From: Sulfurovum sp. UBA12169
GTDB lineage: Bacteria > Campylobacterota > Campylobacteria > Campylobacterales > Sulfurovaceae
DNA: 64,000 nt
NCBI GenBank assembly: GCA_002742845.1
Contig: DLUH01000001.1
Location: forward strand, 246,501-310,500
Direction of reading: 5' to 3'
Shown here: piece after piece, positions 1 to 64,000 of the stretch
Numbering within the stretch: the first letter of the stretch is position 1
Layout: every line of letters begins with the position of its first letter
Program-made: the position numbers and the translations under genes
Notes under the pieces: model-generated
Told to the model about the DNA's origin: nothing
Database searches by the model: none
The model's input: the letters and a program-made list of their open reading frames with translations, nothing else

Positions 1-128
1 GCCGGATAGGCAGCTTAGAAACAAAATGCGCTTTCTATTGTGCTTCTTATTTGGTACACTGCCGGATAAGCAGCTTAGAAATTGTGAAAATCCCGAATTA
101 ATACGAGATAGCAGTACACTGCCGGATA
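1..128 (+). CRISPR. Distal end of a type I-F-like CRISPR array (partial)
   Basis: Two repeat units are visible plus a truncated third. The first (1-21) lacks its first 7 bases because the window begins inside it. The second is a full 28-nt unit (54-81). The third starts at 114 and matches only about 15 bases before diverging. The two spacers, 22-53 and 82-113, are each exactly 32 nt. The repeat has the CTGCC...GGCAG stem, the start GTACACTGCC and the end CAGCTTAGAAA, close to the known I-F consensus, which also has 28-nt repeats and 32-nt spacers. The middle unit has a G-to-A change in the stem. Polarity and decay place the leader and cas genes upstream, outside the window. No cas gene is visible here. 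Confidence 0.88.
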
Positions 129-411
129 TAATGTCCCCGTTTGTCAAGACAGATTTTTGAGAACTTCTTATCATTACCATACAAGCCAAACCACAGACCT
201 AGAAAAGTGCTGAATTACAAAATACTGTATGAGGTATTTTTTACAGAATTTGCTAAAGTTTTAGCTGCTTGATTGAGGTGGAATTGCACTTGTGATTAGA
301 ATTGGCAAGTTTATTTAATCCGTTCAAAACCAATGGTGACAGTCGTGGTGACACTAAGAAAACTTTAAGTTTTTGAAATCTTCTGAAAGTACGGCTTTTG
401 GGAGGTTAAAT
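129..411. other. Non-coding stretch between CRISPR end and tRNA-fMet
   Basis: No credible gene. The last CRISPR repeat stops abruptly and is followed by an unrelated segment (TGTCCCCGTTTGTCAAGACA at 132-151) that looks like an insertion-sequence end, but no partner end or transposase was found. A short open stretch of about 24 codons ending near 379 could be a recombinase tail or chance. The position beside the 3' end of a tRNA gene is a classic island boundary, but I see no duplicated tRNA end. Confidence 0.4.
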
Positions 412-488
<77 letters not shown>

Positions 489-522
489 ACAGATGAAAAA
501 AAGAAGGATTTAAAAATCCTGG

Positions 523-597
523 TGGATGGGGTAGAGGGATTCGAACCCCCGAATATCGGTACCAAAAACCGAGGCCTTACCGCTTGGCGATACCCCA
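523..597 (-). tRNA. tRNA-Gln (anticodon TTG)
   Basis: This 75-nt minus-strand cloverleaf has acceptor arms TGGGGTA and TACCCCA, anticodon loop TTTTGGT (anticodon TTG, reading CAA/CAG), a T-arm with GTTCGAATC, and an encoded CCA. It is the first gene after a consensus promoter and is followed by tRNA-fMet. Confidence 0.95.
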
Positions 598-630
598 ATC
601 TTCATAAGTCTAACTGCTTATGTGGACGGC

Positions 631-659
631 ATTATACTCCAAAGACACACGCTTGTCAA
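631..659 (-). promoter_or_regulatory. Consensus sigma-70 promoter of the tRNA-Gln/tRNA-fMet unit
   Basis: On the minus strand there is a perfect -35 TTGACA (654-659), a 17-nt spacer and a perfect -10 TATAAT (631-636). This puts the start of transcription about 25 nt before tRNA-Gln. Full -35 boxes are uncommon for protein genes in this phylum but expected for stable RNAs. Confidence 0.85.
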
Positions 660-709
660 GACCTATTTTCAAAAAACTCACAAAAGTTGTGAAATAAAGT
701 GCAAAAAGG

Positions 710-715
710 TATAAT
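710..715 (+). promoter_or_regulatory. Probable -10 box of ribBA
   Basis: TATAAT lies 53 nt before the ribBA start, preceded by an A/T-rich stretch without a clear -35, the usual form of a housekeeping promoter in Campylobacterota. It diverges from the tRNA promoter. Confidence 0.5.
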
Positions 716-768
716 GTTTTTACAATTACTATATTTTACAGCAAGTGTAAAAGCGGGGGAACAGAGAA

Positions 769-1800
769 ATGTCACAAGATGCGATAAAGAGAGTAGAAAA
801 AGCCATACAGGATATCAAGCATGGCAAGATGGTCATTATGATGGACGATGAGGATCGCGAAAACGAAGGGGATCTGGTCTACGCTGCCACATTTTCTACT
901 CCACAGATGGTGAACTTTATGGCAAAAGAGGCTAGAGGGCTTATCTGTGCGCCTATCACCAATGAGATAGCTGCCAAACTCGACCTTGTACCGATGGTGA
1001 GCCGCAACATCTCAAACCATGAAACAGCCTTTACTGTTTCTATAGATTCAAAAACAGCTACGACGGGTATCTCCGCGCACGAAAGGGATGACTGTATCTG
1101 CAAGCTCGCCCATCCTTTGACGACTGCGGAGGATTTTGTTCGTCCGGGGCATATCTTTCCTTTGATCGCCAAAGACGGGGGCGTCCTGGTGCGCACCGGA
1201 CATACTGAGGGGTCGGTCGATCTTTGCAAGCTTGCAGGCTTGGCTCCCGCAGCGGTGATATGCGAGATCATCAAGGATGACGGTACGATGGCACGGATGG
1301 ATGATCTGAAAACTTTTTCTGCGACGCACAATCTGTCCATCGTTTATATCTCTGATATCGTTGAATATCGGCTGGCAAACGAGCAGCTTATCAAGCGTCT
1401 CTCTTCTGATGAGGGTGAACTCAGAGGCACAAAGGTAAAAAAGATGACATACGTTGATCACCTTGACAGGGTACATACGGTTGTGCAGTTTTATAAAGTG
1501 CATGAAACATCCAATGTAAAATTTCACAATATCGGCTCTGATATCGATCTTATACTCGACGACAAACGTTTCAACACCCTGCACAACGCCATGGAGTACT
1601 TGAAAACCAACGGAGGAACGCTGATCTTTCTGGATACCAAAACCATTTCTCACGAACAAGCCAAAGAGTTTGGCGTAGGGGCCCAGATACTGAAAGATCT
1701 TGGCATCAAAAATATCAACCTTCTCACGACAAATAAAGAGACCGAATTTGTAGGTCTAAGCGGGTTTGGGTTGAACGTAGTAGACAAGATCATCATCTGA
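769..1800 (+). CDS. ribBA: 3,4-dihydroxy-2-butanone 4-phosphate synthase with decayed GTP cyclohydrolase II domain (RibBA-type)
   Basis: 343 residues. The N-terminal ~205 residues are a complete RibB domain, which makes 3,4-dihydroxy-2-butanone 4-phosphate from ribulose 5-phosphate for riboflavin. The acidic metal/substrate loop DDEDRENEGD (26-35) and the T-G-H-T-E-G-S-V-D segment near residue 150 are intact. The C-terminal ~140 residues still resemble the end of GTP cyclohydrolase II (GVGAQILKDLG, VGLSGFGLNVVD), but the three zinc-binding cysteines and the catalytic region are missing. Only the RibB activity is likely, and a separate RibA would be needed elsewhere, as known in Helicobacter and relatives. 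The start follows GGGGGA about 10 nt upstream. Confidence 0.9.
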   Translation: MSQDAIKRVEKAIQDIKHGKMVIMMDDEDRENEGDLVYAATFSTPQMVNFMAKEARGLICAPITNEIAAKLDLVPMVSRNISNHETAFTVSIDSKTATTGISAHERDDCICKLAHPLTTAEDFVRPGHIFPLIAKDGGVLVRTGHTEGSVDLCKLAGLAPAAVICEIIKDDGTMARMDDLKTFSATHNLSIVYISDIVEYRLANEQLIKRLSSDEGELRGTKVKKMTYVDHLDRVHTVVQFYKVHETSNVKFHNIGSDIDLILDDKRFNTLHNAMEYLKTNGGTLIFLDTKTISHEQAKEFGVGAQILKDLGIKNINLLTTNKETEFVGLSGFGLNVVDKIII

Positions 1801-1825
1801 TCAAACAGGATGCGACACAAAGAGA

Positions 1826-3421
1826 ATGAAAAAATATTTTCAAAAGATCAGTTTAAGTGCGATCAACCTGTATGGGGTGATAATTCTTTTTCTGTTTGCT
1901 ATCCTTTTCACTTTTCTTGTAATCTTTGAAGAGTATAGAGATTTTGAACAAGAAGAGGTGCTTTTGCGTCAAAACTATTTGACGGCACAAAAACAGCACA
2001 TTCAAGATGAAGCAAGGCGTGTTTTAACCTATATTCGGTACGAGCACGACAGATCAAAAAAACAAGACCAGGAGATGCTTAAAGAAAGAATAGTAAGTTC
2101 CATCGAACATCTTTTTAGCAAAAAAAACAGCAGCAGCTATATTTTTATCTACACCCTTGAAGGAGCAAACATCTCCGATCCGAACAAACCTAAAAATCTT
2201 AACAAAAAAATGAGCCAGTTAGACAACGAAAACGGTTTTGATGTACTTGATGCGCTTATAAAAAAAGCAAAAACCGGCGGAGGGTATGTTGAATACGTTT
2301 GGGACAATCCGGTTACAAAACAACTTTCAAAAAAAATTTCTTATGTGACCGGATTTGAGCCGTACGGCTGGCTTGTCGGAACGGGAGTTTATCTCGATGA
2401 GATCGAAAATCTTATGATGGAGAGAAAGCGTGTCCTCAAGGAGCGTTTGATCAAATACATGATGGAGATTTTGACGCTTGCTACGATTTTATTTGGCTTG
2501 GCTTTTGCAGGTATGAAATTGATCAACGGGATTATTCGCAACGAGATAGACACTTTTAGGGATTTTTTTAAAAAGGCCGTCGAACACTACGTGGTGATCG
2601 ATAAAAAGCAGATATACTTTAAAGAGTTTCACATTTTGGTTCAATATGTCAACGAAATGGTAAGTGCCGTGCACCAAAAAAATTATGAACTTAAAAAGCT
2701 GAATGCATCTTTGGAAAAAAAGGTTTTGGAAAAAACAGCAAAACTGCAAAAGCAGATGGAATACAACAAACAGCTGGTAAATATGCAAGACAGCTTTATC
2801 AAACATTCTATTCATGAGATCAATACGCCTTTAGCCGTGATCATGACGCATATAGATATCTATAAGATGAAGTACGGCCAAAACAGTTATCTTTCCAAGA
2901 TAGAAGCAGCAAGCAAGATGATTGCCAATATCTACGATGATCTCAGCTATCTGGTGAAAAAAGACCGCATCATCTATGAGAAGCATTGGATTGATTTTTC
3001 TTCTTTTTTGCATGAGCGCATTGTGTTTTTTGAAGAAATCGCTGTAGGCAACGGACATAAAATTCAAGAAGAGATTGAAGGGGGGGGTGTGATCTATTTT
3101 AATGAGATAGAGTTGCAGCGCATCATAGACAACAACCTTTCAAATGCTATCAAATATGCCAAGAAATCAACAGATATATGGATCAGGCTGTATAAAGAAA
3201 AAGATACCGCTGTCTTAACATGCGCTACGCACTCGAAAAAAATAGAAAACACAAAGCAGATATTTGAAGCGTTCCATCAAGAAGAGACACAAGCAGGCGG
3301 ATTTGGTTTGGGCCTGGAGATCGTAGGTGCCATCTGCCAAAAAGAGGACATCAGAATCGAAGTTGATTCGAATGACGAACTCACCACATTTGCTTACTAT
3401 TTTAAAAAGGTTTCTCCATGA
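1826..3421 (+). CDS. Cache-domain sensor histidine kinase
   Basis: 531 residues. A first membrane helix (~12-32), an extracytoplasmic Cache-type sensor region (~35-200, including GWLVGTGVYLDEIENL), a second helix (~209-232), a long coiled linker, then the kinase core. The phosphoacceptor is His330 in HEINTPL, the N box starts near residue 436 (NNLSNAIKYAK) and a glycine-rich FGLGLEI follows. It probably senses a small carboxylate or similar ligand (inference from the Cache fold and the acetate genes downstream). It overlaps the response regulator by 4 nt, so the two are a cognate pair. Residues 419-421 are encoded within a run of eight G (3080-3087), a possible slippage site just before the ATP-binding N box. 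Confidence 0.88.
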   Translation: MKKYFQKISLSAINLYGVIILFLFAILFTFLVIFEEYRDFEQEEVLLRQNYLTAQKQHIQDEARRVLTYIRYEHDRSKKQDQEMLKERIVSSIEHLFSKKNSSSYIFIYTLEGANISDPNKPKNLNKKMSQLDNENGFDVLDALIKKAKTGGGYVEYVWDNPVTKQLSKKISYVTGFEPYGWLVGTGVYLDEIENLMMERKRVLKERLIKYMMEILTLATILFGLAFAGMKLINGIIRNEIDTFRDFFKKAVEHYVVIDKKQIYFKEFHILVQYVNEMVSAVHQKNYELKKLNASLEKKVLEKTAKLQKQMEYNKQLVNMQDSFIKHSIHEINTPLAVIMTHIDIYKMKYGQNSYLSKIEAASKMIANIYDDLSYLVKKDRIIYEKHWIDFSSFLHERIVFFEEIAVGNGHKIQEEIEGGGVIYFNEIELQRIIDNNLSNAIKYAKKSTDIWIRLYKEKDTAVLTCATHSKKIENTKQIFEAFHQEETQAGGFGLGLEIVGAICQKEDIRIEVDSNDELTTFAYYFKKVSP

Positions 3422-4080
3422 AGGTTTTTTTGCTTGAAGACGAAAAGATGCTCCAAAGCGCTATAGCAGAGTATTTGACGCAAACGGGCTATCTTGTGCA
3501 GATGGGCGAAGACGGCCTGGAAGCATACGAGATGATCAGCCAAAACGAATATGATTTGCTGATCCTTGATATCAATACCCCCTCCCTAAACGGTCTTGCG
3601 CTTTTAGAAAAACTCCAAAATGACAAAATTTACATTCCGACAATCTTTATCTCGGCAATCACCCAGATAGAGCAGATCAGCAAAGCGTATGAGCTTGGGT
3701 GTTATGATTATCTTAAAAAACCTTTTCATCTCAAAGAGCTTACGCTGCACATAGACCGTTTGCTCAAAATGGCAGATATCACGTCAAAAAATCATGTCAA
3801 AATCAGCAAAATGTACACTTACGATCTGCAAAATAAACGGCTTTTCTTTGACAATGAGGAACAGACGCTTACACCAAAACAAGCCCAGATCATAGAACTG
3901 CTGGCTTCAAATATAGAGAAAATCGTTGATTTTGACATGCTGCGTTATGATGTTTGGGACAGAAACGATATAGATAATGCCACAATCAGAGCAGAAGTCC
4001 ACAGGGTCAGACAGATTCTCAAGGAGGATATTGTAGAGAGTCTTAAAGGGGTAGGGTATAGGCTAAAACGTATCAAATAA
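3418..4080 (+). CDS. OmpR-family response regulator
   Basis: 220 residues. The receiver domain (1-~120) has the acidic pair E7/D8, phosphoacceptor Asp51 (LLILD) and the conserved Lys in LKKPF near residue 100. A winged-helix DNA-binding domain follows (~130-218, with TPKQAQIIELL and a final GVGYRLK). The start ATG overlaps the stop of the kinase gene, so the pair is translationally coupled. The nearest likely target is the porin promoter directly downstream, where direct repeats 11 nt apart are visible. The regulon itself is inference. Confidence 0.88.
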   Translation: MKVFLLEDEKMLQSAIAEYLTQTGYLVQMGEDGLEAYEMISQNEYDLLILDINTPSLNGLALLEKLQNDKIYIPTIFISAITQIEQISKAYELGCYDYLKKPFHLKELTLHIDRLLKMADITSKNHVKISKMYTYDLQNKRLFFDNEEQTLTPKQAQIIELLASNIEKIVDFDMLRYDVWDRNDIDNATIRAEVHRVRQILKEDIVESLKGVGYRLKRIK

Positions 4081-4147
4081 ACAGCTTTTTTTATTTTTGT
4101 GTAACAAAACTATACATTACTTTCTTTTTGTTTCTCTTTTTTGTCCG

Positions 4148-4187
4148 ATGCTATGTTAATGCTATTTTTAACACTCATAATGAGTGT
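4148..4187 (+). promoter_or_regulatory. Candidate operator/promoter of the porin gene
   Basis: ATGCTAT occurs twice (4148-4154 and 4159-4165), exactly 11 nt apart, as expected for tandem OmpR-type binding. Each copy could also be read as an extended -10 (TGCTATNNT). A palindrome ACACTCAT-A-ATGAGTGT follows at 4171-4187, 24 nt before the porin start. The role of either element is inferred. Confidence 0.45.
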
Positions 4188-4211
4188 ATCAAAATTGATT
4201 TGGAGGAAAAT

Positions 4212-5531
4212 ATGAGAAAAATTGCGTTAAGTTTGGTTACAGTCGCAATGCTTTCAAGCGGCGCCATGGCAGCCGAAACACTGGAAGAGGCTTTAACAGA
4301 AGGTGAATTTTCAGGGGTTTTGCGAACGTTTTATATCGATAGAACCTACAATACCGGAGCTACAATCAATCGAAATTCTTTGTCGGTAGGCGGGTATTTC
4401 GGATATGAAACGGCACCATGGTATGGGCTAAGCATCGGGGCGAAAGGGTACTCTACGAACAAAGTAGATATCCACGGCAGCGCGACGGAAGCAACCAGTT
4501 ATGATCCGTCGCTTTTTGGTGACGGTTTGGATTCGTACACGTTCTTGGGCGAATTGTATATGAACTACAAAAGAGACAATACGACACTTAAAGTGGGCCG
4601 CCAAAGACTTGATACGCCGATGGCAGGAAGCGATGAAGCCAGAATGCTGCCCAACCTTTTTGAAGCAGCAGTGCTCAGCAACACAGACATTAAGGACACC
4701 ACTCTTATCTTGGCGCATGTGACTAAAGAGACTGCAGGAACATTCAGCAACATTTATGATAACAGTATGTTGGGACTTCAAAGTGGCTATGGTCTTGGTA
4801 CTGTTGCTGCTCAAAGCGGAGAATTTGAAGATATGGGCGAGATCGCGCTGGGCACAGGAAACGATACCGACGGTGTCACCGCAGCAGCGGCGATCTACAA
4901 AGGTATCCCCGGCTTGACGCTTCAGGCGTGGGATTACTATGCGCATGATATCCTCAATGCACTCTATCTTCAGGCGGATTACGGATGGGATTGTTTGCTA
5001 AACAGCGCAGTAAAAATGAACGCTTCTGCACAATACATCTATGAAAGCGAAGTGGGTGATGCGCTTGCCGGAGATGTAGAGAGCAACTATTTTGGAGCCA
5101 AACTGGGCGCAGCCTACAATGCCCTCAGCGGATATGCGGCGTTTTCGACGACCGGATCAAACAATGACACCGTCACAAACGGCGGGATAATCAGCCCGTG
5201 GGGCGGTATGCCGGCCTTTACGCAAGGGATGGTAACAAGACATATGTTCTTTGCCGACACCGATGCATGGAAAGTGGCCGCAAGCTATAACTTCAAAGAT
5301 CACGGTATGCCGTTGGTTGCAACGGCGTACTATACATCGTTTGATATCGGTGCAGACAATACTTATCAGCCAGGTATTGCATGGGAAGCCGAAGAGAGCG
5401 GACTTGATTTTTCTTATATACCGGAATCTATGAAAAATGTCGAGTTTAAACTCAGAGCCAATTTTACGACAGATTTTGCTCCCGGAACAGACTGGGATGA
5501 GTATCGGTTTATCGTAAACTATAATTTCTAA
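4212..5531 (+). CDS. Outer-membrane porin (OprD/Campylobacter major porin-like)
   Basis: 439 residues. The open frame extends upstream to 4128, but the ATG at 4212 is preferred: it follows a strong GGAGG and gives a clean signal peptide (MRKIALSLVTVAMLSSGAMA, cleavage before AETLEEAL). The mature part alternates polar and aromatic residues as in a beta barrel and ends in YRFIVNYNF, with the C-terminal Phe typical of outer-membrane proteins. Motifs such as LKVGRQRLDTPMAGSDEARMLPNLFEA resemble the OprD-like porins of this phylum. It sits between a two-component system and an acetate transporter, so a role in uptake of small organic acids is plausible but inferred. Confidence 0.85.
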   Translation: MRKIALSLVTVAMLSSGAMAAETLEEALTEGEFSGVLRTFYIDRTYNTGATINRNSLSVGGYFGYETAPWYGLSIGAKGYSTNKVDIHGSATEATSYDPSLFGDGLDSYTFLGELYMNYKRDNTTLKVGRQRLDTPMAGSDEARMLPNLFEAAVLSNTDIKDTTLILAHVTKETAGTFSNIYDNSMLGLQSGYGLGTVAAQSGEFEDMGEIALGTGNDTDGVTAAAAIYKGIPGLTLQAWDYYAHDILNALYLQADYGWDCLLNSAVKMNASAQYIYESEVGDALAGDVESNYFGAKLGAAYNALSGYAAFSTTGSNNDTVTNGGIISPWGGMPAFTQGMVTRHMFFADTDAWKVAASYNFKDHGMPLVATAYYTSFDIGADNTYQPGIAWEAEESGLDFSYIPESMKNVEFKLRANFTTDFAPGTDWDEYRFIVNYNF

Positions 5532-5543
5532 CAAGGAGAAATG

Positions 5544-5849
5544 ATGAAAAAAGAGACTGTAGAGCAGATCAAAAATGATCCTAAATACCAAGAACTTGTT
5601 TCAAAAAGAAGTCGTTTTGCATGGACACTTTCTATTATTATGCTGGTAATTTATTATGGATTCATTTTGGTTATCGCATTTGATCCGAGTTTGCTTGGCA
5701 CTAAGCTAGGTTCGGGTGTTACCACATGGGGTATTCCTATAGGAGTGGGGATTATTGTAATTGCTTTTGTCTTGACGGGAATTTATGTCAAAAGAGCCAA
5801 CACTGAATTTGACGACTTGAGTCGCCAAGTCAAAGAGGCATTAAAATAA
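5544..5849 (+). CDS. yjcH: DUF485 inner-membrane protein (YjcH-like)
   Basis: About 101 residues with two membrane helices (~25-47 and ~62-82). It matches the DUF485 pattern: [17 protein letters not shown], then [21 protein letters not shown] and KRANTEFD. In Escherichia coli the homologue lies between acs and actP; its function is unknown, perhaps an accessory subunit of the acetate symporter. An ATG three bases earlier (5541) is also possible, but it is only 2 nt from the AAGGAG, so 5544 is better spaced. It lies just after the porin and 10 nt before actP. Confidence 0.85.
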
Positions 5850-5859
5850 AAGGGCGAAG

Positions 5860-7530
5860 ATGAAGAAAATTTTACTATCTTTCATGGCACTGGGGGCCAT
5901 GGTATTTGCAGCGGGCGCGCTAGAGGGTGAGGTGCAAAAGCAGCCTCTGAATATTTCAGCGATTATTATGTTTTTAGTTTTTGTGGCAGGAACATTGGGT
6001 ATCACTTACTGGGCAGCCAAAAGAACGAAAACCGCTAAAGATTTCTATACTGCCGGCGGAGGTATTACAGGATTTCAAAATGGATTGGCGATCGCAGGGG
6101 ACTATATGTCGGCGGCTTCCTTTTTGGGGATTTCGGCACTGGTTTACGGCGCAGGGTATGATGGACTGATCTATTCGATCGGATTCTTGGTAGGTTGGCC
6201 GGTTATTTTATTTTTGGTTTCTGAAAGACTAAGAAATCTTGGAAAATATACTTTTTCGGATGTAGTTGCTTATAGACTTAAGCAAGGACCTATAAGAACT
6301 ATGGCAGCCTCAGGGGCGATCGCTACGGTTGTGTTGTATCTGATCGCTCAAATGGTAGGAGCAGGACAGCTTATTCAGCTTCTTTTTGGACTTCCTTACT
6401 CGTGGGCGGTAGTGCTTGTCGGTGCTCTTATGATCATGTATGTGACCTTCGGTGGAATGCTTGCAACTACTTGGGTACAGATCATCAAAGCATGTTTGTT
6501 GCTTGCGGGAGCTACGTTTATGGCGCTGGCGGTATTGGCACATTTTGGTTTCAGTTTTGAAGCGCTTTTCGCAAAAGCAGTAGAGGTGCACCCTAAGGGT
6601 GAAGCGATTATGAGTCCCGGCGGACTGGTGTCTGATCCTGTCTCTGCGATTTCTCTTGGACTTGCATTGATGTTGGGGACTGCGGGATTGCCTCATATTC
6701 TGATGAGATTTTTTACGGTTGCTGATGCGAAAGAAGCGAGAAAATCTGTATTCTATGCAACAGGTTTTATCGGATATTTCTATATCCTTACCTTTACCAT
6801 CGGATTTGGTGCTATCGTAATGGTACTTAACAACCCTGAATATCTTGATCTTGCCAAACAGGCGATAGAGGGCGGCGCACCTATCTTGGGCGGTAACAAT
6901 ATGGCAGCAGTGCATCTATCGCATGCGGTAGGAGGAAACTTCTTTTTAGGCTTTATTTCTGCGGTGGCATTTGCTACGATTTTGGCGGTGGTTGCAGGGC
7001 TTACATTGGCGGGAGCGTCAGCTATTTCGCATGACCTTTATGCCAATGTTTTCATGAAAGGCAAAGTGGATGAAGCAAAAGAGATGAAAGTTTCCAAAAT
7101 GGCAACGGTAGGACTTGGCGTGATTGCCATTTTGCTTGGAATTGCTTTTGAAAAACAAAATATTGCATTTTTGGTTGGACTTGCGTTTGCGATTGCGGCG
7201 TCAGCAAACTTCCCTGTGCTTTTTTTGGCAATGTTCTGGAAGAAACTTACTACACGCGGTGCGGTAATCGGCGGATTTATCGGGCTTTTGACGACAGTTA
7301 TATTGTTGATTATCAGCCCTGTTATTTGGGTAGAGGTTCTTGGCAATGCTGAGGCAATATTCCCTTATAAGCATCCGGCACTTTTCTCTGTGATCGCTGC
7401 ATTTGTAGCGATATGGTTCTTCTCGGTTACCGACAAGAGCGATGATGCGGCACGTGAGATAGAAGCATTTGATGCGCAAGATATCAGATCTCAAACAGGT
7501 ATTGGAGCAGAAGGTGCATCGGCACACTAA
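5860..7530 (+). CDS. actP: Acetate/cation symporter ActP
   Basis: 556 residues, a solute:sodium symporter family member with a cleavable-looking N-terminal segment and about 13 membrane helices. The family stretch [20 protein letters not shown] and the helices around [33 protein letters not shown] and [14 protein letters not shown] match ActP (YjcG), which takes up acetate and other short carboxylates with a cation. The length fits the family. The DUF485 gene upstream and acs downstream support acetate as substrate. A small hairpin at 7547-7567 separates it from the next gene. Confidence 0.92.
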
Positions 7531-7546
7531 ACGCATTAAACGATGC

Positions 7547-7567
7547 AAAGCCGCTTCTGCGGTTTTC
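7547..7567 (+). terminator. Small hairpin after actP, possible attenuator
   Basis: CCGC and GCGG pair around a TTCT loop and are flanked by AAA and TTTT. The short stem suggests partial termination, which would lower expression of the regulatory genes relative to actP. The first in-frame ATG of the downstream gene (7543) lies just ahead of this hairpin, one reason to reject it as a start. Confidence 0.45.
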
Positions 7568-7584
7568 TCGATAGGAAATTGCAT

Positions 7585-9411
7585 ATGATTGCACTATTGG
7601 AAACACTTAAGGGGCATCCCCCCTTTTCATTTTTAGATGACACCGCTTTTGCTTTAATCGAGCGCAATGCTCAGATCGCCTACTATCCAAACCATACGGT
7701 ATTGACAGAGCCTAATTTTCTTTTTGACAAACTGTTTGTCATCATCAAGGGAATGGTCGAAGTAAATAATGACGATGAGCTTATCGATGTTTACAGAACA
7801 CATGATGCCTTTGGCGGAATTGAACTTCTTAAAAATCAAGCGTCTCTTTATCAATACAAAGTAACAGAAGAATTGATTTGTTATGAAATCAAGAAAGAAG
7901 TGTTTCTGAAACTCTGTGAATCAAATAAAGCATTTAAGGATTATTTTTTTTCTTCAATCGTTGAGCGTCTTGAAATGCTCAAAGAAAAACGCGAATATAC
8001 AGCGATGAGTGATCTAATGATGGCAAGAGTGGACAAGAGTATCTTGCACAATGCGTGTGTACTGGCTTCTGATATGCCCATCATAGATTCTTTGAAAAAA
8101 ATGGAAGAGTGCAATGCCACATCAGTCATTGTTAAAAATCCGCAGGGATACGGCATTGTTACCGATGCCGATCTTAGATACTACATATTGTATCAGCAAA
8201 GTCAAGAGCTTCATCGTCTTTCAGATATACAAAGTTATCCTGTGATCTCCATAGAAGAGGGGGAATTGCTTTTTAATATTTTGCTTTTGATGACTGAGCG
8301 TACGATCAAACACCTTCCTGTGCTTGATAAGACGGGAGAGGTTTTGGGGGTTTTGGAACTTATTGACCTGTTGAGTTTTTTTTCAAACCAATCCCATCTC
8401 ATCTCGGCACAGATGGAAAAGGCATCCACTCTTGAAGCGGTGATCGATGCGGCCAAAAGGGTAGAGATCATGATCAACGCTTTGCATGCCAAGGGCGTCA
8501 AGAGCAGATATATTGCCAAACTGGTTTCTGAAATCAATAAAAAAATGTATCTTAGGCTCTTTGAGATGATCTTTCCTAAATCCTGGCATGAAAAATGTAC
8601 ATTGATCCTGCTTGGAAGCGAAGGAAGAGGAGAGCAGATCTTGCGAACAGATCAGGACAATGCTCTGATATTTGAAGAGGGATTTTTACCCGATAACATT
8701 GAAGAAATTACACAAAAGTTTATTCTTACGCTGGACAACATAGGGTTTCCCCGCTGCAGCGGCAATATCATGGTGATTAATCCTCAGTGGCGCAAGTCCA
8801 TTGATGGCTATAAAAATGATATAGACAGCTGGGTAGAAGGACAAACGCATGAAGGCTTTATCAATATGGCAATTTTATTTGATTCTGTTGCAATAGCCGG
8901 AGAGAAAAACCTGCATACTCAGCTTAGAGAATATCTTATAGAGAAAATGAGCGGATATCAAAGTGTTCTGGCGCATTTTGCAAAGCCTATTGAGCATTTT
9001 GAATCTGCGTTGGGGCTTTTTTCCCAATTTGTTACAGGCGCAAAAGAGCATCAAAATGAAATTGATATCAAAAAAGGTGCACTTTTTGCACTGGTTCACG
9101 GAGTTCGTGCGCTGGCTCTTGAGCATGCGATTGAACCAACCAATACGATTTTGCGCATCAAAGCGTTAAACAATATAGGATTTATGAATAAAGAAGATGC
9201 AAGCGAGTTGATTGAAGCTTTTGAGGTTATCAATACGTTAAGATTGCATTCGCAGCTGGAAAAATCAGCAAAAGGAAAAAAAATAGACAACTATATTTCT
9301 ATTGTTGAGATAGGAAAGCTCGAACGCGATCTTCTAAAAGAAGCGATTAAAAGCGTCCATTCGTTCAAAAAGATGATCAGTTACCATTTTCATCTTTCTA
9401 TGGTGGGATAA
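7585..9411 (+). CDS. cNMP-binding/CBS/DUF294 putative nucleotidyltransferase
   Basis: 608 residues from the ATG at 7585 (GATAGGAAA upstream). Domains in order: a cyclic-nucleotide-binding-type domain (~10-125), a pair of CBS domains (~150-265), a DUF294 nucleotidyltransferase core with GSEGRGEQILRTDQDNAL starting near residue 344, and a helical substrate-binding-like C terminus. DUF294 resembles the GlnD/MNT nucleotidyltransferases, so it may modify a protein or small molecule in response to adenine nucleotides; the true substrate is unknown. Its stop abuts the start of the exonuclease gene (TAAATG), so the two are coupled. The same gene pair accompanies actP/acs loci in some Pseudomonas and Vibrio genomes (from memory). 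Confidence 0.85.
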   Translation: MIALLETLKGHPPFSFLDDTAFALIERNAQIAYYPNHTVLTEPNFLFDKLFVIIKGMVEVNNDDELIDVYRTHDAFGGIELLKNQASLYQYKVTEELICYEIKKEVFLKLCESNKAFKDYFFSSIVERLEMLKEKREYTAMSDLMMARVDKSILHNACVLASDMPIIDSLKKMEECNATSVIVKNPQGYGIVTDADLRYYILYQQSQELHRLSDIQSYPVISIEEGELLFNILLLMTERTIKHLPVLDKTGEVLGVLELIDLLSFFSNQSHLISAQMEKASTLEAVIDAAKRVEIMINALHAKGVKSRYIAKLVSEINKKMYLRLFEMIFPKSWHEKCTLILLGSEGRGEQILRTDQDNALIFEEGFLPDNIEEITQKFILTLDNIGFPRCSGNIMVINPQWRKSIDGYKNDIDSWVEGQTHEGFINMAILFDSVAIAGEKNLHTQLREYLIEKMSGYQSVLAHFAKPIEHFESALGLFSQFVTGAKEHQNEIDIKKGALFALVHGVRALALEHAIEPTNTILRIKALNNIGFMNKEDASELIEAFEVINTLRLHSQLEKSAKGKKIDNYISIVEIGKLERDLLKEAIKSVHSFKKMISYHFHLSMVG

Positions 9412-10026
9412 ATGTTTGAAAGTCTAAAACGCAAATGGAATCGAAAACATTTGAGTGATGAACGTTTTGCTTTTTTATTTGACGAGACTCCCGGTGATGA
9501 AATTGTAGTCTTTGACTGCGAAACAACCGGACTCGATCCCCAAAAGGATCATATTGTCTCAATCGGTGCAGTCAAGATCAAGGGCGACAAAATACTTACA
9601 GATCAGGCATTGCATATCTATGTACAGCAAAAAAAAGAGATTGCGCATGAAAGCATCAAGATACACCAGATTAGAAATTGCGATCTTCAGGATGCTGTTG
9701 CCATCGAAGAAGCGATTGAATCGTTTTTGCATTTTATAGGCAACAGAACACTGGCAGGATATTATCTGGAATTTGATGTCGCAATGATCAATAAATATAC
9801 TAAAAAAATGTTTGGAATTACATTACCCAACAAGCAAGAGGAGGTATCAGCACTCTATTATGATAAAAAAATTTCCACTATCCCTCAAGGGAATATAGAC
9901 CTAAGGTTTGATACAATAGTGGCGAATTTAGCACTGCCTAGATTAAAGGCACATGATGCACTCAATGATGCCATCATGACAGCTATGATGTATTTAAAAT
10001 TAAAACATACAATTAAATTAAAATAA
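9412..10026 (+). CDS. DnaQ-like 3'-5' exonuclease
   Basis: 204 residues with the DEDDh exonuclease fold: Exo[10 protein letters not shown] (Asp35, Glu37), ExoII around [13 protein letters not shown], and ExoIII with [11 protein letters not shown]. It is shorter than polymerase III epsilon and lacks the polymerase-binding tail, so a specialised nuclease acting on short oligonucleotides or modified nucleotides is more likely than replication proofreading (inference). It follows the DUF294 gene without a gap and precedes acs by 13 nt. Confidence 0.88.
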
Positions 10027-10039
10027 ACAGGAGAAAATA

Positions 10040-11998
10040 ATGTTACAAGAGATCTATCAACCAAATCCACAATATGCTTCAATTGCTGCCATTAAAAGCA
10101 TGGATGAATACCATGCATTGATGAACAAGGCAAAAGAAGACTATGAAGGTTTTTGGGGTGACTACGCCAAAGAAAAAATTGACTGGTTTAAACCGTTTGA
10201 TATGGTACTCAATGAAAGCGAAGCACCCTTTTACAAGTGGTTTGAGGGTGGACAGCTCAATGTAGCACACCAATGTATCGATCGACATTTGTTAACGCGC
10301 AAAAATAAAGCAGCTATTATCTTTGAAGGAGATAACGGCGACCAGCAAGTGCTTACCTATAGAGAACTGGCCTATGAAGTCAACAAAACAGCCAATATGT
10401 TTAAAAACCAATTTGGCATCACCAAGGGAGATAGGGTAGTGCTTTATATGCCGATGATCCCTGAGGCTGCAATCAGCATGCTTGCCTGCGCGAAGATCGG
10501 GGCTATCCATTCTGTGGTATTTGGCGGCTTCAGTGCAGAAGCATTGAGAGACAGAATTATCGATGCCCAGGCAAAACTTGTTGTAACATCAGACGGAGCC
10601 TACAGAAAAGGCAATCCCTATATGCTCAAACCGGTAGTGGATGAAGCGCTCAGTACAGGATGCGAATGCGTCAAGGCAGTATGTGTGGTTGAACGCAACG
10701 GCGAAGAGATCCATTGGGAACCGGGACGTGATTATGCCTATAATGAACTAGTGAAAAACGAATCATCCAAATGTGCAGCAGAACCGATGGAGAGTGAAGA
10801 TCCTCTTTTCTTGCTTTACACTTCAGGAAGTACCGGAAAACCAAAAGGAGTACAGCATTCAAGCGCCGGATATATTCTTTGGGCGCAAATGACGATGGAG
10901 TGGGTATTTGATCTTAAAGAGAATGATACCTATTGGTGTACAGCCGATGTAGGCTGGATCACCGGACATACCTATATTGTTTATGGGCCGCTTGCTGCGG
11001 GTGCAACTACGGTAATGTTTGAAGGCGTGCCTACATTCCCTGATGCAGGAAGATGCTGGAGAATGGTAGAAGAGTATCAAGTAAATCAGTTCTATACGGC
11101 GCCTACAGCGATCAGACTTCTTCATAAGACAGGTCAAGATGAGCCTAAAAAATATGATTTAAGTTCGCTTAGGGTTTTGGGAACCGTCGGAGAACCTATC
11201 GATCCGGCTGCATGGAAATGGTATTACGAAGAGATTGGCGGAAGCAAGTGTGCTATTGTGGACACCTACTGGCAGACAGAGACGGGCGGACACATGATCT
11301 CTCCGCTTCCCGGAGCAACGCCCATCAAGCCTGCATGCGCTACGTTTGCACTTCCCGGAATCATAGCGGAAGTTATCGATGAAGTAGGAAATCCTGCACC
11401 GATAGGCGAGAAAGGCTTTATGTGTATTACAAAACCATGGCCAAGCATGATCAGAACAATCTGGGGCGATCCTGAGAGATTTGTAAAATCCTATTTTGGA
11501 GATTGCAAAAAAGAGGGCAAACCGGTTTACTTTACGGGTGACGGCGCGATGATCGATGAAGAGGGATATATAACCATTACCGGAAGAACGGATGATGTTA
11601 TCAATGTTTCCGGGCACCGAATGGGAACAGCCGAAGTTGAAGCAGCGATTAAAAAGCATTCGAACGTCGCGGCAGTGGCAGTTGTAGGCAAACCGCATCC
11701 GATCAAAGGGGAGGGAATCTTTGCCTATATCGTTCTCAAATCGGAAGAAAGTTTGGCAGAAGAGATTGAACTAACCAAAGAGATAAACAATATCATAAAA
11801 AAAGAGATCGGTGCAATTGCACTATGTGATGATATCGTGTTTGTTCCGGATCTTCCAAAAACAAGAAGCGGCAAGATTATGAGAAGAATATTGCGAAGTA
11901 TTGTTAAAAATGAAGAAATTACACAGGATACTTCTACATTGGAAGATCCGTCTATCGTAGGCAAAATCGAATCAATCGTAAAATCTTGCCGACTATAA
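10040..11998 (+). CDS. acs: Acetyl-CoA synthetase (AMP-forming)
   Basis: 652 residues, the usual Acs length. It activates acetate to acetyl-CoA through acetyl-AMP. Visible motifs are the P-loop [11 protein letters not shown], the YWQTETGG core, [14 protein letters not shown], and [11 protein letters not shown] with the lysine that is acetylated in regulated homologues. A good AGGAG precedes the start. It ends the acetate cluster, followed by a hairpin at 12005-12030. Confidence 0.96.
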
Positions 11999-12004
11999 TT
12001 TTAC

Positions 12005-12030
12005 ACAGAGGCGGTTTTGTCTGCCTCTGT
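12005..12030. terminator. Hairpin downstream of acs
   Basis: Perfect 8-bp arms ACAGAGGC / GCCTCTGT around a 10-nt loop, 6 nt after the acs stop and between two convergent genes. There is no adjacent T run, so it may act as an RNA-stabilising 3' end or a weak terminator. Confidence 0.5.
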
Positions 12031-12071
12031 AACTGCAAATAAAATAATTTTCTCTATTTTTATTTTTCAAA

Positions 12072-12734
12072 TCAAGCCATAAGGCTTTTTACTTTTAGCA
12101 AATCTTCAAATGCTTCTTTTTTCGCGGAAGGATTTCTGAGTAAATAACTTGGATGGTACGTCGGTATCACGATATAACGCTCTTTTTTAAAAATAGTACC
12201 CCTGACTTTTCCGATAGGGGTTTCATCTCCTGTAAGATAAAAATAGGCAGTACCCCCCAACGCAATAATCAGTTTCGGCTTGATAAGTTCTATTTGTTTC
12301 AATAAATAAGGTTTGCACGTATAAGCTTCACTGGGTGCAGGTTCTCGGTTTCCCGGCGGACGGCATTTCACAATATTTGTAATATACACGTCATTTCGCG
12401 AAACAAGAAGAACATTTTCTATCATCTTTGTCAAAAGTTCGCCTGAACGACCGACAAAAGGCTTTCCTGTACTGTCCTCCGATGCACCCGGAGCCTCTCC
12501 GACAAACATAATTTCAGCCGAAGGATTTCCTTCTCCAAACACTACTTTTTGGCGAGTTTTGCTTAGATCGCAAAGATGGCATTGATTTGCCTGCTTTTGC
12601 AAGAGATCAAGTGTGCCCGGAAGAGATAAATCCAAATCATCCTCTTTAAAAAGGGTGATATCCGTGTACTGATAACCCAACTGTTTGAGTTGGTACAACT
12701 GTTTAAGTAAAAGTGCATTTTTAAGATTTTTCAT
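12072..12734 (-). CDS. Family-4 uracil-DNA glycosylase
   Basis: 220 residues. It removes uracil from DNA. The family-4 signature is clear: CHLCDLSKTRQKVVFGEG, GEAPGASEDSTGKPFVGRSG, CRPPGNREP and HPSYLLRN. The four cysteines (two in CHLC, one in CRPPG, one in TCKPY) would hold the 4Fe-4S cluster. A ~50-residue N-terminal extension without cysteines is common in this group. Convergent with acs. Confidence 0.92.
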   Translation of the reverse strand: MKNLKNALLLKQLYQLKQLGYQYTDITLFKEDDLDLSLPGTLDLLQKQANQCHLCDLSKTRQKVVFGEGNPSAEIMFVGEAPGASEDSTGKPFVGRSGELLTKMIENVLLVSRNDVYITNIVKCRPPGNREPAPSEAYTCKPYLLKQIELIKPKLIIALGGTAYFYLTGDETPIGKVRGTIFKKERYIVIPTYHPSYLLRNPSAKKEAFEDLLKVKSLMA

Positions 12735-12899
12735 AAAGAAATTATAGCAGATAAATGTTTGAGCTGCTCATTTGCGTCTTTAAAGCATTTATTTTCTTTC
12801 GTGCGGCAAAAAATTGTTGATTAACGATGTTTGTTTTGCAGACTTGAAGATATTGAATTGATAATTTATTTATAGCATTTCTATTTAAAAATCATATCT

Positions 12900-12905
12900 T
12901 ATAAT
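12900..12905 (+). promoter_or_regulatory. Probable -10 box of the AhpD-like gene
   Basis: TATAAT lies 37 nt before the start codon within a very AT-rich leader. A second, weaker TATACA at 12926 is too close to the ATG to give a normal leader. Confidence 0.4.
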
Positions 12906-12942
12906 TAAAATTATAAATTTAATACTATACAAAAGGGCATCG

Positions 12943-13473
12943 ATGGCACATATACAACTACCCGAATTTAAAGCAATGTCACCCGCGATCCAAGAGAAGG
13001 CACGGCCGATTTTGGAAAAAACAGGACAGCTTGGAGAGATATTTAAACTGATGGCAGTAGATGAAAAAGTTTATTTTGCAACGGATGGGATGGTGCAGGG
13101 GTATTTACTCAACGAAACAACGCTTCCGTATGTTATCAAAGAAGCGATAGCGCTTTTGATCTCCAAAGAGAACGGATGCAGCATGTGTGTGGATGTACAC
13201 AAAAGCATCGCAGCGATGCTGGGGATAAGCGAGGAGCAGATCGAAGAGATACTGCAGGGAGTAGATGCGATGCATGTAGAGGGCAAAGACAAGGCATTGT
13301 TGAACTTCTGCATTAAAGCATCGCGCAAAGACAATTATAAAATCCTCAAAGAAGAGATAGATGCGCTCAAAGCGATGGGGTGGAGTGATATGCAAATTGT
13401 CGAAGCCGTAGCGATCACAGGGTACTTTAACTATATCAATACGCTTTCAAATGTATTCGGGCTTGGAAAGTAG
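12943..13473 (+). CDS. Carboxymuconolactone decarboxylase/AhpD-family protein
   Basis: 176 residues with the AhpD core: KEAIALLISKENGCSMCVDVHKS holds the redox Cys-x-x-Cys followed by His. Members are peroxidase-linked disulfide reductases or related stress proteins. The neighbourhood (superoxide reductase, haem protein) fits oxidant defence, but the partner is unknown. No ortholog-level assignment is made. Confidence 0.8.
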   Translation: MAHIQLPEFKAMSPAIQEKARPILEKTGQLGEIFKLMAVDEKVYFATDGMVQGYLLNETTLPYVIKEAIALLISKENGCSMCVDVHKSIAAMLGISEEQIEEILQGVDAMHVEGKDKALLNFCIKASRKDNYKILKEEIDALKAMGWSDMQIVEAVAITGYFNYINTLSNVFGLGK

Positions 13474-13657
13474 GGATGCAAAATGGCAACAACACCCTTC
13501 TTTGTTTTCTTTCATTCTTTTTCAAGGATGAGAGGAGCGGGGAAAACATTGTGCGATTTCAATGGTTATTTAAAATAGTAAAATATAAGTAAGTTAAAAA
13601 TAAGTGAAATACACACAATAGGGCACAAAGCCCTATCGCAGAGAAAATGGCGAAGAA

Positions 13658-14044
13658 TTATCCTTCTACCGTGATCTCCACAGGCGTACCTTCCCAGATA
13701 CCGTGTTTTGTACAGTAACCGTGTGCTATAAGATTAAGTTTTTTACCGGTTGGGATGATAGTAAATGTAGTGGTGTTATGTGCTTTTGTGTTTCCTAGAG
13801 TTCCGGGTACATAAGTAGCCCTAGCAAGCAGCGTATCACCGTTAAAAAGGGTTACGGATTCAATATAGTGATCAAAATCATCCGGATGCGTATATTCGTT
13901 GCCCATTTTTACTGTCACTTCAAATGGCTCACCGGCTTTTGCCGTATCGGCACAGTGAATAAACGGAGAATGTCTGTCAATAAGATCTTTTTTTGCTTCT
14001 CTCTCTACGGTATCAATATCTACGTATTTATTAATTTTTGGCAT
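13658..14044 (-). CDS. Superoxide reductase (neelaredoxin/desulfoferrodoxin C-terminal type)
   Basis: 128 residues, one-domain superoxide reductase. The non-haem iron site ligands are visible: His in the HSPFIH segment, His in EYTHP and in DDFDHY, and the closing Cys-x-x-His of YCTKHG. There is no N-terminal rubredoxin-like FeCys4 domain, so it is the class II (neelaredoxin) form that reduces superoxide to peroxide without making oxygen. Strong AAAGGA before the start. It suits a microaerobic or anaerobic life. Confidence 0.88.
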   Translation of the reverse strand: MPKINKYVDIDTVEREAKKDLIDRHSPFIHCADTAKAGEPFEVTVKMGNEYTHPDDFDHYIESVTLFNGDTLLARATYVPGTLGNTKAHNTTTFTIIPTGKKLNLIAHGYCTKHGIWEGTPVEITVEG

Positions 14045-14117
14045 TTATTTTCCTTTATATGTGGTTTAATAAAATTATACCATAAAAAAAAGTTAAATAG
14101 GATAATTTTTATCTTAT

Positions 14118-14558
14118 TTACTCATTTTCATCTTTTATGTTGTTTTGTGCCCATTTTTTAATCCTGTTTCTTTCTTGTTGGGTGAGCTTTGCCTCGTCGT
14201 GAAAGCTTAAATACATAGGCATTGGCATGCTGTAGCTAATGGTTTCAGCGATACCTTTGTATATCTTCTGCTTTTTCTCTTCATCATAGCTATTCCATTC
14301 TTGGAAATTGAACCAATTTCGGCCTTTTTTGATGTGGCTTCGCACACTCCATGAAAAAGGTGCCACATTTGCGTACCATGGCATTTTTGTTTGATAGGAG
14401 TGGCAATCATAGCAAGAGACTTTTAGCATCTTTATGATCTCTTTTGGAGCATCTATTTCCCTTTTGGGATCAATGGCGGAAGGAGTTGATATCTCTATTT
14501 GAACGGTTTGCAATAAAAGCAAAAATGCAATCCCCCACAAAGCGATTGTTTTTGCCAT
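14118..14558 (-). CDS. Haem-binding domain protein, exported
   Basis: 146 residues. An N-terminal hydrophobic signal or anchor (1-~20) is followed by one c-type haem motif, CYDCH, within CYDCHSYQTKMPWYANVAPFSW, the hallmark of the Haem_bd family. A periplasmic electron-transfer or sensing role is likely; the partner is unknown. Located between the superoxide reductase and the sdh operon, 85 nt after sdhE. Confidence 0.75.
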   Translation of the reverse strand: MAKTIALWGIAFLLLLQTVQIEISTPSAIDPKREIDAPKEIIKMLKVSCYDCHSYQTKMPWYANVAPFSWSVRSHIKKGRNWFNFQEWNSYDEEKKQKIYKGIAETISYSMPMPMYLSFHDEAKLTQQERNRIKKWAQNNIKDENE

Positions 14559-14643
14559 CTATTGTCTTTCCTTTTTTGCTTATTTTGTGTTGAAAAGGGT
14601 ATCGGTACTGCGCCCATGTGCCAGATGGGCAGATAACTGAAAA

Positions 14644-15531
14644 TTATGCGGTATAGATATGGTCTGCTTTGCTAACGTGATGCTTAAGTCCAATCTCTTT
14701 TTCCGTGCAGCCAAGTGCAAGTGCGACCATTTGAGGCATATGCAAAATAGGAAGGTCAATATCACGGCCGAGTTGTTTTCCGGCACTTTCTTGCTTGATA
14801 TCCATATTGAGATGGCAAAGCGGGCAGGGAGTAACGATCATGTCTGCATTGTTGTCGATGGCATCTAGCAGCGCATTTCCTGTGAGCGCATTGCTTGTCT
14901 GAGGCGCTTGAAGATCTACATGGAAACCGCAACATTTATTTTTGCTCGCATAGTCAACCGGATGTCCTTCAAGCGCAGCGATAAGTTCATCAAGCGAAGT
15001 AGGGTTGTAAGGATTTTCTCCGCCGTTGCTTTCGTTTTGAAGTTCTGATGGCCTAATATTGTGACATCCGTAAAAAGGAGCGATATTAAAACGGCTAAGC
15101 GGCGTGGTGACTTTGCTTTTGATATTCTCAAGACCATAGTCGTCGATCAGCGCATAAAGAAAATGTTTGATCTGGGAGGTGCCTTTGTATTCAAGTCCCA
15201 CTTCAGCAAGTTTTTCGTTGACTCTCGCTTTATACTCAGGATTATTGTCCAGCTTATGCTTTGTCATGGCAGAGTTGATTTGGCATGTGTTGCAAATTGT
15301 GATCATTGTCAGTCCCAGTTTTTCCGCGTAGCAGATATTTCTGGCATTCAATACATGCGAAAGAAATTCGTCAAAATCCTGCAGATGACTTGCACCGCAG
15401 CAACTCGCTTCTTCAAGTATGGTAATTTTGATCCCCAATTTTTCAGCCACTGCGAGTGTAGACGACAGCAGTTCAGGCGTTGACTCTTTTGCGGTACATC
15501 CTGTGTAAAGTGCGTAATGTAGTGTGCTCAT
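14644..15531 (-). CDS. sdhE: Succinate dehydrogenase/fumarate reductase subunit E (CCG-domain, HdrB-like)
   Basis: 295 residues with two CCG-type cysteine-rich domains: TGCTAKES...EEASCCGASH in the first half and FYGCHNIR...NKCCGFH in the second, with CPLCH near the end. These bind Fe-S clusters in HdrB and in the SdhE subunit of non-classical complex II, which replaces the haem-containing membrane anchor. It comes 11 nt after sdhB as the last gene of sdhABE. There are no transmembrane helices, so membrane contact must be peripheral. MfrE of methylmenaquinol:fumarate reductase is the closest alternative name. Confidence 0.85.
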   Translation of the reverse strand: MSTLHYALYTGCTAKESTPELLSSTLAVAEKLGIKITILEEASCCGASHLQDFDEFLSHVLNARNICYAEKLGLTMITICNTCQINSAMTKHKLDNNPEYKARVNEKLAEVGLEYKGTSQIKHFLYALIDDYGLENIKSKVTTPLSRFNIAPFYGCHNIRPSELQNESNGGENPYNPTSLDELIAALEGHPVDYASKNKCCGFHVDLQAPQTSNALTGNALLDAIDNNADMIVTPCPLCHLNMDIKQESAGKQLGRDIDLPILHMPQMVALALGCTEKEIGLKHHVSKADHIYTA

Positions 15532-15542
15532 CCTCTCTCTCC

Positions 15543-16532
15543 TTATAGCTTATTTGTTTGTGAAATTTCAATGAGTTTTTTGATTTCATCAAGATTTTTA
15601 GATTTTGGCATATTGTCAACAAACGGCATCTGGTCGGTGAGATGAATTTTCCCCGCTTTCATCATCTTCATCGCATCCTTAACATGCTTAAAGACACCGA
15701 TAGGTCCTTCCGAGTATTTCACGATATCTGCCTCATCAAGCAACCCGTGTTTTTTGATGCTTCTTACAAACCCTTCTGCGTGGCGTGTAGCAACATTGCT
15801 TTGAGCAACACCCTGTTCAAACTGCATATTGTGAAGCTTCATAATTTTCTCGATCGGATTGACATCTTTAGGGCATGCTTCGGCACATTCGTAACATTTG
15901 ACACAGTCCCAAACCCCTTGACCCATCTGAGCAGTCATCTCAAGTCTCTCTTGGCCGCAATTGTCTCTAGGGTCGATAGAAAATCTATAGGCAGCGGCAA
16001 AAGCAGCCGGTCCGAAGAAATCACTGTTTACCTCAAGTACCGGGCAAGCGTAGTGGCAGTTACCGCACTGAATACAATAATCCGCGTCAAGGAAATTTTC
16101 AACCTGCTCTTTGGTCATATGCGTTTCATGTGCAGGCTGAGGCTCTACATTTCCATTGACATAAGGTTTAATCGCATGATGTTTATCCCAAAAATCTTTT
16201 TTATCAATAATCATATCTTTGACAGCACGTTTTTTGCTTTGCGGATCAAAAATCAATTCTTCCCCAAACAGCTTGATCATGTCATGTGCATTTTCTTTGC
16301 AGGAGAGCACCGGTTTGCCGTTTACTTTAATCGAACAAGATCCGCAGATCCCGTGACGGCACGATCTTCTGTAGGAAAAACTTCCGTCATGCTCCCATTT
16401 GATGCGATTAAGCAGATCAAGCACCAATTCATCTTTTCCTACTTCCATCTCGTAAGTTTTATAGTAAGGCAGATAATCAGTCTCAGCATTAAATCTAAAT
16501 GCTTTTATGGTTATTTTTTTTGTTTCATTCAT
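15543..16532 (-). CDS. sdhB: Succinate dehydrogenase/fumarate reductase iron-sulfur subunit
   Basis: 329 residues from the ATG at 16532, which follows AAGGAG by 6 nt (an earlier start 36 nt upstream lacks a site). The 2Fe-2S domain has CRHGICGSC and a later Cys (VLSC). The 4Fe-4S/3Fe-4S domain has CIQCGNCHYACP and CVKCYECAEACP. A C-terminal ~90-residue extension goes beyond the usual ~240, as in the SdhABE/MfrABE enzymes of this phylum. It links the flavoprotein to the E subunit. Confidence 0.92.
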   Translation of the reverse strand: MNETKKITIKAFRFNAETDYLPYYKTYEMEVGKDELVLDLLNRIKWEHDGSFSYRRSCRHGICGSCSIKVNGKPVLSCKENAHDMIKLFGEELIFDPQSKKRAVKDMIIDKKDFWDKHHAIKPYVNGNVEPQPAHETHMTKEQVENFLDADYCIQCGNCHYACPVLEVNSDFFGPAAFAAAYRFSIDPRDNCGQERLEMTAQMGQGVWDCVKCYECAEACPKDVNPIEKIMKLHNMQFEQGVAQSNVATRHAEGFVRSIKKHGLLDEADIVKYSEGPIGVFKHVKDAMKMMKAGKIHLTDQMPFVDNMPKSKNLDEIKKLIEISQTNKL

Positions 16533-16542
16533 TGCTATCTCC

Positions 16543-18255
16543 TTAATATGTTCTTTCTTTAACTTCAAACTTACCTAAAACCACATCCGCATATTCTTGT
16601 GTAATATTGAAATTTTTATCCATATAAGCATAGGTATGCTTTAAGAACTTTTCATCATCTCTTGTCGGAAAATCCTCACGAAAGTGCCCCCCGCGGCTCT
16701 CTTCACGAGCCAAGGCGCCTTCAACAATGAAAAGACTGTATTCAAGCATGTGTCCAAGTTCGATCGCTTCTTGAATCTCGGTATTGAAAACGGAGGATTT
16801 ATCATCCACGCGGATATGTTTATATCGCGCGAGAAGCTCTTTGATCTTCTCTTTTTGTCGAGTGAGAGACTCAGCTGTTCTGAATACGCCCGCATCTTTT
16901 GTCATGCTCTCCTGAAGCTCTTCTCGAAGCTTGGCTACCTTTTCATTTCCGTTATTTGTTTTTACCCACTGATACTCTGCCAGCATACCGGCTGCATCTT
17001 CGCTTGTTGCCGGCCTGAGTGTAAGTGTGCTTAAGTCTTTAAGCATGTTCTGACCCGCATGTCTTCCAAAAAGAAGTGCTTCAAGGACTGAGTTGGCGCC
17101 CAATCTGTTTGCGCCGTGTACTGAAACACAAGAACACTCACCGGCAGCATAGAAACCTTCGACAAGCTCTTGAGGGTTTTTACGTACATGACAGTTGATA
17201 TCTACAGGAATCCCTCCCATAGAGTAGTGTGCCGTTGCTGCAATATGGATAGGCTCTTTAAGCATATCCTGCCCCAGGAAAGTAATTGCCAGCTCTCTAA
17301 GTTCGGGAAGTCTTGTAAGAATAATCTGAGGATCAAGATGCGTAAGATCAATACTGACAGCATCTTTGTTAGGACCCACGCCTCTTCCTTCGCGAATCTC
17401 TTGCATAATCGCACGGCTTACAACATCTCTTGATGCAAGCTCCAGGGCATTGGGCGCATATTTTTCCATAAACCTTTCGCCCTCCGAATTAAAAAGACGA
17501 CCCCCTTCTCCGCGCGCTGCTTCCGAGATAAGAATACCTGAGCCTCCCAGGCCGCTTGGGTGAAACTGAACAAACTCCATGTCTTCCAGAGGAAGACCGT
17601 GACGCGCAACAATAGAGAGAGAATCGCCGGTATTTGCATGGGCGTTGGAGTTGATCTTGTAAGCCCTTGCGTGTCCGCCTGTTGCAAACATAGTAGCTTT
17701 GGCATTGAAAATGGCCGGTTTGGCATCTCTAATATCAAATGCGACGACACCCGAGACTTTACCGTCTTTGTAGATAATATCTGCTGCATACCATTCATCA
17801 AATACCTGGACATTCTCGCGCACACATTGTTCATACATGGTTTGCAAGAGCGTAAGTCCTGTTCTGTCTTTTGCATAACAGGCTCTGGGCTTGGATTGTC
17901 CGCCAAAAGGACGGATGGCGATATCACCTCTATCGTCTCTTGAAAAAACAGCTCCCATCTGTTCGGCCCATCTAATCGTTTCGGGTGCCTTGGTACACAT
18001 CAATTCAACACAATCCTGGTCTGCAAGATAATCACTTCCTTTAACCGTATCAAATTCATGAAGCTCTGTAGAGTCGCCTTCGCCAAGTGCGGCATTAATT
18101 CCCCCTTGGGCTGCGCCGGAATGACTTCTTAGAGGGTGAAGTTTAGTGATAACAGCTGTTTTCTTGCCTGCCGCAGTCAACTCCCGTGCTGCAGCAAGCC
18201 CTGCAAGTCCTGCACCGACAATGACTGCATCGTATTGATAGATCTTAACATCCAT
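16543..18255 (-). CDS. sdhA: Succinate dehydrogenase/fumarate reductase flavoprotein
   Basis: 570 residues. FAD-binding [10 protein letters not shown] (14-23), the covalent-FAD histidine His45 in [10 protein letters not shown], the substrate loops [10 protein letters not shown] and [10 protein letters not shown], and [10 protein letters not shown] are all present. There is no twin-arginine signal, unlike the periplasmic MfrA of Wolinella/Campylobacter, so this enzyme should face the cytoplasm and work as succinate dehydrogenase or fumarate reductase. First gene of sdhABE, with 10 nt to sdhB. Confidence 0.93.
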
Positions 18256-18371
18256 GGCTACTATGTCCTTTTAGAGTAAATTTGGTTCTATTATATCTAT
18301 TGGTAAATATTAATTTCTTTAATAGTTTTATAAAAATGTGTAAATAGGGTGCAGTATGTTACAATTTTGCA

Positions 18372-19205
18372 ATGAAAAAAATAGACAAAGAACAATACCT
18401 TATCAATAAACTCACCTCGAAACATATAGGTGATGATGCAGCCGTAATAGGGAACATGCTTTATAGTATGGATACCTTTTTTGAAGATGTACATTTCAAG
18501 CGTTCCTGGATGAATATGACGCAAATCGGCAAAAAGGCAATGCTGGTCAACCTCTCTGATGCTATAGCGATGAATGCCGAGCCAAAATATGCCCTCGTAT
18601 CGGTCTCTTTGCCAAAAAACATTGAAAATAAAGAGATAGACGAGCTGATGAAAAGTCTTGAGGATACGGCAAAATTGTATGGATGTGAAATCATCGGGGG
18701 AGATACGATAGGTGCCGATAAGCTGCATCTCTCAATCGCCGTCATTTCGCAAAGCTTCCATCCGCTTTTGCGCAAAGGGCTGCGGGAGGGAGATTTGTTG
18801 GCATTCACAGGTACTCTGGGCCAGAGCAAACACGATCTTGAAATATTGCTCCGAGGAGAGAAAATCTCAAGCGATTCTAAATTTTATGAGCCAAAACTGC
18901 GAGTTGAATTTATCAAAAAGTCGCATCCCTATCTGCATGCAGGTATGGATATATCCGATGGTCTTTTTTGTGACACCAATAAACTGTTGGATACAAACGG
19001 ATATGGATTTGAATTGCTGCTTGACATTGACCAAGAAATGGGTCTTAGCGGGGAAGAGTATGAGATGCTTGTGGGGTTTTCTCCGGAAAATCTTGAGACC
19101 GTTTTGGCGATAGCCAAAGAAACAGATACTGCTCTGACTGTATTTGCAAAAGTGGTTCAAAACGATAAACGATTTTGCTGCGAAAGCCACCATTTTAAAA
19201 ATTGA
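18372..19205 (+). CDS. thiL: Thiamine-monophosphate kinase
   Basis: 277 residues. It phosphorylates thiamine monophosphate to the diphosphate cofactor. Visible family features are HIGDDAAVI near the N terminus, NLSDAIAMNAEPKYALVSVSLP, GGDTIGADKL and MDISDGLFCD. It is a little shorter than the ~320-residue E. coli protein but has the full core. truD follows after 14 nt. Confidence 0.92.
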   Translation: MKKIDKEQYLINKLTSKHIGDDAAVIGNMLYSMDTFFEDVHFKRSWMNMTQIGKKAMLVNLSDAIAMNAEPKYALVSVSLPKNIENKEIDELMKSLEDTAKLYGCEIIGGDTIGADKLHLSIAVISQSFHPLLRKGLREGDLLAFTGTLGQSKHDLEILLRGEKISSDSKFYEPKLRVEFIKKSHPYLHAGMDISDGLFCDTNKLLDTNGYGFELLLDIDQEMGLSGEEYEMLVGFSPENLETVLAIAKETDTALTVFAKVVQNDKRFCCESHHFKN

Positions 19206-19219
19206 GGAATACATTAACC

Positions 19220-20290
19220 ATGAAACCTATTTACCCCTTGCCTGTTCAAAATGAATTTGTTTTTAACTCCACTCCGCGGGATTTTACTGTAGAGGAGATA
19301 CCTCTTTATGAGTTTACGGGGGAGGGCGAACATCTTGTATTGAAGGTTCGCAAAAAAGAACTGACCACATGGGAGATGCTCGATATACTCTCGCAGTATG
19401 TTGGCATCAAAAGACGCGATATGGGATATGCCGGACTTAAAGATAAGCATGCCATGACCATACAATGGGTCTCTTTGCCTGCGAAATTTGAAGAGAAGCT
19501 AGCCGCATTTTCTCATGAAAAGATCAAAATACTTGAAAGCACCAGACACAATAACAAAATACGTGTAGGACATCTCAAGGGAAATCGCTTTGATATCCGA
19601 CTTAAAAAAGTATTGGGGATACAAAAAGACAAGCTTGACTCTGTGCTAAAATGGATCAAAGCTAACGGCGTACCCAATTATTTTGGCAATCAACGTTTCG
19701 GTACGGATGGAACAAACTGGATAGATGGCAAAAAGCTTTTGTCTGGCGAGCTTAAGATCCGGGATAAAAAAACACGTGAATTTTTAATGGGATCCTATCA
19801 GAGTTATCTTTTTAATTTATGGCTTGCAAAACGTATGGAGCTTAACTTGTTGTTGGAAAAATTCAGCGAAGAGGAAGCTGAACAGCTTTTAAAACTCCCG
19901 TCCGGTGCACTCAAGGGAGTCAAGGCGCAACCCAATTTCTTTAAGCTTCTCGAGGGCGATTTGATGATGCACTATCCTTACGGAAGACTTTTTGAAGCAG
20001 AAGAGTTGGATAAAGAAGCAGAACGTTTCGAGACAAAGGATATCGCCCCCACAGGTCTTTTGCCCGGAAGTAAAACCAAAAGAGCCACAGGTGTTGCCAG
20101 ACTTTTTGAAGAACAGTTTGACGAAGAGATCAAAATTTTCGGCGCCAGACGCTATGCATGGGTTCAAGCGACAGAAATAAAGAAAAATTATGTCGAAGAA
20201 AAAGCCCATTATGAGCTTAGTTTTGTTCTGCCAAAAGGTTCCTATGCGACCAATGTGCTTGACGTACTCAGGGGCACCAATCAAATTTGA
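19220..20290 (+). CDS. truD: tRNA pseudouridine(13) synthase
   Basis: 356 residues from the ATG at 19220, preferred over an in-frame TTG at 19202 because GAGGAAT precedes it. TruD makes pseudouridine 13 in tRNA-Glu. The N-terminal FVFNSTPRDFTVEEIPLYEFTGEGEH, the catalytic-Asp region MGYAGLKDKHAMT, GVPNYFGNQRFG and the TruD insertion domain are present. Probably co-transcribed with thiL. Confidence 0.93.
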   Translation: MKPIYPLPVQNEFVFNSTPRDFTVEEIPLYEFTGEGEHLVLKVRKKELTTWEMLDILSQYVGIKRRDMGYAGLKDKHAMTIQWVSLPAKFEEKLAAFSHEKIKILESTRHNNKIRVGHLKGNRFDIRLKKVLGIQKDKLDSVLKWIKANGVPNYFGNQRFGTDGTNWIDGKKLLSGELKIRDKKTREFLMGSYQSYLFNLWLAKRMELNLLLEKFSEEEAEQLLKLPSGALKGVKAQPNFFKLLEGDLMMHYPYGRLFEAEELDKEAERFETKDIAPTGLLPGSKTKRATGVARLFEEQFDEEIKIFGARRYAWVQATEIKKNYVEEKAHYELSFVLPKGSYATNVLDVLRGTNQI

Positions 20291-20364
20291 AATGATGAAG
20301 ACTTCATTCTTTTTTCATAGCTGTATGCTATACTAAAAAAAATAATTCGGACTAAGGAAAAAGT

Positions 20365-21951
20365 ATGGGATATTCTCATTGGGCAGCCGGCGCTTTGATG
20401 GCGGGGATAATGATATTCAACGGCTGCGGCGGCGGTGGAGGCGGAGGAGAAGCCGAAACATTAAATCAAGCTCCCACAGCAGACGCAGGGATAGATAAAA
20501 GCATACAGGTGAATCAAACGGTAAATATTGTCGGAAGCGGCAGCGATGCAGACGGAACCATTGCAAGCTATCAATGGAAAAATGGCAGCACGGTTTTAGC
20601 CAATACGGCTTCATTTGACTACACCCCGTCCACAGCCGGCATTCATACATTAACTCTCACCGTCACCGACAATGAAGGCGCAACGGACAGCGACACGATG
20701 AATGTGACAGTCACGGAAGCAAATACGGTGCAAAGAGTGATGCCGCTTGCGGTTATCCGCATAGAGTTTGATGATTATCAGTTTGACAGCTCTGCTTCTG
20801 AGTGGAATCAAAAAATATTCGGCTCAAATGAAGGGGGATTGAACGATTATTATCATGAAATTTCTTACGGTACATTTCAATTCCGACCCGCCACAGAAAC
20901 AAACGGAGAGAATGACGGCATCATTACGGTGCATCTTGATGAAAACCATCCCGATGAATTGCAAACAAAGATAGACAGATTAAAAAATGCGGCCATACTC
21001 GCAGACGAATATATCGATTTTGCACAGTATGATACCGACAAAAACGGAGCAATAAGCTCCAATGAGCTTCAAATCATGTTTTTAGTGGCTGGCGGCGAGC
21101 TTGCAACGTCAGCTCATCCCGGAATTTGGGCGCACCAATGGTGCATGGACACATCAATCAATGTCGGACCTCCCAAACTTGATAATGTCACTCTCATGAG
21201 CTGCGATTATGAAGGGGTATATGCGGCTTTTGGCGAAAAACATTTTGATGCTCTTACGGGCAACGATGCTACCGTAGGGATTATCGCTCATGAGCTGGGG
21301 CATGCAGTATTTGGTTTGCCGGATCTTTACGATACAGACGACAGCTCAGAGGGTATCGGCAATTTCGGTTTGATGGGCGCAGGAAGCTGGGGGTATAAAG
21401 AAGGAGAATTTTATGGCGCAACACCGGTGCATATGACAGGATGGAGCAAAGCATACAGCGGTTTTGTTGTGCCGGCCGTCGTTACTGATGCCCAAGAGTT
21501 GCAGATAAAAGCCGCTTCTTCGACAGGTTACACACTCTATAAGATTCCGACCGGTCGCAGTGGCGAATATTTTTTAATAGAAAACAGAGCTAACAGCGGA
21601 TACGATAGGGGATTATATATCCTTAAAGAGTTGGGTGATTTTGAGGGGGGATTGTCTATTTTGCATATCGATGACACTCTGTTGCCCGGCTGCATCACCA
21701 CAAACAGCTGCAACGAAAACGAATCCCATAAACTAGTTGATATAGAAGAGGCCAATCGTCCGGGACTGGATACCAATAAACACAGAGGAGACTACCTAAA
21801 TCTCTTTTTTCAAGCAAACAACGCAAGTTTTACGCCCTCTACCGATCCAAACTCAGACCGATATGACGGTTCTGACAGCGGTGTAAACATCACAAATATT
21901 TCCGGCCCCGGAGATATCATGAGTGCAGATTTGACAACAGAAACCAACTAA
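20365..21951 (+). CDS. PKD-domain M6-type metalloprotease lipoprotein
   Basis: 528 residues. The N-terminal hydrophobic segment ends in a lipobox with Cys21 and a polyglycine stretch, so the mature protein is probably lipid-anchored. A PKD domain follows (~33-117, NQAPTADAGIDKS to TLTVTDNEGATDS). The protease domain has HELGHAVFGLPDLYD from His309, the zinc motif of the M6/immune inhibitor A family, then FGLMGAGSWG. It lacks the conserved N-terminal propeptide-like domain usually fused to M6 proteases; a matching small protein is encoded 12 nt downstream. Signal: unusually few positive residues at the N terminus. Role: extracellular proteolysis, substrate unknown. Confidence 0.85.
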   Translation: MGYSHWAAGALMAGIMIFNGCGGGGGGGEAETLNQAPTADAGIDKSIQVNQTVNIVGSGSDADGTIASYQWKNGSTVLANTASFDYTPSTAGIHTLTLTVTDNEGATDSDTMNVTVTEANTVQRVMPLAVIRIEFDDYQFDSSASEWNQKIFGSNEGGLNDYYHEISYGTFQFRPATETNGENDGIITVHLDENHPDELQTKIDRLKNAAILADEYIDFAQYDTDKNGAISSNELQIMFLVAGGELATSAHPGIWAHQWCMDTSINVGPPKLDNVTLMSCDYEGVYAAFGEKHFDALTGNDATVGIIAHELGHAVFGLPDLYDTDDSSEGIGNFGLMGAGSWGYKEGEFYGATPVHMTGWSKAYSGFVVPAVVTDAQELQIKAASSTGYTLYKIPTGRSGEYFLIENRANSGYDRGLYILKELGDFEGGLSILHIDDTLLPGCITTNSCNENESHKLVDIEEANRPGLDTNKHRGDYLNLFFQANNASFTPSTDPNSDRYDGSDSGVNITNISGPGDIMSADLTTETN

Positions 21952-21963
21952 AAGGAATCAAAC

Positions 21964-22335
21964 ATGAAAAGATTAATTTTATTTATAAGTATGCTAACGT
22001 TCGCATTTTCTGTACCTGCTTTTCAAGGTTCTTTAGAATTTAAACAAAATGACGGTTCAGCCTTTCAGGGAAAACTCAAAGGCGATGAATGGTTCAATTG
22101 GATCGAGGACAATGAGGGGCATATCATAAAATACAACAATAGCTCTAAAAACTATGAATACGCCAAAACAGAAGAAAAAAACGGTACGCTGGAGCTGATA
22201 CCTTCGGGTGTTAAAGTCCAAAGAAGCGAAGCGCTTGATCGTAATGCGTCAGAACTTTTTAAAATTGACCCTCAGCTTCTGCGAAAGATCTGGAAACAAA
22301 AAAGAGAAAAAGCATACCGATACAAAGCAAAATAA
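21964..22335 (+). CDS. Secreted protein resembling the M6-protease N-terminal (propeptide-like) domain
   Basis: 123 residues with a signal peptide (MKRLILFISMLTFAFSVPAF). The stretch FKQNDGSAFQGKLKGDEWFN followed by WIEDNEGHIIKYNNS matches the pattern (QPDG.....LxGDExxxWxEDxxGYxI) found at the N terminus of many M6 metalloproteases. It lies 12 nt after an M6 protease that lacks this part, so the propeptide or chaperone appears to be a separate protein. The function is inferred; the C-terminal ~40 residues are basic and unrecognised. The operon ends at the terminator 22346-22370. Confidence 0.7.
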   Translation: MKRLILFISMLTFAFSVPAFQGSLEFKQNDGSAFQGKLKGDEWFNWIEDNEGHIIKYNNSSKNYEYAKTEEKNGTLELIPSGVKVQRSEALDRNASELFKIDPQLLRKIWKQKREKAYRYKAK

Positions 22336-22345
22336 AAGTTGGGCC

Positions 22346-22370
22346 AGAGGTTTATTTAACCTCTTTTTTT
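22346..22370 (+). terminator. Rho-independent terminator of the M6 protease operon, overlapping the murA 3' end
   Basis: AGAGGTT and AACCTCT pair around a 5-nt loop and are followed by six T. The stem lies partly within the last codons of convergent murA, so the sequence serves both as terminator and coding region. Confidence 0.8.
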
Positions 22371-23623
22371 CGCACGATATCTGCGCCCAGCGCGGAGAGT
22401 TTTCCCTCCAAATCGTCATACCCTCTGTCCAGATGATAAATACGGCGTACATTTGTCGTACCTTCCGCAACCAATGCTGCCAAAACAAGCGCCGAACTGG
22501 CTCTTAGGTCAGTTGCCATGACATCGGCACCGTAAAGTTTGTCCACTCCTTTGACGGCGGCGATATTGCCTTTGAGCCAGATATCTGCACCCAAACGATT
22601 TAGTTCGCTCACATGCATAAAGCGGTTCTCAAAAAGACGCTCTTCGATGATGCTTTCTCCGTTAGCCATGACCGCAAGTGCCATAAATTGCGCCTGCATA
22701 TCTGTCGGAAATCCAGGATACTCAATCGTGGTGAGATTGACCGGTTTGATCTCTTTTGGAGGATAAACAGTGATGCTCTCTTCGGTTACGTCAAATCTGC
22801 AACCCATCGCTTCGAGTTTATCTATGGAAGCTCTAATATGCCGTTCGTCAACCTTATTTAAAGTAATCACAGAGCCCGTAATTGCTCCCGCACAAAGATA
22901 AGTGCCTGCTTCAATACGGTCAGGGATGATCTCTACGGGTTGGAAAGTGAGCGGCTTTCCGTCTGTCCCGTAGATGGTAAGTTCGTTAGTGCCAATACCT
23001 TCTATCCGAACCCCTGCATCAGCAATCATTTCACACAATTGTACCACTTCGGGTTCTTTGGCGGCATTGATGATGCTTGTGACCCCTTTAGCGAGTGCGG
23101 CCGCCATCACAATATTTTCCGTACCTCCTACGGTAATTTTGTCAAAGACAATCTTGGCTCCATGCAAACCTTCGTGGGCTTCTGCACGCACATAGCCGCC
23201 CTTGATCTCTATCTTTGCGCCCATCGCCTCAAGCGCCTTGAGATGCAAATCTATGGGGCGTTGTCCGATGGCACATCCTCCGGGCAAACTTACTTCACAC
23301 TCTCCAAACCGTGCAAGCAGCGGACCAAGTACCAAAATAGAAGCTCTCATTTGAGAAACAATTTCATAAACCGCCTTGGTGGATGTCATGGATCCGTTGT
23401 TGATCTTGGCTGTTGTTGTGCCTTCGTGTTCGACTTTGCCGCCGAGCATCGTCAAAAGCTTGAGCAGGGTACGGATATCTACAACATTTGGCAGATTGGT
23501 AAGGGTTACATCTTTATCACTGAGTATGGTTGCTGCAATAATGGGTAAAGCAGCATTTTTTGCGCCGCTAATTGTCACACTGCCGCTCAATTTTCTCCCG
23601 CCGTTGATCTGTAAATAATCCAT
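22352..23623 (-). CDS. murA: UDP-N-acetylglucosamine 1-carboxyvinyltransferase
   Basis: 423 residues starting at MDYLQINGG (ATG at 23623 with AAGGAAG upstream; an earlier in-frame start is rejected). It performs the first committed step of peptidoglycan synthesis, transferring enolpyruvate from PEP to UDP-GlcNAc. [16 protein letters not shown], the catalytic cysteine loop [21 protein letters not shown], and [15 protein letters not shown] are intact. The active-site Cys means it should be fosfomycin-sensitive in principle. Confidence 0.95.
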
Positions 23624-23775
23624 TCTATACGCTTCCTTAATCAAAATTTACTGAGATTTTATCTAAAGTATGGTTAATCACAGCAGAAAGCAAAACAACG
23701 CCTCCGCTTAAATCAGAAATTCTTTTTTACATTAAAAAATAAAAAATTAATATTATTAACGATGATTTAAACAAT

Positions 23776-23811
23776 ATATTAGAAAATATCTTGTAAAATA
23801 TTTTCTAATAT
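23776..23811. repeat. AT-rich 14-bp inverted repeat in a divergent intergenic region
   Basis: ATATTAGAAAATAT (23776-23789) and its exact reverse complement (23798-23811) are separated by 8 nt. It lies between divergent murA and an unknown gene, 40 nt before the latter's start. It could be an operator for a dimeric regulator or an AT-rich hairpin; the perfect 14-bp arms are unlikely by chance. Confidence 0.6.
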
Positions 23812-23851
23812 AGAAAAGATATCAAACAAAATTTTATGCAAAGAGGGAATT

Positions 23852-24400
23852 ATGTCTAGCAGTTTAGATAAGCTTAAAGCACTCGCCAACCGTCTGGAAG
23901 ATAAATTGGTAGAAAAAGAAAAAAGCTCTGTTGTTACGGTCAAACCCGAAGATATCATTGAAGATAAGCCTGCTAGGCAAACTGCCCTGAAGATAAGCAC
24001 TGAATTTGAGAATGTGCGCAAAGAGAATTTAAAACGTCTTGAATTCTTATATGAAAAACTGAAAATTTTTGAGAAATCACCTGATTTTGAAAAAATATTT
24101 ATATATAAAGCTATGAACTTAAGCGGCATAGGCTTAAAAGAAGAAGATTTTGGCGAGGTGCGAGAAGGAAAATATATACAGATCATTGCCATTACCTACG
24201 AGCCGGACAAAAACGGGAAGAAAAAAGCAAAAAATATCTCTTTAGGTTATTTCGGAAAAGCAGAAACATTGGATGCTGTCTTGAAAAATGAAATTATAGA
24301 GTTTATTTTGCGTTGGCGTTATGAAAAAGCATTTCAAAACGTTGAACACTATAGATACCTTATCGATAGGCTTGAGCGCCCAAAAAGCACGCTTTTCTAG
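23852..24400 (+). CDS. Conserved-looking hypothetical protein
   Basis: 182 residues, not recognised. The N terminus (1-~60) is charged and probably helical/coiled (LDKLKALANRLEDKLVEKEK). The centre has a beta-like segment (YIQIIAITYEPDKNGKKKAKNISLGYFGKA) and the end is helical (EIIEFILRWRYEKAFQNVEHYRYLIDRLE). There are no signal peptide, membrane helices or cysteines, so it is cytoplasmic. It lies 66 nt before another unknown gene and upstream of a UvrD helicase. Start supported by AGAGGGA. Confidence 0.7.
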   Translation: MSSSLDKLKALANRLEDKLVEKEKSSVVTVKPEDIIEDKPARQTALKISTEFENVRKENLKRLEFLYEKLKIFEKSPDFEKIFIYKAMNLSGIGLKEEDFGEVREGKYIQIIAITYEPDKNGKKKAKNISLGYFGKAETLDAVLKNEIIEFILRWRYEKAFQNVEHYRYLIDRLERPKSTLF

Positions 24401-24465
24401 TCACTCGCTTCTAATCAAAGTTTTGATACAATCTCTTTTCAGATTAAATAAAGAGAGGAAAGTAA

Positions 24466-24804
24466 ATGCATATCGACCTAACACCCGAAGCCATTTTAGC
24501 ACAGTTGGGATACCCCCAAAACAATCATACACTTGAGCAAATCAATAAAATAATTTCAAATACAAAAAATTTTGAGCATTTCTCAAAACATCTGCTCTCT
24601 CTTCAGGATGCTCTTGCGGTAGAAAAAGGTTATATAGCGATGTCAAACTCCGAAAACTATTTAAAAATAAAGTGCGACGAGGATAGCAATGCAGATAATC
24701 TCTCTGCCTTTGCGGAATTGGTTGATCATTGGTCTAAAAAATATAAAATTTCCCTTAAAAAAGTAGAAAATAAACCGACATACTATATCCTTGGTCAACT
24801 CTAA
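24466..24804 (+). CDS. Hypothetical protein upstream of a UvrD-type helicase
   Basis: 112 residues, not recognised. Soluble, helical N-terminal half and a C-terminal half rich in beta-forming residues (KKYKISLKKVENKPTYYILGQL). AGAGGAAAG supports the start, with a TACAAT -10-like box at 24428. The helicase gene starts 3 nt after its stop, so the two are probably translated together and it may be an accessory protein of the helicase (inference). Confidence 0.7.
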   Translation: MHIDLTPEAILAQLGYPQNNHTLEQINKIISNTKNFEHFSKHLLSLQDALAVEKGYIAMSNSENYLKIKCDEDSNADNLSAFAELVDHWSKKYKISLKKVENKPTYYILGQL

Positions 24805-24807
24805 TCT

Positions 24808-26862
24808 ATGCCTCTTAGCACGCTCAACGCTGAACAGCTTAGTGCTGCTACGGCACCTCTTGGTCACAATCTTATTATTGCAAGTGCCGGGACAGGCAAA
24901 ACATCCACCATTGTAGGACGTATTGCCCATCTTTTGCATGCGGGCATAGAGCCTTCAAACATATTGCTGCTTACCTTTACCAACAAAGCTGCGGGAGAGA
25001 TGATTGCCCGTCTTGAACGATTTTTTCCAAAACAGGTAGTTTCTAAAATACAGTCAGGCACTTTTCACGCCGTATGTTATAGATGGCTTAAAGAGATCTA
25101 TCCCAATTTGGCTCTCAAACAACCTTCGGAACTCAAAACTCTTTTTAGAAGCCTTTATGAAAAACGTCATTTTTCACGTATGAATCTTCCTGTTGAACCA
25201 TTCTCGGCTACCTATCTTTATGAAATGTACAGTTTGTACCAAAATGCCTCCCTGGAGGGATTTGATATTTGGTTTTTAGAGAAATATCCCGAACATGAAA
25301 CGCTAATAGATATCTATATGGACATTACAGAAGAATTTGAAAAAGAAAAGCTGGAGTATGGATTTGCTTCTTTTAATGATCTTCTTTTGCGCATGAAAAA
25401 TCATTTGCAAATATCGTCCATGCCTTTTCAGGAAGTACTGGTTGATGAATACCAAGATACCAATACCTTGCAAAGTGCATTGATAGATGCACTCAAGCCG
25501 CGCTCATTGTTCTGCGTAGGGGATTATGATCAGAGTATTTATGCGTTTAATGGTGCCAATATAGAAAATATTGCAACGTTTTCCGAACGCTATAAAAATG
25601 CAAAAATATTCACACTTAAAACCAATTATCGTTCTACTGCGCCGATACTCTCTCTTGCAAATCGCGTAATAGAACGAAATGAACGCATCTATCCCAAAAA
25701 ACTTGAAGTAGGCCGCGCAGGAAAAAGTCATCCTCCAAAACTTTTAATGTTTAATGACCTGTTTGAACAGTATCAATCTATCGCACACTCCATCAAGACA
25801 ACACATGTCCCAAATCATGATATCGCCGTTATTTTTAGAAACAATTCCAGTGCGGACGGAATTGAAGCTAGTTTGCGCGAAGTAGGAATCCCCTGCAGGC
25901 GCAAAGGAAGTACAAGTTTTTTTGATACCAAAGAGATAAAATTTCTGCTAGACGTACTCTCCTTGCTGGTTAATCCCAAGGACATGATGGCCTTTATCCA
26001 TATATTTGAATATGCAAACAGTGTAGGCTCAGCGCTATCGAAAGAATTTTTTCAATGCTTTTTGCATTTTGGCAATGGTTATTTTATACAAGGTGTACTT
26101 TCACCTAAAAATCACAATATTCCCAAGCTCAATCCAGTTAAAAATATACAGCTGGGGCTTTTTGATGACGATCACGAGATAGGATCTGCAACACGGTTTA
26201 GCCATATGGAATTGGATAAGACTATCTATACGCATCCTTTACTCAAACACCCTAAATTAACACAGGAAAGCGTAAGATTTTTTAAAGATTTTTATACTCT
26301 GGTGTCTAGGGCGGTCTTACTTAAAAATCCTGCTGAAATTCTGCGCACCGTTATCGCTTCTGCACTCTATGAGCATATTACGGAGATACTCTCTGCACAA
26401 AGAGGACGGCTCAAATCGGGCGAAATTGACAAGGAAAAAAAGAAACAGGCTAAGGAGCGTATCATGCGCAAGGCAAATCTTCTTCTTGATTTGTCTCGCC
26501 AATATAAGGATTTGAGCCGCTTTGTAAATGCTATGGTACTTGGCGGAAATGAATTGAGTGAAGGAGAGGGTGTCAATTTGCTTACTGTGCACGCCAGTAA
26601 AGGATTAGAATTTCCTGAGGTCTATGTGGTAGATTTGGTTGACGGAAGATTTCCCAATCGAAAACTTATGGGTAGAGGCGGGAGTCTCGAAGAAGAGAGA
26701 AGGCTATTTTATGTTGCCGTAACACGAGCCAAAGACAGACTCTATCTCTCTTTGGCCAAATACGACAAACAAAAAAAAGTAGAGTATAAGCCTTCACCAT
26801 TCCTCCATGAAGCAGGGTTGATAAAAGGAGAGTTTGAAGAACCGGCCACGAAACAAAAATAG
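24808..26862 (+). CDS. UvrD/PcrA/Rep-family ATP-dependent DNA helicase
   Basis: 684 residues, superfamily 1A 3'-5' helicase. Motifs in order: I ASAGTGKTST (29-38), Ia LLTFTNKAAGEM, II VDEYQDTN, III QSIYAFNGANIE, IV LKTNYRSTAPIL, V LTVHASKGLEFPEVYVVDL and VI RRLFYVAVTRAKDRLYLS. It unwinds DNA in repair and replication restart. Slightly shorter than UvrD (~720) and lacking the typical C-terminal tail, so Rep or PcrA is an equal name. No exonuclease domain, hence not AddA. Confidence 0.9.
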   Translation: MPLSTLNAEQLSAATAPLGHNLIIASAGTGKTSTIVGRIAHLLHAGIEPSNILLLTFTNKAAGEMIARLERFFPKQVVSKIQSGTFHAVCYRWLKEIYPNLALKQPSELKTLFRSLYEKRHFSRMNLPVEPFSATYLYEMYSLYQNASLEGFDIWFLEKYPEHETLIDIYMDITEEFEKEKLEYGFASFNDLLLRMKNHLQISSMPFQEVLVDEYQDTNTLQSALIDALKPRSLFCVGDYDQSIYAFNGANIENIATFSERYKNAKIFTLKTNYRSTAPILSLANRVIERNERIYPKKLEVGRAGKSHPPKLLMFNDLFEQYQSIAHSIKTTHVPNHDIAVIFRNNSSADGIEASLREVGIPCRRKGSTSFFDTKEIKFLLDVLSLLVNPKDMMAFIHIFEYANSVGSALSKEFFQCFLHFGNGYFIQGVLSPKNHNIPKLNPVKNIQLGLFDDDHEIGSATRFSHMELDKTIYTHPLLKHPKLTQESVRFFKDFYTLVSRAVLLKNPAEILRTVIASALYEHITEILSAQRGRLKSGEIDKEKKKQAKERIMRKANLLLDLSRQYKDLSRFVNAMVLGGNELSEGEGVNLLTVHASKGLEFPEVYVVDLVDGRFPNRKLMGRGGSLEEERRLFYVAVTRAKDRLYLSLAKYDKQKKVEYKPSPFLHEAGLIKGEFEEPATKQK

Positions 26863-26874
26863 ATTTTTATTCCT

Positions 26875-27690
26875 TTACGGTTTGATAAGAATAGGGGTTC
26901 CCACCTCCACAAATTTTAATAGTTCATCCATTTCATTATTTAAGAGCGCTATGCATCCCGCCGTCCAATTCTCGTTTGGTTTGATATATTTTTTTGCCCA
27001 TGTCCTATTATTGGGTTGTCCGTGTATCATGATCTGTCCACCGGGACTTCTGCCCAATTTTCTGGCATTTGCTATATCCTGCGTATTTGGATACGAGATA
27101 TGAAAGGCTTTATAAAACGTGCTGTTGCATTTAAAAAAATCGAGCTTATAGAAACCTTCCGGAGTCTTTTTATCCCCTTCCATCTCTTTGGGCCCTATCG
27201 GATTACCTCCCAGGGCAACTTTATAGGTTTTGAAAACCTTTCCTTTATTTGAAAGATACAAAGTATTTTGTGATTTGATGATCATGACCAAATCCGCTTT
27301 CATGCTGTCGGATATTGGAGGCTGGACTGCATTCTCTTTCCTAAAAACGGAAAAGATAAAATCGAATATACCGGTATGACCCTCTTTGGCATTTTCGGAT
27401 TTTTCAGATTCGCTTGTATTGTCTTCTTTTCTAAAAGAGGACAGAACGGATTCAAAAAAACTTTTATCTTCTGTTTTGATCATTTGAGATTTTTGAGAGT
27501 CCGATGCATTTTCTTCTTTTTTGATGAGCAGAGATGTTTCGATTTTGGATACATTGTTCTCTTGTTTGATTGCTTCAGGCATTTCCGTCTTTGATGTATT
27601 GCCATCTTTGAAAGGAGACAGCATAAAATCCATAATATTCGCCTGAAGAAAAATCAAGCCAATGAAATGAAGAAGGATATATTTTCTCAT
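26875..27690 (-). CDS. L,D-transpeptidase (YkuD) with low-complexity repeat N terminus
   Basis: 271 residues. A signal peptide (MRKYILLHFIGLIFLQA) is followed by ~100 residues of Lys/Glu/Ser-rich sequence with imperfect ~26-residue units, each built on a hydrophobic FxxxxS-F(R/K)K core (MDFMLSPFKDGNT, FFESVLSSFRKEDNT, IFDFIFSVFRKENA). The YkuD domain (~130-271) has IMIHG and the catalytic NWTAGCIAL. It should form meso-Dap cross-links or attach proteins in the periplasm. The repeat linker may reach through the wall or oligomerise (inference). Confidence 0.85.
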   Translation of the reverse strand: MRKYILLHFIGLIFLQANIMDFMLSPFKDGNTSKTEMPEAIKQENNVSKIETSLLIKKEENASDSQKSQMIKTEDKSFFESVLSSFRKEDNTSESEKSENAKEGHTGIFDFIFSVFRKENAVQPPISDSMKADLVMIIKSQNTLYLSNKGKVFKTYKVALGGNPIGPKEMEGDKKTPEGFYKLDFFKCNSTFYKAFHISYPNTQDIANARKLGRSPGGQIMIHGQPNNRTWAKKYIKPNENWTAGCIALLNNEMDELLKFVEVGTPILIKP

Positions 27691-27840
27691 TCTTGATCGC
27701 TCACCTATATATTCATATAATTATACTATTATATATCAAAAAATTGTAAAGTATTTCATGCCTACGTCAATATATGCAACTATCATACAAAGTTCTTCTG
27801 TTTACTCTTCTCGCATATGTGATACATATGAAAATCAAGA

Positions 27841-28593
27841 TCAGCTACCAAATCGCTTATCCCGTATACTCATCTGCTTGCTTTCCTCATCCAAATAGAT
27901 ATCAAACAAATCAATCTCATCCATAAGATTGCTTAATTTTTTATAGCCATAATTGACAGGCGAAAAAGAAGAGCTGTTGTTGATATATTGTCCTACGTCT
28001 GCAAGATTGGCCCAGCCATGTTCATCCATGGTTTGCTCTACGGCATTTCTAAGCAAATTAACCAGCCATGTATCTGCGCGCATCTCTTTTCCGCTTTTAC
28101 GTATGGGGGTCTGAACGAGACTTGATTCGCTGCTGCTTGGATTTTTTCTCTCCGACGTCATTAATTTTTCTGTGAAAATAAACTGTGAACATGCCGCCAT
28201 AAAGGGTTTAGGGGTTTTTTTCTCACCAAAACCGTAGACTTTGATTCCTTCTGCTTGTACGCGCATGACCACCGGAGTAAAATCACTGTCACTGGTTGCA
28301 AAGGCAAAGGCATCAATATCTTTCGTGTGAAGCAGGTCTATTGCATCAATAGTCATCAGGATATCGGTTGCGTTTTTATTTTTAGAGTAGTCAAATTGCT
28401 GAATAGGCTTGATAGCAAACTCCAACAGTTTTTCCTCCCAATTTTTGAGATTGTCTTTGGTCCAGTTGCCATACGCCTGACGTATATTCACAACACCGTA
28501 TTTGCTCAATTCACTGATAATACCCTCAATTGCTTTATGGGAAATATTGTCGCAATCGATAAACAAAGCGATATGATCTTCTTTTTTACTCAT
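27841..28593 (-). CDS. NYN/PIN-like RNase domain protein with C-terminal LOTUS (OST-HTH) domain
   Basis: 250 residues. The NYN nuclease core (1-~140) shows the acidic sites FIDCDNISHKAIEG, NATDILMTIDAIDLLH and FATSDSDFTPVV. A linker rich in Ser precedes a LOTUS/OST-HTH domain (~175-245: ADTWLVNLLRNAVEQTM, WANLADVGQYI, NYGYKKLSNLMDEIDLFDI), an RNA-binding module. The architecture matches bacterial MARF1-like proteins, likely single-strand RNA nucleases; the target is unknown. RBS: AGAAAAATT is weak. Confidence 0.85.
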   Translation of the reverse strand: MSKKEDHIALFIDCDNISHKAIEGIISELSKYGVVNIRQAYGNWTKDNLKNWEEKLLEFAIKPIQQFDYSKNKNATDILMTIDAIDLLHTKDIDAFAFATSDSDFTPVVMRVQAEGIKVYGFGEKKTPKPFMAACSQFIFTEKLMTSERKNPSSSESSLVQTPIRKSGKEMRADTWLVNLLRNAVEQTMDEHGWANLADVGQYINNSSSFSPVNYGYKKLSNLMDEIDLFDIYLDEESKQMSIRDKRFGS

Positions 28594-28628
28594 AATTTTT
28601 CTTTTTGTGATAATGGAGATGTGAAACT

Positions 28629-29072
28629 TTACGCTTTTTCAAGTGTAAAGTAACCAAGATAATTTTTGATCGATTTGCCTGATTTCACCCAGTTTTCTAT
28701 CCCGCCTTGAAGGCTCACTACGTTTTCAAACCCCAAGTCTTTGAGTGTTTTTGCAGCCAACAATCCCCGTGCACCCTTAAGGCAATAACAAACAATAAGA
28801 CGGTCACTAACGTTGATCAAAGTATCATCTACCGCAAATTCCAATTTTCCTCTTGGAATGGTAAAAATCTTTTTGGCAGGTATGATTCCTGTGGAGAATT
28901 CATCTGCTTCTCTTACATCAATCAAGACCATATCTTCAAGGTCCAATGCATCCACCCCAATCTCCTTAATCTCTTCTTTGGCTTTTTCCAAAGATGCCTT
29001 AAGACGACCCTTTAGCAGATCTATATTGCATCGTTCATAATATTTTTTCATCTGCTCGTTATAATCCACCAC
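28629..29072 (-). CDS. Rhodanese-domain protein
   Basis: 147 residues, cytoplasmic. A ~45-residue helical lead is followed by a rhodanese fold (LIDVREADEFSTGIIPAKK) and active-site loop CYCLKGARGLLAAKTL with the catalytic cysteine. Likely carries persulfide sulfur; the specific acceptor is unknown. The start is a GTG; a second GTG follows directly and an ATG lies seven codons in. Confidence 0.8.
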   Translation of the reverse strand: MVDYNEQMKKYYERCNIDLLKGRLKASLEKAKEEIKEIGVDALDLEDMVLIDVREADEFSTGIIPAKKIFTIPRGKLEFAVDDTLINVSDRLIVCYCLKGARGLLAAKTLKDLGFENVVSLQGGIENWVKSGKSIKNYLGYFTLEKA

Positions 29073-29133
29073 AACCCCTTTTTCAATTTAGTATAGCACC
29101 AATTCTAGCAAAAGTAAAGAAAACTATCAGTCC

Positions 29134-29742
29134 TCAAAGAGGTCGATAGTAACTCATAGTGCTTCTGCCAAACTTTTTATGTTTGAAAAAATTTAACGCA
29201 CCTATGGAGTGAGGCATTTCAAAGTTCGTCATATGCTCCACAATGACCATCTCGCATACTTCAGGTTCTATACTTGCCATGAGTGCCATGGTCTTATCGT
29301 AAATCTCATCCATTCCCTCGCGCGTAGAAAAAGGAGGATCAAAATAAAAGTAGGTTTTTTCATGGCTTCTTTTTACCAGCTCATAAACAACCGAAAATTT
29401 TTCAAAACTGTCACCATAGAAGAGGTGGCAATGGCTTGAATCAAGTTTTTTGACATTGGACTCCAATACATGAAAGGCCGCTTTATTATATTCTATAAAA
29501 TAGCACTCTCCTGCGCCCCGGCTTAGCGCTTCCAATCCGACAGAACCGCTTCCGGCAAAAACTTCTACAAAGTTTTTATCCATAATATCAAACTGCAAGG
29601 TATTAAACAGCGATTCCCTCAGTATTGCTTTTGAGCTTCGGGTTGTACTGATATCGGGTATCTCTATTTTATGCCCTTTGAATTTTCCGGCATTGATAGT
29701 CGTTGTAAATAATTTAATTTTTTCATTTTTTCTCATGATCAT
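29134..29742 (-). CDS. rsmD: 16S rRNA (guanine(966)-N(2))-methyltransferase
   Basis: 202 residues. AGKFKGHKIEIPDISTTRSSKAILRESLFN is the RsmD N-terminal signature. The SAM motif I is VEVFAGSGSVGLEALSRGA and the catalytic motif is FDPPF. It methylates G966 of 16S rRNA. Three Met codons lie at the start; the first is kept. Co-directional with the NlpC/P60 gene 37 nt upstream. Confidence 0.9.
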   Translation of the reverse strand: MIMRKNEKIKLFTTTINAGKFKGHKIEIPDISTTRSSKAILRESLFNTLQFDIMDKNFVEVFAGSGSVGLEALSRGAGECYFIEYNKAAFHVLESNVKKLDSSHCHLFYGDSFEKFSVVYELVKRSHEKTYFYFDPPFSTREGMDEIYDKTMALMASIEPEVCEMVIVEHMTNFEMPHSIGALNFFKHKKFGRSTMSYYRPL

Positions 29743-29778
29743 ATTTTAGCCTAACATCGGTAAAAAGAAAGTACTGCT

Positions 29779-31104
29779 CTAGAACGAAACAATCGTTTGA
29801 AGCGTATTGATAAGCTTGCTTTGCTCTTTGATGTCTGCTCGTTCTTTTCCCGGTTCAGTGCTCGTAATGATCGTGCGACCCGTGATAAGTTTGGTGCCGT
29901 CATTTTTTCGCATCCCCCAATAGGTGTGCATTATCACAGGTTCACCCTTATATTCTCCAAGATAAAGCACTATATGTCCCGGAACATAAAGTAAAGATCT
30001 GAAGGGCTCGGCTTTGCTGATAATCTTCTTTTTTTTGTCAGATTTGTGCAAACCGGCGATTGAAATTTTTTGGCCTTCTTTTGCTTGCTTGCCGGAGTTG
30101 CGCTCCAGAAAAATACCGAATGCGCCCAAAAAATCCCTCGTAGTAGCAGAACAGTCACGGCACTCATAACCTCCGCCCCAGCCATAAGGCTCTCCATAGA
30201 ACTCTTTGGCGAGCATTGCTACATTTTGAGGTGTAAAAGCAAGAGGTTTTTTAGCCATAGTGTGAGGGTCTTGCGCACTTACTTTTTTAATATGGGCTCT
30301 GCCTTTGGTGTCCCTTGAAGCAACCAAATAGTGTTTTTTATCTTTTGCGATAGGGAAAAGAGAGCCGAGCTTTACTATGGTTTCTTGATTGTTGTTGCGA
30401 TAAAGCCTGAGGTTGTCTTTGATTACCATCGCATAGTTTCCGTTTTTAAATGTTTCGATAAACGTTTTATCAACCAAGGCGAGATCATTCACTTTCACCC
30501 AGCCAAACGTATATGCACCGCGCACAAAGGCCCATTTTTTATCTTTTGAAAAATGAGAAATATAAAGAGGAACATTGATGTGATAGGTAGAATTCTGATT
30601 GTAATCAAACGGAAAACCTTCTCCTGTTTTTCTGGGATCACGATAGAATGATTCTGCGGTGGGCAATGCTTTCACATCGGTATGGCGTATGGTAATTGCT
30701 TTATATTTTTTACTATCTGCTTCTGCCATATTGGCGTTATTGAGCCATTGGCTGTATATCGTTGGAGGTATTATTTTTCCATTTTCCCTGAAAATAGGTT
30801 TTTTAACAACAAAACGCTCTTCCCATCCAAAATCATCTGCGGGTATATCAAGCTTGCTTAGCTCCCAAGGATAAAAATACCTTTTATTGAACTCTTTATC
30901 AAGTGCTCGCTGCTTGTATGTGGAAAATGGCTTTATCTGATTTGCATAGTAAGCAGGGTCTTGGGGAATGGATTTCATATCGGCCACTTTATTTTGAGGC
31001 ATCAGATCTATTTTGCTTTTGGCTCTGTGGCTTTGCTTAAGAATATATTCTGCATGCAAAATACTCATACTCAACAAAACCATTCCCAGTACTTTCATCA
31101 TCAT
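29779..31104 (-). CDS. SH3/NlpC-P60 (C40) peptidoglycan peptidase
   Basis: 441 residues with signal peptide (MMKVLGMVLLSMSILHA). A long N-terminal region, paired SH3b-like domains (~150-270, including WAFVRGAYTFGWVKVNDLALVD) and a C40 catalytic domain (YGWGGGYECRDCSATTRDFLG, catalytic Cys in RDCS; His in GHIVLYLG; HTYWG). Members cut the D-gamma-Glu-diaminopimelate bond of stem peptides. The dipeptide epimerase gene lies just upstream and could use the L-Ala-D-Glu released, suggesting a murein-recycling role. Confidence 0.85.
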   Translation of the reverse strand: MMMKVLGMVLLSMSILHAEYILKQSHRAKSKIDLMPQNKVADMKSIPQDPAYYANQIKPFSTYKQRALDKEFNKRYFYPWELSKLDIPADDFGWEERFVVKKPIFRENGKIIPPTIYSQWLNNANMAEADSKKYKAITIRHTDVKALPTAESFYRDPRKTGEGFPFDYNQNSTYHINVPLYISHFSKDKKWAFVRGAYTFGWVKVNDLALVDKTFIETFKNGNYAMVIKDNLRLYRNNNQETIVKLGSLFPIAKDKKHYLVASRDTKGRAHIKKVSAQDPHTMAKKPLAFTPQNVAMLAKEFYGEPYGWGGGYECRDCSATTRDFLGAFGIFLERNSGKQAKEGQKISIAGLHKSDKKKKIISKAEPFRSLLYVPGHIVLYLGEYKGEPVIMHTYWGMRKNDGTKLITGRTIITSTEPGKERADIKEQSKLINTLQTIVSF

Positions 31105-31187
31105 ATTTTGCCTTTTCTATTTTATAAAAAAGATGAACTCTCTTTTATCTTATTATATCATACGAAAAGGGTTCTAGATTGCAAAAA

Positions 31188-32261
31188 TTAAGCCAAAAGA
31201 CTCACTCCCAATCCACTCTCCTCGCTGAGTGCAATCTGACTTTCTTCAAACCGCACAGAAGTCCGAACCGGATTGTGTGAAAGCAGACTAACTGCATCAA
31301 GATCTATCATCGTAATGATATGTGCTTTGGCTGAAGCGACATGTGCACCGGCCGCTACAGAAAAAGGACCTTCCAGCATGCAGCCCAACATACACTTGAC
31401 CCCAAAGCCGTTCGCAATATCTGCAAGCCTAAGCGCCTGGGTGATACCTGCTGTTTTAGCCAATTTGATATTGATATAGTCTACAGCGTGCTGCTCAAGC
31501 AGGATAACGGCATCTTTGATTGAGAAAACCGATTCATCTGCGAGCAGGGGGGTTTGTACTCTCTCTTTAATGTATCTGAGTCCCGCAAGATCATCTGCCT
31601 TTACAGGCTGCTCGATAAGCTCAGGCACGATACCTGCCTTTTCGAGGCTTTGGAGTACTTCAACACTTTGTGTGGCACTCCATCCTTGGTTGGCATCCAG
31701 ACGCAAGACTGCTTTTTTACCTACAGCATCCCAGATTGCCCTGATTCGCTGGATATCCTTTTGCGGATTGTCGCCGACCTTAACTTTAAGTACTTCATAG
31801 CCTCTTGCAAGCGCATCAAGACTGTCACGCACCATCTTATCTGTTTCATTCATGCTGATTGTAATATCGGTTTTAAAAACTTTTTGTGTTCCGCCAAGCA
31901 TACGATAAAGAGGAAGCTTCAGAATTTTGGCTCTAAGATCATAAAGAGCGATTTCAATGGCAGATTTTGCTGTAGTATTTTTCACTATTGAATGGTGTAT
32001 TTTTTGTAAAATAGTATCAAACTCTTCCATGTCAAGTCCAAGAAGTGAAGGTTTGATGTACTCAATAGCTGCAATCATTGAGCCAATCGTTTCGCCTGTG
32101 ATTGCAGGAGCGGGAGCTCCTTCGCCATAGCCTATACTGCCGTCATCGCACTCGACAACAACAACAAGATCTTCCAGCTGATCAACTCTTCTAAGGGCTG
32201 TTTTGAAAGGGGTCTTGAGCGGCGCCCTAAAAATGATTGTTCTAATCTCTTTGATTTTCAT
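31188..32261 (-). CDS. L-Ala-D/L-Glu (dipeptide) epimerase
   Basis: 357 residues, enolase superfamily. It carries the catalytic K-x-K (VLKVKVG), metal ligands in RLDANQG, LIEQPV and LLADESVF, and the second lysine in INIKLAKTAGI. These match muconate-lactonising-enzyme-like dipeptide epimerases (YcjG/YkfB). It would convert L-Ala-D-Glu from murein to L-Ala-L-Glu, which can be hydrolysed for reuse. Neighbours (NlpC/P60 peptidase downstream, DUF819 permease upstream) support that reading. Confidence 0.85.
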   Translation of the reverse strand: MKIKEIRTIIFRAPLKTPFKTALRRVDQLEDLVVVVECDDGSIGYGEGAPAPAITGETIGSMIAAIEYIKPSLLGLDMEEFDTILQKIHHSIVKNTTAKSAIEIALYDLRAKILKLPLYRMLGGTQKVFKTDITISMNETDKMVRDSLDALARGYEVLKVKVGDNPQKDIQRIRAIWDAVGKKAVLRLDANQGWSATQSVEVLQSLEKAGIVPELIEQPVKADDLAGLRYIKERVQTPLLADESVFSIKDAVILLEQHAVDYINIKLAKTAGITQALRLADIANGFGVKCMLGCMLEGPFSVAAGAHVASAKAHIITMIDLDAVSLLSHNPVRTSVRFEESQIALSEESGLGVSLLA

Positions 32262-32337
32262 TATTGCTTATCCCGGAAGGAAGATGGTCTCTTTTTGTAT
32301 TTTGCCATTTTCCCTCTTATAAAGCCCAGCTTTAAAT

Positions 32338-33048
32338 TTATCTTCGGTTAAAAGGATTGGTTGCCTGATTTTCCTCATTGTCGTTTCTATTGCGATACGT
32401 TTCTTTTACTCTTGGTTCTGCTTTTTGTGTTTGTACTCTGTGCTGATAAGCATTTCTTTCTCTGTATTTATTTTCGTTATTTACACCAAAATTACGGCGT
32501 TGTTCTTGATTGGCAAATGTTTTTTGTGTAATTTTACGCTCTTTTTCACGTTTAACAGTAACGTTGCGGTAGCTGTCACGGTTTTGGAGCGTGCTTTTAG
32601 TGTCTTGTATCCGATAATTGCGTGTTCCTTCTATATTTCGGCGTTCTCTTTCTGTATTAATGTAGCGGTATCTGTTCTGATCTTGGTAAGTGCGACCCAG
32701 TGTGCTTCGAGTTTGATACTCAGGTCTCTTGTCTATGGTGCGTACATTTCTGTGATGGTGCTGATAAAATTTCCCGCCGCGCAATTTTCGCCCACGATAA
32801 TAGTAGTACCCGTCACGGTAGTACCCGCCATAATAATATCTGCCTCCGTAAATGTAATATGGTCTGTCGGTATAGTAGGGATAACTATACACTGCCAATA
32901 CAGAAGAACGGTAGGGATCATTGTAATAACCATAATCATTGTAACCATAACCATTGGGATAACCATAATCATCCGTTGCACAACCACCCAAAAAAGCTGC
33001 TGATGAAAATGCTCCGGCCAACGCAATGTACTTAAAATATTTTTTCAT
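32338..33048 (-). CDS. Tyrosine-rich lipoprotein
   Basis: 236 residues from the ATG at 33048 (AAGGAAATTAGA upstream). The lipoprotein signal ends in AAFLGGC with Cys at residue 22 of the precursor. A Tyr/Gly-rich section follows (~25-95) containing PYYIYGGRYYYGGYYRDGYY and RGRKLRGGKF, then a basic Arg/Asn/Gln-rich tail (~100-236) of low complexity. The YYYGG-Y-GYY-Y-GR-GG unit recurs in the lipoprotein at 53723-54220, so these are paralogues. Function unknown; surface or envelope structural protein is an inference. Confidence 0.75.
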   Translation of the reverse strand: MKKYFKYIALAGAFSSAAFLGGCATDDYGYPNGYGYNDYGYYNDPYRSSVLAVYSYPYYTDRPYYIYGGRYYYGGYYRDGYYYYRGRKLRGGKFYQHHHRNVRTIDKRPEYQTRSTLGRTYQDQNRYRYINTERERRNIEGTRNYRIQDTKSTLQNRDSYRNVTVKREKERKITQKTFANQEQRRNFGVNNENKYRERNAYQHRVQTQKAEPRVKETYRNRNDNEENQATNPFNRR

Positions 33049-33118
33049 TCTAATTTCCTTTATAAATAATTGGTATTCTATCCAAATACAGTGTGAAAAT
33101 CGTGAAATAGTAAAAAAA

Positions 33119-34279
33119 TTAAGCACTAATCATTTGCAATACTTTGCCCACCATCAATCCGCCAAATGTTCCTATAATATACCCCATCATTGCCATAAGT
33201 ACCCCGATAGGAATCAAAGCTCCGGAGTATGCTGATGCCAAGATGGGCGCCGAAGCCACTCCGCCGATATTTGCCAGCGAAGCTACCCCGATAACAAAAA
33301 GATCAAGCCTGAAGAGTTTGGCAAAAATAACCATCAATGCCCCGTGCACCGCAATCACCATAAATCCCGCAAAGATATACAGGGGCGCCTCGGTGAGTTC
33401 TGAAAAATTTGCACGAGAAGCCACAAGCGCCACGATGAGATACAGCATCATATTTCCAAGCTCCATTGAGCCTGCGAGTTTCGCCAAGGATGTCATGGCA
33501 AATAAGATGCCAAAAACTGTTGCAAAAATTACAATCCATCCCGAAGTACTCAAAAATGATGTTTCAGGCAAAAAAGATGCCCCGTACTGACTGAAGGCAC
33601 AAACCAATAGACTTGAAGATAAAAGTATAAAAAGAGATGCGAAATCAATCTTTTCGTTGGATTTGCTTTGTGCCAATTTCTCGCTCACGCTATCAATGAT
33701 AGAAGTATCTGCTTTGCTCCATGCATTGAAATATTTTGCAAGCGGGACCAGAGCTAAAAGTATCATCACCCATATCGCATAAACAATAGAATCGATAAGA
33801 AGAACATAACCCATTTTGCTATCAGGAACATTCAGCGCTCCCTGTATGGCAACCATATTGCCTGTGCCGCCCATCCATGAACCGCTAAGCGCAGCAAATG
33901 TTTTCCATGCATCAGCTTCAAAATATGTATGAAAAAGAGCGAAAGTAAAGATAAAGCCCAACGCGATACTCAAAGAAGCAAGAAAAAAGGCAGCCAGCAT
34001 CTTTTTGCCAAGCGTAAATATTTGGCGGATATCGGCACCCAACAGCATCAAAAAGATCATTGCCGGCAGAAGATTGGTTTTCATGGTAACATAAACAGTG
34101 TTGATACTTTCTGTTTTTTGCCATACGCCGAAAGTAGAAAAAAGCATGACCGCAAAATAGAGAACAACAATACCGGGAAGATACTTGAAAATCTTGGCTT
34201 GTATTCGCTGCTCCAAAAAAACGATAGATGCTGCCGTCATTGCCAAAACAGCCAAATACATAAACCCTGACTCTATCAT
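33119..34279 (-). CDS. DUF819-family permease
   Basis: 386 residues, about 11 membrane helices. The stretches LLGADIRQIFTLGKKMLAAF and LSGSWMGGTGNMVAIQ are characteristic of DUF819. Function of the family is uncertain; several members lie next to dipeptide epimerase or peptidase genes, as here, so transport of murein-derived dipeptides is a reasonable but unproven proposal. Transcribed in the same direction as the lipoprotein, epimerase and C40 peptidase. Confidence 0.85.
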   Translation of the reverse strand: MIESGFMYLAVLAMTAASIVFLEQRIQAKIFKYLPGIVVLYFAVMLFSTFGVWQKTESINTVYVTMKTNLLPAMIFLMLLGADIRQIFTLGKKMLAAFFLASLSIALGFIFTFALFHTYFEADAWKTFAALSGSWMGGTGNMVAIQGALNVPDSKMGYVLLIDSIVYAIWVMILLALVPLAKYFNAWSKADTSIIDSVSEKLAQSKSNEKIDFASLFILLSSSLLVCAFSQYGASFLPETSFLSTSGWIVIFATVFGILFAMTSLAKLAGSMELGNMMLYLIVALVASRANFSELTEAPLYIFAGFMVIAVHGALMVIFAKLFRLDLFVIGVASLANIGGVASAPILASAYSGALIPIGVLMAMMGYIIGTFGGLMVGKVLQMISA

Positions 34280-34465
34280 TTGACGCCTTTTATATTATGT
34301 AATATATCTGTAGATTTATTGGATATTATACCGTATGTAGCATATTAGCCATGTGCAATTTATATGTTTTGCGTCTAGTGAAACCATGGATACACAAGAA
34401 CGCTTGATTTGATTTCTCGATAAAATTGCAATTTTGATATACTTGCAAAAAAATAAAGGTTTTTT

Positions 34466-35149
34466 GTGCAAAGCAGTTACGATCTATTCTGTGCGCTTAA
34501 AAAAATGGGATATCTTCATGCGGCAAGGGATCCTCTTTGGTGGCCGCATAGCGGTACGGAAGAGGTTATCATTGGTGCGATACTTACACAACAGACAAAG
34601 TGGGAAAAGGTAGAGATGTCTCTTGCGCAGCTCAAAGAGCAGGGGCTTTGTTCGATCGAAGCACTAAGCGCCGGGGATATTAAACAAATCACCTCGCTTA
34701 TTAAACCTAGCGGTTTTTATAATACCAAAGCAACAAGACTTCAACAGCTTTGCAGAAATATTTTAGAAAATTTCGGTACTTTTGAAGTATTCAAGGAGGA
34801 GGTAAGCCGGGAGTGGCTGCTTTCACAAAAAGGCATAGGGATGGAGAGCGCGGACTCTATCCTTTGTTATGCATGCAAACGTGAGGTTTTTGTCGTTGAC
34901 AGCTATACGCAAAGACTGCTCGATGCGCTGGGATACACGTTTGATGACTATACGCAGCTGCAAGAATGGATGCAAGAGGGGATCGAAACACATTTTGATA
35001 AAATAGCCCGGCTTTATCCTTCGCCTGTCTCCGCACATGTCATCTTTGCACGCTTTCACGGAAAGATTGTAGAGTTTGCCAAAGAGCATATTCGGGGCAA
35101 AAATGTAGCCGTAGGCACACTCGCAGCCCATATGGACACAAAGGAATAA
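34466..35149 (+). CDS. magIII: 3-methyladenine DNA glycosylase, MagIII type
   Basis: 227 residues, helix-hairpin-helix-GPD glycosylase. It closely follows the H. pylori MagIII pattern: WWPHSGTEEVIIGAILTQQT, then REWLLSQKGIGMESADSILCYACKREVFVVDSYTQ with the catalytic Asp, and ARFHGKIVEFAKEH at the end. Unlike Nth it has no 4Fe-4S cysteines at the C terminus. It excises alkylated adenine. Start GTG at 34466, preceded by AAAGG. The SDR gene follows after 5 nt. Confidence 0.88.
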   Translation: MQSSYDLFCALKKMGYLHAARDPLWWPHSGTEEVIIGAILTQQTKWEKVEMSLAQLKEQGLCSIEALSAGDIKQITSLIKPSGFYNTKATRLQQLCRNILENFGTFEVFKEEVSREWLLSQKGIGMESADSILCYACKREVFVVDSYTQRLLDALGYTFDDYTQLQEWMQEGIETHFDKIARLYPSPVSAHVIFARFHGKIVEFAKEHIRGKNVAVGTLAAHMDTKE

Positions 35150-35154
35150 TTTTT

Positions 35155-35967
35155 ATGGCAAATATCGTTATCACCGGATGCAGCAGCGGCATAGGGCTTG
35201 AAACAGCTTTGTACCTTAGGGAGCGGTTCTTTAAAGTCTATCCCACGGCAAGAAACCCTCAAGATGTAGAAAAACTCAAAGCGCTCGGATTTGAAGAGGC
35301 GATGCAGCTTGACGTCACAAACCCTGAACAGATCAGCGCCGTGATCGCTGCGGTACTTGAAAAAGAAGGTACGATAGACGCATGGTTTAACAATGCAGGT
35401 TTCGGACAGCCCGGTGCACTTGAAGATATCGAAACGAATGTGCTTAAAGCCCAGTTTGAAACTAACGTGTTTGGCCTGCACGAATGCACCAGACAGCTTA
35501 TCCCCGTTATGCGAAAACAAGGATACGGCAAGATCATTCAGCACAGTTCCGTACTGGGGCTTATCTCGCTTTTTGGCAGGGGAGCTTACAACGCAAGCAA
35601 ATACGCTATCGAAGGGCTCACGGATACTCTTCGTTTGGAACTCAAAGACACAAACATCTACCCGGTACTGCTCAACACCGGCTCCATTACCAGCCGATTT
35701 CGCACCAATGCGGTCAAAAAATTACAAGAAAACGTAGATACCGAACACTCCGTATTTGCCGAACGATACAAGCAAAGCCTTGAAGGCACCCAAAAAAGAG
35801 TACCGTTTAGCGAAACAGCCGGATCGGTAGCCATCGTGGTACACCGCATCATGCTTTCCAAAAAACCAAAGCCCAGATACTATATCACCAAAGCTACGTA
35901 TCTTTTGGGCTATCTCAAAAGAATGCTCAGCACTTCGCTGCTTGATAAGATACTCATAAGGCTGTAG
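35155..35967 (+). CDS. Short-chain dehydrogenase/reductase
   Basis: 270 residues. NAD(P)-binding TGCSSGIG (~6-13), NNAGFG, catalytic Ser in HSSVLG and the YNASK dyad (Tyr-x-x-x-Lys). Resembles broad-specificity SDRs of the YbbO type. The C-terminal end (LLGYLKRMLSTSLLDKILIRL) is amphipathic. Substrate unknown. Confidence 0.82.
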   Translation: MANIVITGCSSGIGLETALYLRERFFKVYPTARNPQDVEKLKALGFEEAMQLDVTNPEQISAVIAAVLEKEGTIDAWFNNAGFGQPGALEDIETNVLKAQFETNVFGLHECTRQLIPVMRKQGYGKIIQHSSVLGLISLFGRGAYNASKYAIEGLTDTLRLELKDTNIYPVLLNTGSITSRFRTNAVKKLQENVDTEHSVFAERYKQSLEGTQKRVPFSETAGSVAIVVHRIMLSKKPKPRYYITKATYLLGYLKRMLSTSLLDKILIRL

Positions 35968-35976
35968 AGTTCTAAA

Positions 35977-36708
35977 CTACAGGCTAAATTTAGCAATGAT
36001 GGGGTTGTGGTCGGATATCTTTTTGCTATCTATGGCCTCAGAGAAGGTGAGATTTAGCTCTCTGTAAAATATATAATCTATCGAATTCGAGAAAACCTTT
36101 TTTATATTTGACTCATCGTCAAACGTTACCATCTGCAGCGATAGTTTTTTTGCAAACTCGGCTAGATACTCCACCCTTTGCCTGTTCCATGTATTGAAAT
36201 CTCCCGCTACGATCATTGCGCCGCGGTGGTTTTGGATGGTATCGAAGATATAGTCAAGCTCACATTTGAAATCTTTATTGTGCACGAAATTGATAGCATG
36301 GAGATTGACCACGAGAAGCCTTCTCTCATCAGGGAGTATATGGTGGGTGATCAGCGACACTTTATGCGTCGCATACCTAAGCTCGCGCTTTTTGCTAAGA
36401 AGGCAGACATCTTCATGGCAGGAGGACCTAAACGCGCTTAGCACGCCGTAAATATGCTTTCCTGTCTGGATATTTGGAGAAAGAATGTATGAGTAGTCAT
36501 GAAGTTCCATTTCCAAAGAGAGATTTTTTTTGACTTCCTGAAAAAGCAGCAGATCAAAGTCATGCTCCCTTATAAGTTTGTCTATAAACTCTTTGTAAAG
36601 GCTCTTTTGCGTCAGCTTGGCCACATTCCAGCAAAGCACGCTAAACTCACCCCTCAATTTTAGCTCTTGGTGTTTTAGGATTTTATCAAAACGCTTTGGT
36701 TTAAACAT
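35977..36708 (-). CDS. Endonuclease/exonuclease/phosphatase-family protein
   Basis: 243 residues. EEP-fold motifs: LCWNVAK (N terminus), LLFQEVKK, AGDFNTWNRQRVEY and SDHNPIIAKF at the C terminus. No signal peptide. A phosphodiesterase acting on nucleic acid or phospholipid head groups is possible; it lies 8 nt downstream of a cardiolipin synthase gene. Confidence 0.82.
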   Translation of the reverse strand: MFKPKRFDKILKHQELKLRGEFSVLCWNVAKLTQKSLYKEFIDKLIREHDFDLLLFQEVKKNLSLEMELHDYSYILSPNIQTGKHIYGVLSAFRSSCHEDVCLLSKKRELRYATHKVSLITHHILPDERRLLVVNLHAINFVHNKDFKCELDYIFDTIQNHRGAMIVAGDFNTWNRQRVEYLAEFAKKLSLQMVTFDDESNIKKVFSNSIDYIFYRELNLTFSEAIDSKKISDHNPIIAKFSL

Positions 36709-36716
36709 CTCTTTCC

Positions 36717-38120
36717 TTAAAGTTGCGGCGCAAAAATGCGCAGAAGGTTTTCAAACACTCTTCTTGCATCGCTTGCCTTTTTTGTCCCCTCAGAGGAGTT
36801 GTTTATAAGCATTTGGGTCCATGAGAGCATCTGTGCGATGATCTTGTCCGAATAGACAAATGCCGCCACCTCATAGTTCAAAAAAAGGCTTCTGTTGTCA
36901 AAATTGACGCTTCCCAACATCGCACTACGCTCATCAAAAATAATTGCTTTTGCATGAAGCATGGCTTTTTCGTAGAGATAGATCTTCGCCCCGGCTTCCT
37001 CAAGTTCTCTCATATAAGAGCATCGCACAAGATTGATGATGGCATGGTCTGCTTCTTTTGGGGTAACAAGAGTGACATTCACCCCTCTGTGGCTTGCGAT
37101 GATAAGGGCCTCCACAAGCGAGTCATTGGGTATAAAGTAGGGTGTGATGATAGAGATCTTCTCTTGTGCGCCGTATATGGCGCTAAGGAGTGTTTCATAA
37201 AGCGTATCTCTTTGCATATCGGGGCCAGAAGGTATGATTTGCGCATAGATGTCCGCTTTTTTGACTTCTTTTGGAGGATTGAACGCAAGTTTTTTATCCG
37301 AGGCATAGCGCCAGTCTGAAGCGAATATCTCAAAAAAGCTCTCGACCGATTCTCCCTCTATCAAAAACATGATATCTTCCCATTCGCTTTTTCTTTTGGG
37401 GATGGCAAAGTACTCCCGGGAGATGTTTGAGCCTCCGCTTAGCGCGATTTGGTCATCGAAAATATATATTTTTCTATGATTTCTCAGGTTGATATAGTTT
37501 CTAAAAGGCATTTCAAATATCGGCATGAAAAATTCCACTTCCGCACCGGCATCTCTCAATTTTTTAAGCCTATATTGCAGCAGGTAAAGGGGTGCCGAAC
37601 CCAAAGAGTCGATCAGAAGCTTGACTTGCACACCCGCTTTGGCTTTTTTTGTCAGTATGCCTATAATGCTTTTGCCGATCGTATCGTACTTAAGGATATA
37701 GATGCTGATATGGATCGATGTTTTGGCATTCTCTATGGCATGCATGAGGGCGGTGTATGCTTCTGACGCATCAAAGAAGAGCTCCATGCGGGCATTTAAA
37801 GCGGCATCATACAAAGGGCCGTTCCCCAACGGGTTACCGGCGGCATCCGGAGTGAGTTTTGATTTTTTTGCGCTATTTGGCAGAACGGACTCTTTTTTGT
37901 ATCGGTTTTTGCGTTTTCGTATGCCTATGATAAGGTACAAAGGAAAAGCAACATAGGGCAAAATAAATATGAACATCAGCCATGCTGCGATGGCGCTTGA
38001 AGAACGTCTTTGATAAAACAGATGAAGCAGTACGCCAACTGCCACCACCCCGCTGAGAGCCAAAAGGCCGTGGTATAACACTATTTCCGGATGCTGCGTG
38101 AGATATGCTATGGGGTTCAT
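36717..38120 (-). CDS. cls: Cardiolipin synthase (phospholipase D family)
   Basis: 467 residues. Two N-terminal membrane helices (~12-32 and ~40-62), then two HKD phospholipase D motifs: NHRKIYIFDDQ with GGSN, and HAKAIIFDERS with GSVNFDNRS. The enzyme joins phosphatidylglycerols to cardiolipin at the inner membrane. Length is typical. The EEP-family gene follows 8 nt later. Confidence 0.9.
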   Translation of the reverse strand: MNPIAYLTQHPEIVLYHGLLALSGVVAVGVLLHLFYQRRSSSAIAAWLMFIFILPYVAFPLYLIIGIRKRKNRYKKESVLPNSAKKSKLTPDAAGNPLGNGPLYDAALNARMELFFDASEAYTALMHAIENAKTSIHISIYILKYDTIGKSIIGILTKKAKAGVQVKLLIDSLGSAPLYLLQYRLKKLRDAGAEVEFFMPIFEMPFRNYINLRNHRKIYIFDDQIALSGGSNISREYFAIPKRKSEWEDIMFLIEGESVESFFEIFASDWRYASDKKLAFNPPKEVKKADIYAQIIPSGPDMQRDTLYETLLSAIYGAQEKISIITPYFIPNDSLVEALIIASHRGVNVTLVTPKEADHAIINLVRCSYMRELEEAGAKIYLYEKAMLHAKAIIFDERSAMLGSVNFDNRSLFLNYEVAAFVYSDKIIAQMLSWTQMLINNSSEGTKKASDARRVFENLLRIFAPQL

Positions 38121-38197
38121 GCTAATATTATATCGTTAAAAAAGTTTTTTGAAAAAGGCTTTTAGAAAATTTAACAATAAGGCGATGGTGTTGTGGA

Positions 38198-38647
38198 GTG
38201 TTTCATTATGAGTTTGAATTTATCCATCCGTTTAGCGACGGGAACGGCCGTATCGGGCGACTTTGGCAAAGTGTGATTTTATATAGCTGGAAAAAAGCTT
38301 TTGTGGCAATTCCGACAGAAAGCATTGTCAGAGATTATCAAGAGAAGTATTATGAGGTACTGGAGCTTTCAGGAAATATGGGAGAAAGTACGCCGTTTGT
38401 GGAGTTTATGCTGGAAGTTATCTTAAAAAGTATTGAGAGTTCGGTGAAAAGTTCGGTAAATACGGAAGATAAAATAATGGAACTGATAAAACAAGATCCG
38501 AAAATTACCATCGCCAAAATAGCCGAGACATTGAGCATCTCAACAAGAGCAGTAGAAAAACAGCTTGCTAAACTCAAAAATGAAAACAAACTTCAAAGAT
38601 TTGGAAGCGCCAGAAAAGGCGAGTGGAGAGTCATAGACGCCAGATAG
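38198..38647 (+). pseudogene. Fic-family AMPylase, C-terminal remnant
   Basis: 150 codons remain. The complete active-site motif HPFSDGNGR is 10 residues from the GTG start, followed by the helical FIC end and a C-terminal winged-helix (TIAKIAETLSISTRAVEKQLAKL). Intact members are about 300 or more residues, so the N-terminal half (substrate flap, first Fic helices) is missing, and no continuation exists in any frame upstream. No RBS fits the start. Probably inactive debris, though a short protein cannot be excluded. Its stop and that of the convergent gene form TAGCTA. Confidence 0.75.
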
Positions 38648-39862
38648 CTACGCAGCATCGCCGCTTTGCATCTTCGCACCGCAATGGCGGCAGAATTCGC
38701 CCTTGCGCAAGGTCGGCTGACGGCACGCAGCACAGGGTGTTGTATGATGAAAACCGCACACAAAGCAGTACTCGCCGTCGATCACACATCCGCACTCAGA
38801 GCATTTTCCCATTTTAAGATTGAGCAGTTCTTGCTTGCGTTTTTTGGCTCCGGTAGTATCGTTTTTTTGGATGCGATAGATAATGACCCCAAACAGCACA
38901 ACGAAAAAGAGTATTGCCAGCACGTTTAAGACGATGACCATATTGTGCTGCATAAAAAAAGCGATGATCTTTTGAAAAAAGAGCTCCGGGATAATGTCAT
39001 AGATGAACAGTACGAGATAAAAAAGCCCGTAGACCGCTGCCACATTGGCTACATGCAGCGTCAAATGAGAAAGGATGTAATATTCGCGGCGCAACATAAA
39101 TTTATACGCGAGATAAAAAAGCAGCCACACGGGGATCAAAAAGGCAAAAGCCTGCATCGTTCGTTTAAAGGAAAAATAGCGCACTTTGTTTTCATAAGCT
39201 TCCTTCAGCTCTTCTTTGTGCGCCTTATAATAGTCTATAAAGGCTGTGTAGGCAGGATATCGGTTCAAATCGCTGAGTTTCAAAACAGATGCTTCGTATT
39301 TCTGCTCACTGTTTTGGAGCTTTTCTAGCTCCTCTTTGATTTTGGCAACATCGGTAGAAAAAATTGATTTTGCCTTTTCCTGCTTCGCTACTTTTTCCAA
39401 AAGCAAATCACCGTACGAATCCTTGAGCGATTGTATTTTGTATTGTGTGTCTTGAAGTTTTTTTTGAACTTCGCTTAATGTTTTTTGATCGGCACTAAAC
39501 GCCGTATCGTTTGATACGGCACGGTATAGCACACCAAGCTTTTTGCATACCGCATCTTCGCCGAAAGCATCCTCTCCGTCATCCCCTTGCATAGAGATTT
39601 CTTGCCGATAGGCAAATCGTGAAAAATCCCTGACGTTAAAATCCTCTTTTTTGTTCATAAGCGCTTTGCAAGCGGTTCCGTAAGCTTTTGCAGGGGATTT
39701 TTCCTGCTTAAGCTGCCATTCCAACCCCCATCCTATCACAATAAAGATAGTAAATAAAAATATCGCCAACAGCATTTTTGAAGTTCTGGAAAGCTCTTTT
39801 TGATTAACACGGAAAAGAGATTTATTGTATTCTGAAAGATAGTATTTGATCCTTTGTATCAT
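38648..39862 (-). CDS. Membrane protein with coiled coil and C-terminal zinc ribbons
   Basis: 404 residues, not recognised. One helix near the N terminus (~30-50), an extracytoplasmic stretch with coiled coil (~120-215), three to four helices (~235-330) and a cytoplasmic end with zinc-ribbon motifs CSECGCVIDGEYCFVCG and CAACRQ...CRHCG. Such double ribbons are often protein-interaction modules. Function unknown. Its last codon abuts the Fic remnant stop. Confidence 0.75.
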   Translation of the reverse strand: MIQRIKYYLSEYNKSLFRVNQKELSRTSKMLLAIFLFTIFIVIGWGLEWQLKQEKSPAKAYGTACKALMNKKEDFNVRDFSRFAYRQEISMQGDDGEDAFGEDAVCKKLGVLYRAVSNDTAFSADQKTLSEVQKKLQDTQYKIQSLKDSYGDLLLEKVAKQEKAKSIFSTDVAKIKEELEKLQNSEQKYEASVLKLSDLNRYPAYTAFIDYYKAHKEELKEAYENKVRYFSFKRTMQAFAFLIPVWLLFYLAYKFMLRREYYILSHLTLHVANVAAVYGLFYLVLFIYDIIPELFFQKIIAFFMQHNMVIVLNVLAILFFVVLFGVIIYRIQKNDTTGAKKRKQELLNLKMGKCSECGCVIDGEYCFVCGFHHTTPCAACRQPTLRKGEFCRHCGAKMQSGDAA

Positions 39863-39964
39863 GCAAAGCCTTTTATCTATGATCTAGCAGTATATTTTAA
39901 CACAATTCAAAATATTTTAAAGATGATGCAATTGCATCATTGTTGAACACTCAATCATTTTCGC

Positions 39965-39970
39965 TATAAT
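39965..39970 (+). promoter_or_regulatory. Probable -10 box of mogA
   Basis: TATAAT lies 37 nt upstream of the ATG, without a clear -35, as usual for this phylum. Confidence 0.45.
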
Positions 39971-40006
39971 TGCCCCATAATTTTATTATCAAAAAAAAGA
40001 GAGAGC

Positions 40007-40540
40007 ATGGATAAAATCAAAATCGGCGTAGTAACGACAAGCGACAGGGCAAGTCAGGGTATCTATGAAGATGCCTCGGGTGTAGCGATCATGGAGACAA
40101 TGAAAGCCTATCTTTTAAACGAGTGCGAATATATCTATAGATGCATACCCGATGAACAAAACCTTATCGAAACTACGCTGATCGAACTTTCATGTGACGA
40201 AAAATGCGACCTTATCGTTACCACCGGCGGAACGGGGCCTGCCAAACGCGATGTAACCACGGAAGCAACCGAAAATGTCTGCCAAAAACTGCTGCCTGGT
40301 TTTGGAGAGCAGATGAGAGCAGTCAGTTTGCAGTATGTTCCCACAGCCATTCTCTCCCGCCAAACAGCCGGAATATGCAATAACTCACTCATTATCAATC
40401 TTCCGGGAAAACCAAAATCTATCAGGGAGTGCCTTGATGCGGTTTTTCCTGCGGTGCCTTATTGTATCGACCTTATCGGAGGAGCTTACATGCAGGCAAA
40501 TGAAGAGATCATAAAAATTTTTAGGCCTTCAGGAAAATAA
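40007..40540 (+). CDS. mogA: Molybdopterin adenylyltransferase
   Basis: 177 residues. Family features: GVVTTSDRASQGIYEDASG, TTGGTGPAKRDVTTEAT and NLPGKPKSIRECLDAVFPAVPYCIDLI. The enzyme adenylates molybdopterin before Mo insertion. It starts after AGAGAGAGC and heads a small operon with two unknown genes (spacings 1 nt and a 4-nt overlap). Confidence 0.92.
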   Translation: MDKIKIGVVTTSDRASQGIYEDASGVAIMETMKAYLLNECEYIYRCIPDEQNLIETTLIELSCDEKCDLIVTTGGTGPAKRDVTTEATENVCQKLLPGFGEQMRAVSLQYVPTAILSRQTAGICNNSLIINLPGKPKSIRECLDAVFPAVPYCIDLIGGAYMQANEEIIKIFRPSGK

Positions 40541-40541
40541 T

Positions 40542-40754
40542 ATGAATATTAGTTTTATAGAATCAAAAATGAATGAGATTATTGCGGAACTGGAGAAAGA
40601 GGTGATGCAAATACTAAGCAATGAAAAACTTGACAAAAAGCAGACAAATCTCAGAATGAAGCCGCTTACCTCGACCAAAAAAATACTCAATAACGCTCTT
40701 GAGAGCATAAAGATGGTAGAAAAACTTGGAAGAGAGGAGATCGAAAAACAATGA
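40542..40754 (+). CDS. Small hypothetical helical protein
   Basis: 70 residues, soluble and probably all helical, rich in Lys/Glu (NEIIAELEKEVMQILSNEKLD). One nucleotide after mogA and overlapping the next gene by 4 nt. Not recognised. Confidence 0.55.
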   Translation: MNISFIESKMNEIIAELEKEVMQILSNEKLDKKQTNLRMKPLTSTKKILNNALESIKMVEKLGREEIEKQ

Positions 40755-40975
40755 AAGGTCTTTTCTTTTTCCTGCTGATCCCCGTCTTAATATTTGCCCA
40801 AAACAAATCAGCTTCCCCCGACGACACAACAGGGTATCTCTTTTTTGCAGGATTTATCGGGGTGGTTGGACTCTTTTTTTGGAGTGTCTACAAAGCAACA
40901 AAAACACAAAAAATTATCTATACGCTAGCCATGCTCCCTTTTCTTTTGGGCATCATAGGCATGTTCTTTCTCTAA
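40751..40975 (+). CDS. Small membrane protein
   Basis: 74 residues. An N-terminal signal-like helix (LFFFLLIPVLIFA), then two hydrophobic helices (~28-45 and ~53-73). Overlaps the preceding gene by ATGA. Function unknown; the linkage to mogA is only positional. Confidence 0.55.
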   Translation: MKGLFFFLLIPVLIFAQNKSASPDDTTGYLFFAGFIGVVGLFFWSVYKATKTQKIIYTLAMLPFLLGIIGMFFL

Positions 40976-40983
40976 AAAATAAA

Positions 40984-41670
40984 TTATTCGCGGGTACTCG
41001 TCATGCCTGCGCCAAGCCAATCTTGCATACCTCCGCGATACCATTTGATATTTTCATGAGGATAATCAATCTCCAAAAGTGCATTGATCATCCATGAGGA
41101 TTGGGCGCACCAAGGACCGTTGCAAAAAACAGCTATCACCTTGGCATGTGTAAAATCATACTCATTTTTCTTTAGCATCTTGACGCCAAGCCTGTCCAGC
41201 ATCTCCTCAAACTCTTCTTTGAAAATATCCTGATCCTTAAAATAAGGGTATGGCATGTTGACCGCACCGGGTATAGTTCTATACTCATACCATTCATCAT
41301 TGCGCGCATCAATTAAAAGCATCTTGTCATTTTGCTGCATTTCTTTGATAAATGCAAGCACTTCAAGCTCCCCGTATGTTTCGATGTCCTCATCGAGCCT
41401 TATGGGTGTAAGTTTGCCGGTAGTATGCACATAGGTAGATTTGCAAGCTTGCGGAACGTTAGGGTTTGCATAATTTCCCGTCCATACCATTTCATTGGTG
41501 ATAGGTACTTTCAGGCACTCTTTTGGGATATTTCGTTTTACAACAACGGTTTTGCCCGGAGTGGCGGCATTTGGTATTTTTACAGATATGCCATCATATT
41601 CAAAACCGACCCTGGCTTGCAAAGACACAAAAGCAACTACGCTTAGGAGCAGCAATTTTTTTATCTTCAT
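40984..41670 (-). CDS. Exported rhodanese-domain protein
   Basis: 228 residues from MKIKKLLLLSV (ATG at 41670); the open frame extends upstream but the signal peptide and RBS (AAAGGAT) support this start. A ~75-residue lead (CLKVPITNEMVW...) precedes a rhodanese fold with MLLIDARNDEWYEYRTIPGAVN and the active loop FCNGPWCAQSSW. A periplasmic sulfur carrier or thiol-handling role is likely. Same architecture as rhodaneses in sulfur-oxidising relatives (inference). Confidence 0.8.
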   Translation of the reverse strand: MKIKKLLLLSVVAFVSLQARVGFEYDGISVKIPNAATPGKTVVVKRNIPKECLKVPITNEMVWTGNYANPNVPQACKSTYVHTTGKLTPIRLDEDIETYGELEVLAFIKEMQQNDKMLLIDARNDEWYEYRTIPGAVNMPYPYFKDQDIFKEEFEEMLDRLGVKMLKKNEYDFTHAKVIAVFCNGPWCAQSSWMINALLEIDYPHENIKWYRGGMQDWLGAGMTSTRE

Positions 41671-41834
41671 GTTGTATCCTTTCTGCTTACATAAGATAAT
41701 CATATCATAATTTATAAAAAATAGTATTTTAAATTTTATACCGTCCAATATCAAAATATTAAGTAGGCTTTTTATGGCAGTTTAAAAATCTTATGGTATT
41801 TTAATTGGGACATACATGCGAAAAAAGGAGTCAT

Positions 41835-42605
41835 ATGCAACGAATTGTTATCAAAGTAGGCAGTGCCGTATTGACACAGGATAACCAAATCGCAAAAGAA
41901 AGAATGCTCAATCTGGTTTCACTGATTGCAAAACTTAAAATAAAATATGACGTGATTCTGGTAACCTCCGGGGCAGTGGCAGCCGGATATTCTGCACTTA
42001 AATTAGATAAAAAAAAGCAAATTGGCAAAAAAGCATTAGCAGCAACCGGACAGCCCATTTTGATGGCGTCTTACAAAAAGAAGTTTGATATATTTGACAT
42101 CGATATTGCACAAATTCTTTTAACAGAAGATGATTTTGATTCAAGAAGAAGAACCATAATGTTTCAAGAAATTATTGATGCGCTATTGGCAAACAATATT
42201 TTACCGATCATCAATGAAAACGATATCACTTCAACACCCGAACAGCTTTTTGGAGACAATGATCAGCTCTCGGCCAATGTTGCTCACGCTGTGGATGCAA
42301 ATTTACTGGTCATACTAAGCGATATTGATGGATATTATGATAAAAATCCAAAAGAAAACAATGATGCAAAAATCTATCCATTGGTTCAAAAACTTCCTGA
42401 AAATGCACTTTTAGATGAAGTAACACCCAATAATGAGTTTGCAACAGGCGGGATTGTCACCAAGCTTAAAGCTGCCCACTACATGATGAGGCACCATAGA
42501 CAAATGTTTCTATGCAGCGGCTTTGATTTATCTGCAGCAGAATCCTACCTATTAAACCACAAGCAAACGCTGGGAACACTTTTTACCGCGAGCGAGAAAA
42601 AATAA
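41835..42605 (+). CDS. proB: Glutamate 5-kinase (short form)
   Basis: 256 residues from the ATG at 41835 (AAGGAG 4 nt upstream). It phosphorylates glutamate in proline synthesis. Kinase motifs: VIKVGSAVLT, VTSGAVAAGY, NENDITSTPE, FGDNDQLSANVA and FATGGIVTKLKAA. The C-terminal PUA domain of E. coli ProB (~367 residues) is absent, as in other Campylobacterota, so it may lack PUA-linked regulation. Confidence 0.92.
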   Translation: MQRIVIKVGSAVLTQDNQIAKERMLNLVSLIAKLKIKYDVILVTSGAVAAGYSALKLDKKKQIGKKALAATGQPILMASYKKKFDIFDIDIAQILLTEDDFDSRRRTIMFQEIIDALLANNILPIINENDITSTPEQLFGDNDQLSANVAHAVDANLLVILSDIDGYYDKNPKENNDAKIYPLVQKLPENALLDEVTPNNEFATGGIVTKLKAAHYMMRHHRQMFLCSGFDLSAAESYLLNHKQTLGTLFTASEKK

Positions 42606-42623
42606 TCAGGCAAACAGATTAGG

Positions 42624-43859
42624 CTATTTGGCCGATTCGCCGGCCAAAGCACCGCTTGAAAAAGACCACTGGAGATTATAGCCCCCGCACGGGCCGTCAA
42701 GATTTACGATCTCTCCGCAAAAATAAAGACCATTAAGTTTTTTGCTTTGCATAGTATAGGGGTCTATCTCCTTGAGACTGATACCTCCTCGAGTAATCAT
42801 CGCCATTTTAAAACCGTCGTGTCCACTGACAGTGAGGGGAGTCCAGGCCATAAGCTTGATGAGCTTATCCCTGACCGCACCGGTCTGTTTTCCAAAGGTG
42901 AGAGAGGGATCAGCCTCTGCTATTTTGCATAGCTCTAAAGCAACAGACTCCGGAAGCAGGGTTTGAATCACTTGTAAAGCAGTATGGTGGGGATCATTGG
43001 CTATCCTGGTTTTAAAATGCAACAGCAATTGCTCTTCATTCATACCCTTGGTAAGATTCATCAGCAAGGGCACTTCTTGAAACTTACTTAATAGCGGAGT
43101 AATCTCTCGAGAAAAATCTAACACCACAGGACCGCGAATGCCATCTTTTGTAAAGATCAGATCACCTTTGGCTCGCAGATGGGTATATTTTTTAATATTA
43201 ACAAACATTTCTACCTTGGGAACAGTGTCTGCTCTGCAATTTTTCACCCATGTCTCTTTTGTTTTAAGCGGCATCATGGCAGGATAAAGCTCTGTGATGC
43301 TGTGTCCTGCAGACTTGGCTATCTCAAAGCCGTCACCTTCGCTCCCCAGCATCGGATACCCTTTACCGCCGGTTGCGAGTACCACATTTTTTGCATAGAA
43401 AGTATCTCTTTGTGTAGTCACTCCGGTCACTTTGGCGCCATCATGCTCCAAGATCTCTACTTTTTGAGAGCAAAGTATCTCCACGCCAGATTGCACCATC
43501 TCTTTTTGTAGTGCATCGATAATGGTAGACGAGCTATGTGTCACAGGAAAAACCCTATATCCATCAGGAGCATGACTCTCTACACCAAGCTGCCGAAAAA
43601 ATGTTACCAATGCTTTATGGTCAAATGCTTCCAAAGCAGGGGACATAAAGCGTCCGTCCCGTCCAAAATGCGCCATAAACGTTTCTTTATCAAGTGTATT
43701 TGTCAGATTGCAGCGACCTCCGCCTGTGGCTTTGAGCTTAGTGGCGATCTGGGAAAGTTTTTCTAAAAGCAGGACATGTTTGCCCTTGCGAGATGCAACG
43801 ATCGCAGCCATCATGCCTGCTGCACCAGATCCTACGATGATGAGATCATACTGTGCCAT
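42624..43859 (-). CDS. HI0933-family FAD/NAD(P)-dependent oxidoreductase
   Basis: 411 residues. FAD-binding GSGAAGMMAAIVASRKG, then LKATGGGRCNLTN, LATGGKGYPMLGSEGDGF, and the C-terminal GGYNLQWSFSSGALAGE are the HI0933-type signatures. The reaction of these flavoproteins is mostly unknown. Converges with proB. Confidence 0.85.
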   Translation of the reverse strand: MAQYDLIIVGSGAAGMMAAIVASRKGKHVLLLEKLSQIATKLKATGGGRCNLTNTLDKETFMAHFGRDGRFMSPALEAFDHKALVTFFRQLGVESHAPDGYRVFPVTHSSSTIIDALQKEMVQSGVEILCSQKVEILEHDGAKVTGVTTQRDTFYAKNVVLATGGKGYPMLGSEGDGFEIAKSAGHSITELYPAMMPLKTKETWVKNCRADTVPKVEMFVNIKKYTHLRAKGDLIFTKDGIRGPVVLDFSREITPLLSKFQEVPLLMNLTKGMNEEQLLLHFKTRIANDPHHTALQVIQTLLPESVALELCKIAEADPSLTFGKQTGAVRDKLIKLMAWTPLTVSGHDGFKMAMITRGGISLKEIDPYTMQSKKLNGLYFCGEIVNLDGPCGGYNLQWSFSSGALAGESAK

Positions 43860-43943
43860 TTTGATTCCTTAACCATATTTCCTTAACATCATAACTAAAA
43901 TTTGCCAAGAGTAAAAATTCACATACCGTTTACATTCATTGGA

Positions 43944-43949
43944 TATAAT
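43944..43949 (+). promoter_or_regulatory. Probable -10 box of the EF-hand gene
   Basis: TATAAT 55 nt upstream of the ATG, preceded by an AT-rich tract without an obvious -35. Confidence 0.4.
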
Positions 43950-44003
43950 GATCTCAGCCTTCTTTAGAAAAAGAAGGTATTTCAATATTGCAAGGAGAAA
44001 AAA

Positions 44004-44498
44004 ATGAAAAAATTAATGATGCTAGCAGCACTGGCTTGTGCAGCATATGCAACTGATTTTTCTCAAATGAGCACTGAGCAGCTTATGAAGATGCGCGGGA
44101 ACGTACCGCTAGCAGAAAGATCTGCCTTCCAGCAAGAGATGCAAAAACGCATGCAAAATATGTCGCCCCAAGAAAGACAAGCGTATATGCAGTCAAATAA
44201 CGGCATGATGCGAGGCGGTGGCATGGCTCAAAACCGCGGAATGAATCAACCGCAATTTGCAGAGTATGATCTTAACAATGACGGCAAGATTACACCAAAA
44301 GAGTTTGAGGAAGGACGCACTAAGCGAATGACCAACCTTGCCGAAGAGGGCAAGATGCTAAGAAATGCGGGCAATGCTCCGGCGTTTGAGGATATCGATA
44401 CCAACAAAGACGGTACCATTACGCCCAATGAACTTGAAGCACACCAAACGCAGCAAATGCAAAACCCGAACAAAGGCGGCGGCAATAATACTTATTGA
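44004..44498 (+). CDS. Exported EF-hand protein
   Basis: 164 residues with a signal peptide (MKKLMMLAALACAAYA). A Gln/Met-rich part follows (MQKRMQNMSPQERQAYMQ). Two canonical EF-hand loops, DLNNDGKITPKEFE and DTNKDGTITPNELE, suggest calcium binding in the periplasm or outside. The tail is Asn/Gly-rich. AAGGAG before the start. Function unknown. Confidence 0.82.
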   Translation: MKKLMMLAALACAAYATDFSQMSTEQLMKMRGNVPLAERSAFQQEMQKRMQNMSPQERQAYMQSNNGMMRGGGMAQNRGMNQPQFAEYDLNNDGKITPKEFEEGRTKRMTNLAEEGKMLRNAGNAPAFEDIDTNKDGTITPNELEAHQTQQMQNPNKGGGNNTY

Positions 44499-44520
44499 TT
44501 GCCTTGCAGTCTCGCTTGCT

Positions 44521-44556
44521 TATACTCCCCGCATACAAATGGGGGGGGTATATTTT
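44521..44556 (+). terminator. Terminator of the EF-hand gene with a G8 arm
   Basis: TATACTCCCC pairs with the run of eight G plus TATA (10 bp with one T-G pair) and is followed by TTTT. The G8 tract here therefore serves a stem and is probably not a phase switch. Confidence 0.7.
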
Positions 44557-44626
44557 AAATCATTTTGATACTAAAATTTCATAAAAATTCACACTCGCTT
44601 CACAATTAAAGAGTATCATACTTTTA

Positions 44627-44699
44627 CCTTCCTAGCAAAAGACATTCAATATTTATAATATTTTAAGTCCTCCCTCCCTCCCTCCCAAAGCTAGGAAGG
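44627..44699. repeat. Inverted repeat enclosing a TCCC tetranucleotide repeat
   Basis: CCTTCCTAGC (44627-44636) is exactly repeated in reverse complement at 44690-44699. Inside lie four TCCC units (44671-44686). The 335-bp gap between the EF-hand and DUF3365 genes otherwise holds only the terminator above and the DUF3365 promoter region. No transposase or ORF is associated. Confidence 0.6.
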
Positions 44700-44839
44700 G
44701 AATATCAAAAAATTTCAAATTATCCAATACCTTTATTGCCGGCAAATCATATATATTTTTAACTGCTGCCAAAATATCCAACCAATCTTAAGCAAAAAAA
44801 AATATAATGTATATATGTAGAATTTGAAAGGAAATGAAA

Positions 44840-45415
44840 ATGAAATTTAAAACGCTATTAATTCCGGTGCTTTTTTCGGCCTCTGTTTTTGCGAGTGAGC
44901 AAAATGCAACAGCTCCAATAACTGTAAAGCAAGAGGGTATTGAATACATCAAAATGCTCGGCGGCGTACTCAAAACTCAGTTGCAAACACATATGGAAGC
45001 TGATCCTTCAGGAATGAGCGCTCTAGGTTTTTGCACAGCAAAGGCAACAGAGATTACTGAAGAGGTCAACAAAAAACTACCAAATTATGCGACTGTAAGA
45101 CGCGCTTCACTTAAAAGCAGAAATGAAAAAAATGCGCCTGATGCCATCGATATAAAAGTGATTCAAGCATATGAGAAAGAAATTGCAGACAAAACTTTTA
45201 CCCCGACAGACGATATCAAAATAATTCAAGATGGCGACACTACAAGAATTTATAAGCCGCTCATTACTGAAGCAGCTTGCCTAAAATGCCATGGAAAGGA
45301 TTTAAGCAATGAAATCACAAAATCTCTTTCAATCAATTACCCAAAAGATCAGGCTATCAATTTTACAGAGGGATCACTTAGGGGCATTATCGTATCCGAA
45401 ATCAAAAAACACTAA
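44840..45415 (+). CDS. DUF3365 (Tll0287-like) haem-binding protein
   Basis: 191 residues. The ATG at 44840 is 7 nt after AAAGGA; the ATG at 44834 is too close. Signal peptide MKFKTLLIPVLFSASVFA, then the DUF3365 domain (ALGFCTAKATEITEEVNKKL, VRRASLKSRNEKNAPD) and a c-type haem motif CLKCHG near residue 150. These are periplasmic haem sensors or redox proteins. A stem-loop ends the gene (45445-45481). Confidence 0.82.
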   Translation: MKFKTLLIPVLFSASVFASEQNATAPITVKQEGIEYIKMLGGVLKTQLQTHMEADPSGMSALGFCTAKATEITEEVNKKLPNYATVRRASLKSRNEKNAPDAIDIKVIQAYEKEIADKTFTPTDDIKIIQDGDTTRIYKPLITEAACLKCHGKDLSNEITKSLSINYPKDQAINFTEGSLRGIIVSEIKKH

Positions 45416-45444
45416 AAATATGTATCTTTGAATCTTTAAAACCA

Positions 45445-45481
45445 AATAACAAATCGGATTTTACCTGATTTGTTATTTTTT
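45445..45481. terminator. Shared terminator between convergent genes
   Basis: AATAACAAATC and its reverse complement (45467-45477) form an 11-bp stem followed by T residues on the plus strand. On the minus strand it overlaps the end of the methyltransferase gene, so it can stop both units. Confidence 0.65.
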
Positions 45482-46081
45482 GGCTATCATTAAAAAAACT
45501 GAAAATTTACAATGCGGTTTTTCAATGATGCTTGCCGTCTCAAAAAATATCTCTCTAAAACCTACCTTCAGCGCCATTTCTCTAAGCATCTCTCTATCGA
45601 ACCCATAATGAAACACTCCTGTATTGCTACTATGAAAACTGCCATCCTCTTTATCCAAATCGGCAAGAGCGATAAATCCATCATGATGCAACGCCTGATA
45701 GAAACCAAAGAGCAGGGTATCAATATTTTCAATGTGATGCATTGTCATAGAAGAGACAATACCATCAAATTTTCTTTCAGGATATATTTCATGCAAATCC
45801 TCTTCAAGCACTTCTGTAGCACAAGCAAATTCAGTACGCTTTTCTTTAAATTTTTTCAACATAGAAGGGGAATTATCCAGGGCAACTATCTTAGCAACAT
45901 AAGGTGCGATAAAATAACTCAAAAGTCCGGTACCTGCACCAAAATCCATAATTTCCATATTTTTAGAAAGATTTATATTTTTTACTATAAGTTCAGCAAT
46001 ACTTTTTGCATTTTGAACACGACTGCTATTCATATCCCATGACTTTGATTTGGATTCAAAATAGTCTATTTTGTTTTCCAT
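45473..46081 (-). CDS. Class I SAM-dependent methyltransferase
   Basis: 202 residues. Motif I MDFGAGTGLLSYF and motif II region VALDNSPSML identify the SAM fold, with SMTMHHIE and LADLDKEDGSFH following. It resembles UbiE/Methyltransf_11-type enzymes with a small-molecule substrate; the substrate is unknown. It lies 64 nt downstream of the TetR gene in the same direction and may be under its control. Confidence 0.82.
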   Translation of the reverse strand: MENKIDYFESKSKSWDMNSSRVQNAKSIAELIVKNINLSKNMEIMDFGAGTGLLSYFIAPYVAKIVALDNSPSMLKKFKEKRTEFACATEVLEEDLHEIYPERKFDGIVSSMTMHHIENIDTLLFGFYQALHHDGFIALADLDKEDGSFHSSNTGVFHYGFDREMLREMALKVGFREIFFETASIIEKPHCKFSVFLMIAKK

Positions 46082-46145
46082 AAAATATTCCTTTATATTT
46101 ATTAATATACTTCTTCGTATTGTTTCTGATATTTTTTAGTATATC

Positions 46146-46799
46146 TTAAAAAAGAGTGGTTTGTTTTTCTATTTTTATTGAATCCCAAAAATAATCCACA
46201 TGTTTTTCAAATAATGAAACAATCGACGAGGTCGATTTTTTGTCTAATTTTAGCAAAGAAACTTGCATTTGATAGAAAAAAAGCGGTGAAAAAAATTCAT
46301 TTGCAAGCAAAAGAGGATCCGAGGACCTGATCATTTCATTTTGCATCATCATAAAAAAAAGTCCTGAAAGTTTTTTGACGTTTTCCTGGTAAAAATATTC
46401 ATTATAGATTTCGCGAATACGTTCATTGCGATAAATCTCCTGCATAAGCAGTTTAAATAAAGCTTCATTTTGCCCATCAAAGCTTAAAAGCTTAAAAATA
46501 GTGGCGATAGACATCAGTACTGACTTTCCTTGTTTATAAAGCTCCTGAGACTCTTTATCGGCAAATATGGTCACTATTGCTGAGGAGGTTAGGTCACTAA
46601 TGAGTGTTTCAAGTATTTCATCTTTGTTTTTAAAGTGATTATACAGGGCGCTTTGCTTTATACCCATTGCACCGGCTATATCCCTGACGGTAGTAGCCGT
46701 ATAACCTTTGCTTGAAAAGAGTTTAAGCGATGTTTTCAATATTTTGTCTTTGGTTTTGCTGCCCTTTGAAGGGAGGGGAATAGCGCTCTCATCGTGCAT
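46146..46799 (-). CDS. TetR/AcrR-family transcriptional regulator
   Basis: 217 residues. N-terminal HTH typical of TetR: TSLKLFSSKGYTATTVRDIA, then MGIKQSALYNHFKNKDEIL. The C terminus is a ligand-binding helical bundle of unknown specificity. Palindromes at 46836-46849, 46879-46890, 46911-46942 and 46965-46976 are probable operators, implying autoregulation. The methyltransferase gene lies downstream. Confidence 0.88.
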   Translation of the reverse strand: MHDESAIPLPSKGSKTKDKILKTSLKLFSSKGYTATTVRDIAGAMGIKQSALYNHFKNKDEILETLISDLTSSAIVTIFADKESQELYKQGKSVLMSIATIFKLLSFDGQNEALFKLLMQEIYRNERIREIYNEYFYQENVKKLSGLFFMMMQNEMIRSSDPLLLANEFFSPLFFYQMQVSLLKLDKKSTSSIVSLFEKHVDYFWDSIKIEKQTTLF

Positions 46800-46835
46800 T
46801 CTAGGCTCCTTCTGATATATTGTAATGAATTATAG

Positions 46836-46976
46836 TGAACAATTGTTCATTTGTCAAGCCTATGAAGTAAATTAATAAGAACAATTGTTCATTTAAAAAT
46901 CTTTGCATTATATTCGTTGTGAACAACTGTTCACAACGAATATACTCGGCTTCATAGTTTTATTAACAACTGTTCA
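46836..46976. promoter_or_regulatory. Cluster of four GAACAANTGTTC palindromes
   Basis: TGAACAATTGTTCA (46836-46849), GAACAATTGTTC (46879-46890), TATTCGTTGTGAACA-AC and its reverse complement (46911-46942, 15-bp arms), and AACAACTGTTCA (46965-46976). The repeats end 37 nt upstream of the TetR start codon and extend 177 nt. They share a TetR-type core and probably bind the adjacent regulator. Confidence 0.75.
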
Positions 46977-47607
46977 TTTAAATCCTTCCGAGGCCGTACC
47001 GCAGGGATAGTCTTGTAGAATCTTATGGGAAATGGGTATGAAGCAAGGATTGCATGTTGCTGTCGGTGTAAAAAATATACGTCGCTTGAAGTTGTATTTG
47101 TTGCAAGATTTAAATTAAATAATATTAACATCATTGATATATACACCGATAAATGAAATAAGTAGTTGTTTGACACTGAAAATAAATTTCGCAGTGTGTT
47201 CTGACTATATTCGGGCTTTATTTTGTGTAAATTGAATATCAAAAAATATAAATTTTAGTATACTAAATTAGCCGTACATTACAACAAACGGATATTTAAA
47301 TTTAACTGCCAAAAAACGGTTACAAACTTATAGGGGCTGGTAGTAATAAAAAATTCCATTATTTGTAAAAAAATTATGGCATACATATTGAATTAATATT
47401 TTATAGCTGCCTATGTCATTGTTTTAAATGGTGTGCTTGTGGAGGACTTACTTTTTTGATAGAATTTATATTATGTTAATCAAAATATAGTATTATAGAT
47501 TTAATGCAAAAAAGCAGCTTCAATCTAAGTCTCTTTTTCTATTAATCAATTCATTTGTTTTTAATTTGAATAAATAGTAAAATATAAAAAATTTAGGCGG
47601 GAGGTTT
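46977..47607. other. Gene-poor stretch beyond the TetR operators
   Basis: Very AT-rich 631 bp without a credible gene. A 96-codon minus-strand frame (46952-47242) overlaps the operators, has no good RBS, and is not recognised; it may be decayed coding DNA. The end holds the promoter region of the PilT-like gene (TATTAT near 47488). Confidence 0.4.
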
Positions 47608-48741
47608 ATGGCTATGATTTTAAACAACGAAAGTTCTACGGAACCTATAGAAAAATTGAATAGTTGGTTAAGAATGTTAATTGAAGCGGAAGGCGCGGAT
47701 TTGCATCTTAAGAGCAACAGTCCTATACATGCGCGTATAAAAAGTGATATTTCTCTTCTGTCCCGCGAAATTGTCTCGCATGAAATGATGGAAAAATTGG
47801 TTCAAAAACTGATGAAAGACAAATATTTAAATTTCAAAGAAACCAAAGAATTTGACGGTCTTTATACTTTCAATGACGATTTTCGTTTTCGTGTAAATAT
47901 CTATATGCACCTTAATGGTTACTCTATTGCCTTGCGTCTTATTCCACAAAATATTAAAAATATTGAAGCTTTGAATCTGCCAGTAGCTTTGCGGAATCTA
48001 ACGCATCTTAGGCGGGGACTTGTTCTTGTTACGGGTACGACCGGGAGTGGCAAATCAACTACTCTTTCCAGTATTATTGAAGAAATTAATGAAAATTATT
48101 ATCACCATATTATTACCATTGAAGACCCTATAGAGTATGTGCATCGTGATAAAAAATGTATTATTGAACAACGGGAGTTGGGAAATCATACCAATAGTTT
48201 TGCCTTGGCTTTGCGTGCCGCCATGCGGGAAGACCCGGACATTATCGTTGTGGGGGAAATCCGTGACATCGCAACAGCCGAGAGTATTCTGCAGGCGGTC
48301 AATACGGGACATCTGGTCTTTTCGACCGTGCATACCCTAGACGCGCGAGAAACCATAGATAGAATGATAGCCATCTTCCCGAGCGAAGAACAAAACCGTG
48401 TACGCGCAACACTTGCTTCTACTATTGCCGCCGTTATCTCGCAGCGTCTTATCAGAGGGGTTTCAGGCGCAATGGTGCCTGCGGTTGAAATGATGTTCAA
48501 AAGCCCTCTTATTCAAGAACTTATCCGCACCAAAAGAGATAATGAAATTCCGGATGCGTTAACCAAGGAACACAAGATGTTTCATTCCATCACCTTCAAT
48601 CAAGCCTTATTTGATCTCACGTTGGCAGGAAAAATCACAGAAGAACAAGCCTACCAATACGCTTCAAGCCCATCAGATCTGAAATTGATGTTTACTCTCA
48701 GTCCGGAATATGAAGAAATTAAATTAAAACGCGGCAGATAA
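47608..48741 (+). CDS. PilT/PilU-type retraction ATPase
   Basis: 377 residues, secretion ATPase family. Walker A GTTGSGKSTT, Asp box ITIEDPIEYVH, Walker B-region DPDIIVVGEIRD and His box STVHTLDARETIDRM. It is the PilU-like form, with N-terminal domain ADLHLKSNSPIHARI. It powers pilus retraction or related processes at the inner membrane. A strong GGGAGG precedes the ATG. No other pilus gene is adjacent. Confidence 0.88.
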   Translation: MAMILNNESSTEPIEKLNSWLRMLIEAEGADLHLKSNSPIHARIKSDISLLSREIVSHEMMEKLVQKLMKDKYLNFKETKEFDGLYTFNDDFRFRVNIYMHLNGYSIALRLIPQNIKNIEALNLPVALRNLTHLRRGLVLVTGTTGSGKSTTLSSIIEEINENYYHHIITIEDPIEYVHRDKKCIIEQRELGNHTNSFALALRAAMREDPDIIVVGEIRDIATAESILQAVNTGHLVFSTVHTLDARETIDRMIAIFPSEEQNRVRATLASTIAAVISQRLIRGVSGAMVPAVEMMFKSPLIQELIRTKRDNEIPDALTKEHKMFHSITFNQALFDLTLAGKITEEQAYQYASSPSDLKLMFTLSPEYEEIKLKRGR

Positions 48742-48807
48742 ACAGATCTCTTTTGCAGTATTTAGAGAGTAAATTTCTCTAAATATTTCCTAAATAACAT
48801 CCTATCA

Positions 48808-48951
48808 TCAGTCTGACGTCACGTCATGAACCGCTTTTTTGGTGCTTTTCCAGGCTTTGCTTGAATCGTACTTAATGCCGCTCCACGTGGCACATCCATT
48901 CATAAAAAATCCTATTACCCCTACTGCAATCCATATGAATCTCTTTTTCAA
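48808..48951 (-). CDS. Small lipoprotein, entericidin-like
   Basis: 47 residues from a TTG start that follows AAGGA by 9 nt. Lys-Lys-Arg plus a hydrophobic helix and lipobox MNGC (Cys20) give a lipoprotein signal; the mature peptide is only 28 residues (CATWSGIKYDSS...). The size and Gly-x-Asp-Ser-Ser-Lys-Ala-Trp pattern recall entericidin-type lipoproteins, but homology is uncertain. It lies 18 nt after the DUF6172-like gene. Confidence 0.6.
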   Translation of the reverse strand: MKKRFIWIAVGVIGFFMNGCATWSGIKYDSSKAWKSTKKAVHDVTSD

Positions 48952-48969
48952 GTTGCCTGTCCTTTTTTT

Positions 48970-49299
48970 CTATGACTCTTTAGATTCTAATTCTTCCGGC
49001 ACCGGTTTTGGTGTTTTTAAAGGCTTGTTCGCAGCCCTTGCAAGTATCTCAACATAGCATTCGGTCCATCCGGACTCCTTAGCGTTGTCTAGAACCTTGG
49101 TGAGTTCTTCGAATTTTATCACTTGAGAACTTGGAAAATCCTGTCCGATACGGCAATCAAAATCCCAATACATTGATGCGCTCTCAGGCAGCTTCTTTTT
49201 GGATTCGCGTTTTGCATATTTGCGTATCTCATGCTTTATTGCTTCAAGCACACGGTCTGCATGTTTTTTTTCATCTTGTAATTTAAAAATTTTTTTCAT
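48970..49299 (-). CDS. DUF6172-like protein
   Basis: 109 residues. The features RVLEAIKHEIRKYAKRESKKKLPE, YWDFDCRIG and CYVEILARAANKP match a small conserved family annotated as DUF6172. Cytoplasmic, basic N-terminal half. Its ATG directly follows the rhlE stop (TAAATG), so it is translationally coupled to the RNA helicase. Function unknown. Confidence 0.7.
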   Translation of the reverse strand: MKKIFKLQDEKKHADRVLEAIKHEIRKYAKRESKKKLPESASMYWDFDCRIGQDFPSSQVIKFEELTKVLDNAKESGWTECYVEILARAANKPLKTPKPVPEELESKES

Positions 49300-50610
49300 T
49301 TATTTTACCTTTGATCTTTGGCGAGCAGTAGTGTTTGCGGCCGATGGTCCGCGTGATGATCTTGGACGTTGAGAGGATGCTTCTCCTCCGCCATTGCTAT
49401 TTTTTTTAGAAGCGCTTCTTTGATTGCTGCGTCCTCCACCTCTTCCGTTTTGAATAGGCTCGGCTTTGATGCTTGGATCTGGAGCAAAAGCAGGAATTTC
49501 CACCTTTTTAATGGGCGATTTAATAAATTTTTCAATATCCGCAAGAAGCTTATGTTCGTCTATGCAAACCAAAGAAACCGCTTCACCCTCTTTTCCTGCA
49601 CGCCCTGTTCTGCCGATACGGTGCACATAGTCTTCAGGCACATTCGGAAGCTCATAATTGACCACATGGGGAAGCTGATCTATATCGATACCCCTTGCAG
49701 CAATATCTGTAGCTACAAGCACTCTTATTTTTTTATCCTTAAAATCCGCCAGCGCTTTGGTTCTTGCTCCTTGGCTCTTGTTGCCGTGTATAGCTGCAGC
49801 AAGAACGCCGGATTCTTCGAGCTGCGAAGTCAAACGGTTGGCCCCATGTTTCGTGCGCGTAAACACCAAAACCTGCTGCCAATTTTTCGTTTTTATCAAC
49901 TGTGACAATAACTCTTTTTTTCGCGTCTTATCAACATAATGCACTACCTGTGATATCTGCTCTGCAGTGGTATTTTCACGCGCCACCTCTACAAGCACAG
50001 GATCATTGAGCAATCCTGATGCGAGCGTTTTAATCTCAGGGGAAAAAGTTGCAGAAAAAAGCAAAGTTTGTTTTTTTTGCGGCATAAGTTTCATTAGTTT
50101 TTTAATATCGTGTATAAAACCCATATCAAGCATGCGGTCCGCTTCATCCAAAATAAGACATTCCAACTTTGAAAAATCTATACCTTTTTGGCCAACGATA
50201 TCAAGCAGTCTGCCCGGTGTAGCGATAACTATATCGACTCCTTTGCGAATGGCTGCGAGTTGCGGACTGATTCCTACACCTCCAAAAACAACCGCAGAAG
50301 TATAAGGCATATATTTTCCGTACACTTTTATACTCTGAGCCACTTGCGCAGCAAGTTCGCGCGTGGGGGTTAAAACCAAAGCACGTATTTGATATTTATT
50401 CATATTTGGATTATTTTGCTTGAGCCTTTCGAGCAAAGGCAATGTAAATCCCGCCGTCTTTCCTGTGCCTGTTTGAGCCGCAGCTAAAACATCTTTTTTT
50501 TGTATCACTACCGGAATGGCCTGTTGCTGTATGGGCGTGGGCATAGTATACCCCTGCTCCTTAATTGCTCTGAGAAGAGGCTCTGATAATCCTAGATTTG
50601 TAAATGACAT
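49300..50610 (-). CDS. rhlE: DEAD-box RNA helicase RhlE-like
   Basis: 436 residues from [16 protein letters not shown] (ATG at 50610; the longer frame lacks a site). Q motif, [39 protein letters not shown], and [18 protein letters not shown] and [10 protein letters not shown] are present. The C-terminal tail is Arg/Ser/Asn/Gly-rich for RNA binding. It remodels structured RNA (ribosome biogenesis or mRNA decay). DUF6172 follows immediately. Confidence 0.93.
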
Positions 50611-50821
50611 AATTTTATTGTACCTTTTGAACGAGCCTACCATATAGAGTGTATAGGTCGGTCTTAGGCTTAGTTAGTATGTTTTTTGCAAAATTTAAGT
50701 CATTGACCGATATACGCTTAAATAGAATAACATTATAGCGTAATAATACGGGATATTCTCACACCGCCGTATCTCGTCTTAAATCATGCTATACTTATGA
50801 AAATTAAATTGAAACTTACAA

Positions 50822-53623
50822 ATGGCAAAGAAAAAGAAAAAATACCTCATAAAATTAAATAACAAGATAAGAAATTATTTCGATGGACTTCCCTTTGATG
50901 AAGGAATTGCTACACTAGACGAGGATAAACTTATCGAACTCATGATGATCCTTGAAGTGAGACTTCCGCATTTCACAAAAGATGAGATGGTTCGCGTTTT
51001 AAGACGCATCTGGAGCGAGGAAGGGGCTGGTGTGCGCGAGATAATTGTATCCCATCTTACTCAAAACTATAAAGCCGTACCATACAGCGGAGACATCAAT
51101 AGACCCCTGGATAAAGTAGAAACCATTCTTCAAATACTCGACAATGTAAAACATACAAAACATGAAGAAAACTTACTTATTGAATCTTTTATAGATACGA
51201 AAAATTCTAAGATCACCGAAGAAAAAGTACTCAACAAGCTTGGCTATTTACGCATACAAACGAGACTCAAAAAATTTGAAAAGGCGTTAGATATTGAGTT
51301 CAATACACTCAATGAGATGACCTTTTATCATGGTTTTACTTTTGCAATGCATGATTTTGACTTCAATAAATTATTGCTTTGTGCGACGCCCCCCCTGCCG
51401 ATGGATGAATGGTGGCAAAAAAATGATGACGAAATTATCGCTCGGCTAAAAAACATAAAAGAAGAAACTATTGCTCAAAAAATAAACGAGATCACTATCT
51501 TTTTAGATAGGATCATCAAAGCAAAACATCATTATTTGAACGAACAAGAAATAGTTCAAGCACTCAAAAAAATGCCGCCGGAATCCCTGCTTTACCATGC
51601 GCCTCTTTCTTATGAGACTATTGAAAATATATTAACAAATATTAGTGAGAAATACCATGTATTCGAAAGCACCGATCATATCATTATCGAAAAAGAAAAA
51701 CATTATGATCTCTTTGGTACTCTTTTGTATTACAATACTTCCGTATCGTATGAAAAACCTTTTTTTTACAGTCTTATTTGGCAAGGTAAAGAACTCCCCG
51801 TAAAAGATGATATCAACCATGTGAATGATGAACTTCTTGCGCATTTTAGAGTTGGAGTAGACGAAGTCTACGATGAAATGCATTTGCTTTGTGAAAAACT
51901 CACTATGAGTGAAGAGGTATTTCATGAATTTATTATTCGCTTCATAGAACCTCAAATACGTGCTTCGCGCACTTTAAAATTCAAAGAGAAGATGAAGCGA
52001 CGCATCCTGTTTCATTTTACGGAATATATTAAACCGCTTTTGGCTAAACAAAAAAGAGAAGAGCTGCTTGCTAAAACCATTCGTGATTTTAAAAATCTTT
52101 TTCCATTAGCCAGAGGGCTTAAACGAAAAATCATTTTTCATGTAGGACCAACCAATAGCGGAAAAACGTATGCGGCGCTTAAAGCGCTTGAAGCCGCAAC
52201 AACAGGTTATTATCTTGCGCCGTTGCGCTTATTGGCGCTAGAAGGATATGAAAACCTCAAAAATAATGGTGTGCACGTATCTCTGATCACAGGAGAGGAG
52301 GAGATTATCGATGAGGAGTCTACACACATCAGCTCTACTATTGAGATGATGAATATCTCAGTCGATGTCGATGTGTGCGTCATAGATGAAATCCAGATGA
52401 TTGCTGATCGTGACAGAGGATGGGCTTGGGCAAATGCACTCATAGGCGTACCGGCCAAAACAGTGATACTCACAGGATCAATCGATGCATTAAGCGCTGT
52501 CAAGGAGCTTTGCCTATACCTGCAAGAAGAACTTGAGGTAATCGAATTTGAAAGAAAAAATGAACTGACAATGATGGATCGTCCGGTTTCTGTACGAAAA
52601 ATAGAGAAACAAACTGCTATTGTGGCATTTTCAAGACGGGAAGTGCTTTCTCTCAAGCAGCAACTCAGCGATCGCTATCGTGTTTCGGTAGTTTACGGAA
52701 ACCTTTCTCCCGAAGTCAGACGCGAAGAGGCACGACGCTTCAGGGAGGGAGAAAGTGATATTCTGGTTGCTACTGATGCCATTGCTATGGGACTTAATCT
52801 TCCCATTAAAACAATTTTGTTTGCAAAAGATAATAAATTTGACGGATTACGTCGTCGTGAACTGCTTCCAACCGAAGTCTTGCAAATTGCCGGACGCGCA
52901 GGACGCTACGGTTTTGAAGAGAAAGGCTATGTGGGCGCTTTGGACGAAAATACTCTTTACACCATAGATAAGACCTTTCATAGTCCTCTGACCAATCTCA
53001 GCCTTCCGGTTTCTGTCATGGCAAGCCTGGAGCACGTAATGCTTATAGGAGAGATATTGGAAACAGATAATCTCTTGGATATCCTAAGCTTTTTTGCAGA
53101 CAACATGGAGTTTGAGGGACCTTTTGTCGCTGCCAATATTGATGCCATGCTTGAGATAGCGGCTATCGTTAGCGAATATGATCTTGATTTACGTACCCGT
53201 TATTATCTCGCCTGTGCCCCTGCAAGCATCTCTTCCCCCTATATCGAATCTGTCCTGCATCGCTACATTCGCCAAATTGAAGCAGGCAGCAAAGTGCTTT
53301 ATATCCCCCCTCGGGACCTTCCGGCTTTTGCGCAAACCAACGATATGCTTCTAAACGCCGAGGACAGAGTGAGAGAAATTTCACTTTATCTTTGGCTTTC
53401 TTTTAAATTTCCGGATCTTTTTCTGGATACACAAAATGCCATAGATGCCAGAGGGCGGCTCAATACTTTTATAGAAAATTCTCTAAGAAAAGGGCATTTT
53501 GTAAAAAAATGCCGGCGTTGCGGGAAAGTGCTTGATTTTTCTTATCGTTTTTCCATCTGTGACAGTTGCCACACACAAGGAAAACGAGGAAGTGAATACT
53601 ATAAAAGCAAGAAAGGACGATAA
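50822..53623 (+). CDS. Suv3-like RNA/DNA helicase with N-terminal extension and zinc finger
   Basis: 933 residues. The helicase core begins near residue 440: HVGPTNSGKTYAALKAL, APLRLLALEGYENL, DEIQMIADRDRGWAW, VYGNLSPEVRREEARRFREG, ATDAIAMGLNLPIK and QIAGRAGRYG. This order, with the DEIQ box, is that of Suv3 (mitochondrial degradosome) helicases. The first ~430 residues are an unrecognised, helical extension. The C terminus ends in a zinc finger CRRCGKVLDFSYRFSICDSCH. It probably unwinds RNA for decay. A C7 run lies in the coding sequence at 51389-51395. Confidence 0.85.
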   Translation: MAKKKKKYLIKLNNKIRNYFDGLPFDEGIATLDEDKLIELMMILEVRLPHFTKDEMVRVLRRIWSEEGAGVREIIVSHLTQNYKAVPYSGDINRPLDKVETILQILDNVKHTKHEENLLIESFIDTKNSKITEEKVLNKLGYLRIQTRLKKFEKALDIEFNTLNEMTFYHGFTFAMHDFDFNKLLLCATPPLPMDEWWQKNDDEIIARLKNIKEETIAQKINEITIFLDRIIKAKHHYLNEQEIVQALKKMPPESLLYHAPLSYETIENILTNISEKYHVFESTDHIIIEKEKHYDLFGTLLYYNTSVSYEKPFFYSLIWQGKELPVKDDINHVNDELLAHFRVGVDEVYDEMHLLCEKLTMSEEVFHEFIIRFIEPQIRASRTLKFKEKMKRRILFHFTEYIKPLLAKQKREELLAKTIRDFKNLFPLARGLKRKIIFHVGPTNSGKTYAALKALEAATTGYYLAPLRLLALEGYENLKNNGVHVSLITGEEEIIDEESTHISSTIEMMNISVDVDVCVIDEIQMIADRDRGWAWANALIGVPAKTVILTGSIDALSAVKELCLYLQEELEVIEFERKNELTMMDRPVSVRKIEKQTAIVAFSRREVLSLKQQLSDRYRVSVVYGNLSPEVRREEARRFREGESDILVATDAIAMGLNLPIKTILFAKDNKFDGLRRRELLPTEVLQIAGRAGRYGFEEKGYVGALDENTLYTIDKTFHSPLTNLSLPVSVMASLEHVMLIGEILETDNLLDILSFFADNMEFEGPFVAANIDAMLEIAAIVSEYDLDLRTRYYLACAPASISSPYIESVLHRYIRQIEAGSKVLYIPPRDLPAFAQTNDMLLNAEDRVREISLYLWLSFKFPDLFLDTQNAIDARGRLNTFIENSLRKGHFVKKCRRCGKVLDFSYRFSICDSCHTQGKRGSEYYKSKKGR

Positions 53624-53657
53624 AAAAATTAATAAATATATTTTTATTAATTTTTTT
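53622..53657. terminator. AT-only 15-bp hairpin after the Suv3-like gene
   Basis: AAAAAAATTAATAAA and its reverse complement TTTATTAATTTTTTT form a perfect stem (53622-53636, 53643-53657). The T run in the 3' arm gives a weak rho-independent terminator, active in either direction. Confidence 0.5.
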
Positions 53658-53722
53658 AATCCATTTTACACAAAATAGATAATTTTATGCTATTATATAA
53701 AATAACTTAGAAAGGAGTTATC

Positions 53723-54220
53723 ATGAATAGAGTTAATATAAAGCATTTAGGTGCAATCGGTGTTATTTCTAGTATGCTGTTCTTTTCAGGGTGCACACCT
53801 CAAGAGCAGGCATTTGCTTCAGGGGCTGCTGTAGGGGCGGTAGCAGGAACAATTATAGGTTCGTACGACAGTCCTCGATATTATGATAGACCGTATTATT
53901 ATTATAATGACAGGTATTATTATGGCGGAACTTACCAAAATGGATACTATCTCTATCAGGGGCGCAGATTCTATGGGGGGCAATATCACCACAGATATCG
54001 TGAAGTAAATAGATATGCTTCTCCATACTATTACTACAATGGAAGGTACTACACGGGCGGAACCTACCAAAATGGATACTATCTGTATCAAGGTCGCAAA
54101 TTACACAATGGACACTATTATCATGAAGGATACCGTTACCATAAAAATAAACGCCATAAAGCAAGAAAAGGTGAATACGGCTATCGTGGCGAAGATTACT
54201 ACGATAATCGAAGAAGATAG
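53723..54220 (+). CDS. Tyrosine-rich repeat lipoprotein
   Basis: 165 residues with lipobox FFSGC (Cys24). After a small glycine-alanine segment (SGAAVGAVAGTIIGSY) there are two tandem ~40-residue units, each PYYYYN-RYY-GGTYQNGYYLYQGR-GG-Y. One such unit occurs in the lipoprotein at 32338-33048. The tail is Lys/Arg/Tyr-rich. Extreme tyrosine content suggests an adhesive, cross-linked or aromatic-stacking envelope protein (inference). A 9-bp hairpin follows at 54231. Confidence 0.75.
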   Translation: MNRVNIKHLGAIGVISSMLFFSGCTPQEQAFASGAAVGAVAGTIIGSYDSPRYYDRPYYYYNDRYYYGGTYQNGYYLYQGRRFYGGQYHHRYREVNRYASPYYYYNGRYYTGGTYQNGYYLYQGRKLHNGHYYHEGYRYHKNKRHKARKGEYGYRGEDYYDNRRR

Positions 54221-54230
54221 GGTTTCTTCT

Positions 54231-54260
54231 CCTATAGGCGCTTTGCCTATAGGAATTTCT
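54231..54260 (+). terminator. Terminator of the tyrosine-rich lipoprotein
   Basis: CCTATAGGC and GCCTATAGG form a perfect 9-bp stem with a 5-nt loop, followed by AATTTCTTTT. Confidence 0.7.
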
Positions 54261-54307
54261 TTTAGCAAAATGAAGTTATTATAAGTTTATTTTTATCTCT
54301 TTTCAAT

Positions 54308-54829
54308 CTACAAATCTTTATCTTTCAGCAAATGTCCTGCATCCTTTATAAAATAAGTACTTGCAAGCGGCGAAAAAAATGAAAATGCTGCATCGGCATC
54401 TATAATCTTGTCTTTGTTTCCCAAAAAAATTTCTACCGTAACCCCTTTGTTCAGAAGTGATCTGAACTTCTCTTTTTCCCACGTATAGGTCAAAAGTGTT
54501 TCAAGCTCTTCTTTGGTTCCAGACCGCAGATATGGATACAAATCTGTACAACTCGGATAAGCTGCATTTTGCAAAAATCGGTCAATATATCCTTCTTTAT
54601 CCATTTCAAAATATCGCAATTGCGCTTTAGTGAAACTGGGTTTTTGCGTTTGAAAAAAAGCGGGTGAAATCAAGATTAGTCTATCGATTCGCTCTTTAGA
54701 TGCAAAAGCATACTCAAGTGCTTTTTGCGCACCATAGCTGAACCCCGCCACGCACATATCCGTATCCATAAGAATACCATCAAAAAATTTTTCCTCTCCG
54801 CGAAGCGAAAACCCATTAAAAAATTTCAT
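54308..54829 (-). CDS. bioV: Pimeloyl-ACP methyl ester esterase, BioV-like
   Basis: 173 residues from the ATG at 54829, 2 nt after the stop of the FtsH-like gene (a TTG at 54835 overlapping that gene is possible). Short alpha/beta hydrolase: nucleophile elbow GFSYGA, GNKDKIID with the acid, and DAGHLL with the catalytic His. The MKFFNGFSL opening and PSFTKAQLRYFEMDKEGYI segment resemble BioV of Helicobacter, which frees pimeloyl-ACP for biotin synthesis. The assignment is moderate; a generic esterase is the alternative. Confidence 0.65.
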   Translation of the reverse strand: MKFFNGFSLRGEEKFFDGILMDTDMCVAGFSYGAQKALEYAFASKERIDRLILISPAFFQTQKPSFTKAQLRYFEMDKEGYIDRFLQNAAYPSCTDLYPYLRSGTKEELETLLTYTWEKEKFRSLLNKGVTVEIFLGNKDKIIDADAAFSFFSPLASTYFIKDAGHLLKDKDL

Positions 54830-54831
54830 GC

Positions 54832-56511
54832 TCAAAACATCTCACGCAAAATCTTTCTGCATTCCTCTTGTACTATATTTTCATGCACTAAAAGATATTC
54901 AGTAATTTCATTTAATGCCTGGCCGAGTGTACCCAAAAGAGAAGTGATTGCAGAAACAGATTCCCTCAAAAGCTGCTCCTCTTGATCGGGCGTAATAATA
55001 AAATTTTCACCCATGCCGTATTCATGAATCACTTTGTTTGCCAATTTTTTAGCTTTAGAAATATCTTCACTGGCGTTGGTAAACTGTTCATTGTAATGTA
55101 TTTTTGTTGCAATACTGCCGGCCAAATAAACTTTAATACGCGACAGCAGCTGTGTTTTGGAAAGAATTTCGTGGTCTTGAGTCGTAAATCTTGAATTTAC
55201 AATACCTATTTTTTCAAATTCTACATCAAGCCATGTTGCCATGAGAGCTTTGGCCCCTTGATAACGTGCCTGAATCGCCCTTTCCTCTTCTGTAAAACTG
55301 AGTATCTTTCGTTTGCCAAGCAGAACTTTTTCTTTTACAGCTTCAAAATCATCTGTCTTTACGACGTTTCGCCCTTCTCTCATGGCAAAAATAGCTGCCT
55401 CATTTGTCAATGTAGAAAGTGCCGCAGAATTAAAACCGACCGTCATGCGGGCAACCTGCTGCACATCAACCTCATTTGGCTTGTTTATCAAATAAAGCTC
55501 AAGTGTTTTTATTCTCTCTTGTAAATCAGGCAGCGAAATATGGATACGTCTATCAAAACGTCCTGCCCTAAGCAGAGCCTCATCTAACACATCTATCTTA
55601 TTGGTTGCTCCAATAACAATAACCCCTGAACTCTCCTCAAAGCCATCCATTTCGGTAAGCAGCTGGTTGAGTGTAGTTTCCCTTTCATCATTTCTAAGTG
55701 CTCCGCGACTTTTGCCTACCGCATCAATCTCATCAATAAAAATAATACTGGGAGCCATTTGTTTGGCTTTTCTGAAAAGCTCACTGACTCTTTTTGCTCC
55801 CATGCCGACATAGATATGCACAAAAGAAGCCCCGCTTTGATAGAAAAAAGGAACACCGGCTTCTCCTGCCACCGCTTTGGAAATAAGTGTCTTTCCTACA
55901 CCAGGAGGCCCCACCAGCAGTACGCCTTTGGGCAAACGAATATCCAGGTCTCTATATTTTTGCGGTTCTTTTAAGAAGTCAATAATCTCTTCGAGCTCCT
56001 CCTTGACATCTTTGATGCCTGCCACATCAGAAAATTTTACTTTAGACGCAAGTGCCTGCACGGGCTCATATGGGGGCAATTCATTCGCATCACTTGAAAT
56101 ACCGCTAAATTTTTTAGACTGCTGAAAACCATTTTGTCTGGCCAACCAGAACGCCAGTCCAAGAACAGATAAAACAATCAATAAAAATATCATAGTGTAC
56201 GCCACCCCGCCTTCTTGGTGAACCTCTACCGGATATTTACTAAAAAAAGCATTTTGATTGATTGCCTCTTTGTAGATTTTGTATCTGCCATCAGTGCTCT
56301 GAAGTCGTATATAAGGTTCATCAACAATGACTTTTTGAATTTTATTTTCAGTATAAAGAGCATTCGCCTGCGCGTGGGTAATAAGCTGATCCGTATCTCT
56401 CAAAAATGAAAAAAATAAAAGCCCTACCAGCACGGCGAGTAACCCCGCTATGATGCCTACATTTTTTTGATCAAAAGATTTAAGATAAGATTTGTATTTT
56501 ATTTCCTTCAT
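54832..56511 (-). CDS. FtsH-like AAA protein lacking the zinc-protease motif
   Basis: 559 residues. Two membrane helices (~18-36 and ~103-124) frame a small periplasmic domain, as in FtsH. The AAA module is intact: Walker A GPPGVGKT (201-208), pore loop FVHIYVGMGA, Walker B IIFIDE (256-261) and the SRH RAGRFDRR (315-322). But the HExxH zinc site is missing: where FtsH has HEAGHAL, here is RYQGAKAL (416-423), and LAEE of the third-ligand region is IATK. It should bind and unfold proteins or act as a scaffold without proteolysis. A second, true FtsH is expected elsewhere. Overlaps mtaB by 32 nt. Confidence 0.88.
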   Translation of the reverse strand: MKEIKYKSYLKSFDQKNVGIIAGLLAVLVGLLFFSFLRDTDQLITHAQANALYTENKIQKVIVDEPYIRLQSTDGRYKIYKEAINQNAFFSKYPVEVHQEGGVAYTMIFLLIVLSVLGLAFWLARQNGFQQSKKFSGISSDANELPPYEPVQALASKVKFSDVAGIKDVKEELEEIIDFLKEPQKYRDLDIRLPKGVLLVGPPGVGKTLISKAVAGEAGVPFFYQSGASFVHIYVGMGAKRVSELFRKAKQMAPSIIFIDEIDAVGKSRGALRNDERETTLNQLLTEMDGFEESSGVIVIGATNKIDVLDEALLRAGRFDRRIHISLPDLQERIKTLELYLINKPNEVDVQQVARMTVGFNSAALSTLTNEAAIFAMREGRNVVKTDDFEAVKEKVLLGKRKILSFTEEERAIQARYQGAKALMATWLDVEFEKIGIVNSRFTTQDHEILSKTQLLSRIKVYLAGSIATKIHYNEQFTNASEDISKAKKLANKVIHEYGMGENFIITPDQEEQLLRESVSAITSLLGTLGQALNEITEYLLVHENIVQEECRKILREMF

Positions 56512-57742
56512 TGCTTACCTCCACATCATTAAGCAGCATCCAATTACTGCTGAGATCCTCATCGCTTTTGACTTCTATTTTATTGAAATATTGGTCAAAG
56601 CCATGATAAATTCCATCTTTGCCGTTTTCAAGCAGCACCTCAAGATTTTTTCTATACCTGCATCTAAATTCATAATTTTTTGCCTGGATAAGTGCTGTAA
56701 GCTCTTTATGTCGACTCTTGGCGGTATCGCCTCTGACTTCAGGTTTCATGTTTGCTGAAGGGGTGTTGTCCCGCTTAGAGTAAGTAAATGCATGAATATG
56801 GGTAAGCGGAAGCTGTTTGACTCTCTCTATCGCCTCTGTCCACTCCTTGTCGTCTTCGCCTGGGTGACCTACAATATAATCCGTACCCAACGCATACCCT
56901 TTTTGTGCTATTTCATAAAAAAGTTTCAGATCGGCAGCAAAGGTATTGCGACGGTTCATTAGCTTGAGCATCTTGTCGCTGGTATGCTGCAGGGCGATAT
57001 GCAGATGTTTTGCCATCCATGGTTCGCAAAGCAGCTCTTTAAATTCATCATCTATCTGTATGGGCTCAAGGCTTCCTATGCGTATACGTCTTACTCCGCG
57101 TACCATGCTCATCTTTTTGAGCAGTTTTGCCATCGAAGAACCTCTGTCCTGCCCATAACTTCCTACATTAGTCCCCGTTAGGATGAATTCTCCAAAACCA
57201 TTGCTCGCAAGTTTTTCCACCTGAGCAAGAATATCTGTTTCCTTATGGCTTCTGGCATCTCCGCGCACAGAAGGAATGATACAATACGAACATCTAAAGC
57301 TGCATCCTTCTTGAATCTTGATAAATGCCCTGCTTTTACCTACAAACTCCTCCACGATAGTAGAATCGATATGTTTAAGATCTCCAATTTGATAAAAAGG
57401 TTTTTCCTCTTTGAGGATCTCATTGATCTTTTCTTTCTCTGAGTGACCTATGACACCAAAAACTTTTTTTTCTTCAAACAATGATTCTCCTTTGGAGTGC
57501 GAGCCGCACCCCGCCAAAATCACTTTTGCATTCGGATTTTTTCGCTTCATAGAAGAAATATAATTGCGCACCGAAGAGTCTGCTCCATTGGTTACAGTGC
57601 AAGAATTTACGATAACAATATCACTGCACCGTTCATCGTCACATAGCTCAAACTCTTTTAATTTAGAAATCATTACCTGGGTGTCAAACTGATTGGTGCG
57701 GCACCCAAAAGTTTTAAAATAGATTTTTTTAGGAACCTGCAT
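56480..57742 (-). CDS. mtaB: tRNA t6A37 methylthiotransferase MtaB
   Basis: 420 residues, radical-SAM methylthiotransferase. N-terminal UPF0004 domain with FKTFGCRTNQFDTQ and VNSCTVTNGAD, radical-SAM motif CSFRCSYCIIP, then the TRAM-like C-terminal end. It converts t6A to ms2t6A at tRNA position 37. The stop overlaps the next gene by 32 nt and the start overlaps mscS by 14 nt, giving tight translational coupling. Confidence 0.88.
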   Translation of the reverse strand: MQVPKKIYFKTFGCRTNQFDTQVMISKLKEFELCDDERCSDIVIVNSCTVTNGADSSVRNYISSMKRKNPNAKVILAGCGSHSKGESLFEEKKVFGVIGHSEKEKINEILKEEKPFYQIGDLKHIDSTIVEEFVGKSRAFIKIQEGCSFRCSYCIIPSVRGDARSHKETDILAQVEKLASNGFGEFILTGTNVGSYGQDRGSSMAKLLKKMSMVRGVRRIRIGSLEPIQIDDEFKELLCEPWMAKHLHIALQHTSDKMLKLMNRRNTFAADLKLFYEIAQKGYALGTDYIVGHPGEDDKEWTEAIERVKQLPLTHIHAFTYSKRDNTPSANMKPEVRGDTAKSRHKELTALIQAKNYEFRCRYRKNLEVLLENGKDGIYHGFDQYFNKIEVKSDEDLSSNWMLLNDVEVSNEGNKIQILS

Positions 57743-59417
57743 TATTTGTCCTTTCTGCTTTTATTTTTGTTTCTGCACCCTGTAAAGGCTTGCGAACATC
57801 CTTATCCATATAAACAGATTGTGTTGGAAACGCAAGAAAAATATCTTCTTCTTCCTGCAAGCGCGAGATAATCTCTACCGAGATCGTACTTCTAAGCGTA
57901 AGTGTCGCAAAGGCATTTGTCATATACCAGGCGCTTATTTTGATGCCGTATGTATCAATAAGTGCATAAATACGCGGTTCAACATTGGTATTTTTCATGC
58001 TGTAGCTGCTTCTTAGTTTATTGAGCTGCTTTCTTGTGATATCGGTATATCCTTTGGAGTATTTTCTGGTAATCTCTTTGGCAATGGATTGTGCTTTTGA
58101 GATATTTGAATCAAACGTAATCACAAAGTCTATTCCATCCCATACTGTTTTGAGCCCGGCATGGGAGTAATTGGCGATCATGTCGGTAAAGATAAAATTA
58201 TTCGGAATAAAAATAATACGCCCTGCTCTTCTGTTTTGCATAAGAGACGTAAGAGAAACATCTTCATGAAGCGTCATACGCAGCAAAGAAATATCAACGA
58301 TGTCTCCTACATATTCCACATTGCCTCTGACAAACTTTACCCTATCGCCCACATGGACCGATCCGCCTATAATAATCGTTAGCCAACCCATCAGCGACAT
58401 AAACCATTCTTTCATGGCAATGGCAATACCCGCAGAGGCAAATCCCAAAATAGTAACCAAATAGCTCACGTTTTCAATATAGGCAAATAAAAGTATAACC
58501 AGCAAAAAAGTAACGAATGTAATATTGAGCGCTTTATTGATGATATAAAAACGCTCATTGTCCGACATATATCTTCTTACAAAATATTTAATTACAAAAA
58601 GAAGAACAAAAAACACCAAAATGATAGCGCCAATGTTCACCGTTTTGTTCATTTCTCTGTCAATATCATTTTTAAGATTGAGTTTAATCTCGTCTATTTT
58701 TTTAATATAGACGTTCTTGGTTGTTTCAAAAATTTCCATTACCGAAGCAAAAGTCTTGATCTGCTCCTCTAGTTCCTCGGCCGTCTTTTGATATTTTTTA
58801 TTTTCAGGTTCCAAAATAAGCAGATCTTTGACTATCGTCTTTTTTTTATAAAGATTGCTTAAAACATCCTTTAAAGATTTATACTTGCTCTCATAAGCAA
58901 TTTGATCGGAATGAAGTTTTTCCCGATAAGAATATGCTGAAATAATGGTTAAGGGGTTTTCGACTGCGGGAACATTTTCAATCTTTGGAGGAGTAAGAAA
59001 ATTTTTAAACGGATCACTCTCATAGTCTTTTAAAAGCTGAAGCTTGCCTGAAAGTGTCAAACTCTCTTGTTTATTTTGCTTAAGCTCTTCTTCTTCTTTT
59101 TCTGAGCGCTTTTTTCTTTTTTCTAAAAGTCCTATCTTGCCGTCAAGTGTCCTTTTTTGATTGACCAATTCTTTATACGTATGATAATTGCTATAGATTT
59201 TAAACCAAATATTATTTTCTAAAAGTTCTTTCTCTACTATTTCTTTTTCAGCAAGCAATTGTTCGATTTTTTTTTTATTGAGTATGCTGTGGGCTTCTAT
59301 TTGTTTTATTGCGGATATCTGACTGGCATTCAAATCGGTTGCATTGACCTCTTTTTGTTCTACGGCAAATGCCAACGAACAAAAAATAAATAATCCGGTC
59401 AGCAATATTTTCATCAT
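57729..59417 (-). CDS. MscS-family mechanosensitive channel with periplasmic coiled coil
   Basis: 562 residues. Signal peptide (1-18), ~230 residues of periplasmic coiled coil, then helices (~255-277 and two to three more) and the MscS pore ([20 protein letters not shown]) with the beta domain [20 protein letters not shown]. Vestibule domain follows. The large form resembles MscK-like or YbdG-like channels that open on osmotic downshift. Its start overlaps the aroB stop by 4 nt. Confidence 0.88.
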
Positions 59418-60466
59418 TTATTTTCTCCAAAATTACGAAGTACTTTTTTAACGATTGCCTCGTCTATATCTGACACCATTTCAAATTTGCCCACTCCTTT
59501 TGGCAATATAAACTTAATATTTCCCTTTGCGCTTTTCTTGTCTAAGAAGAAGTGTTCATAAAAATCATCCACATCTTTGATGTTGTAATATGTAGGTAAC
59601 GATGCTTTTTGTAATAATATTTTGATTTGATTTGCTTCTTGTTGCGTAAAAAATCCAAGTTCCACTGCAAGTGCATTTGCCATAACCATTCCTATAGCCA
59701 CAGCTTCGCCGTGCAGATAAGCGGTGTAGTTTGTTTCATTTTCAATGACGTGCGCAAATGTATGGCCGTAATTGAGTACAGCACGAATGCCTGCCTCTTT
59801 TTCATCCTGATTTACTACCCATGCTTTAAGCGTAACACTTTTTGCAATAGCTTCTTTAAGTATATTTTCATTTGAAAAATTTGCACTTTCCAAAAAGTCA
59901 AAATAGGCTTTGTCAAACATAACAGCCATTTTTACCATCTCCGCAATACCCGCGGCAAATTCGCGCGGCGGGAGTGTTCTTAAAAATTTCGGATCTATGT
60001 AGACCGCTTTGGGCTGATAGAATGTTCCGATAAGATTTTTACCATACTTATTGTTGACACCGGTCTTGCCTCCTACGCTTGCATCAACCTGGCTAAGGAG
60101 CGTCGTGGGAATCTGAATGAAGTCTATCCCTCTTTGATAAAGGCTTGCGGCAAATCCCGTCATATCTCCTATTACGCCTCCGCCAAAAGCAATCAGAAGT
60201 GACTTTCTGTCAAGCTTATATTCAAAAAGTTCATTTAATATCTTTTCAATGGTCTCAAGATTTTTGTACTCTTCGCCATCGGGTATTGTCACCACCTGAA
60301 GTTCTGAAGCGGTTATATGTGCCAAAAGCGTATCCAGATGATACCCTGCCACTGTGGGGTTGGTGACGATGACAGCTTTGGTGTCAAAGGAAAGTTGCGG
60401 CAAATCATCAATCGTAATATCATATCTTATATTTTGCGTATGAACCAATTCTATAGGAACTATCAT
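59414..60466 (-). CDS. aroB: 3-dehydroquinate synthase
   Basis: 350 residues. NAD-binding [20 protein letters not shown], the [20 protein letters not shown] motif, NLIGTFYQP and the metal-binding ..[13 protein letters not shown].. and HGEAVAIGM segments are complete. It cyclises DAHP in the shikimate pathway. First gene of the overlapping minus-strand operon. Confidence 0.95.
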
Positions 60467-60601
60467 CAGAAAAAACCTTGTATACGTTATAAATTGCTTT
60501 ATTTTATCTCAATTGTGGTTAATTTCTGATGTGAAGAACCGATATAAAAATAGATATTACATCCGAAAAAAGATTGAAAATACCGAGTTTATTGCCCCAA
60601 A

Positions 60602-62032
60602 CTATCCTTCGCTTTCCTCAAAAGGAACAAGCAGCTTGGGATGCCTTTGCGTTGCAAGAAGAAAATTGTGTGATTTAGTAGAGAGAAAATACAAAAAATT
60701 TTTATGGATCAGTTCTTTTTCAAAAGGTACAATTTGAAGTATCTGTTTTTTTCTTTCAATCTCTCTGATAGGATTGGCTACTTTTTGCTCAATATAAATT
60801 TCGGTATTAAAGATCTGCGCCATGGTTTCATAATGTTCTATTACCATTTTTTTTGCTTCAAAATCTCCCTCGGGATCAAAATCTGCAAGTGTCAATTTTA
60901 TACCCAATTCTTCTGCAAAATCAAAGGCGGTAGATGAAATAGACTCCATTTTTTCTTTTTCATTCATAAGTACAACAGCCTCTTTGATATTGTAAATTTG
61001 TTTATCGCCAAAAAGATAAACAAGTTTTTTTAACGCATAAAGTACTGTTTTGATTTGCTTTGACTCAAAGGTTTTAACGCTGCCAAATACAAGTCCGATA
61101 TCATATTGTTGAATATCATACTCTACAAGCGTTTTAATATCTTTATCATTATAGCAAACAGAGAGCATGACATTGGCCGATTCATATTTTTTTAATGCTT
61201 CAATAAGTTCGAAATTATTTGGATAAAGTACGCGCACATAAAGAAATTTATCTTCAAGCTCATTGACAAGATAAATACTCTCCTGCAAATAAAGCAATGC
61301 ATTTTCGCTGTCAACCCGAAAATCTATTAGCAAATAAAGATTTTTACCAAACGGTTCAGGAAAAAGACCAATTCTTTTATTGATCATTTTATACACACCG
61401 TCCAACACGATAGGTTTGCCCAAAACAAGCAGAGTATCATTGGGGTAAACCATGGTTGCATTGGTGGGGAGAATCTGCTTTTCTTCTCGGTAGATAGCTG
61501 CAATTTTCCATTTGCGCTGCATAATAGAGCCCACATGCCTATAGGCATATGCACTACCAAAAGGAACAAGTATCTCCATGATCTCACCACGTCCCAGTCC
61601 AATATTTTGAGCCACCACGGGCACATTGGGAAGATGGCTGTAGAGATGCGCGGCAATAAGTTCGTCTCTGTATATGATTATAACATTCTCTTCCGCCTGA
61701 GCCATCTCGGCATTGTCCCACTGATTAAGCAAAACAACTCTTATTTTTTTATCAATAAGACGGATATTTTTTAATGCATATCTGGTATCCTCCATGGTAT
61801 CCATAACAATAAATACAAGGCTGTATTTTACATCATCCATAATATTTTTCATTTTAGAATAGCTTGTTGGATCGGCCTTAACAAAAGAGATATTTTTCCC
61901 GCTTTTCTCAGGTATCATATTGGATTTTTGGCATACAACAGAGTATTTGTTTTTAACTACCCTTTTACAGCTTACCCACTCGATAAAATGTCTGGCGATA
62001 CTGCCATCAGCCAAGATAAGTATATTCTTCAT
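60602..62032 (-). CDS. RCK/TrkA-N domain protein, COG3400-like
   Basis: 476 residues from MKNILILADGS (ATG at 62032, after GAAATTG). An RCK_N domain (~1-115), an RCK_C domain (~125-205, EILVPFGSAYAYRHVGSI to YPNDTLLVLG) and a longer C-terminal region with no recognised motif; no transmembrane helix. Such cytosolic proteins may gate a potassium channel or transporter. In Helicobacter the same gene lies between tgt and aroB (from memory). Function unproven. Confidence 0.75.
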   Translation of the reverse strand: MKNILILADGSIARHFIEWVSCKRVVKNKYSVVCQKSNMIPEKSGKNISFVKADPTSYSKMKNIMDDVKYSLVFIVMDTMEDTRYALKNIRLIDKKIRVVLLNQWDNAEMAQAEENVIIIYRDELIAAHLYSHLPNVPVVAQNIGLGRGEIMEILVPFGSAYAYRHVGSIMQRKWKIAAIYREEKQILPTNATMVYPNDTLLVLGKPIVLDGVYKMINKRIGLFPEPFGKNLYLLIDFRVDSENALLYLQESIYLVNELEDKFLYVRVLYPNNFELIEALKKYESANVMLSVCYNDKDIKTLVEYDIQQYDIGLVFGSVKTFESKQIKTVLYALKKLVYLFGDKQIYNIKEAVVLMNEKEKMESISSTAFDFAEELGIKLTLADFDPEGDFEAKKMVIEHYETMAQIFNTEIYIEQKVANPIREIERKKQILQIVPFEKELIHKNFLYFLSTKSHNFLLATQRHPKLLVPFEESEG

Positions 62033-62088
62033 ACAATTTCTTTCGTAGCGCGATTGTAACCAAAAAAGCGGTACAATAGCGTCATTAA

Positions 62089-63237
<1,149 letters not shown>

Positions 63238-63302
63238 TCTCCCCCTCTTTTTTTCTCAATAGTCATTTTTTTAAAAAATATATCATTTTAGTTTTATTTT
63301 TG

Positions 63303-63308
63303 TATAAT
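63303..63308 (+). promoter_or_regulatory. Probable -10 box of lemA
   Basis: TATAAT 28 nt before the ATG after a T-rich tract, typical of the phylum. Confidence 0.5.
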
Positions 63309-63335
63309 CAACTATAGACACCTAAAGGATATCTC

Positions 63336-63899
63336 ATGAGTTTTTTAAACATTGCACTTCTGATCAGCGCGGGGATAGCTGTTTACATAGTTATAATTTA
63401 CAATACATTCGTCTCTCTGAGGGCAGGCATAGAAGCATCATGGTCAGACATTGATGTGCAATTAAAACGCCGTTATGATCTTATTCCTGCTCTGGTAGAT
63501 ACGGTCAAAGGCTACAAAGAGTATGAAGCCGATACACTTGAAAAAATAATCAAAGCACGGCAGCAAGGGCTTAATGCAAATACTCTTGACGAGAAAGCTG
63601 TTGCAGCAGATATGCTCTCTGGAGTGTTGGGGAAATTGTTTGCGCTGGCCGAAGCATATCCTGATCTTAAAGCCAATACTAACTTTTTACACCTCCAAGA
63701 AGAACTGGGCTCTCTTGAAGATGCTATTCAAAATGCAAGACGCTATTATAATGCCATTGTCAGAGACTACAATGCCAAAATCGAATCTTTTCCGGATCTT
63801 TTTGTTGCCCGTAAATTTCAATTTACACCTCGTGAATATTTTGAACTGAATGAAAGTGAGGTCAAAGAGGCTACAAAAATGCCAAAGATAAATTTTTAA
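63336..63899 (+). CDS. lemA: LemA-family protein
   Basis: 187 residues. N-terminal membrane helix (~4-24), then the helical LemA core: YNTFVSLRAGIEASWSDIDVQLKRRYDLIPALVDTVKGY and ARRYYNAIVRDYNAKIESFPDL. LemA proteins are inner-membrane anchored with an external four-helix bundle; function unclear, often beside a TPM or DUF2207 partner, as appears true here. Confidence 0.92.
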   Translation: MSFLNIALLISAGIAVYIVIIYNTFVSLRAGIEASWSDIDVQLKRRYDLIPALVDTVKGYKEYEADTLEKIIKARQQGLNANTLDEKAVAADMLSGVLGKLFALAEAYPDLKANTNFLHLQEELGSLEDAIQNARRYYNAIVRDYNAKIESFPDLFVARKFQFTPREYFELNESEVKEATKMPKINF

Positions 63900-63907
63900 C
63901 CATCGTG

Positions 63908-64000
63908 ATGAAAAAACTATTCTTGATCATCCTTTTTTTAGGTGGATTGAGCAATACGGCATGGGCAGAGAAAATTATTGCCTATGAGGTCAATGTTACC
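63908..64000 (+). CDS. DUF2207-like protein, partial
   Basis: Only the first 31 codons are inside the window. A signal peptide (MKKLFLIILFLGGLSNTAWA) is followed by EKIIAYEVNVT, the start typical of DUF2207 proteins that accompany LemA. It starts 8 nt after the lemA stop. Confidence 0.55.
   Translation, partial: MKKLFLIILFLGGLSNTAWAEKIIAYEVNVT

What the first reader, a model, noticed from the sequence alone, without database searches (positions are those of the whole stretch)
20365..22335. M6 metalloprotease whose propeptide-like domain is a separate gene
Most M6 proteases carry an N-terminal domain with QPDG...GDE...W.ED..GY.I. Here the protease has a PKD domain there instead, and the missing domain is a separate 123-residue secreted protein 12 nt downstream. 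A trans-acting propeptide could hold the lipid-anchored enzyme inactive until both meet outside the cell. To my knowledge this split has not been described for M6.
Basis: partly seen in the sequence, partly recalled or inferred. Interest (0 to 1): 0.6.

Follow-up and report, generated by a model that had tools for sequence, protein, structure and literature searches.

The report
M6 protease with separately encoded pro-domain
In this Sulfurovum-type bacterium, and in dozens of relatives, a membrane-anchored zinc protease has lost the front domain that related enzymes carry, and that domain is made instead as a small exported protein from the next gene, probably to keep the enzyme in check from outside the chain; the pairing is clearly real, but the inhibition has not been tested.

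Summary
Window 20365-21951 encodes a predicted lipoprotein with an M6 domain (TIGR03296, 157 bits, intact HELGH). Window 21964-22335 encodes a 123-aa Sec-exported protein, 12 nt downstream, with no Pfam or NCBIfam hit. A profile of such small proteins matches the N-terminal domain of one-chain gammaproteobacterial M6 proteases (best E = 4e-18). The window protease and its split relatives show no such domain (E >= 1).

The split is not peculiar to this genome. In 200 genomes of one Campylobacterota family the small gene occurs in 58 and an M6 gene in 59, with 58 shared. In 55 of 57 loci read, an M6 gene lies on the same strand just upstream; 49 of these are within -4 to +11 nt. In nine M6-bearing genomes with the fused form, the only profile match is the M6 reading frame itself. 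Nearly all split proteases carry a lipobox.

Best explanation: a trans-acting pro-domain that binds the lipid-anchored enzyme in the periplasm, giving latency and perhaps folding help. Homology and pairing are shown; inhibition is inferred, and no interface could be read. The PKD domain is incidental. A simple break would leave the domain upstream, so the locus was rearranged. Closest precedents: SpeB/Spi and serralysin/AprI.

The parts
20365..21951 (+). M6 metalloprotease gene, 528 aa, predicted lipoprotein
   Evidence: TIGR03296 157.2 bits; orthologues 80% identical in Sulfurovum MAGs
20365..20427 (+). lipoprotein signal peptide ending at Cys21 (FNGC)
   Evidence: sequence; lipobox in 9 of 9 first-set intact split proteases and 45 of 53 further ones by pattern, 6 more by eye
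20464..20712 (+). PKD domain (residues 34-116)
   Evidence: PKD_4 E=7.8e-12, K319L-like_PKD 4.6e-13; fold match to ColH/ColG PKD, Z 13.2
20755..21615 (+). M6 catalytic domain (residues 131-417)
   Evidence: TIGR03296
21016..21075 (+). EF-hand-like calcium loop inside the M6 domain (residues 218-237)
   Evidence: EF-hand_5 E=3.9e-4, below gathering score
21289..21303 (+). HELGH zinc-binding motif
   Evidence: sequence; HExxH present in 55 of 55 further split proteases
21952..21963 (+). 12-nt intergenic stretch with AAGGA ribosome-binding-like site
   Evidence: sequence; gap -4 to +11 nt in 49 of 55 pairs
21964..22335 (+). separate pro-domain-like protein, 123 aa
   Evidence: profile match to fused M6 N-terminal domains; modelled as six strands plus two helices, as in the fused domain
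21964..22011 (+). Sec signal peptide of the small protein; mature N terminus about V17-P-A
   Evidence: sequence; (A/V)-P-A conserved in 66 rows: P18 85%, A19 92%
22045..22101 (+). QNDG...GDEWFNW signature (residues 28-46)
   Evidence: G40 in 100%, W46 in 94%, F34 in 91% of 66 rows
22270..22329 (+). C-terminal helix (residues 103-122)
   Evidence: model of the read-through chain
22346..22364 (+). intrinsic terminator-like hairpin closing the two-gene unit
   Evidence: 7-bp stem then T-run (4 such sites found, 2.4 expected in shuffles, so weak alone)

Best explanation
The pair is a split zymogen: a lipid-anchored M6 protease whose N-terminal pro-domain is encoded as its own exported protein in the same operon. 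Shown by computation: the small protein is homologous to the N-terminal domain of one-chain M6 proteases; the protease lacks it; the two genes are kept together, almost always protease first. Inferred: both are exported by Sec, meet in the periplasm, and the small protein binds the catalytic domain, helping it fold and/or covering the active-site cleft until the lipoprotein reaches its place and the small protein is lost or degraded. In one-chain relatives the domain is followed by a long, poorly ordered linker, so a cleaved one-chain enzyme would look much like this pair. A possible reason for the split, also inferred: the domain starts at the signal-peptidase cut in fused enzymes and so takes up the N terminus, which a lipoprotein needs for its anchor.
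For: Homology over nearly the whole small protein, including part of the C-terminal helix region; a whole-genome profile search finds only the M6 frame in nine fused genomes and a separate short ORF in split genomes. Same order of six strands and two helices in both models. Flexible linker, pLDDT below 50 at 119-134 of the fused model. Co-occurrence 58/58 and 58/59 with 141 genomes lacking both; 55 of 57 loci with an M6 upstream, 49 within -4 to +11 nt. Purifying selection on both genes. The unit also occurs in two Gammaproteobacteria. In G1153 the only small gene and the only M6 gene are unlinked, and G034 has two tandem M6 genes with one small gene, which fits action in trans. M6 enzymes are known to lose N-terminal residues on maturation: purified PrtV starts at residue 106 (PMC2613228).
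Against: No inhibition, binding or cleavage is shown. The fold match to the InhA2 zymogen (Z 27, 349 residues) most likely reflects the catalytic domain; the beta domain is not shown to match the InhA pro-peptide. No conserved Cys or His in the small protein points to a known switch residue.
Confidence: 0.55

Rival explanations
1. The small protein is a folding helper only (a trans-acting intramolecular-chaperone domain, or foldase) and does not hold the mature enzyme inactive.
For: Pro-domains commonly help folding (established knowledge); strict co-occurrence fits a protease that cannot fold without it.
Against: Does not by itself explain why a small compact beta domain with a strongly conserved mature N terminus is kept; the two roles are not exclusive.
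Confidence: 0.2
2. The small protein is a lasting subunit of the mature enzyme, for example for substrate choice or stability, rather than a removable pro-domain.
For: The domain is conserved over its whole length and kept in cis in fused enzymes; PrtV fragments stay associated after autoproteolysis (PMC2613228).
Against: In fused enzymes it is tied on by a long, poorly ordered, presumably cleavable linker.
Confidence: 0.17
3. A periplasmic self-protection inhibitor that arose by copying the domain out, acting like AprI: the N-terminal residues made by signal peptidase enter the zinc site.
For: Small, exported, all-beta core, conserved A/V-P-A mature N terminus a near-constant 10-12 residues before QxDG in split and fused forms; AprI precedent (PMC4070987).
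Against: No sequence link to the Inh family (Pfam scan); no structure of the complex; differs from the best explanation mainly in the binding element.
Confidence: 0.15
4. Chance neighbours, a broken gene or an assembly artefact.
For: None beyond the unusual layout.
Against: About 66 pairs in many independent genomes, purifying selection, gene order that a simple break cannot give.
Confidence: 0.01

Closest known systems
One-chain M6 proteases with the QPDG N-terminal domain (TIGR03296 proteins such as those in L074, L073, L049, L050)
   Same: Homologous catalytic domain and homologous QxDG...GDE...W domain
   Different: Domain in cis, N-terminal, starting at a signal-peptidase I-like site; here it is a separate downstream gene and the protease is a lipoprotein
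InhA2 zymogen of Bacillus (PDB 4yu5, 4yu6)
   Same: M6 catalytic fold (Z 27 for the fused relative); latent form with an N-terminal pro-peptide
   Different: Pro-peptide in cis; no demonstrated match between its pro-peptide and this beta domain
SpeB/Spi of Streptococcus pyogenes
   Same: Small specific inhibitor gene transcriptionally coupled to its protease gene (PMC3462683); Spi resembles the SpeB propeptide (own knowledge, not checked here)
   Different: Cysteine protease that keeps its own propeptide; Spi is thought to act in the cytoplasm
Serralysin/AprI (Inh family)
   Same: Small periplasmic protein encoded near a zinc metalloprotease; mature N-terminal residue coordinates the zinc (PMC4070987)
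   Different: No Inh Pfam match; M10 protease; inhibitor is not a detached domain of the protease family
Potempins/KLIKK proteases of Tannerella forsythia
   Same: Bicistronic protease plus dedicated small inhibitor (PMC7296668)
   Different: Inhibitor is the lipoprotein and precedes the protease; here the protease is the lipoprotein and comes first

Membership tests
M6 metalloprotease (NCBIfam TIGR03296) | Profile score above the curated cut-off | tested here: met
   157.2 bits against 110.8
M6 metalloprotease (NCBIfam TIGR03296) | HExxH zinc motif | tested here: met
   HELGH at 21289-21303
Immune inhibitor A peptidase M6 (Pfam PF05547) | Match to the narrower Pfam model | tested here: not met
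   No PF05547 hit up to E=10 for the window protein; fused relatives score just over the cut-off at 22.5 bits
QPDG N-terminal domain of M6 proteases | Sequence homology of the small protein to that domain | tested here: met
   Split-protein profile hits fused M6 N termini, E=4e-18 to 4e-9 for the best four
QPDG N-terminal domain of M6 proteases | Located in cis, N-terminal to the catalytic domain | tested here: not met
   Separate downstream ORF; none found in the protease
Zymogen pro-domain | Inhibits the catalytic domain | not testable with these tools
   Needs biochemistry; model too weak for an interface
Bacterial lipoprotein | Signal peptide ending in a lipobox Cys | tested here: met
   FNGC at residues 18-21; -3 residue F is not ideal, but close relatives have LAGC and LNGC
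Inh/AprI inhibitor family | Pfam Inh profile match | tested here: not met
   No Inh hit in Pfam scans of eight small proteins
Inh/AprI inhibitor family | Mature N terminus coordinates the catalytic zinc | not testable with these tools
   No complex structure
InhA-type pro-peptide | Fold match to the InhA2 pro-peptide | tested here: inconclusive
   Fused model aligns to 4yu5 over 8..509 with 349 residues, range ends only

The most novel reading that the evidence does not exclude
A widespread class of split zymogens in which the pro-domain was moved off the chain so that the enzyme's N terminus could be lipid-anchored, and in which the pro-domain's own signal-peptidase-made N terminus plugs the zinc site in trans.
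Probability: 0.15. Interest if true: 0.72.

Novelty: new variant of a known kind. Interest (0 to 1): 0.52.

Why it matters
Protease pro-domains are nearly always studied in cis, where inhibition, folding and cleavage are hard to separate. Here nature has cut the domain off in about 66 natural pairs, with fused relatives for comparison, so binding, inhibition and folding can be measured with two clean proteins. It also gives a name and a partner to a small protein family that Pfam and NCBIfam do not cover, and links lipid anchoring of a surface protease to the separation of its pro-domain.

Tried and rejected
PDB sequence search with the small protein and its profile found nothing credible. Pfam hits of small proteins were all chance level. 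Structure prediction of the window pair as a read-through chain (TAA read as Q, genes in frame) gave a good small domain (blocks 77-89) but a poor catalytic half, so an interface claim was dropped. Fold searches were dominated by the PKD and catalytic domains and did not test the beta domain. The tree of catalytic domains has long branches: one origin of the split is not rejected (AU p 0.49) but not shown either. Weak profile hits in G302, G349, G133, G177 and G004 were set aside as chance. Paper searches found no description of a split M6; the library holds open-licence papers only, and the InhA2 zymogen paper is not held. Coevolution between the partners was not attempted: too few pairs.

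Full report
What is there. The window holds two genes on the plus strand, 20365-21951 and 21964-22335, 12 nt apart. The first encodes 528 residues: a signal peptide ending in a lipobox-like FNGC at Cys21, a PKD domain (34-116) and an M6 catalytic domain (131-417, 157.2 bits, cut-off 110.8) with HELGH. The narrower Pfam model PF05547 is not reached. The second encodes 123 residues with a Sec signal peptide and QNDG...GDEWFNW, and has no family match. A terminator-like hairpin follows at 22346-22364. Neighbours are an AIR-synthase-type gene, truD, an EPSP-synthase-family (murA-like) gene and a UvrD-type helicase gene. Orthologous neighbourhoods in records titled Sulfurovum (L014, L015) suggest the organism is of that kind.

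The small protein is the missing domain. A profile from 11 small proteins of split pairs matches the N termini of fused gammaproteobacterial M6 proteases with E = 4e-18 (L054), 6e-14 (L049), 4e-10 (L057) and 4e-9 (L050). The best of the shuffled control sequences had E = 3.1. The same profile, and one widened with fused domains, gave nothing in 12 split proteases (best E = 1). In whole-genome searches, nine genomes with fused enzymes had a single match, inside the M6 reading frame; genomes with split enzymes had it in a separate short frame. Predicted structures agree: the fused domain (residues 21-118) and the window small protein show the same order of six strands and two helices.

The arrangement is conserved. 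First relatives: Sulfurovum L014, L015 and L017, Campylobacterota L016, G186, G034, G049, G331, G370, and a gammaproteobacterium L018. In 200 genomes of one Campylobacterota family, 58 have the small gene, always in a frame of 108-180 aa; 59 have an M6 gene; 58 have both and 141 neither. Fisher p is 5e-50, or 1e-34 for the better-assembled genomes (38 with both and 99 with neither, taking the two counts of 38 as the same genomes). These p-values ignore shared ancestry. Of 57 loci read, 55 have an M6 upstream on the same strand, 49 with a gap of -4 to +11 nt; all 55 keep HExxH. A second gammaproteobacterium (G1096) has the pair as well. Both genes evolve under purifying selection.

What the PKD domain is. 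It is not what replaces the lost domain. Most split proteases have only a linker of about 24-60 residues between the lipobox Cys and the catalytic domain; a few have Ig-like, PKD or low-complexity stretches. What they share is lipidation: 9 of 9 intact N termini in the first set (L033 by eye, CVAC), and 45 of 53 further ones by pattern with six more by eye (L116, L134, L135, L140, L143, L150), leaving L109 and L146 unclear. In fused enzymes the domain begins 9-12 residues before QPDG, at a signal-peptidase I-like site. One fused protein (L069) has a possible lipobox, so the contrast is strong but not absolute.

How it probably arose and works. In fused enzymes the domain is N-terminal; in split pairs its gene is downstream. 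A simple stop codon would leave it upstream, so a rearrangement or copy-and-loss is needed (inference). The fused model shows a low-confidence linker after the domain (119-134, pLDDT below 50), which fits a cleavable joint. M6 enzymes are known to be trimmed at the N terminus: purified PrtV starts at residue 106 (PMC2613228). I therefore think the small protein is a pro-domain acting in trans: it meets the lipoprotein in the periplasm, assists folding and/or blocks the cleft, and is later lost. The homology and pairing steps are shown; binding, inhibition and removal are not. G1153, with its only small gene and only M6 on different contigs, and G034, with two M6 genes and one small gene, fit a diffusible partner. 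The conserved mature N terminus (P18 85%, A19 92% of 66 rows) makes an AprI-like plug possible: in AprI the residue exposed by signal peptidase coordinates the zinc, and N-terminal fusions block inhibition (PMC4070987). This part is a hypothesis.

Compared with the known. Paired protease/inhibitor operons exist: SpeB/Spi and staphopain/staphostatin (PMC3462683), potempins/KLIKK proteases (PMC7296668) and serralysin/AprI. In those cases, as far as I know, the protease does not lack its own pro-domain in favour of the partner. The searches made here found no report of a split M6. I file it as a new variant of a known kind: an M6 zymogen system with its pro-domain in trans, function inferred.

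Limits. No interface could be computed, no coordinates were available, and the tree does not settle whether the split arose once.

Noticed in passing
L129 672-1166 minus (G1153); G1142:C56:30260-30601 (in L124): Copies of the small protein with no M6 gene beside them, next to the same conserved neighbours (a ribosome hibernation factor-like and a YaaA-like gene, named by eye); both genomes have M6 genes elsewhere.
   Followed up: partly
L013 1270-2643 and L008 1213-3507 (G034): Two tandem M6 lipoprotein genes followed by a single small-protein gene.
   Followed up: partly
L076 98-1366 (G370) and second M6 genes in G1126, G1130, G1149, G1249, G1269: Extra M6 genes without a small gene of their own, in genomes that have one pair elsewhere; several sit in long frames (up to 920 aa).
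   Followed up: no
L008 1213-3507: The M6 lipoprotein of G034 has a very long Gly/Asn/Asp-rich repeat between lipobox and catalytic domain.
   Followed up: no
L131 (G1257), L135 (G1134), L140 (G1147), L136 (G1143): M6 frames that end early or lie further from or across the small gene; L131, L135 and L140 look like frameshifts, L136 like an over-long start call.
   Followed up: partly
L018 (Gammaproteobacteria MAG) and L154 (G1096): The pair also occurs in two Gammaproteobacteria of one order (2 of 83 genomes), which may be horizontal transfer of the pair as a unit.
   Followed up: partly
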